Source: an uncultured Clostridia bacterium (lineage in GTDB: Bacteria; Bacillota; Clostridia; Christensenellales; UBA3700). Taken from it: 32,009 nucleotides of DNA. A program made the position numbers and the translations under genes. Within the stretch, counting starts at the first letter, position 1. Every line of letters begins with the position of its first letter. The notes beneath the pieces are model-generated. The model ran no database searches. It saw nothing but the letters and a program-made list of their open reading frames with translations, and was not told where the DNA came from. Positions 1 through 32,009 of the stretch are shown piece after piece. Location of the stretch: assembly GCA_946623205.1 (NCBI GenBank), contig CAMOQV010000004.1, positions 1 through 32,009 of the forward strand. Direction: 5' to 3'.

Positions 1-2
1 AA

Positions 3-1238
3 GTAATCTCTAAGCCAATTGAATCAGCAGACGCTATTGCTCAAGTTGCTAGCATTTCTGCAGGTAACGAAGAAGTTGGTAAGCTTATTTCTGAAGCTAT
101 GGAAAAAGTTGGCAAAGATGGCGTTATCTCTGTTGACGAATCAAAAACAACAGCAACTACTCTATCTACAGTTGAAGGTATGCAATTTGATAGAGGTTAT
201 GTTTCTGCTTACATGGTTACAAACACAGATAAGATGGAAGCAGTTTTGGATGATGCATATATCTTAATTACAGATAAGAAGATTTCATCTTCAAAAGAAA
301 TTATGCCAGTTTTGGAATTTGTTGTTCAAAACGGTTTGAAGCTATTAATCATCTGCGAAGATTTGGAAGGCGATGCTCTAACAGCTATCGTACTTAACAA
401 ATTAAAAGGCGTTTTAAACTGCGTTGCAGTTAAGGCTCCTGCATTTGGTGATAGAAGAAAAGCTATCTTGGAAGATATCGCTGTTCTAACAGGTGGTACA
501 GTTATCTCTTCTGAACTTGGTTATGAACTAAAGGATACAACAATGGAACTTTTAGGAAGAGCTAAACAAGTTAAGGTTGATAAAGATAATACAACTATCA
601 TCGATGGTTATGGCGATCAAAAAGATATCGCTGCTCGTGTTCAAGCTATCAAAGCTCAAGCAGCTGAAACAACAAGCGAATATGATAAAGAAAAACTTCA
701 AGAAAGACTTGCAAAACTTGCTGGTGGCGTAGCTGTTATCCATGTTGGTGCTGCAACAGAAGTTGAAATGAAAGAAAAGAAACTAAGAATCGAAGATGCC
801 CTAGCTGCTACTCGTGCTGCTGTTGAAGAAGGCGTTATCCCTGGTGGTGGCGTTGCACTTTTGAACATCATTGATAAAGTAGCTCCTATCGTAGATAAGA
901 TGGAAGGCGACGAAAAGATTGGTGGACAAAGCATGTTAAAGGCTTTATCTGAACCAATTAAGCAAATCTGTCTAAACGCTGGTCTAGATGGTGGCGTTGT
1001 AATCAACAACATCAAGAATTCAGGAAAAGGTGCAACATATGGATATGATGCTCTTAAGAATGAATACTGCGATATGATTAAAGCTGGTATCCTAGATCCA
1101 ACTAAGGTTACAAGAAGCGCTGTTCAAAATGCTGCATCTGTTGTATCAACTCTTCTAACAACAGAAGTTTTGATTTCAGATATTCCAGAACCAGCAGCTC
1201 CAGTCGCTGCTCCACAAATGGATGGCGGAATGTATTAA
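3..1238 (+). CDS. groEL: Chaperonin GroEL, C-terminal part (5' truncated by window edge)
   Basis: Frame is open from base 3 ([49 protein letters not shown]...); [53 protein letters not shown]-terminal GGM tail. Confidence 0.98.
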
Positions 1239-1260
1239 TACGAAACCGTATAACAAAATT

Positions 1261-1286
1261 GGCCACTGCTTTGCAGTGGCCTTTTT
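1261..1286 (+). terminator. Rho-independent terminator after groEL (possibly bidirectional with pncB)
   Basis: ggccactgc-ttt-gcagtggcc perfect 9-bp stem followed by ttttt. Confidence 0.9.
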
Positions 1287-1305
1287 CGTTGTAAACCTAA
1301 ATTAT

Positions 1306-2733
1306 TTATCTTTTTGAATATTCTTTTAATAGGCTTTGTTTTACATCATAAAGCTTTTGAGATAAGTCAACTTTATAGATGTGTGGATTTAACAATCTCT
1401 TGTATTCATTCCAGAATTCATTGAATGCTTCTTTATGATAAGCAGCAATTTCTTTTACTGTTGGTAAATCGTATACAAGTTTACCATCTTTAATAATAAG
1501 AGTTGTTAATTCTTTTGTATAGAAATCTGTGATAGTTTTTCTCTTATATGTGAAGTTTGGATCAAAGATTTCTAATTCTTTTAATCCATCATAATTCTCT
1601 TCTTGCAAACAAATCAAGTCTGCTAAAGCTTTCTTTGAATTGTTATCATAAATTCTAACGATTTTCTTAAATCCAGGGTTTGTAATCTTTCCTGGTGTAT
1701 CTGACATCTTTAGTTTTGGTACTAGTTTGCCATTTTCTTCAATAGCAGCCATCTTATAAACGCCACCTAAAGATGGGCAATCCATAGATGTAATTAATTT
1801 TGTACCAATACCATAAGTATCAATCTTTGCGTCTTGAGCATTTAAAGACATCAATACAGTTTCATCAATATCTCCAGATGCGCAAATAATTGCTTTTTCA
1901 AATCCTGCAGCATCTAGCATCTTTCTAGCTTCTTGAGAAAGATAAGATAAGTCTCCTGAATCCAATCTAATACCAATTGGTTCATGGCCTGCAGCTCTCA
2001 ATTCTTTAAATACCTTAATTGCATTTGGAACACCGCTTCTTAATGTATCATATGTATCAACTAATAATAAGCAAGAATCTGGATACATATCTGCATATGC
2101 TTTAAATGCATCATATTCGCTCTTAAAGCTCATAACCCATGCGTGAGCATGTGTACCTGAGATTGGAACATCGAACATTTTACCTGCAAGAACATTTGAT
2201 GTTGATGCACAACCTGCAATTACAGCTGCTCTTGCGCCGTAAATACCAGCATCTGGGCCTTGAGCACGTCTTAGTCCAAACTCTGCAACTTTTGCGCCGT
2301 TAGCGGCGTAAATAACCTTCGCTGCTTTTGTAGCAATAAGTGTTTGATGATTTAGAATACACAAAATAGCTGTTTCTACTAATTGAGCTTCAAACAATCT
2401 TGCTTTAACAGTTAAAATTGGTTCTTGTGGGAACACAACTGTTCCTTCTTTTACTGAGTAGATGTCTCCTGTGAATTTAAAATCTTTTAATAAACCTAGG
2501 AACTCTTCATCGAAAAGATTTTTTGATCTAAGATATTCGATATCTTCATCTGAAAATTTTAGATTCAAAATGTAGTCAACTACCTGTTCTAGTCCACAAG
2601 CAATTGCATAATTGTTTCCAATACCTCTATAGAAAACATCAAACACTGCTTGTTTGTTCATTTGGCCATTTTTAGAATAGCCATACATCATTGTAAGTTG
2701 ATACAAATCTGTTAATAATGTTAAGTCTCTCAT
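1306..2733 (-). CDS. pncB: Nicotinate phosphoribosyltransferase
   Basis: MRDLTLLTDLYQLTMMYGY start, FGLRRAQGPDAG, IRLDSGDL, ASGDIDE. Start moved to the internal Met just after the lgt stop with an upstream AGGA. Confidence 0.93.
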   Translation of the reverse strand: MRDLTLLTDLYQLTMMYGYSKNGQMNKQAVFDVFYRGIGNNYAIACGLEQVVDYILNLKFSDEDIEYLRSKNLFDEEFLGLLKDFKFTGDIYSVKEGTVVFPQEPILTVKARLFEAQLVETAILCILNHQTLIATKAAKVIYAANGAKVAEFGLRRAQGPDAGIYGARAAVIAGCASTSNVLAGKMFDVPISGTHAHAWVMSFKSEYDAFKAYADMYPDSCLLLVDTYDTLRSGVPNAIKVFKELRAAGHEPIGIRLDSGDLSYLSQEARKMLDAAGFEKAIICASGDIDETVLMSLNAQDAKIDTYGIGTKLITSMDCPSLGGVYKMAAIEENGKLVPKLKMSDTPGKITNPGFKKIVRIYDNNSKKALADLICLQEENYDGLKELEIFDPNFTYKRKTITDFYTKELTTLIIKDGKLVYDLPTVKEIAAYHKEAFNEFWNEYKRLLNPHIYKVDLSQKLYDVKQSLLKEYSKR

Positions 2734-2734
2734 T

Positions 2735-3751
2735 CTATTTATCCTTTTCCTCAGCATTTAGATCTGCATTATTCGCTTCGGAATCAGAAACCGTAGTTTC
2801 ATTATTTATTTCTTCTTTGTTTTCAATTTCAACATTTTCTGCAGGCGCTTGTTCTACGTTAACGCCCTTTGCAGCAAGTTTTGCTTGAATTTTTTGAGTA
2901 TGTGCATCGATTATAGCACCAAAACGCTTAGATTCGAAATGGATTTTGTTTGTATACAACAAAACCAATAACACAATACTTACTAATGCCATTACATAGC
3001 ATATAACTTGAATTGAACCTACATTTGAAGATCCAATTTTTGTATTATCTATCTTTAAAAATTCTAGTGAGCCTCTAACTAATCCATACCATCCAAGGTA
3101 ATATAAAGAAACTGTTCCAGGCTTTAATTTGTCTTTATATTTTCTATAAACCAAATATCCAACTAAAAGGCCAACCAAGTTTATTACGCCTTCATAGAAG
3201 AACAATGCACTATACCAACCCGGCTCATATCCTGGATAGAATCTTGCTGGATTATCTATGTATACTGCAAATGGGAAATGTTGTAATGCTGGATTATCTA
3301 TTGGAAGGCCGAACAATTCTTGGTTAAAGAAGTTTCCCCAACGTCCAATAATTTGTCCAACCAAAACTGGCAATGCAGCAGCGTCAGATACTCTAACAAA
3401 GTGATATTGTCTATTTTTCAAAACAGAAATAGCTATGCCTAATAGTCCACCAAAAATACCACCAACAATAGTCAATCCGCCTTCACGGATGTTTATCATA
3501 TCAATAAACGATGTATATTCCGTTCCTATTCTTGGTACTACATAGAAAACTCTACAGAAAATAACCGCAAGAACTAGTATCCAAATAAATGTTTCTAGAG
3601 TGAAATCTATATCTATTTTTTGCAATTTTGACATATGCAAAAACATTAAAAAGGCACACAAAATGCCTGTTGTTACAACAATACCGTACCATGCGATATC
3701 AATACCGCCGATTGAAAACGCAATCGGATCTAATGCTAATAAATAATTCAT
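2735..3751 (-). CDS. lgt: Prolipoprotein diacylglyceryl transferase with an acidic C-terminal extension
   Basis: IDIAWYGIVVTTGI, GGLTIVGGIFGGLLG, IIGRWGNFFNQELFG, RFYPGYEPGWYSALFFYEGVIN; start overlaps galK stop (TAATG). Confidence 0.95.
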   Translation of the reverse strand: MNYLLALDPIAFSIGGIDIAWYGIVVTTGILCAFLMFLHMSKLQKIDIDFTLETFIWILVLAVIFCRVFYVVPRIGTEYTSFIDMINIREGGLTIVGGIFGGLLGIAISVLKNRQYHFVRVSDAAALPVLVGQIIGRWGNFFNQELFGLPIDNPALQHFPFAVYIDNPARFYPGYEPGWYSALFFYEGVINLVGLLVGYLVYRKYKDKLKPGTVSLYYLGWYGLVRGSLEFLKIDNTKIGSSNVGSIQVICYVMALVSIVLLVLLYTNKIHFESKRFGAIIDAHTQKIQAKLAAKGVNVEQAPAENVEIENKEEINNETTVSDSEANNADLNAEEKDK

Positions 3752-5007
3752 TATAGTTCTACCTTGCATGCCCCAACGTTTCTTACTTGAATATGGAACA
3801 CATTTTCTTTTCCAAATACTTTAGACATCTCATTTACATAATTTTGTACATCATTTTTATCCATATAGGCAATAATTGTACCAGCAAAACCGCCACCATG
3901 AACTCTTACAGCTTTTACGCCCTTTATTTGCTTAGATAGCGCAATTCCAAGTGGAATTGGTTGTGCTACAGCGCCGTTTGGGAAACAATTTTGCAACATT
4001 GTCAAAGAACTAATTCCAGATTGATTTATCATTTCGATAAATTTCTTTTCTTGTCCTTTTTGCAATGCTTTTTTAGCAATGTCTACTCTCTTATTTTCAT
4101 TAAAGTAATGGATAGCTCTTTCAATAGCTCTATCTGATACTTCATTTCTTAAAGATGCAATTTTATTATAGAATTCATCTTCTTTAACCTTTCTTAGCTT
4201 TTTAGCGTGGAAGCATTTAGCAACAGCTTCCATTTCTTCACGAATTGCAGCGTATTCCCCTGTTAAATTACAGTGATCGCCACCTGTGTTTGTAATAACG
4301 ATAGCCAAGTTTTCAAATGGCCAATCAATCTTTTCTACTTTTGGTTCTTTTGTAGATTTGAAATCAATATAGCTAACGCCACCAATTGATATTGCGCTTT
4401 GATCTAAAAGTCCACATGGTTTTCCGAAATATTCACTTTCGCCCATATGTGCAGCTTTTGCTTTTTCGATAGCGCTAATTTTTCCATCGTTAAACATAAC
4501 GTTTAGAATTTCAGCAACTAGTAATTCAAATGATGCAGATGAAGAAACTCCGGCTCCCTTAAATACATCTGATGTTGTAGATGCAGCAAAGCCACCAATC
4601 TTATATCCGTTTTGCTTATAATAAGCAAGAACGCCTCTTACAAGTCCTTCGCTCTTTCCAAATTCTTCTTTATGAACTGTTAAATCATTAATATCTACAT
4701 CAACTACTGGATAACCAATAGACGCTATAGTAATTTTCCCTTCTTGTGGAGTTACACAAGCAATAGTATCTACTGAAATAGAAGCACATAAAACCTTTCC
4801 ATTATTGTGATCTGTGTGGTTTCCGCACACTTCAATTCTCCCAGAAGATGAGAAGAATTCACAATTACCACTATATGTCTTTTTGTGTATGTTATATAGG
4901 TCTTCGAATCTTTTGGCTTGATATTCTGCTTTGCCGTCGCCATATAGCAACTTTGATGTTGCTAAAAACTTCTTATTTTCTAGTAATTCTTTTGCTGTAA
5001 TGCCCAT
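3751..5007 (-). CDS. galK: Galactokinase
   Basis: GRIEVCGNHTDHNNGKVL signature, GAGVSSSASFELLVAEILN, RVHGGGFAGTIIAY. Confidence 0.95.
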   Translation of the reverse strand: MGITAKELLENKKFLATSKLLYGDGKAEYQAKRFEDLYNIHKKTYSGNCEFFSSSGRIEVCGNHTDHNNGKVLCASISVDTIACVTPQEGKITIASIGYPVVDVDINDLTVHKEEFGKSEGLVRGVLAYYKQNGYKIGGFAASTTSDVFKGAGVSSSASFELLVAEILNVMFNDGKISAIEKAKAAHMGESEYFGKPCGLLDQSAISIGGVSYIDFKSTKEPKVEKIDWPFENLAIVITNTGGDHCNLTGEYAAIREEMEAVAKCFHAKKLRKVKEDEFYNKIASLRNEVSDRAIERAIHYFNENKRVDIAKKALQKGQEKKFIEMINQSGISSLTMLQNCFPNGAVAQPIPLGIALSKQIKGVKAVRVHGGGFAGTIIAYMDKNDVQNYVNEMSKVFGKENVFHIQVRNVGACKVEL

Positions 5008-5034
5008 AAAATACTCCTTATAAGTGCTCTTTAG

Positions 5035-5064
5035 ATTTTAGCACAAATTATTCTATACGCGCAA
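5035..5064 (-). promoter_or_regulatory. Putative galK promoter
   Basis: On - strand: TTGCGC (5064-5059), N18, TGC-TAAAAT extended -10 (5040-5035). Confidence 0.5.
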
Positions 5065-5080
5065 TATAATATATAGGTCA

Positions 5081-5109
5081 TTGATTTTGCTAGATTTTAT
5101 CGGTATAAT
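5081..5109 (+). promoter_or_regulatory. Putative sigma-A promoter of galT
   Basis: TTGATT (5081-5086), N17, TATAAT (5104-5109). Confidence 0.75.
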
Positions 5110-5139
5110 TAATATACAAATTAATTTTTGAGGTTTTAC

Positions 5140-6675
5140 ATGATTTCACAACAAGAACTTAAACAAAAGCTACAAGAACTAGTTTTGTACGCTCAAAAGA
5201 ACATGTCTTTAAAAGACGCTGATGTAAATTACACAATTAACACTCTATTGGATCTATTCAAATTTGATTCTCCAGCAGAAAAAGTTGATTCTTATCCAGA
5301 AAACTTCCAAGAAGAAGTTTTAGATAAGATCGTTCAATATGCTGTTGAAAACAAAATGATTGAAGAAAATGAGAGAATTCTTTTTGAAACTAAAATTATG
5401 GGCATTGTTTCTCTAAGACCTTCTCAAACAATAGAAAAATTCGATGCAATAGCTGCAAATGGAACAATAAAGGATGCAACAGATTGGTTCTTTAATGTTT
5501 CTAAGGCTTCTAACTACATTCGTGTAAAGGATATTGCAAAAAATATTAAGTGGTCACATCAAGGAAAATTAGGAAATATTGATATTACTATCAATCTATC
5601 TAAACCAGAAAAAGATCCTAAACAAATTGCACTTGAAAAATCTAGACCAAAATCTGGATATCCTGCATGTCTTTTATGTTTAGAAAATGTAGGATATGCT
5701 GGCCATATTTCTCACCCTGCTCGTCAAACTCTAAGAGTAATTCCTATTACTTTGAATAACGAAGCTTGGTCATTACAATATAGCCCATATCAATATTTTG
5801 AAGAACACTTAATTGCTCTATGTAATGAACATAGACCTATGAATGTTACTATAGATACAATTAAACGTTTATTAGATTTCGTTGATTTATTCCCTCACTA
5901 CTTCTTGGGATCAAATGCTTCATTGCCAATCGTTGGCGGTTCAATTTTATCTCATGATCATTACCAAGGCGGAGCTAAAGTTTTACCAATGTTTGCAGCT
6001 GAGAATAAAACAAGATACGAGAACTTAAAATATAGAGATGTTCAAATCTACACAATCAACTGGTACAACTCTGTTGTAAGATTAGAATCAGAAAACAAAG
6101 AAAACATCACAAAACAAGCTCAAGAAGTACTAGATAATTGGTTTAATTATTCTGATGAATCAGTTGGAATTATCGCAAAAGAAGATGAACCACACAACGC
6201 AATTACTCCAATCGTTAGAAAGGAAGGCAACAAATATATCATCGATATGATTCTAAGAAATAATAGAACAAATAAAGAATTCCCAGACGGTATTTTCCAT
6301 GCTGCGCCACATCTTCATAACATCAAAAAAGAAGGTATCGGATTAATCGAAGTTATGGGTCTATTTATCCTACCAGGAAGATTAAAGAAAGAATTTGAAG
6401 GAATTGAAGATATCCTAACAGGAAAGACTCCTTTTGATCCAAAGGAACTAGTAAATCCAGAAAATCCTCTATCTAAACATTTTGGCATGATTGCTCAACT
6501 TGTTAATGATAACGGTACAGCTTGTACAAAAGTTAAAGCAAAAAATGTAATAACAAAATATGTTAATGCAGCTTGCGAAGAAATCTTGGAATGCACTGCA
6601 GTATTTAAGAATACAGAAGTTGGCCAAGCCGCTTTTGATAAATTCTTAAAAGAAGGATTAAATTTGAAAAATTAA
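5140..6675 (+). CDS. galT: UDP-glucose--hexose-1-phosphate uridylyltransferase (class II GalT)
   Basis: GYPACLLCLENVGYAGHISHPARQTLRVIPI, VGGSILSHDHYQGG; ATG at 5140 preceded by GAGG (track start at 5128 is TTG). Confidence 0.94.
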   Translation: MISQQELKQKLQELVLYAQKNMSLKDADVNYTINTLLDLFKFDSPAEKVDSYPENFQEEVLDKIVQYAVENKMIEENERILFETKIMGIVSLRPSQTIEKFDAIAANGTIKDATDWFFNVSKASNYIRVKDIAKNIKWSHQGKLGNIDITINLSKPEKDPKQIALEKSRPKSGYPACLLCLENVGYAGHISHPARQTLRVIPITLNNEAWSLQYSPYQYFEEHLIALCNEHRPMNVTIDTIKRLLDFVDLFPHYFLGSNASLPIVGGSILSHDHYQGGAKVLPMFAAENKTRYENLKYRDVQIYTINWYNSVVRLESENKENITKQAQEVLDNWFNYSDESVGIIAKEDEPHNAITPIVRKEGNKYIIDMILRNNRTNKEFPDGIFHAAPHLHNIKKEGIGLIEVMGLFILPGRLKKEFEGIEDILTGKTPFDPKELVNPENPLSKHFGMIAQLVNDNGTACTKVKAKNVITKYVNAACEEILECTAVFKNTEVGQAAFDKFLKEGLNLKN

Positions 6676-6689
6676 TTATTTTAATAATT

Positions 6690-6724
6690 AAAGAAAGCAC
6701 TCAATCGAGTGCTTTCTTTTTCGC
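6690..6724 (+). terminator. Terminator between convergent galT and recR
   Basis: aaagaaagcactc-aatc-gagtgctttcttt, 13-bp perfect stem, then tttc. Confidence 0.9.
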
Positions 6725-6736
6725 AAATTCATAAAA

Positions 6737-7321
6737 TTAAATATCTTTTCTATCTTGTAAAGCTCTAGATAATGTTACTTCATCTGTATATTCAATATCT
6801 GAACCCATAGAAATACCAGATGCGATTCTTGTTACTTTAATTCCAAGAGGCTTAATTAACCTTGCAATATACATTGCCGTTGCATCCCCTTCTACATCTG
6901 GATTTGTTGCTAAGATAACTTCTTTAACATTATCTAATCTTGCAAGCAATTCTTTAATCTTAATATCGTTTGGACCAATACCAGATAAAGGAGACAAAGT
7001 ACCATGCAAAACATGGTAAACACCTTTATAGTCCTTGGTCTTTTCAAACGCTTCTATATCTTTTGGATCTTTAACTACGCAAATAGTTGATGCATCACGA
7101 GTCTTACAAATATCGCATATATCTCCATCTGTATAATTACCGCAAATCGAGCAATAATGAACTTTGTCTTTAACATCCATAATTGAATCAGCAAACAATT
7201 TTGCATCCTCTTTAGACATATTAATAATTGAGTATGCATAACGTTGCGCTGTCTTTTTGCCAACGCCTGGAAGTTTTGTAAACTGTGCTACTAAACTATT
7301 TAGTGAATCAATATCGTTCAT
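6737..7321 (-). CDS. recR: Recombination protein RecR
   Basis: LPGVGKKTAQRYAY, C4 zinc motif CSICGNYTDGDICDIC, Toprim segment NPDVEGDATAMYIARLIKPLGIKVTRIASGISMGSDIEYTDEVTL. Confidence 0.96.
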   Translation of the reverse strand: MNDIDSLNSLVAQFTKLPGVGKKTAQRYAYSIINMSKEDAKLFADSIMDVKDKVHYCSICGNYTDGDICDICKTRDASTICVVKDPKDIEAFEKTKDYKGVYHVLHGTLSPLSGIGPNDIKIKELLARLDNVKEVILATNPDVEGDATAMYIARLIKPLGIKVTRIASGISMGSDIEYTDEVTLSRALQDRKDI

Positions 7322-7322
7322 A

Positions 7323-7661
7323 TTATAGACCTAATCCGCCTAATCCTGAGAATTGTCCTAATCTTTCGTTCTTCTCTGTTTCAACTTGTTCTTGAGCATC
7401 GTTAAATGCAGCTGTAATCAAATCTTCTAACATTTCTACGTCATCTGGATCAACAGCTTCTGGTTTAATATGAATACCAGTTAATTTACCATCACACGTC
7501 ATAGTAACTTCAACCATATTTGAAGCACTTCCTGTAACTTCAAGTTCTTTAAGTTCTTCTTGTGCATTTTGTAAATCTTGTTGCATCTTTTGGGCTTGCT
7601 TCATTAATTGTTGCATGTTACCCATGCCACCGCCGCCACCTCTATATGGACCGAATCCCAT
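7323..7661 (-). CDS. YbaB/EbfC family nucleoid-associated protein
   Basis: MGNMQQLMKQAQKMQQDLQNAQEELKELEVTGSA...; between dnaX and recR; SD CGGAGGT before ATG at 7661. Confidence 0.94.
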   Translation of the reverse strand: MGFGPYRGGGGGMGNMQQLMKQAQKMQQDLQNAQEELKELEVTGSASNMVEVTMTCDGKLTGIHIKPEAVDPDDVEMLEDLITAAFNDAQEQVETEKNERLGQFSGLGGLGL

Positions 7662-7674
7662 AGTGTACCTCCGA

Positions 7675-9180
7675 TTATTTATTAGTTTTATCAAACATGT
7701 TGTCGATGAATTGCATTGTTTGTTCCAATTCTTCGACTTCTTTAGTTATCTTAAGATTTTGAATTTCTGGATATAATGATTGAATTTGTCTCAAGATAGT
7801 TGTCTTATATTTCTTAAGCTCTTCAATAATGTCATCTCTTTTAGATGAAATCCATAATTCTTTATTTACTATTCCGCCTTTTGTAGTTTGATCGTTTAGA
7901 ACTTGTTCACAAACGACTCTTTCAAAATGAGCAGACTTTTTATCACTTGTAATTAAATTCAACAAATCACCCCAAACTTTTCTAGGAGTAACAGTTGTCC
8001 CTTCTTTTGTATCCATTCCTTGGAATGTACGTTTAAATGCTTCTAAATCAGCAACTCTTCTTAATAAAGTTATCTCATCAATACTTGTAGAAACATCGCA
8101 TGCCTTAGCTACTGCCGTTTCAAGCACAACCTTTGGTTGAGATGAATATCTTAATGAGTTGTCTAATAACGCAAAAATTTCGGCCGCTCTATAAAGCTTA
8201 GAGTTATCTGCAGATAATGAAGCTTCTTTCATCTTCAAATAAATATCTGCTGGCAAAGCAAGTGAATCTTTAGCATCATTGCAATTTTTAACATATAAAA
8301 TGTTATTTAACATCTTTGCTAAATCTGAAGCTATAACTCTAACATCCTTACCAAGGTTAATTAGATTGTTTGTTAAAGCCAAAGCTTTATCTGTTTTACC
8401 CATTGCAATAGCATCACAAATTTCAAAAATATTTAGAGGTGATGAAGCACCTAAAACTTCAAGAACTGATTGATAATCAATTACGTTATCTCCGCAGTAT
8501 GAAATAATCATATCGGCAATAGATAATGTATCTCTTGCTGAACCATTGCCGGCTTCTGCGATTGCACGTACTGCTTCTGGTTCATATTTTCTTCCCTCTT
8601 GTTTAAAGATATATTCTAGATGAGCTACTAATTCATCATTTGGAATCAATCTAAAATCGAATCTTAAACATCTAGATATAATTGTTGCTGGAAGCTTTTG
8701 AACATCAGTTGTAGCCAAAATGAACACAACGTGTTCAGGTGGTTCTTCCAATGTCTTTAAAAATGCATTGAAAGCAGCAGTCGAAAGCATATGGACTTCG
8801 TCGATTATATATACTTTATAACGACCTGCTGTTGGCGCATAATTTACTTTATCTATAACTTGTCTAATATTTTCAACGCTGTTGTTTGATGCAGCATCAA
8901 GTTCAATAATATCTAGATTGTTTTCTCTAGATAATGCCTTACAAGCCGCACATTCACCGCAAGGAGATCCATCTTCTTTTGGATGAACACAATTAATTGC
9001 CTTAGCGAAAATTTTAGCAGTTGAAGTCTTACCTGTACCACGTGAACCTGTGAAAAGATATGCGTGAGCAATATTTCCTGTCAAAACAACATTCTTTAGT
9101 GTTTGACGGATATGTTGTTGCCCAATCATAGCATCAAAAGTTTGTGGACGATATTTACGATAAAGTGATGTATATGCCAT
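7675..9180 (-). CDS. dnaX: DNA polymerase III subunit gamma/tau
   Basis: YRKYRPQTFDAMIGQQHI, Walker A GSRGTGKTSTAKIFAKAINC, zinc cysteines CGECAACKAL, VYIIDEVHMLSTAAFNAFLKTLEEPP. Confidence 0.96.
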   Translation of the reverse strand: MAYTSLYRKYRPQTFDAMIGQQHIRQTLKNVVLTGNIAHAYLFTGSRGTGKTSTAKIFAKAINCVHPKEDGSPCGECAACKALSRENNLDIIELDAASNNSVENIRQVIDKVNYAPTAGRYKVYIIDEVHMLSTAAFNAFLKTLEEPPEHVVFILATTDVQKLPATIISRCLRFDFRLIPNDELVAHLEYIFKQEGRKYEPEAVRAIAEAGNGSARDTLSIADMIISYCGDNVIDYQSVLEVLGASSPLNIFEICDAIAMGKTDKALALTNNLINLGKDVRVIASDLAKMLNNILYVKNCNDAKDSLALPADIYLKMKEASLSADNSKLYRAAEIFALLDNSLRYSSQPKVVLETAVAKACDVSTSIDEITLLRRVADLEAFKRTFQGMDTKEGTTVTPRKVWGDLLNLITSDKKSAHFERVVCEQVLNDQTTKGGIVNKELWISSKRDDIIEELKKYKTTILRQIQSLYPEIQNLKITKEVEELEQTMQFIDNMFDKTNK

Positions 9181-9238
9181 ATTAATGTTAAGTTTGCCGC
9201 CCCAATTTAGAGCGGCAAAACTCTCCTTTTAATTATAA

Positions 9239-10924
9239 TTATTCTTCTTTCTTTTTCTTTGCTCTTGGCTTTGGTGTTTTTGCAGGAGTTTCTTCTTGTG
9301 GAGCTGGAGCATCCTTAGCCTCTTCGACGTTTACGTCTTCTGCAATACACTCAGCAATAGCTTCTTCGATTGGCTTAGCTTCATTTTGTTCGTCAACTGC
9401 AACTGTTGCTTCAACAAAATCTGTACTAGCTTGAGCGGCAGCTTTTCTAGCAGCAACTCTAGCAACAGCTTCAGCTTGTTCTTTTTCGTTGAATTTGTAG
9501 AACAATAGAGGAATAGCACAAGCAGCCATTGAAATACCACAAGCAAGTGTTGTAACTAACCAAATGTTAGACATAACGTTTGAAATAACGTCTATATCAT
9601 ATGAAGTTGGATCCAAACTTCCACCTGCTGTAACTGTAGCATAACCAGCCTTACCTAAAACTAGTAATGTAACGAATGCTGTTAAAGCCATACCAATTTT
9701 AGAGATAAGTGTTTGCATAGCATAGCAAATACCTTCTGCTCTCTTTCCTGTCTTATCTTCAAGATAGTCAATACTATCACCAATCATTGAATATGTTAAG
9801 ATGTTACTAAATCCTGTTGGCACACCAGCAATGATGATAATGATATAGAACATAATTTGAGCTAAACCTGTTGTTCCTGTGAATGCGCCATATTTTGCAT
9901 CATATCCCATAAAGAATAATGCGATTAATAATATACCACCAATAACGTGAGACCATAAGAATACATTTCTCTTACCAAACTTCTTAGATAGATATGGTGT
10001 TAGAAGTGTTGCAACTAAACCGCCTGGAACAACTAGCATGAACATTGCAGCTGCAAGTGATGTGTTACCAAGGTTAACTGATGCATAATATAAAGCTGTT
10101 GTCATATAGATTGTTCTTAAAGAACCAACTACACCGATAGCAATCATTAATAGAATTGGCTTGTTCTTAAACAACAACTTGATGTTATCTTTTAGAGATT
10201 CTTTTTCTTTGTTAGCTTCAAAGAATCTTTCTTTTGTATTTTTAAATCCTAAGAAGAATGGAGGAACAGCGATTAATACAGAAACAATAGCAATAATTAA
10301 GTATGCTGTTCTTAAAATGCTTGGATCTGGGTCTAATGCGCCTGTAATGATAGGAATAACTACAGATACTAAACCAGAACCAACTGTACAGAATAGACGA
10401 GCTACTGTTAACATTGTGTTTCTCTTATTTGTATCTGATGTCATTGAAGATGCTAGTCCCCAATATGGAACGTCTACAGATGTATATGCAATACCCCATA
10501 ACAAATAAATAACTGTTGAATATGCTAATTTAGCTGTTTGAGATACATCACCTGGTAGAGTTGTAAATAGCAATACTGTGAAGATTGCGATTGGGATTGG
10601 AGAGAACAATAAATATGGTCTCATCTTACCCCACTTAGACTTAGTTCTATCTACGATTGTTCCCATGATTGGATCATTGAAAGCATCGAACAATCTAGCG
10701 AATAAGAACATATATGCTAAGTACATAATACCGCTGTCATCAATTCCGCATGCAGTTGTTAAATAATACATGAAGAATGTTGTAACCAATTGACAAATAA
10801 TGTTTTGGCCTAAACCTGCAATAGAATAAGATACAACCTCTTTAGATTGCATTGAATTCTTATCTGATGAATCTACGCCGAGAATTTTGTCAAAAAACTT
10901 AGGTTTACTTGTTGTGTCCGTCAT
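9239..10924 (-). CDS. MFS transporter, GPH (glycoside-pentoside-hexuronide):cation symporter family, with ~90-aa charged C-terminal tail
   Basis: FARLFDAFNDPIMGTIVDRTKSKWGKMRPYLL signature; ~12 hydrophobic segments; Ala/Glu/Lys-rich tail ending RAKKKKEE. Confidence 0.88.
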   Translation of the reverse strand: MTDTTSKPKFFDKILGVDSSDKNSMQSKEVVSYSIAGLGQNIICQLVTTFFMYYLTTACGIDDSGIMYLAYMFLFARLFDAFNDPIMGTIVDRTKSKWGKMRPYLLFSPIPIAIFTVLLFTTLPGDVSQTAKLAYSTVIYLLWGIAYTSVDVPYWGLASSMTSDTNKRNTMLTVARLFCTVGSGLVSVVIPIITGALDPDPSILRTAYLIIAIVSVLIAVPPFFLGFKNTKERFFEANKEKESLKDNIKLLFKNKPILLMIAIGVVGSLRTIYMTTALYYASVNLGNTSLAAAMFMLVVPGGLVATLLTPYLSKKFGKRNVFLWSHVIGGILLIALFFMGYDAKYGAFTGTTGLAQIMFYIIIIIAGVPTGFSNILTYSMIGDSIDYLEDKTGKRAEGICYAMQTLISKIGMALTAFVTLLVLGKAGYATVTAGGSLDPTSYDIDVISNVMSNIWLVTTLACGISMAACAIPLLFYKFNEKEQAEAVARVAARKAAAQASTDFVEATVAVDEQNEAKPIEEAIAECIAEDVNVEEAKDAPAPQEETPAKTPKPRAKKKKEE

Positions 10925-10956
10925 AATTTAACCTCTTTTCTTATATTTATAATAAT

Positions 10957-10985
10957 ATAATAACACACATAAATTATGCGTTCAA
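10957..10985 (-). promoter_or_regulatory. Putative promoter of the GPH symporter
   Basis: On - strand TTGAAC (10985-10980), N17, TGT-TATTAT (10962-10957). Confidence 0.65.
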
Positions 10986-10997
10986 TGAATAGTTTAA

Positions 10998-12455
10998 TTA
11001 TTTAACGAATTTTGAAATATTTTTGGCAACATCAGAAGCCAAAACTCCATATTGAGAATAATCTTTTTCTAAATCTTTTGCGCTTATTGCACACAAGTAT
11101 GCACCCATATATGCTGCTTGAATATTTTTATAACCTTGGGCTAAAAGCCCAACTATTACTCCAGATAAAGTGTCCCCAGATCCGCCCTTTGCAAGAGCTG
11201 GAGTTCCATTTACAACTAAATATTTTTCATTTTCATTTGCAATAATTGTAGATGAGCCTTTAAGTAGTAATGTTGCTTTTCTTCCCTTCATTAAATTATC
11301 TACAAATGTCATAGAATCTTCCAAAATTTCTTTAACATCTCTTGATGTCAATCTAGACAATTCTTTTGGATGTGGAGTTAAAATAACATTTTCTTTATCT
11401 AAAAGATAATCTATCTTACCTTCAAAGGCATTTAAGCCATCTGCATCAATTAAGATTGGACCATTAAAGTTTTCGATAACATAACGTATAATCTTTTCGT
11501 TTTCAGCCTTATTTGGGCCCATTCCTATACCAATTGCAATAGAAGTCGATTGAGATATAATCTTATCTAAATTATCTTTATCAAATTTAAGATATCCATC
11601 TTCATCTTTTAATAGCATAATAGTACTTTCAACAACTGATGGAGCTATGGCGTCATAAATAGATTTTGGAATCGCTAAAGTGTTTAATCCTGCACCGACT
11701 CTAAGAGCAGATACGCCCATGTTAGCAATCTTTATTGCACCAACAAAATTTTTGCATCCGCCTATGATTGTTGCCTTTCCAAAACTACCTTTATTTGTAT
11801 TATTATTTCGCTTATTAAAGACTATGTCTTTATCTTCAATAATTTTTGCCGTATTTTCAAAAGCTTCAATTCCAATATCTTTTACAACAATATCTCCAAT
11901 ATAATCTTTTCCATCTTGTAGAAAATGGCCATATTTAGCATATTGAATAGCTATAGTTTTTGATGCTTTAACTGCTTTATTTGTTACTCCACTTTGGCCA
12001 GATAATCCGCTTGGAATATCTACTGAAATAATATATGCATTCGATGCATTAATCTTCGCTATTATATCTTTGATATCTTCTCTAACTTCACCGCTAAATC
12101 CTGTTCCCAAAATACAATCAACAATGATATCTGCATTGTAGTCACACTTAGATATATCAAAGATATTTTCATATCCTTTTACTCTATCAAAAAAGTATTG
12201 AGAATCTTGAGATAATTTTTTAGATGTTAAATACAAATATGGTTTATAACCATCTTTTAAAAATAATTCTAAAAGCGCAATTCCATCTCCGCCATTATTA
12301 CCACCGCCTGAGATGATATATATCTTTTTATCTTTTCTATCTATTTCTTCATATACAGCTTTTGCTGCTCTTTGCATTAATGTTAATGAGCCAACTTTTT
12401 CAATTTGCTTTTGATCGAATAATTTCATTTGATTAATGCTTACACAATTCAACAT
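10998..12455 (-). CDS. nnr: Bifunctional NAD(P)H-hydrate repair enzyme (epimerase + ADP-dependent dehydratase)
   Basis: N-terminal YjeF domain (ISGGGNNGGDGIALLELFLKDGY, VDIPSGLSGQSG) and C-terminal carbohydrate-kinase-like domain (ILTPHPKELSRL, GTPALAKGGSGDTLSGVIVGLLAQG). Confidence 0.94.
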   Translation of the reverse strand: MLNCVSINQMKLFDQKQIEKVGSLTLMQRAAKAVYEEIDRKDKKIYIISGGGNNGGDGIALLELFLKDGYKPYLYLTSKKLSQDSQYFFDRVKGYENIFDISKCDYNADIIVDCILGTGFSGEVREDIKDIIAKINASNAYIISVDIPSGLSGQSGVTNKAVKASKTIAIQYAKYGHFLQDGKDYIGDIVVKDIGIEAFENTAKIIEDKDIVFNKRNNNTNKGSFGKATIIGGCKNFVGAIKIANMGVSALRVGAGLNTLAIPKSIYDAIAPSVVESTIMLLKDEDGYLKFDKDNLDKIISQSTSIAIGIGMGPNKAENEKIIRYVIENFNGPILIDADGLNAFEGKIDYLLDKENVILTPHPKELSRLTSRDVKEILEDSMTFVDNLMKGRKATLLLKGSSTIIANENEKYLVVNGTPALAKGGSGDTLSGVIVGLLAQGYKNIQAAYMGAYLCAISAKDLEKDYSQYGVLASDVAKNISKFVK

Positions 12456-13072
12456 TACTCGTCCTCGTTTGCTCTAACCTTATCTATAGCAGATTTTATT
12501 TGCTCCCAATCATATCCTCTATATTGCAAGAATCTTACTAATTGCGCATAAACTTTTGGGTCATCTAAATCTTTGTTTAATGCTTTCTTCCTAGCCAAAA
12601 CTAAACAGCCATCTTCTTCGTCATAATCTTTCAACACTTCATCGATTATCTTTTGATCTATTCCCTTTAGCATCAACTCTTGTTTAAGCTTTAGCTTGCC
12701 TTTTAATTTTCTATTTTGGAATACATAGCTTTGTGCATATTTTTCATCATCAATATAGCCATAGCCTTTACATTTTTCTATAACATAATCTACGACTCTT
12801 TTTGAATATTGCTTATCATAAAGCTTATGCGTCATTTGCTTTTGAGATGGAACATATTTGCAAATATAATCAACTGCATAATTGAATGCATTTTCTTTTT
12901 CAGATTCAAAAACCATATCTAAAAGCTTTTCTTGTGAAATTTCTTTGCCTGGCAAAAGTTGATTTTGAATAACAACAAGCATAGACATAGCGCATGTAAA
13001 TTCGCCATCTAAAAACACATTGCATCTTTCTGGATTATGCTTTTGAGGTTCTACTTTAGTAATTTTAGCCAT
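12455..13072 (-). CDS. recX: Regulatory protein RecX
   Basis: AKITKVEPQKHNPERCNVFLDGEFTCAMS; repeats LKGKLKLKQELMLKGIDQKIIDEVL and RFLQYRGYDWEQIKSAID. Confidence 0.88.
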   Translation of the reverse strand: MAKITKVEPQKHNPERCNVFLDGEFTCAMSMLVVIQNQLLPGKEISQEKLLDMVFESEKENAFNYAVDYICKYVPSQKQMTHKLYDKQYSKRVVDYVIEKCKGYGYIDDEKYAQSYVFQNRKLKGKLKLKQELMLKGIDQKIIDEVLKDYDEEDGCLVLARKKALNKDLDDPKVYAQLVRFLQYRGYDWEQIKSAIDKVRANEDE

Positions 13073-16000
13073 TAGTCGAAATATTTCACTCCGCTTTCAA
13101 ATATCTTCATATCTAAATTGCCGTCTAAATTCTTATACAAATCTTTTGATACTCTTTCTGAATTACCTGTCTTTCCGAAGATTCTTCCATCTGGAGAAAT
13201 CAAGCCTTCAATAGCATACATACTACCATTTGGGTTGAATGGAGCTGTCATTGTAGCATTGCCTACAATGTCTACATATTGCGTAGCAACTAAACCATCT
13301 TTTATTAGATTTCCAACGGCCTCTTCTGTGCCGACAAATCTTCCTTCCTTATGAGATACAGGCACTAAGAATTGTTCACTTAATCTTGTCTCACTCAACC
13401 AAGGAGTCTTGTTTGTAGCAACTCTAATTCTTGCAATTGATGAAATATGCTTTGGAATTGTATTTGTTGCTAGCGTTGGCGCATTTATAGGCTTTTCTTG
13501 GGTAATCTTACCATATGGCAAAAGTCCTAAGTCTAATAGCGCTTTAAAACCGCTACCAATACCTAAAATCAAGCCATCTTTATTGTTTAACAATTCCATT
13601 ATTGCATCAGATACTTCTTCTGATCTAAACAAAATAGATATTTGTTTACTTAAGTTTCTAATTCCATCTGGAAGCGCCAAAATTTGTGTTTCTTGAATTC
13701 TCTTTGCGAACGCATCTATAGATTCCAAAACATCATCATGAGACATGTTTTTAAATCTAAATGTTTCTACATTTGCTTTTGCATCATAGAATGAAGAAAC
13801 TAAATCCCTTTCAGATAATGTGCCATCAAATATTGGGATTAATACTCTAGGCTTTATTCTTGGCGTTTGTTTTTCAACTTTTTTAGCACAAGAAATCAAA
13901 TTACCTGCATTACCATATTCTTTTGCTCTAACTGGATAAATAGAATCCAGTGGATCAATATATGCATCTATAACATCGCTCATTCTAAATTCAGAACCAC
14001 AAAGCTCTGCCGTATGTGTTCCATTTATTGTTGCGATATGCTTAATTTCAAATTTACTAAGTTCAGATAAATCTTCACCTTGAATTACAAAATCCCCAAG
14101 TAGTGGCGCATAGGAATCTTCAAAGATTTCTTCCCAAGTTGTTCCTAATCTATTGCCCATACAAGATTTAAATGTAGCAGAAATTACACCACCTTCTTCA
14201 ACGACGTTACAAGCCTTGATACCGCCTGTAATAATTGCTCTATGAAGTGCTACACATAATTCTTTATAGTATTTAAAATCTGGGACTCCATATTCATCTC
14301 TCTTTAGAGGAACATGGTATATTTCATTTAATGTTGGATCTTTGTGATCTTCAAATACATTAGAAATTGTCTTTGATGCTTTTGTTATACCTACAGCAAA
14401 AGAAATAAGTGTTGGAGGAACATCTAAATCCTCAAAACTTCCGCTCATTGAGTCCTTACCGCCAATTGCATAAACACCAAGCTTTTCTTGTGCATAGAAG
14501 GCACCTAGCATAGCACTGACAGCTTCGCCCCATCTTTCATCTTCATTTCTAAGCTTTTTAAAATACTCTTGCAAAGAAATATAAATATTTTCAATATCTA
14601 CACCTGCAGCAACTTGCTTGGATATAGACAAAATAATTGAATATATTGCTCCAACGAATGGAGATTTTTCTAATAGATTTGGTACACAGCCATATGTTAC
14701 TGCAGTTGCAGTATCAGTTTTGCCCTTTACTGGCAATTTCTGAACTGAAGCAATTGTTGGTGTCAATTGATATCTTCCGCCGTGTTGGGCAAGAACAGTT
14801 GATGCCCCAAGCGAGAAATCAAAAGTTTCACTAAGTCCCTTTTGAGAACAAACTTCTAATCTCTTTAATTCGCTCATAAGCGCAGTCTTGAAGTCACCCT
14901 CTTCAAACAAACGTCTTGTATCTTGATATGGCTTATCAAAATAATCAAACACATTTTGATCAGTAATGCTAGCTGATGCTTTTTCTTTTACAAGCGTACT
15001 ATCTTTAAAGAAGCTCTTTTTAACATCAAACAAGCACTTATTGTCATAGTACATTCTAATTCTTCTTGTTGATGTAATTGTAGCAACAGCCGCAGCTTCT
15101 AGATTCTCATCATTTGCAAGCGCAATGAATTTTGCTACATCGTCTTTAGACAACAATACTAAGAATCTATTTGGCGTTTCAGATACTGCAATATCTTCTC
15201 CTTTAATGTTGTCTTGTATTGTTGGAACAAACTCAAGGTTAATATCGATACCTTGGTCTATCATTTCAGATATTGCACAAGCAATACCGCCAACGCCGAT
15301 ATCAAATGCTTTCTTAATTAATAATGATGCTTCTTTATTTGCAAATAATCTTTGTAACTTTTTTAAAGTTAGAGGATCACCCTTTCTAATCTTTGTTTCC
15401 TTTTTAGTTCTAGCACCAACTATAACAATAACGTCATCTTTAACTTCTTTATCTCTTACAATCTCGTCTTGCTTAACAGCACCAACAACAAACGCACATT
15501 CAAGGTGCTTTGCTCTATATCCTCTATGATACAACTCATGTACAAGACAAAATGGTACACCAGTATGGTTAGCTGCTGCTGCAGCTCCCTTTGCAGATGT
15601 TCTTGAAATAGTAAATGGAGCATGCTTTCCTGGGATATCACTATCCTTAATTCTAGGATCAGAGTTTCCTGAAATTCTTGCTCCTTGATATACATATGCT
15701 CTTTCTGAGATAGGATCTCTTATAACGCCTTCAACACAAGTTGAAGCTCCTGAGAAAGGTTCGCCTTCTGTTTGAGAATTATCTGTTTCATTTTTAAATG
15801 ATACCCACCATTTTTGACCCTTTCCGTCTACATCGACATCTAATGCAATAGTAGAAGAATGGTCTTCTGGTGATTTTTCTAATTCTTTTAATTTACCTTT
15901 TTTGATTTGGTTGTTTTTAGATATTGTAGCGATATCCATTAAAGACATTACCTTTTGGGCATCCTTTTCTTTCATCTTTTTATACATATCCAAAGCTTTT

Positions 16001-16722
16001 TGAATATGTGGATTATCTGCTTTAATGGCTACCTTTGTAAGCTTTGTATTAAATGTGGTATGTCTTACTCTATCTGATAAATAAGTATCTAAAACTTTTA
16101 GCTCAAAACCAGATGGATCTCTACCTTCTTCTATGAAATAATCTTTTATCGCAAGCGCATCTTCTAAATCCATTTGAAGATTTTGATCTTCAATAAGTTT
16201 AACCAATTCTGCATCATTTAAGTTGTTAAATCCAGAGATGTTGTAATCGTCTTCTACCTCTTCTTCCTCTTCAACTAAAGTTAGTGGCATCTCCATTGAG
16301 CCTTCTTTATTAAAACGCTTATTAATGAAATAGTCTTTTAACTTATATAATTGTTCAGATGTAATTCCAGATATAGCATAAACAGTAGCTGCTTTTATGA
16401 TTGGATGAGAATCTGTTATTAAAACTAAATTTGAATAAATATCTGCAAGTTTATTATTGTATGAGCTATCTACTGATTCTACGACTATTGTTGAATAGTT
16501 TCTTCCAAGTGGAAATCTATCATACACAACTTCAGTAGCAACATCACTAAAAATTGTTGTCTTTGCTATATCAAAAATATTCTCACTCATGTTCTCAACA
16601 TCATATCTAACAAATTGTCTGAAGTCTTCGACTTCAATATCCAAATGGTTAAATATGTGCCTAACTCTTATAAACGCGTCTGAATATTCTGATTTCTTTT
16701 CAACAAAAATTCTCTTTATCAT
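13072..16722 (-). CDS. PurL-like protein: full-length homologue of long-form phosphoribosylformylglycinamidine synthase with predicted loss of synthetase and glutaminase active sites
   Basis: Family clear from KRIFVEKK N-terminus, VLDTY.SD..RHTTF, FKNET, IRDPISERAYVYQ, WGEAVSAMLGAFYAQ, IGGKDSMSGSFEDLDVPPTLISFAVG, PVSH.EGRF, MYAIEGLISPDGRIFGK.G.SER. Catalytic residues substituted (see findings). Track start 16779; ATG at 16722 preferred (upstream AGGA, matches family N-terminus). Confidence 0.9.
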   Translation of the reverse strand: MIKRIFVEKKSEYSDAFIRVRHIFNHLDIEVEDFRQFVRYDVENMSENIFDIAKTTIFSDVATEVVYDRFPLGRNYSTIVVESVDSSYNNKLADIYSNLVLITDSHPIIKAATVYAISGITSEQLYKLKDYFINKRFNKEGSMEMPLTLVEEEEEVEDDYNISGFNNLNDAELVKLIEDQNLQMDLEDALAIKDYFIEEGRDPSGFELKVLDTYLSDRVRHTTFNTKLTKVAIKADNPHIQKALDMYKKMKEKDAQKVMSLMDIATISKNNQIKKGKLKELEKSPEDHSSTIALDVDVDGKGQKWWVSFKNETDNSQTEGEPFSGASTCVEGVIRDPISERAYVYQGARISGNSDPRIKDSDIPGKHAPFTISRTSAKGAAAAANHTGVPFCLVHELYHRGYRAKHLECAFVVGAVKQDEIVRDKEVKDDVIVIVGARTKKETKIRKGDPLTLKKLQRLFANKEASLLIKKAFDIGVGGIACAISEMIDQGIDINLEFVPTIQDNIKGEDIAVSETPNRFLVLLSKDDVAKFIALANDENLEAAAVATITSTRRIRMYYDNKCLFDVKKSFFKDSTLVKEKASASITDQNVFDYFDKPYQDTRRLFEEGDFKTALMSELKRLEVCSQKGLSETFDFSLGASTVLAQHGGRYQLTPTIASVQKLPVKGKTDTATAVTYGCVPNLLEKSPFVGAIYSIILSISKQVAAGVDIENIYISLQEYFKKLRNEDERWGEAVSAMLGAFYAQEKLGVYAIGGKDSMSGSFEDLDVPPTLISFAVGITKASKTISNVFEDHKDPTLNEIYHVPLKRDEYGVPDFKYYKELCVALHRAIITGGIKACNVVEEGGVISATFKSCMGNRLGTTWEEIFEDSYAPLLGDFVIQGEDLSELSKFEIKHIATINGTHTAELCGSEFRMSDVIDAYIDPLDSIYPVRAKEYGNAGNLISCAKKVEKQTPRIKPRVLIPIFDGTLSERDLVSSFYDAKANVETFRFKNMSHDDVLESIDAFAKRIQETQILALPDGIRNLSKQISILFRSEEVSDAIMELLNNKDGLILGIGSGFKALLDLGLLPYGKITQEKPINAPTLATNTIPKHISSIARIRVATNKTPWLSETRLSEQFLVPVSHKEGRFVGTEEAVGNLIKDGLVATQYVDIVGNATMTAPFNPNGSMYAIEGLISPDGRIFGKTGNSERVSKDLYKNLDGNLDMKIFESGVKYFD

Positions 16723-16796
16723 TGATTGTCCTAAATTATTATCAAAATCTATAGTTAATTTTAACACATTTGCGCGCACATTTCTATTAAAAGAAA

Positions 16797-16820
16797 ATAG
16801 GTGGCCGAAAAACCACCTAT
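16797..16820 (-). terminator. Terminator of the parE-parC operon, upstream of the purL-like gene
   Basis: On - strand ATAGGTGG-TTTTTCGG-CCACCTAT followed by TTTTCTTTT. Confidence 0.85.
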
Positions 16821-16854
16821 CTTCACTATGTTATATAGAACCTAACTCAATAAT

Positions 16855-19311
16855 CTAAATTAAATTGTGAGCATAAATCGCATATATTACAGATTCATAC
16901 TTCTTCTTAGCTACCTTCTTTAGAATATTCTTGCCCTTAGCTGTTCTTGCTTCGATATCTACATCATCAGTATTTACAGCAACCAAATCTCCATCAACAA
17001 AGAATATAGCAAAATCATATGGATTTGTTACCAAAGATACAAAGGCAAGATCTTTAGGTTTTGATACATCACAAAGGGTTACACCCTTTCCGTATCTATT
17101 CTTTGGCTCAATTGTTGGCAAGATAACTCTCTTTGCAATACCATTTGCAAGGATAACTACAATCTCACCTTCGTTTCTATTTTGAGCGACATATTTAACC
17201 TTATCTTTATCGTTCAATTTAATGCCCTTAACACCTGAAGAACGTCTTCCTTGATCTGGAACATCAGCATATGCATTTAGGATATTACCAAGCTCTGTTA
17301 CAAATACGATATATTCAGAGTCTTTGTCTACTATTTCAACATTTATTACTTGGTCGTCATCTTTTAGGATAATTGCTGGATACGTAGCCTTTTTATCCAT
17401 TGGATATTCAGCTGCAGATGTCTTTTTGATCATACCATTTTGCGTAGCAAAGTATAATTCTTTGTCCTTCAATTCTGCTTCGCCAAATAAAGCTACAATT
17501 GCATCGTCAGAATCCAATTTTCCTAGCTTATTAATAGTTGTTCCTTTAGATTTCCATTTATCTTCAGTCAACATGTCTACGCTAAATACGCATGCTTGAC
17601 CGTTTTTGGTTAGAGCTATTAATCTTTCGTCGCCATTTACCTTTATTGCTCTCTTAACAAGTTCGTTTGCTGAGCAATTAACGATGTTCTTTTGAGCCAT
17701 CTTATATGACTTATCAGTCATAAATCTTAAAGTTCCTTGATAATTTAGAAGAACATATCCAGAAACTAAATGAGCTTCAATAATCTCTTCAGCTTTAATC
17801 ATTTGTGGATGTTCAGCTTCGTCAACAATTTGCGTTACACGAGGCGTAGCAAACTTAGCTTTAATCTCTAATAATTCTTTCTTAACAATATTCAATTGCT
17901 TCTTTTTAGATTCAAGAATTGATTGAAGCTCTGCAATCTTCTTCTTTAGATTCTCAAGTTCTTCTTCCATCTTATGAACATCTAATCTATTCAATCTCTT
18001 TAATGGAATATCTAATACAGCTGTTGCTTGCTTATCTGTTAAGTTAAACTCTTTTCTTAATGTCTCTTTTGACTCTTCATATGTAGGTGAAGATAAGACA
18101 ATATCTACGACACGTCTAATGTTATTTACAGCAACTAAAAGACCTTCTAAAATGTGTGCTCTATTTGAAGCTGCTGTTAAGTCATATTCGCTACGTCTAA
18201 AGATGACTTCTCTTTGGAATTCTACATATCTTGATATGTAGCCAAGCAAAGATAATTGCTCTGGTTTACCATCTGCAATTGCCATCATATTAACATTAAA
18301 TGCACACTCTAATTGTGTTGATTTATATAGGCCTGCTAAGATACGTTTTGCATTAGCTTCTTTCTTGATTCTAATTACGCAACGAATACCATCTCTATTG
18401 GATTCATCGTTGATATCTTGAATTCCACCATACAAATCTTTCTTTGTTTCTCTAAGACCATTAATTCTCTTTAGAAGTTCAGCTTTATTTACTTGGAATG
18501 GAATTTCTGTAATTACAATACTTTCTTTATCTCCATCTTTTTCGATAGAAGCTTTTGCTCGCATTATAACTTTTCCCTTACCAGTTTCGTATGCTTCTTT
18601 AATTCCATCACTATTTATAATCAAGGCGCCTGTTGGGAAATCAGGAGCTGGGATGTATTTCATCATTTCATCTAAAGTAATTTTACTGTTATCTATGTAT
18701 GCACAAACACCATCAATAACTTCACCTAAGTTATGTGTTGGAATATTTGTAGACATACCAACAGCAATACCAGATGAACCATTTACTAATAGATTTGGGA
18801 ATCTTCCTGGCAATAAATCTGGTTCTTCTAATGTATCGTCAAAGTTTAGAACCATCTTAACCGTATTTTTATCCAAATCTCTTAAAAGTTCCATTGCAAG
18901 TGGCGCAAGCTTTGCTTCTGTATAACGCATAGCAGCTGCACCATCACCATCTACAGAACCATAGTTACCCTGTCCAGAAATTAGTGGCATTCTTACGTTG
19001 AATGATTGCGCAAGTCTAACCATTGCATCATAAACTGAACTATCTCCGTGTGGATGGTATTTACCTAAACAATCACCAACTACTCTTGCAGATTTAACAA
19101 AAGGTTTATCTGGAGTAATACCCAATTGGCTCATTGTATATAGGATTCTTCTTTGTACTGGCTTTAAGCCATCCTCAATTCTTGGGATAGCTCTATCCAT
19201 GATTACGTGTTCAGAAAATGGAATCATTGAATTATGAAGTACTTCTTCAACAGTACATTCAAGCATCTTTGATGTATCTTCTATATTCTCATCATTTTTC
19301 TTTCTTGGCAT
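16855..19311 (-). CDS. parC: Type IIA topoisomerase subunit A (topoisomerase IV ParC-like / GyrA paralogue)
   Basis: [47 protein letters not shown] (catalytic Tyr), [24 protein letters not shown]; no QRRGGKG GyrA box at its usual place. Confidence 0.85.
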
Positions 19312-19314
19312 ATT

Positions 19315-21285
19315 CTATCCCTTCTTGTTGATAATATCTTTAAATTCATCTTGTTTGTTAAAGTTAGCATATTCATAGATATACTCTTTTCTTGGGCCAA
19401 CATCTTCACCCATAAGTGTTGAAATTAAGTGGTCAGCTTCAGCTGCATCCTCAATTGTAACTCTCATCAATGCACGTCTCTTTGGATCCATTGTTGTTTC
19501 CCAAAGTTGAGATGGGTTCATTTCACCAAGACCTTTATATCTATTTAATGAATATCCCTTTGATGCTGTTTCTAAAAGCTTTTGAAGCTCAACATTATCA
19601 TAGGCATATCTAACTCCGTTTTTGTCTGTAATTCTATATAGTGGTGGCATACCAACATATAGATAACCATTTGTGATTAATTCCTTCATATATCTAAAGA
19701 AGAATGTTAAAAGAATTGATCTAATGTGGCCACCGTCTTCATCGGCATCGGCTAAGATAATGATTTTGTGGAACTTTAGATTCTTAACATTAAAGTCTTT
19801 ATCAAAACCTGCGCCTAAAGCGTTAATAAGCGAAATAAGCTCATCGTTTTTAACGATGTCTGCCACTCTACATTTTTCTACATTTAGTGGTTTACCTTTT
19901 AAAGGTAAGATTGCTTGAATTTTTGGATCTCTACCCATCTTTGCAGAACCACCAGCAGAATCACCTTCAACGATAAATAATTCGTTTAATTCTGGTTTTT
20001 TACCTGAACAACCTGCTAGCTTTCCAACTAAAGATGATGTATTAGACTTTATTGCTCTAGCAATATTTTTTGCTTCAGCCGATTTTGTTCTTGCCTTCAT
20101 AGCAAGAGCTGCTTTAGCAAAGATTGCGTCTATAACATCTTTTTTAGCTTTGTTGTTTAGATAATCTTTAATTGCATCAGTTAAAAGATTTTCAACAATA
20201 GTTCTTGCTTCTGGATTACCAAGCTTTGTCTTTGTTTGTCCTTCAAATTGAACATTTTGCATCTTAATAGATAAGACAGCTGTTAATCCTTCTCTGAAAT
20301 CTTCGCCAATGTAATTTTCTTGTTTTTCTTTTATGATATTTTTTTGTCTACCAAAATCGTTTAATGCTTTAGTTAATGCTGATTTGAAGCCAACTTCGTG
20401 TGTACCGCCTTCTGTTGTTGGAATATTGTTTACATAACTAAAGATGTTTTCACTATATGTGTCAGTCAATTGCATTGAAACTGAAACATAGAAATTATCT
20501 TGTTTTTTCTCTATTGTTATTGGATTTGGATATAAAACAGTTTTGCCTTCATTTAAATATTGAACAAAATCTGTTAAACCACCTTTATAGCAATATGATT
20601 TAGATTTTGGTTTTCCTGTTTCTGTTAATTGTCTATGATCTGTAATTGAAATCTTTAGACCTGCATTTAAGAAAGCTAAATCCTTTATTCTTTTTCTTAT
20701 TACTTCAAAATCGAACTTTTCTGATTTAAATACTCTCTCATCAGGTAAGAAAGTTACTTTAGTACCTTTCTTTTTCTTATCTGCACATGGTTTAGATGTC
20801 AATTCGCGCTTTATAATACCGCTCTTTACTTTGCCATTAACTTCTGGAGAATAGAACTCAACTTCATATTCTTTTCCATCTCTCCAAATTTGAACTTTTG
20901 TCCAAGCACTTAAAGCGTTTGTAACAGAAGCACCTACACCGTGAAGTCCACCAGAGAAACTATAGTTCTTATTGTTGAACTTACCACCTGCGTGCAATTT
21001 TGTGAAAACAAGATATACACCCGGAACTTTATATTTTGGGTGGATATCTACTGGTATACCTCTACCATTGTCTTGAACTGATATTGAATTATCTTCAAAA
21101 ATCTCTATGTCAATAGAATCACCAAATCCGTTAGATATTTCATCAATACTATTGTCTACGATTTCCCATAGTATGTGATGCATACCTTTTGAACCTGTTG
21201 TTCCAATGTACATACCCGGTCTTTCCCTAACCGGCTCTAGACCTTCTAAAACCTCAAGGTCTTTTGCTCCATAACTATCTGCCAT
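19315..21285 (-). CDS. parE: Type IIA topoisomerase subunit B (ParE-like / GyrB paralogue)
   Basis: VLEGLEPVRERPGMYIG, VDNSIDEISNGFG, GLHGVGASVTNALS, EGDSAGGSAKMGRD, PLKGKPLNVEK, ADADEDGGHIRSILLTFFFR; adjacent to parC-like gene. Confidence 0.88.
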   Translation of the reverse strand: MADSYGAKDLEVLEGLEPVRERPGMYIGTTGSKGMHHILWEIVDNSIDEISNGFGDSIDIEIFEDNSISVQDNGRGIPVDIHPKYKVPGVYLVFTKLHAGGKFNNKNYSFSGGLHGVGASVTNALSAWTKVQIWRDGKEYEVEFYSPEVNGKVKSGIIKRELTSKPCADKKKKGTKVTFLPDERVFKSEKFDFEVIRKRIKDLAFLNAGLKISITDHRQLTETGKPKSKSYCYKGGLTDFVQYLNEGKTVLYPNPITIEKKQDNFYVSVSMQLTDTYSENIFSYVNNIPTTEGGTHEVGFKSALTKALNDFGRQKNIIKEKQENYIGEDFREGLTAVLSIKMQNVQFEGQTKTKLGNPEARTIVENLLTDAIKDYLNNKAKKDVIDAIFAKAALAMKARTKSAEAKNIARAIKSNTSSLVGKLAGCSGKKPELNELFIVEGDSAGGSAKMGRDPKIQAILPLKGKPLNVEKCRVADIVKNDELISLINALGAGFDKDFNVKNLKFHKIIILADADEDGGHIRSILLTFFFRYMKELITNGYLYVGMPPLYRITDKNGVRYAYDNVELQKLLETASKGYSLNRYKGLGEMNPSQLWETTMDPKRRALMRVTIEDAAEADHLISTLMGEDVGPRKEYIYEYANFNKQDEFKDIINKKG

Positions 21286-21293
21286 TTTTGTCC

Positions 21294-22196
21294 TTATTTA
21301 TTGTGTGATTCAAAGAATGCTAATGCATCTGCATAAACTTCATCTTTGTTAATTTCATTTAGTATTTCGTGACGTGCGCCCTCATATAGTTTCATTTCTA
21401 CATTGAAACCAAATCCCTTATACATCTCATATAAGTTCTTAACCAAAGCACCCATTCCACCAACTGGATCTTGATCGCCAGAAATGATGAAAATTGGTAA
21501 ATCTTTTCTAATTTGCTTTGGAGCATCTCCGTAGATTTGCTTTAATCCATTAAAGAATGATTTGTAGAATCCTAAAGATAATATGTATCCACACATTGGA
21601 TTTGCATTATATTTATCTACTTCCTTTGGATCTCTATTTAACCAAGCGTTTGTCTTTCCTTCTGCTTTAAATGGTTTTTCATATGCGCCAAAAGATAATT
21701 TAGCAATAAATTTTGCTGGCTTATCTTTGCCTAACAATGCAGTTTGAAGATTAGCAACCATTCCGCCAAGTTTAGCATCTGATGTATCCATTCTTGCCGA
21801 ACCGCATAGAACGCAAGCAACAATCTTATCTGAATATTTTTGAATGTATCCTTGAGATAAGAATGATCCATATGAATGTCCAAATAGAATTACTGGTAAT
21901 TTATATTTATCTTTAGCATAGTCTGTTAAAAGCGCCATATCTTCGATAGTATCGAAATAGCAATCTCCTTCTGGCACAATACCTAATTTGCCTTGTGCTG
22001 TCTTACCATGAGCTCTATGGTCATCTGCTAAAACAATATAACCATTCTTATTTAAGAATTTAGCAAAATGTTCATATCTTGCAGCATCTTCTGCCATACC
22101 ATGAGCAATTTGTACTACAGCTTTAGGAGCTTTAACTTCGTCCCAAACATATACGTTAAGTTCATAATCTTTGTAAGCTTTAAATTTCATTTCCAT
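21294..22196 (-). CDS. Alpha/beta hydrolase (monoacylglycerol lipase/lysophospholipase-like)
   Basis: VQIAHGMAEDAARYEHFAKFLNKNGYIVLADDHRAHGKT, nucleophile elbow GHSYGS, SGDQDPVGG, GARHEILNE; ATG at 22196 with SD GGAGGGG. Confidence 0.88.
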   Translation of the reverse strand: MEMKFKAYKDYELNVYVWDEVKAPKAVVQIAHGMAEDAARYEHFAKFLNKNGYIVLADDHRAHGKTAQGKLGIVPEGDCYFDTIEDMALLTDYAKDKYKLPVILFGHSYGSFLSQGYIQKYSDKIVACVLCGSARMDTSDAKLGGMVANLQTALLGKDKPAKFIAKLSFGAYEKPFKAEGKTNAWLNRDPKEVDKYNANPMCGYILSLGFYKSFFNGLKQIYGDAPKQIRKDLPIFIISGDQDPVGGMGALVKNLYEMYKGFGFNVEMKLYEGARHEILNEINKDEVYADALAFFESHNK

Positions 22197-22221
22197 AATT
22201 ATCCCCTCCAAATCCTCAAAT

Positions 22222-22250
22222 ATTATACTATATATTTATATATAAATCAA
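22222..22250 (-). promoter_or_regulatory. Putative sigma-A promoter of the hydrolase-parE-parC operon
   Basis: On - strand TTGATT (22250-22245), N17, TATAAT (22227-22222). Confidence 0.75.
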
Positions 22251-22349
22251 GATAGCGCCACTAGATATTGTGGTCAATCTTTGTCTAAATCACAAGATTT
22301 TGGGGCTACCAAAGCACCTGGCAGCCCTAAATCAAAAGGAAGGAATTAT

Positions 22350-22394
22350 ATGAAACACAAACACTTTACGAGTAATTCTCGATTGCTCTTTTAA
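22350..22394 (+). CDS. Candidate 14-aa small ORF (MKHKHFTSNSRLLF) with strong Shine-Dalgarno
   Basis: aaaaggaaggaattat-ATG...TAA; overlaps antisense the 3' end of the WYL gene; no homology information available. Confidence 0.3.
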   Translation: MKHKHFTSNSRLLF

Positions 22395-23352
22395 GCTCGT
22401 TTTTTATATCTAAAACCAATGATGCAGGCGATATTACTTTTGCCTCATCAATATATTGAAGCGCCCAATATTTCATAGCAAGCGGTGATGATTTACAAGT
22501 AGCTACAATATGTCCATTCGACTTTTCTATAAAGTTCACTTTCTTACCAAACCAATCAAACATTACATCAACCATTGATTTATCTTTTAGCTCTACTACA
22601 ACCTTACATGGCACATCTGAAAACATATATGGTAAAGCATCAGAAAGCACTTCATCATCTACCCCATGGAAAAATGATGGTAGAGTATTAATATCATCAG
22701 CTTTTTTATTTAAAATTTTCATATTTGTTATCTTATCTATCTTGTAATATGAAAGACTTCCCCTCTCCATATTTTTTGACATAAGATAGTATCTTTGATT
22801 CTTGACAATTAATCTATATGGAGAAACTATTGATTTTTTATCTGGATGTTTTGGAACCAATTCATAATGCATATTAAATGCGTTATAATCAAACTCTACT
22901 TGCTTGTTTTTAGCTATTGCTTCATCTAGCAATTCAATGTTTAAAAACACTTCATTATTTGGGGTTTTATTCCACTCATTTATAGCATTAACATACTTTG
23001 TATGTTCTTTTAGCTCGCTAGTCGTTTGATTTAGTAGTTTATTTATAAGCTCACTTGAAAATAATTTTGGTATATATTTGTTAGATAAAACACTATCTAC
23101 CATAAACTTAATTTCACCATCGCTATACTCTTCTTGATTTAAATACGCACCACGTGCAGTGATGATAATATCATAGCCAAAAGATATTAAAAATTTAACA
23201 TTTCTTGCTACTGCTCTTCTTTCAAAATCAAAGTCATAATCTTGCTTTAAAAGATCCACAATTTTATCATAACTTAGTGGATGCGATTGACTAGATTTCT
23301 CCTCTAACAATTTCAAAATAGCAATTATAGATGTTTTCTTTTCGCTTGGCAT
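22366..23352 (-). CDS. WYL-domain transcriptional regulator with N-terminal HTH
   Basis: N-terminal winged-helix-like segment; WYL core VEFDYNAFN...SPYRLIVKNQRYYLMSKN; C-terminal extension typical of the family. Confidence 0.88.
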   Translation of the reverse strand: MPSEKKTSIIAILKLLEEKSSQSHPLSYDKIVDLLKQDYDFDFERRAVARNVKFLISFGYDIIITARGAYLNQEEYSDGEIKFMVDSVLSNKYIPKLFSSELINKLLNQTTSELKEHTKYVNAINEWNKTPNNEVFLNIELLDEAIAKNKQVEFDYNAFNMHYELVPKHPDKKSIVSPYRLIVKNQRYYLMSKNMERGSLSYYKIDKITNMKILNKKADDINTLPSFFHGVDDEVLSDALPYMFSDVPCKVVVELKDKSMVDVMFDWFGKKVNFIEKSNGHIVATCKSSPLAMKYWALQYIDEAKVISPASLVLDIKNELKRAIENYS

Positions 23353-23546
23353 ATCCTCACCTCCACTTCCTTTTTATCACTATATGACGAAATTGTCTTC
23401 TATTTTCGAAAAATGCCTTTTTAGATGTCCTAATTTCCACCCAATTCCAAATATATGTTCACTTTTGTTTATATCTTGTCCTAAATTTCGTATCTTTCTT
23501 TGTGTTTTTGAGCCATTTAATATAAAATGCTTTTAGGAGCAATTAT

Positions 23547-24716
23547 ATGGGATACGACATTTATTTGAAAAAAGGCGAAGAAAAAAGAATTATTGCAGGA
23601 CACAGTTGGGTTTATGCTAACGAAGTAGCAAAAATTGAAGGCAAAGATAAAAACGGTGCACTATCTAGTGTATACACTTGGGATAAAAGATATATCGGCA
23701 AAGGATATATAAACCATCTATCTAAAATATTAGTTAGAATTTTTATTAGAGATGATAAAGAAGATTCTAAAGATTTATATATTGAAAGAATCAAAAAAGC
23801 TAACGAATATAGAGAGAAATTAGGATACAAAAATGCCTACAGAGTCGTATTTTCAGAAGCAGACAATTTGCCTGGCCTTATCGTAGATAAATATTCCGAT
23901 TATTTAGTTGTACAATTATTGTCTTTAGGTATTAACCAAAGAAAAGATTTAATTATTGACGCCCTAAAAGAAGTATTTAATCCAAAAGGAATATATGAAC
24001 GTTCAGATGTGTCTGCTCGTTTAAAAGAAGGTCTTGAAGAATCTACAGGACTTTTATATGGTGAAGTTCCTGATGAGATCATAATTGAAGAAAATAACAT
24101 AAAGATGTCTGTTAATGTTAAGCAAGGACAAAAGACAGGATATTTTTTAGATCAAAAAGAAAATAGATTAGCATTAAGAAAATACACTAAAAATGCAACT
24201 GTTTTAGATTGTTTCTGTAATTCTGGCGGTTTTTCTATGAATGCAGCAACAAACGCAAAAGAAGTTATTGCTTGCGATATCTCTCAACTAGCACTAGATA
24301 ACGTAAAAAGAAATATTGAACTTAATGGATTCAAAAATGTAACTACAAAATGCGGTGATGTATTTGAAGTATTAAGAAATTATAAGCAAAGTGGCGAAAA
24401 GTTTGATGTGGTTGTTTTAGATCCACCAGCTTTTTGCAAATCTCAAAATGAAGTTAAAGATGCATATAGAGGATATAAAGATATAAATATCTTAGGAATG
24501 AAAATTGTTAAAGATGGAGGATATCTTGTAACATCTTCTTGTTCTCACTATATGACTTTTAATTTGTTTGAAAAGATGCTTATTGATGCAGCAAAAGAAT
24601 CTAGAAAAAAAGTCAGATGCGTAGAAATTAAATCTCAAGCACCTGACCATCCATCTCTTCTTTGCGCAGACGAAACTCAATATTTAAAATTCTTTGTTCT
24701 TCATATTGAAGACTAA
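23547..24716 (+). CDS. Class I SAM-dependent rRNA methyltransferase, RlmI-like (PUA + methyltransferase)
   Basis: N-terminal PUA-like LKKGEEKRIIAGHSWVYANEV; VNVKQGQKTGYFLDQKENR; VLDCFCNSGGFSMNAA; VVLDPPAFCKSQ; SCSHYM; SD AGGAGC. Confidence 0.93.
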   Translation: MGYDIYLKKGEEKRIIAGHSWVYANEVAKIEGKDKNGALSSVYTWDKRYIGKGYINHLSKILVRIFIRDDKEDSKDLYIERIKKANEYREKLGYKNAYRVVFSEADNLPGLIVDKYSDYLVVQLLSLGINQRKDLIIDALKEVFNPKGIYERSDVSARLKEGLEESTGLLYGEVPDEIIIEENNIKMSVNVKQGQKTGYFLDQKENRLALRKYTKNATVLDCFCNSGGFSMNAATNAKEVIACDISQLALDNVKRNIELNGFKNVTTKCGDVFEVLRNYKQSGEKFDVVVLDPPAFCKSQNEVKDAYRGYKDINILGMKIVKDGGYLVTSSCSHYMTFNLFEKMLIDAAKESRKKVRCVEIKSQAPDHPSLLCADETQYLKFFVLHIED

Positions 24717-25976
24717 TTAAAGAACTATCTTAATATTGAATAATCCTTCTTTATCGCCAAAGGCGGTAATAGTTCCTTTATGTCTTTTCACGATTTCTTT
24801 AGCAATCGATAAACCTATTCCACTGCCATCTCTACCACTTGCTCTAGCATCTGCCGATCTATAGAATCTTTCAAAGCATGCATCCATGTTTTCTTCTTTT
24901 ATTCCTTCCGCGTCATTTTGGGCCAATATAACTACTTTTTGCCCTTGCTTTGATAACTTAAAGCAAGTTTTCGTCTTTGCGTATTTTGAGGCGTTTTCTA
25001 AGACGATAGAAACTAATTCTCTTATCAATCTATCATCGCCCATTATCTTAATATTATCTTCGATAGAATAATCGAATAATCGTTCATTTGTTGTAAGTGC
25101 AGGCGAAAATGCCTCGATAGCTTCGTTTGCAATAGTCGATAAATCCAATTCAGTTTTTTCTGTCTTTGTTGCCTCATCCAATCTTGCAAGCGCGGTTAAA
25201 CTCTTAACCATTGTTGCAAGCTTATTTACTTGCTTAGAAATAATCCTTGTTGATTCACTCTCTCCTGATTCCATTTCTACTATTTCATTATTTGCAGAAA
25301 TAATTGTAAGTGGAGTTTTTAATTCATGCGAAGCATCTGTTATAAACTGTTTTTGCTTATCATAGCTTTCAGCTATAGGTTTTACAACTCTATTAGAAAT
25401 CAATAATACTAAAATAAATATTGCTAATACTGCACCGACAGCAACAATTATGCTTACCAACAAGAAGTTCTTAGCATAATCTAATTGTTGAGAACAATCG
25501 ACAAAGATAACCATCTTTCCATCGTCGACAACTTTATATCTATAGCTTCCAACATAGCCTGAAGTTTTTGACGAGTCTTTAACATCATTTGCCATATTTA
25601 AAGCTTCTTCTTGAGATATTGACGCAATATGATTCATATCATAACTAATGGTTGAATCCTCGTTATATTTAACCGAAAAATATCTTGTTGAATAAGGTGT
25701 TTCTTTGTTTAGCTTATATTCTTCTAAAGACCTATTAAAGTCATCCTTATTAAATCTTTCTTCTGGAGGTGGCAACTCGCCCTCTTTTGGCTCAAACTCC
25801 CCTTGAGGAATGTTAAATGCTCCATTGTTATTCGCTAAAAAGCCTACAACATTATCTGCATCTTTCGCTACTCTTGAATAATTAACAATGTTAATTACGC
25901 CTAGAATAATAGCAAACACTGCTACTATAGATAAAATCGTAATTATAATAAATTTCTTTCTTAATGCATTTACCAT
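24717..25976 (-). CDS. Membrane sensor histidine kinase
   Basis: Two TM segments flanking extracytoplasmic region; H-box FITDASHELKTPLTII; N-box ENASKYAKT; G-box DGSGIGLSIAKEIVKRHKG. Confidence 0.94.
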   Translation of the reverse strand: MVNALRKKFIIITILSIVAVFAIILGVINIVNYSRVAKDADNVVGFLANNNGAFNIPQGEFEPKEGELPPPEERFNKDDFNRSLEEYKLNKETPYSTRYFSVKYNEDSTISYDMNHIASISQEEALNMANDVKDSSKTSGYVGSYRYKVVDDGKMVIFVDCSQQLDYAKNFLLVSIIVAVGAVLAIFILVLLISNRVVKPIAESYDKQKQFITDASHELKTPLTIISANNEIVEMESGESESTRIISKQVNKLATMVKSLTALARLDEATKTEKTELDLSTIANEAIEAFSPALTTNERLFDYSIEDNIKIMGDDRLIRELVSIVLENASKYAKTKTCFKLSKQGQKVVILAQNDAEGIKEENMDACFERFYRSADARASGRDGSGIGLSIAKEIVKRHKGTITAFGDKEGLFNIKIVL

Positions 25977-26647
25977 TATTTTTTCTCTTCAAGCCTATAG
26001 CCTATGCCTCTCATCGCCTTAATTTGGCAATTTGATTGTATCGCCTCAAGCTTTTTCCTTAATGATGATATAAATACCCACACAACGTTAATTTCGGCTT
26101 CTGTGTCGAATTCCCATACGCTTTCCATAATTTTTTCTGTAGAAAGAACTACACCTTGGTTGCGCATTAAATGTTCCATTAACTTATATTCTTTTCCTGT
26201 TAATCTAATTACGCCTTCATTTGTAGATAGTTCAAAAGTATTTGGGTTTAAAGTTGTATTGCCAATTACGTAATTTGTTGCAATATCTCCCTTTCTTCTA
26301 ACTAAAGCTCTAATTCTTGCCAACAACTCTTTTACGACAAATGGTTTAGTTAGATAATCGTCTGCCCCTGAATCTAATCCAAACACCTTATCGTCGATTT
26401 CTGCTTTAGCTGTCAAAATTAAAACTGGAGTATGATTATTCTTTTCTCTTAATTTTTTTACGACGCTATAACCATCCATCTTAGGCATCATAACGTCTAA
26501 GATAATACCATCATATTCTCCATACTCAGCGTATTCTAAAGCTTCTTCCCCATCGAAAGCTTGATCAACGTCGAATTTGTTTAATTCTAATACCTTTTTA
26601 ATTGTATTAGATAAGTCCTTCTCGTCTTCTGCCAATAATAGTTTCAT
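25976..26647 (-). CDS. OmpR/PhoB-family response regulator
   Basis: LLLAEDEKDL, DGIILDVMMPKMDGY, LILTAKAEIDDKVFGLDSGADDYLTKPF; C-terminal winged helix; overlaps kinase start (TAATG). Confidence 0.96.
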   Translation of the reverse strand: MKLLLAEDEKDLSNTIKKVLELNKFDVDQAFDGEEALEYAEYGEYDGIILDVMMPKMDGYSVVKKLREKNNHTPVLILTAKAEIDDKVFGLDSGADDYLTKPFVVKELLARIRALVRRKGDIATNYVIGNTTLNPNTFELSTNEGVIRLTGKEYKLMEHLMRNQGVVLSTEKIMESVWEFDTEAEINVVWVFISSLRKKLEAIQSNCQIKAMRGIGYRLEEKK

Positions 26648-26704
26648 ATTTCACCTCTAGTTCTAGTATAGAAACTATAATTAAATTTTACTTAAAGAAA
26701 TAAA

Positions 26705-26723
26705 GGCGCGGTCAACCCGCGCC
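26705..26723 (-). terminator. Terminator downstream of the LURP-one-related gene
   Basis: On - strand GGCGCGG-GTTGA-CCGCGCC then TTTATTTCTTT. Confidence 0.85.
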
Positions 26724-26744
26724 TATTATGTGTGCTATTAATTA

Positions 26745-27248
26745 TTAATTGCTACTTTCTGCAGCTCTTCTATCTGAGATGTTATCAATAGCGATAACTA
26801 ATGCAATTAAAAACTCTGGTTCATATTCGTCTGATGCATCCAATATAAATGAGTCTCTCAAAGAAATCTTTCTTGTAACATGGCCGATTTGTTTTCCATC
26901 GATTGTAATATTATAATCGAAGCCTAGAATGTTACCCATGATTTCCATATTACCCAATGAGCAATCTTCGATAAAATATCTATCATGCAAAGACCAGAAT
27001 TTTCTTCTTACTGTACAAATCTTGTTTCCTTCTGCATCAAAGACAAAAGCTCTATGTATAAAGATTTTCCAGAATTTGTTTCTTACCATGTATTTAACAT
27101 TTCCTTCCATATCTTTAACAAACTTCTTTGATGTTAATGTCCAAAATCTACCTTCAATTTGATATAAATCTTTAGTGTCAGTTTCATCTCTAACATAAGA
27201 TGATTGTTTAAAAGGTGAAAACCATTTGTTTCTAATAATTAACTTCAT
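26745..27248 (-). CDS. LURP-one-related / YxjI-like (Tubby C-like) protein
   Basis: Beta-strand repeats YQIEGRFWTLTSKKFVKD, EGNVKYMVRNKFWKIFIHRAFVFDAEGNKICTVRRKFWSLHDRYFIED. Confidence 0.72.
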   Translation of the reverse strand: MKLIIRNKWFSPFKQSSYVRDETDTKDLYQIEGRFWTLTSKKFVKDMEGNVKYMVRNKFWKIFIHRAFVFDAEGNKICTVRRKFWSLHDRYFIEDCSLGNMEIMGNILGFDYNITIDGKQIGHVTRKISLRDSFILDASDEYEPEFLIALVIAIDNISDRRAAESSN

Positions 27249-27346
27249 ATTCCCCGCTTCTCCTTTGGTATTATTACCAATTTTATTCTAACACACACGC
27301 AATTAAAAATAAATATATAATTTTGACACCTATGACATAAAAATAG

Positions 27347-27371
27347 ATCGCAGCCCTCTTCGAGCTGCGAT
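27347..27371 (-). terminator. Terminator downstream of the beta-helix lipoprotein
   Basis: On - strand ATCGCAGC-TCGAAGAGG-GCTGCGAT then CTATTTTTATG. Confidence 0.8.
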
Positions 27372-27389
27372 TTGTTGTCCGTCTTCTAG

Positions 27390-29126
27390 TTATTGAATAG
27401 TTGCTGTTGATGTAGATATAACTGTTACACTTCCAGAATATGAAGATGCATTATTGTATGTAATCGATTGTCCTCCAGCTGTTACAGTAAATGTCCCTGA
27501 TGCAGTTCCTTTAGATAAAGTCGTTTTAGTCATTGAACTATATCTTATAGCATTTGAAAAATATCCAATAACAATAACTGTTCCGCCACTAATTGTGATT
27601 GATCCATCCGCATCCAATGGAGATGCCATCTCTTGGTTTGGACCACGAGTAATTAAAATTCCTCCTGTTATCGTAACTGTTCCGTTTGAATCAACACCAT
27701 CTGTATCGCCATTTGCAGATACTGTTACATCCAATCTTCCGCCAGAGATATTGATTTGTGAAGATGCATTAACGCCATCATCATCACCACATACAGCGAC
27801 TTCGCCTCCAGATATATTTATTATCTTACCTTCAAGCCCTTCGTGAGATTCCGATACAACAACGCTGCCTCCTGAGATGTTCAATGTTCCATCTGCATGA
27901 ATTCCATCATCACTTGCTTTAATCTTTAGAGTGCCACCTTCGATATATATATTTGCACTAGCTTTTACACCAGAATCTAATGTGTCATTATTTGTATGCA
28001 AACCATCATCGTATGTATATGTAAATATAGTTCCATCGCTAATCTTAATATATTCGTTTGCTTTAATACCTTTTGCGCTATCTTCAGCTTTAGCTGCTTG
28101 TGATGTTCCACCAGAAAATCCGCCGCCCATAAAGCCACCGCCTGGGCCCATATATCCACCTCCTGGACCAGCTAAAGATAATGATTCTTCTGATGTGCTT
28201 AGAGAGTTATTAGAATAAGACGAATAGATATTTGTGTAAATGTCAATTACTGGCGTATATGTATTACCATCTTCATCTGTAGATGAGCTAATCTCTACAG
28301 CATATGCTGCATCAATTCCATCCCCGTATGAATTAATTGTTATTGTACCGCCTAAGATATAGATATATCCTTGTTGATTACCTTTAGAACTAATTTCTGA
28401 ATTTGAAGTTCTAATACCATTATTGCCACATACAATACCAATTGTTGGATCTTCTTCAATTGTTACCTTATCGTTACCCTTTATTCCATTATCCATAGCT
28501 TTAACAAGCAATGTTAAATTTTGGACTGTAACATTATCTTTTCCGTGGATTCCACTATTATGGGTAGATGTAACAGTTAACGTTCCTTTACCACTAACCT
28601 TTAAATTGCCATTTTTAACAAATATTGCAGAATCGCCTATTGTTTCATCTGTTGTTTCCGAATAATCTACAGTTCTTAAATCATAAATATAATTTAGAGT
28701 TTCTTTTTTTGCTTTTATTGTTACTTTATCGCAATCTTCAACAAATATTGGAGAAACGCTAGATGATGATATAGAAACATTTTCCAAAACAAGTTCAACT
28801 TCGCAATCGCTGGCATTAATATATATTTGTCCATTTTCAAGTTTGCCAGATGCGGTATATGTACCTGCAGCAGTAATTGTATAAACGCCATTTACCGCCT
28901 CAATTGCAGTTCCGTTTTCATCTATTAATGAAAAATCTCCGCTAATTTCATCTTCCTCTATTTCTATCTCTTGAGTACTTCCTTCAACATCTTGTATAGA
29001 TATAGATGGGGTTGATGATTGAGATTTTGAAGTGTTTGTATTTGCTGATGTTGCCTCTGCGCACCCAACAAATACAAATACAGTAATTAACATAATTGCT
29101 AAGATAATAATGCTATATTTTTTCAT
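27390..29126 (-). CDS. Lipoprotein with Cthe_2159-type carbohydrate-binding beta-helix domain
   Basis: Lipobox signal MKKYSIIILAIMLITVFVFVGC; ITAAGTYTASGKLENGQIYINASDCEVELVLENVSISSSSVSPIFVE, GNLKVSGKGTLTVTSTHNSGIHGKDNVTVQ, repeated DDGI/DDGV rungs; ATG at 29126 with AAGGAGAG. Confidence 0.85.
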   Translation of the reverse strand: MKKYSIIILAIMLITVFVFVGCAEATSANTNTSKSQSSTPSISIQDVEGSTQEIEIEEDEISGDFSLIDENGTAIEAVNGVYTITAAGTYTASGKLENGQIYINASDCEVELVLENVSISSSSVSPIFVEDCDKVTIKAKKETLNYIYDLRTVDYSETTDETIGDSAIFVKNGNLKVSGKGTLTVTSTHNSGIHGKDNVTVQNLTLLVKAMDNGIKGNDKVTIEEDPTIGIVCGNNGIRTSNSEISSKGNQQGYIYILGGTITINSYGDGIDAAYAVEISSSTDEDGNTYTPVIDIYTNIYSSYSNNSLSTSEESLSLAGPGGGYMGPGGGFMGGGFSGGTSQAAKAEDSAKGIKANEYIKISDGTIFTYTYDDGLHTNNDTLDSGVKASANIYIEGGTLKIKASDDGIHADGTLNISGGSVVVSESHEGLEGKIINISGGEVAVCGDDDGVNASSQINISGGRLDVTVSANGDTDGVDSNGTVTITGGILITRGPNQEMASPLDADGSITISGGTVIVIGYFSNAIRYSSMTKTTLSKGTASGTFTVTAGGQSITYNNASSYSGSVTVISTSTATIQ

Positions 29127-29221
29127 GCTCTCTCCTTCAAACAAAAGCCAGCGCTTTTATTTTTCTGGTTTTATTATCCTTAGCGAAACTAAATATTAGT
29201 TAAATATGGAAATAAAAAAAA

Positions 29222-29298
29222 TGGTCGGAGTGAGAAGACTCGAACTTCCGGCCTTATGGTCCCGAACCATACGCGCTACCAAACTGCGCTACACCCCG
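29222..29298 (-). tRNA. tRNA-Pro (anticodon CGG), CCA encoded
   Basis: - strand CGGGGTG TA GCGCAGTTTGGTAGCGC G TATGG-TTCGGGA-CCATA AGGCC GGAAG-TTCGAGT-CTTCT CACTCCG A CCA, followed by T-run. Confidence 0.95.
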
Positions 29299-29300
29299 AT

Positions 29301-30407
29301 TTATGAGACGGCAAAATCTCTATCTAATACTATATTAACATTAAATCCAGGATTTTTTTGTTGGATTTTAGACTTAATTTCCGCATACACTTGATCTTCG
29401 TCTTTTGTATCAAAATCAATAATTATATCTATAGATATTATCTTTTGCGCAAAGTCACAATAAAAACCATGAGTTTGAATTACTTGCTTATACTCTGATA
29501 CGATTTCATCAATTTCTTTTTTGATACGAGCAGCTTCGCCATTATCTTCATTTTGAGCGTAGATTCCAACAGTCATTATTGTGTTATATTTTTCATAGCA
29601 CATTCCTGCAATTTTTCTTTCGATTGCTTGAATCTCTTTTGCTGTCATTGCATCATTAACTTCGATATGAACTGATGCGATATTTTTATCATTTCCATAA
29701 TTATTTATGATTAAATCATAAACACCCAAGACTCCATCGAACTCAGATATCTCTTGAATTAATTGTTTATTTAATTCAGTTTCACTTCTTTCACCAATAA
29801 TTTTTGATATTGATTCTCTAAATACATCAATAGATGACTTGATTATAAACAAACCAATTGCAATACCTATATATCCTTCTAAAGAAATGCCTGCAAAATA
29901 TGCAACTATTGCACCAATCAATGTACCACACGACAAGACGCTATCTAATAGTGCGTCAAGACCGCTTGCACTTAATGCATCTGAATTTAACGATTTTCCT
30001 TTATATTTAAAAAATATACCAAGGCCAATTTTAGCCAAAATAGCAATTGAAATAATGATAAAAGAATAAATATCGTAAGTTGCCACTTCGCCCGCAATTA
30101 AGCTCTTTATGGCTTCATATACAGCTAAAAAACCTGCAGAGAAAATAACTACACCTATAATTGATGAGGTTAGATATTCTATTCTTCCAAATCCATATGG
30201 GTGTTTTTTGTTTGGCTTTTTATTTGCTAATTTTGTTCCGATAATTGTAATAACGCTAGATAGAGCGTCGGTTAAGTTATTTACAGCATCTAAAATAATT
30301 GAAACTGCGCCAGCCAAAAGACCAATAATTGCTTTTGCTACAACCAACAAAACATTTCCGCATATTCCAACAACGCTGGTTTTTACTATTTCTTTTTCTC
30401 TATTCAT
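29301..30407 (-). CDS. Cation diffusion facilitator (CDF) family transporter
   Basis: SIILDAVNNLTDALSSVITIIGTKLANKKPNKKHPYGFGRIEYLTSSIIG; TM segments then cytoplasmic domain with VHIEVND. Confidence 0.92.
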   Translation of the reverse strand: MNREKEIVKTSVVGICGNVLLVVAKAIIGLLAGAVSIILDAVNNLTDALSSVITIIGTKLANKKPNKKHPYGFGRIEYLTSSIIGVVIFSAGFLAVYEAIKSLIAGEVATYDIYSFIIISIAILAKIGLGIFFKYKGKSLNSDALSASGLDALLDSVLSCGTLIGAIVAYFAGISLEGYIGIAIGLFIIKSSIDVFRESISKIIGERSETELNKQLIQEISEFDGVLGVYDLIINNYGNDKNIASVHIEVNDAMTAKEIQAIERKIAGMCYEKYNTIMTVGIYAQNEDNGEAARIKKEIDEIVSEYKQVIQTHGFYCDFAQKIISIDIIIDFDTKDEDQVYAEIKSKIQQKNPGFNVNIVLDRDFAVS

Positions 30408-30408
30408 T

Positions 30409-31836
30409 TTATGCGCCTAATCCACCAACGCTATTCATAAGAGTATTAATAGAATTAATAACTATTTCGTATACACCTTCCATATATACAAGCACAAATA
30501 AACCTACGCCAACGATTGGCACGATTATATCTATAGAAGGATTTTTGTGATTCTTCGTATATGAGAACAATAATACGATTGGAATAGTAAAGAACAAACC
30601 TACGCACTGTCCTATACCAATAGACTGTGCATACGACAAGACGACTTCTGTATCAAATCCTTGCAATTGTCCAACGACAAGGAATATTGTCATTGTTAAT
30701 AAATCTATAACTGAGAATATTGCGAACAATACACTAACTTGAATAGAAAACGATAATGAATTTCTATTTGTTCTTAAGAATTGTTCGTATTCTCTACGAG
30801 AAGCACCAAGATTGATAAACAATCTTTCTCTATACTTAATCCATAATGAAATAATTATGAATATAATGTGTACATATGGAGATTTTGTTGTTAAGAATGG
30901 ATATACATCAATTGGTAAAAAGATCTCATCATTAGCGCCTAACCAACGTACAACATATGAAGCTATAGATAATAGCAATGGCAAAATACACATTGCTCTA
31001 AAGATCCACATCTTCTTGCCTTGGAAATACTTCTTTGGCGTATAGTTAATAAAGAAATTAAACGCAGTTAACACACATAAATCTGAGAAAATATTTACTT
31101 GTACTTTTTGTCCAACAAGCAATCCGATTAACTGAGCCGTAGCCTTTGCTTCTACGCCCATTGCCGTCATTACAGAAATCGCATATCTTCTAAACACAAA
31201 TACTTCGAAAATCGCTATTCCCAAATATGACATGATATAAAAACTCAACATATTTAGATGGCTTCTATTTCTATTTAGGATATAAGCAAACGTAGCCACT
31301 AAGAATAATGGCATAGACATATCGGCAACTTCGTGTAGAACAGTTGCGCTGCCACCCATAAAGAATAGCCAGTTATATGCATTTTCATTAGCATTATGTA
31401 ATAACACAATTTGAGAAACAGCAATTGCTAACCAAGCAAATGCTCTTAAATATCTATACGAGAAAATTCCCCTATATTTAATATCTACAGGATTTAATAA
31501 TCTCTTTCTTAATCTTGCATATTTCTTTTCTTTTCTTGGTGAAAGTTTTTTAGGAACTGGTTGAGCTTCTGGTACAGCTTCAGTTGTGCTTTCTTCTGTA
31601 ATAGGATGCATGTATTCTAAAACTGCACTGCCTAAGTGCAAATCCTCAACACCATTTTGATCGTTAACAGAGACATCTTCCGCAACAGTTTCTACAGGCT
31701 GTGCATCTTCTACTTTTTCAAGATCGTTTGGCTCGCTTGCCTCACATGCCAAAAGCGCAGCTTGTAATTCACTCATTTCTTCAGCTGCTTTTGTCTCTTC
31801 TATAATTGGTGTTATTTCTTTCTTCTTTCTTCCCAT
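30409..31836 (-). CDS. Multi-pass membrane protein of unknown function with ~125-aa charged, low-complexity N-terminal extension
   Basis: MGRKKKEITPIIEETKAAEEMSELQ... then KKLSPRKEKKYARLRKRLLNPVDIKYRGIFSYRYLRAFAWLAIAVSQ and several hydrophobic helices; no family recognised. Confidence 0.8.
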   Translation of the reverse strand: MGRKKKEITPIIEETKAAEEMSELQAALLACEASEPNDLEKVEDAQPVETVAEDVSVNDQNGVEDLHLGSAVLEYMHPITEESTTEAVPEAQPVPKKLSPRKEKKYARLRKRLLNPVDIKYRGIFSYRYLRAFAWLAIAVSQIVLLHNANENAYNWLFFMGGSATVLHEVADMSMPLFLVATFAYILNRNRSHLNMLSFYIMSYLGIAIFEVFVFRRYAISVMTAMGVEAKATAQLIGLLVGQKVQVNIFSDLCVLTAFNFFINYTPKKYFQGKKMWIFRAMCILPLLLSIASYVVRWLGANDEIFLPIDVYPFLTTKSPYVHIIFIIISLWIKYRERLFINLGASRREYEQFLRTNRNSLSFSIQVSVLFAIFSVIDLLTMTIFLVVGQLQGFDTEVVLSYAQSIGIGQCVGLFFTIPIVLLFSYTKNHKNPSIDIIVPIVGVGLFVLVYMEGVYEIVINSINTLMNSVGGLGA

Positions 31837-31881
31837 GAATCCCTTAACACTATATTATTTATTATATATTATTTAAAGAAA

Positions 31882-31910
31882 ATTGCCACATTTTCCTATT
31901 ATGTGGCAGT
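31882..31910 (-). terminator. Terminator between tRNA-Arg and the membrane-protein gene
   Basis: On - strand TGCCACAT-AATAGGAAA-ATGTGGCA followed by ATTTTCTTT. Confidence 0.7.
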
Positions 31911-31955
31911 CATTGTAGGTTCATCGGCTAAATTACTATTAAATCTTACTTAAAT

Positions 31956-32009
31956 TGGTGCACCTATGTGGAGTCGAACCACAATCGCTCGCGCCGGAGG
32001 CGAGTGCTC
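31956..32009 (-). tRNA. tRNA-Arg (anticodon CCG), 5' part beyond the window
   Basis: - strand ...CTCGC-CTCCGGC-GCGAG CGAT TGTGG-TTCGACT-CCACA TAGGTGC A CCA. Confidence 0.85.

Follow-up and report, generated by a model that had tools for sequence, protein, structure and literature searches.

Why would a bacterium keep a full-length homologue of the biosynthetic enzyme PurL that has lost the catalytic residues of both its active sites? The question is raised by a gene denoted PurL* here, which lies at 13072..16722 on the minus strand of a 32,009-nucleotide stretch of DNA (the window) from the genome of a gut-type clostridial bacterium, a MAG of 1.32 Mb that is 87% complete.

The two former active sites of PurL*

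PurL* is a catalytically degenerate homologue of the long-type FGAM synthases, with 1216 residues. It matches the TIGR01857 profile over its full length (positions 1-1239) with a score of 1030 bits, or 1023 bits in the genome search, which is under the curated equivalog cut-off (1057 bits) that defines membership among active FGAM synthases. Its fused glutaminase domain (GATase_5; Pfam PF13507, E 6.4e-51) spans residues 957-1215 (13078..13854, minus strand, as are the other features of this gene given below). The nucleophile elbow reads GIGSGFKAL and the histidine motif GKTGNSER, so that Gly1056 (GGT, 13555..13557) and Asn1187 (AAT, 13162..13164) stand in place of the Cys and His that mark an active FGAM synthase, Cys1135 and His1260 in Salmonella PurL. 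Glu1189 (13156..13158), aligned to Glu1262, is the only residue of the triad to remain. These equivalences come from a family-profile alignment to 1T3T-type chains, in which the chain index is the native number plus 8. The Cys, the His and the Glu each occur in all of the canonical long-type PurLs compared from this order (37 of 37), and a literature search for mutants of the exact Salmonella residues yielded nothing. The initial annotation had reported both substitutions at these same codons, the survival of Glu alone, and the motifs DGTLSERD, PDGIRNLSKQ and PVSHKEGRF, and all of these readings were reproduced. The orthologue in G003, an independent MAG, is 81% identical and shares both the Gly and the Asn, and the more distant orthologue in G004 likewise has Gly at the Cys position. 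As the changes are common to independent MAGs, sequencing or assembly error and chance are ruled out even without reads.

The synthetase active site of Salmonella PurL sits in the A1/B1 half (PMC3815217), and the corresponding half of PurL* has been extensively rewritten. FKNETDNSQ replaces FKNETHNHP (15775..15789), with Asp at His314 (Salmonella H296) and Ser at His316, Glu312 being kept, and SDRVRH replaces SDHCRH (16066..16071), with Arg at His218 (Salmonella H216) and Val at Cys219. The alignment also places a deletion of about 21 residues, comprising the Gly-rich loop GRDGCGGATGSSKAH and its flank, at about residues 442-443 (15394..15399), directly ahead of the recognizable rest of the first AIRS_C domain (residues 444-559, 15046..15393; Pfam PF02769, E 1.6e-15). 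Both the synthetase active-site His and the Gly-rich loop of an active FGAM synthase are therefore missing. PurL* deviates at 133 of the 335 columns that do not vary among active copies; by region, with approximate domain boundaries, the changes affect 14 of 22 such columns in the N-terminal domain, 81 of 142 in A1/B1, 5 of 44 in A2, none of 3 in B2 and 24 of 88 in the glutaminase domain. The acidic active-site residues Glu312, Asp336, Glu515 and Glu1189 are retained, which may leave room for a different chemistry. The prediction of the initial annotation that the protein would not hydrolyze glutamine is well supported by the loss of the catalytic residues, and so is its view that PurL* is unlikely to be simply an ammonia-dependent FGAM synthase, an identity that the lost synthetase site excludes.

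The AlphaFold2 model of PurL* (residues 6-1205, 28 homologues) has a pLDDT of 85.9 and a pTM of 0.88, in an alignment that included active PurLs and may have biased the model towards the canonical fold. In the PDB, Foldseek aligns it best, along almost its entire length and with TM scores of about 0.8, to Salmonella PurL and human PFAS. The structural comparison proposed with the initial annotation thus returns a PurL of the Salmonella (1T3T) type, and together with the coverage of TIGR01857 from 1 to 1239 it points to a full-length PurL fold; the predicted intactness of this fold is supported, short of proof.

Origin of PurL* and selection on it

The same genome codes for a second PurL (contig C79:446-4135), located between purD, which directly precedes it, and fhs (formate-tetrahydrofolate ligase). 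This copy has every catalytic motif intact, scores 1876 bits against TIGR01857, and is 40% identical to PurL* in the best stretch. Since an intact PurL is present in a purine operon, purine synthesis by the organism does not depend on PurL*, and the idea that PurL* is the sole PurL of a purine prototroph is excluded.

In G002, a genome of the same genus, a single canonical PurL is encoded by the last gene of a purE-purC-purM-purN-purH-purD-purL operon, which sits between a gyrA-type gene and recX-nnrD. This resident operon is also kept beside recX in other genera of the family (L076, L078). In the window and in G003, the contiguous order is gyrA-type gene, PurL*, recX and nnrD, the rest of the old purine operon having been deleted; the G001 contig shows no more than the gyrA-type gene and PurL*, and G004 has two unrelated genes ahead of PurL*. 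The second operon, as seen in G003 and G004, differs in type: it encodes an IMP cyclohydrolase-like PurO (PF07826) as a protein of its own, together with a short PurH that lacks the MGS domain, where the resident operon has a full-length PurH. In G004, this second operon lies at L039:2278-12259. Phylogenetic analysis groups the four dead copies (those of the window genome, G000, and of G001, G003 and G004) in one clade (SH-aLRT 100) that is sister to the resident PurL of G002, and the second PurL copies make up a clade of their own, which lies outside the family's resident PurLs. The simplest reading is that PurL* is the displaced resident copy, vertically inherited, and that the C79 PurL was apparently acquired; for the transfer of the second operon, we infer both the direction and the donor.

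The substitution pattern of PurL* indicates that the gene is maintained by selection. Pairwise dN/dS ratios (Nei-Gojobori), which are rough because dS is near or above 1, amount to 0.120 for the two closest full-length copies (G000 and G003, dS about 1.0) and to 0.193-0.200 for pairs with G001. By region, the values are 0.109 for A1/B1, 0.110 for the glutaminase domain and 0.122 for A2, the former active-site regions being no less constrained than the remainder. For comparison, canonical purL has a ratio of 0.091 and the neighboring genes range from 0.03 to 0.33, with single-gene values of 0.056 for the gyrA-type gene, 0.048 for recX, 0.21 for nnrD and 0.17 for dnaX. At a dS of about 1, two species still have an uninterrupted frame of 1216 codons and a third has one of 1240; in neutral simulations, none of 200 runs kept a stop-free ORF at 0.1 substitutions per site, and the mean was 11 stops. 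Columns that are invariant in active enzymes but have changed in PurL* show higher conservation across sister species than do ordinary ones (71% against 58%, p 0.02 by Fisher's test; 87% against 76%, p 0.01). As far as sequence comparisons can tell, this history looks like rapid change that later came under new constraint, rather than like decay. A predicted fold that is intact apart from the missing catalytic residues, together with maintenance by selection, gives PurL* the attributes of a pseudoenzyme.

The genes on both sides of PurL* are conserved neighbors, those that flanked the ancestral operon. They are the gyrA-type gene upstream, for a subunit A of gyrase or topoisomerase IV (16855..19311, minus strand), and downstream recX (12455..13072, minus strand) and nnrD, which codes for a YjeF-type NAD(P)H-hydrate dehydratase/epimerase (10998..12455, minus strand). 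Because this neighborhood is ancestral, it provides no hint as to function. A terminator-like stem-loop 3' of the gyrA-type gene (16793..16824, minus strand) is followed by an extended -10 promoter-like site (16758-16786), both of them consensus matches only, and PurL*, recX and nnrD may form a transcription unit of their own. The stop codon of PurL* and the start codon of recX overlap by one base (TAATG, 13070-13074), an arrangement that suggests translational coupling; in G002 there is a gap of about 100 bases at this junction. The proposal that PurL* is kept merely as a translated leader for recX was rejected, as it would predict no selection at the amino-acid level. Elsewhere in the window, a nicotinate phosphoribosyltransferase-like gene (1306-2757) and an lgt-like gene (2735-3769), both named by eye, overlap by 23 bases (2735-2757).

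Dead PurLs in other families of the order

Further dead PurLs were found in G151 (family f31), in G299 and G316 (f32), in G081 (f9) and in six genomes of f24. That of G151 reads FKNETRNSP in the synthetase half and has Ser at the glutaminase Cys position; in all other dead PurLs aligned at the elbow, including that of G299, the Cys is replaced by Gly (G316 falls outside the alignment). Each lineage has its own pattern of changes in the catalytic half. An AU test rejects (p = 1.6e-40) a common origin for the dead PurLs of G151, of G299/G316 and of the window clade, and the number of separate origins in the order, as judged from the sequences, is three or more; the copies of f24 and G081, on long branches and of unsafe placement, are left out of this count. 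Pairs of dead PurLs outside the window genus have dN/dS ratios of 0.13-0.24. Both active sites are lost together in every dead PurL found, across five family-level groups, which suggests that enzyme function was given up as a whole and not through two unrelated events. The glutaminase loss had initially been considered independent of that of the synthetase site; the two sites do lie in different domains, but their joint loss in all dead PurLs speaks against independence.

In G299 (L071:5294-8374) and G316 (L082:206-3268), the dead PurL is the only PurL. Neither genome (96% and 94% complete, respectively) has a PurD or PurM over the profile cut-off, three genus mates keep both, and in G299 the loss of purD and purM is seen within a contiguous stretch. 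From their gene content, G299 and G316 are probably purine auxotrophs. No PurL-like gene at all was detected in G015 and G023, of the window family, or in some other genomes of the order, so that any role of PurL* cannot be general. Several carriers of the new operon, such as G053, have no detected dead PurL.

A shorter and far more divergent dead PurL of about 1005 residues is found at L044:4036-7077, at L045:4960-7971, and in L060, L062, L064, L066 and L068. In six f24 genomes, the short dead PurL lies downstream of a protein of about 1100 residues with a lipoprotein-like start, which contains BspA-type LRR repeats in the one case scanned, and in several of them a glycosidase-like gene (identified by eye) lies downstream of the dead PurL. 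A putative membrane protein of about 170-200 residues, with no confident Pfam family (L045:4424-4957, L044:7119-7625, L059:8971-9513, L079:6461-7075), follows canonical and dead PurLs in f9, f24 and f32 and is absent from the window genus. The closest relative of the dead copy of G081 is the resident PurL of G102, a canonical one from the same family, and the G081 gene, too, is followed by the small membrane protein. This protein was rejected as an explanation for the window case, since canonical PurLs have it behind them as well and the window genome lacks it.

Reasons for retention and comparison with known pseudoenzymes

The reading that we favor, with a probability of roughly 70%, is that PurL* is the original resident PurL, displaced by an incoming operon and kept as a folded pseudoenzyme with a binding role. 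The genus would have gained a second purine operon that brought an intact PurL along, and the resident enzyme would have been displaced; of the old operon, only the PurL gene is left, retained with loss of catalysis. PurL* would then act by binding alone, as a scaffold, a regulator or a small-molecule sensor. Its interaction surface would include the rewritten synthetase half, i.e., the N-terminal domain and A1/B1, because this half is the most changed and is now as constrained as the remainder. The little-changed A2/B2 half is probably the structural core.

Dead and active PurLs coexist in the window genus (G000, G001, G003, G004), in G081 and G151, and in several f24 genomes, which would suit a dead copy dedicated to the new canonical PurL as its subunit or allosteric partner. 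This explanation, by analogy with prozyme or vGAT-PFAS, has precedents in enzyme-activating dead paralogues (PMC5201418) and in the vGAT-PFAS case itself (PMC10820379). It is unlikely, however, as G299 and G316 retain a dead PurL in genomes with no other PurL, no purM and no purD over the cut-off; partnering therefore cannot be the common reason for retention, possible as it is in the window genus. Alternatively, PurL may have had an old second function that does not require catalysis, such that dead copies remain once the purine role has been taken over or lost. The origins of dead PurLs, at least three and independent, either with a replacement operon or, in two genomes, after the loss of purD and purM, are consistent with this idea, as is the purifying selection on the other dead pairs. 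We nevertheless consider it doubtful, given the PurL-less genomes of the same family and order, the new-operon carriers with no detected dead copy, and the lineage-specific rewriting of the catalytic half; the first two argue that an ancestral second function would be dispensable or lineage-specific. In more general terms, it may be proposed, tentatively, that PurL has a hidden catalysis-independent function and that dead PurLs constitute a recurrent, unrecognized class of bacterial pseudoenzymes, kept after loss or takeover of the purine role.

The conserved new residues of the former synthetase half and the retention of Glu312, Asp336 and Glu515 might also indicate that PurL* has become a different enzyme, in which the old ATP-binding PurM-type fold is reused for another reaction. 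The deletion of the Gly-rich loop, the loss of both His residues of the HNH motif and that of the glutaminase nucleophile as well make this quite improbable. As for a pseudogene relic on its way out, the disappearance of the other genes of the old operon and the loss of the catalytic residues would suit such a relic, but long open frames at a dS of about 1, with a dN/dS of 0.12 and a mean of at least 11 stops in the neutral simulation, leave this reading hardly any credit.

A displaced core enzyme that has been stripped of both activities several times and is yet tightly conserved represents a natural experiment, which raises the question of what further roles a 140-kDa biosynthetic enzyme may have. 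Automatic annotation may label dead PurLs as FGAM synthases, and G299 and G316 illustrate the consequence, as such labels would imply a step of purine synthesis that these genomes probably lack.

With the long single-chain clostridial FGAM synthases (TIGR01857), PurL* has in common full-length homology, domain order and predicted fold; it differs from them by the destruction of both active sites and by a score under the cut-off, compared with 1876 bits for the C79 copy. Salmonella PurL (1T3T) and human PFAS (9N9W) have the same four-part architecture, which consists of an N-terminal domain, a linker, a pseudo-dimeric synthetase and a glutaminase (PMC3815217), but the equivalents of Cys1135, His1260, H216 and H296 of the Salmonella enzyme are replaced in PurL*. 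Catalytically dead relatives are known from gammaherpesviruses, whose vGAT/ORF75-type tegument proteins are PFAS homologues without catalytic residues, i.e., pseudoenzymes (PMC10820379). The vGATs (TIGR01739) are viral and of separate origin, whereas PurL* is a cellular bacterial gene derived from a resident enzyme, and the likeness is limited to the lack of catalysis; against TIGR01739, PurL* scores a non-significant 9.2 bits (E 0.24, cut-off 716) and is not a member of that family, a further mark of which is the recruitment of an active PurL/PFAS for protein deamidation. The AdoMetDC prozyme of trypanosomes (PMC5201418) is likewise a catalytically dead paralogue retained beside an active enzyme. 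In contrast, PurL* belongs to an unrelated family, dead PurLs persist with no active partner in two related genomes, and a regulatory effect of PurL* is hypothetical. A literature search that covered few subscription journals found no published bacterial PurL pseudoenzyme. Thus, PurL pseudoenzymes were already known from herpesviruses, and what appears to be new here is one that is cellular, bacterial and recurrent.
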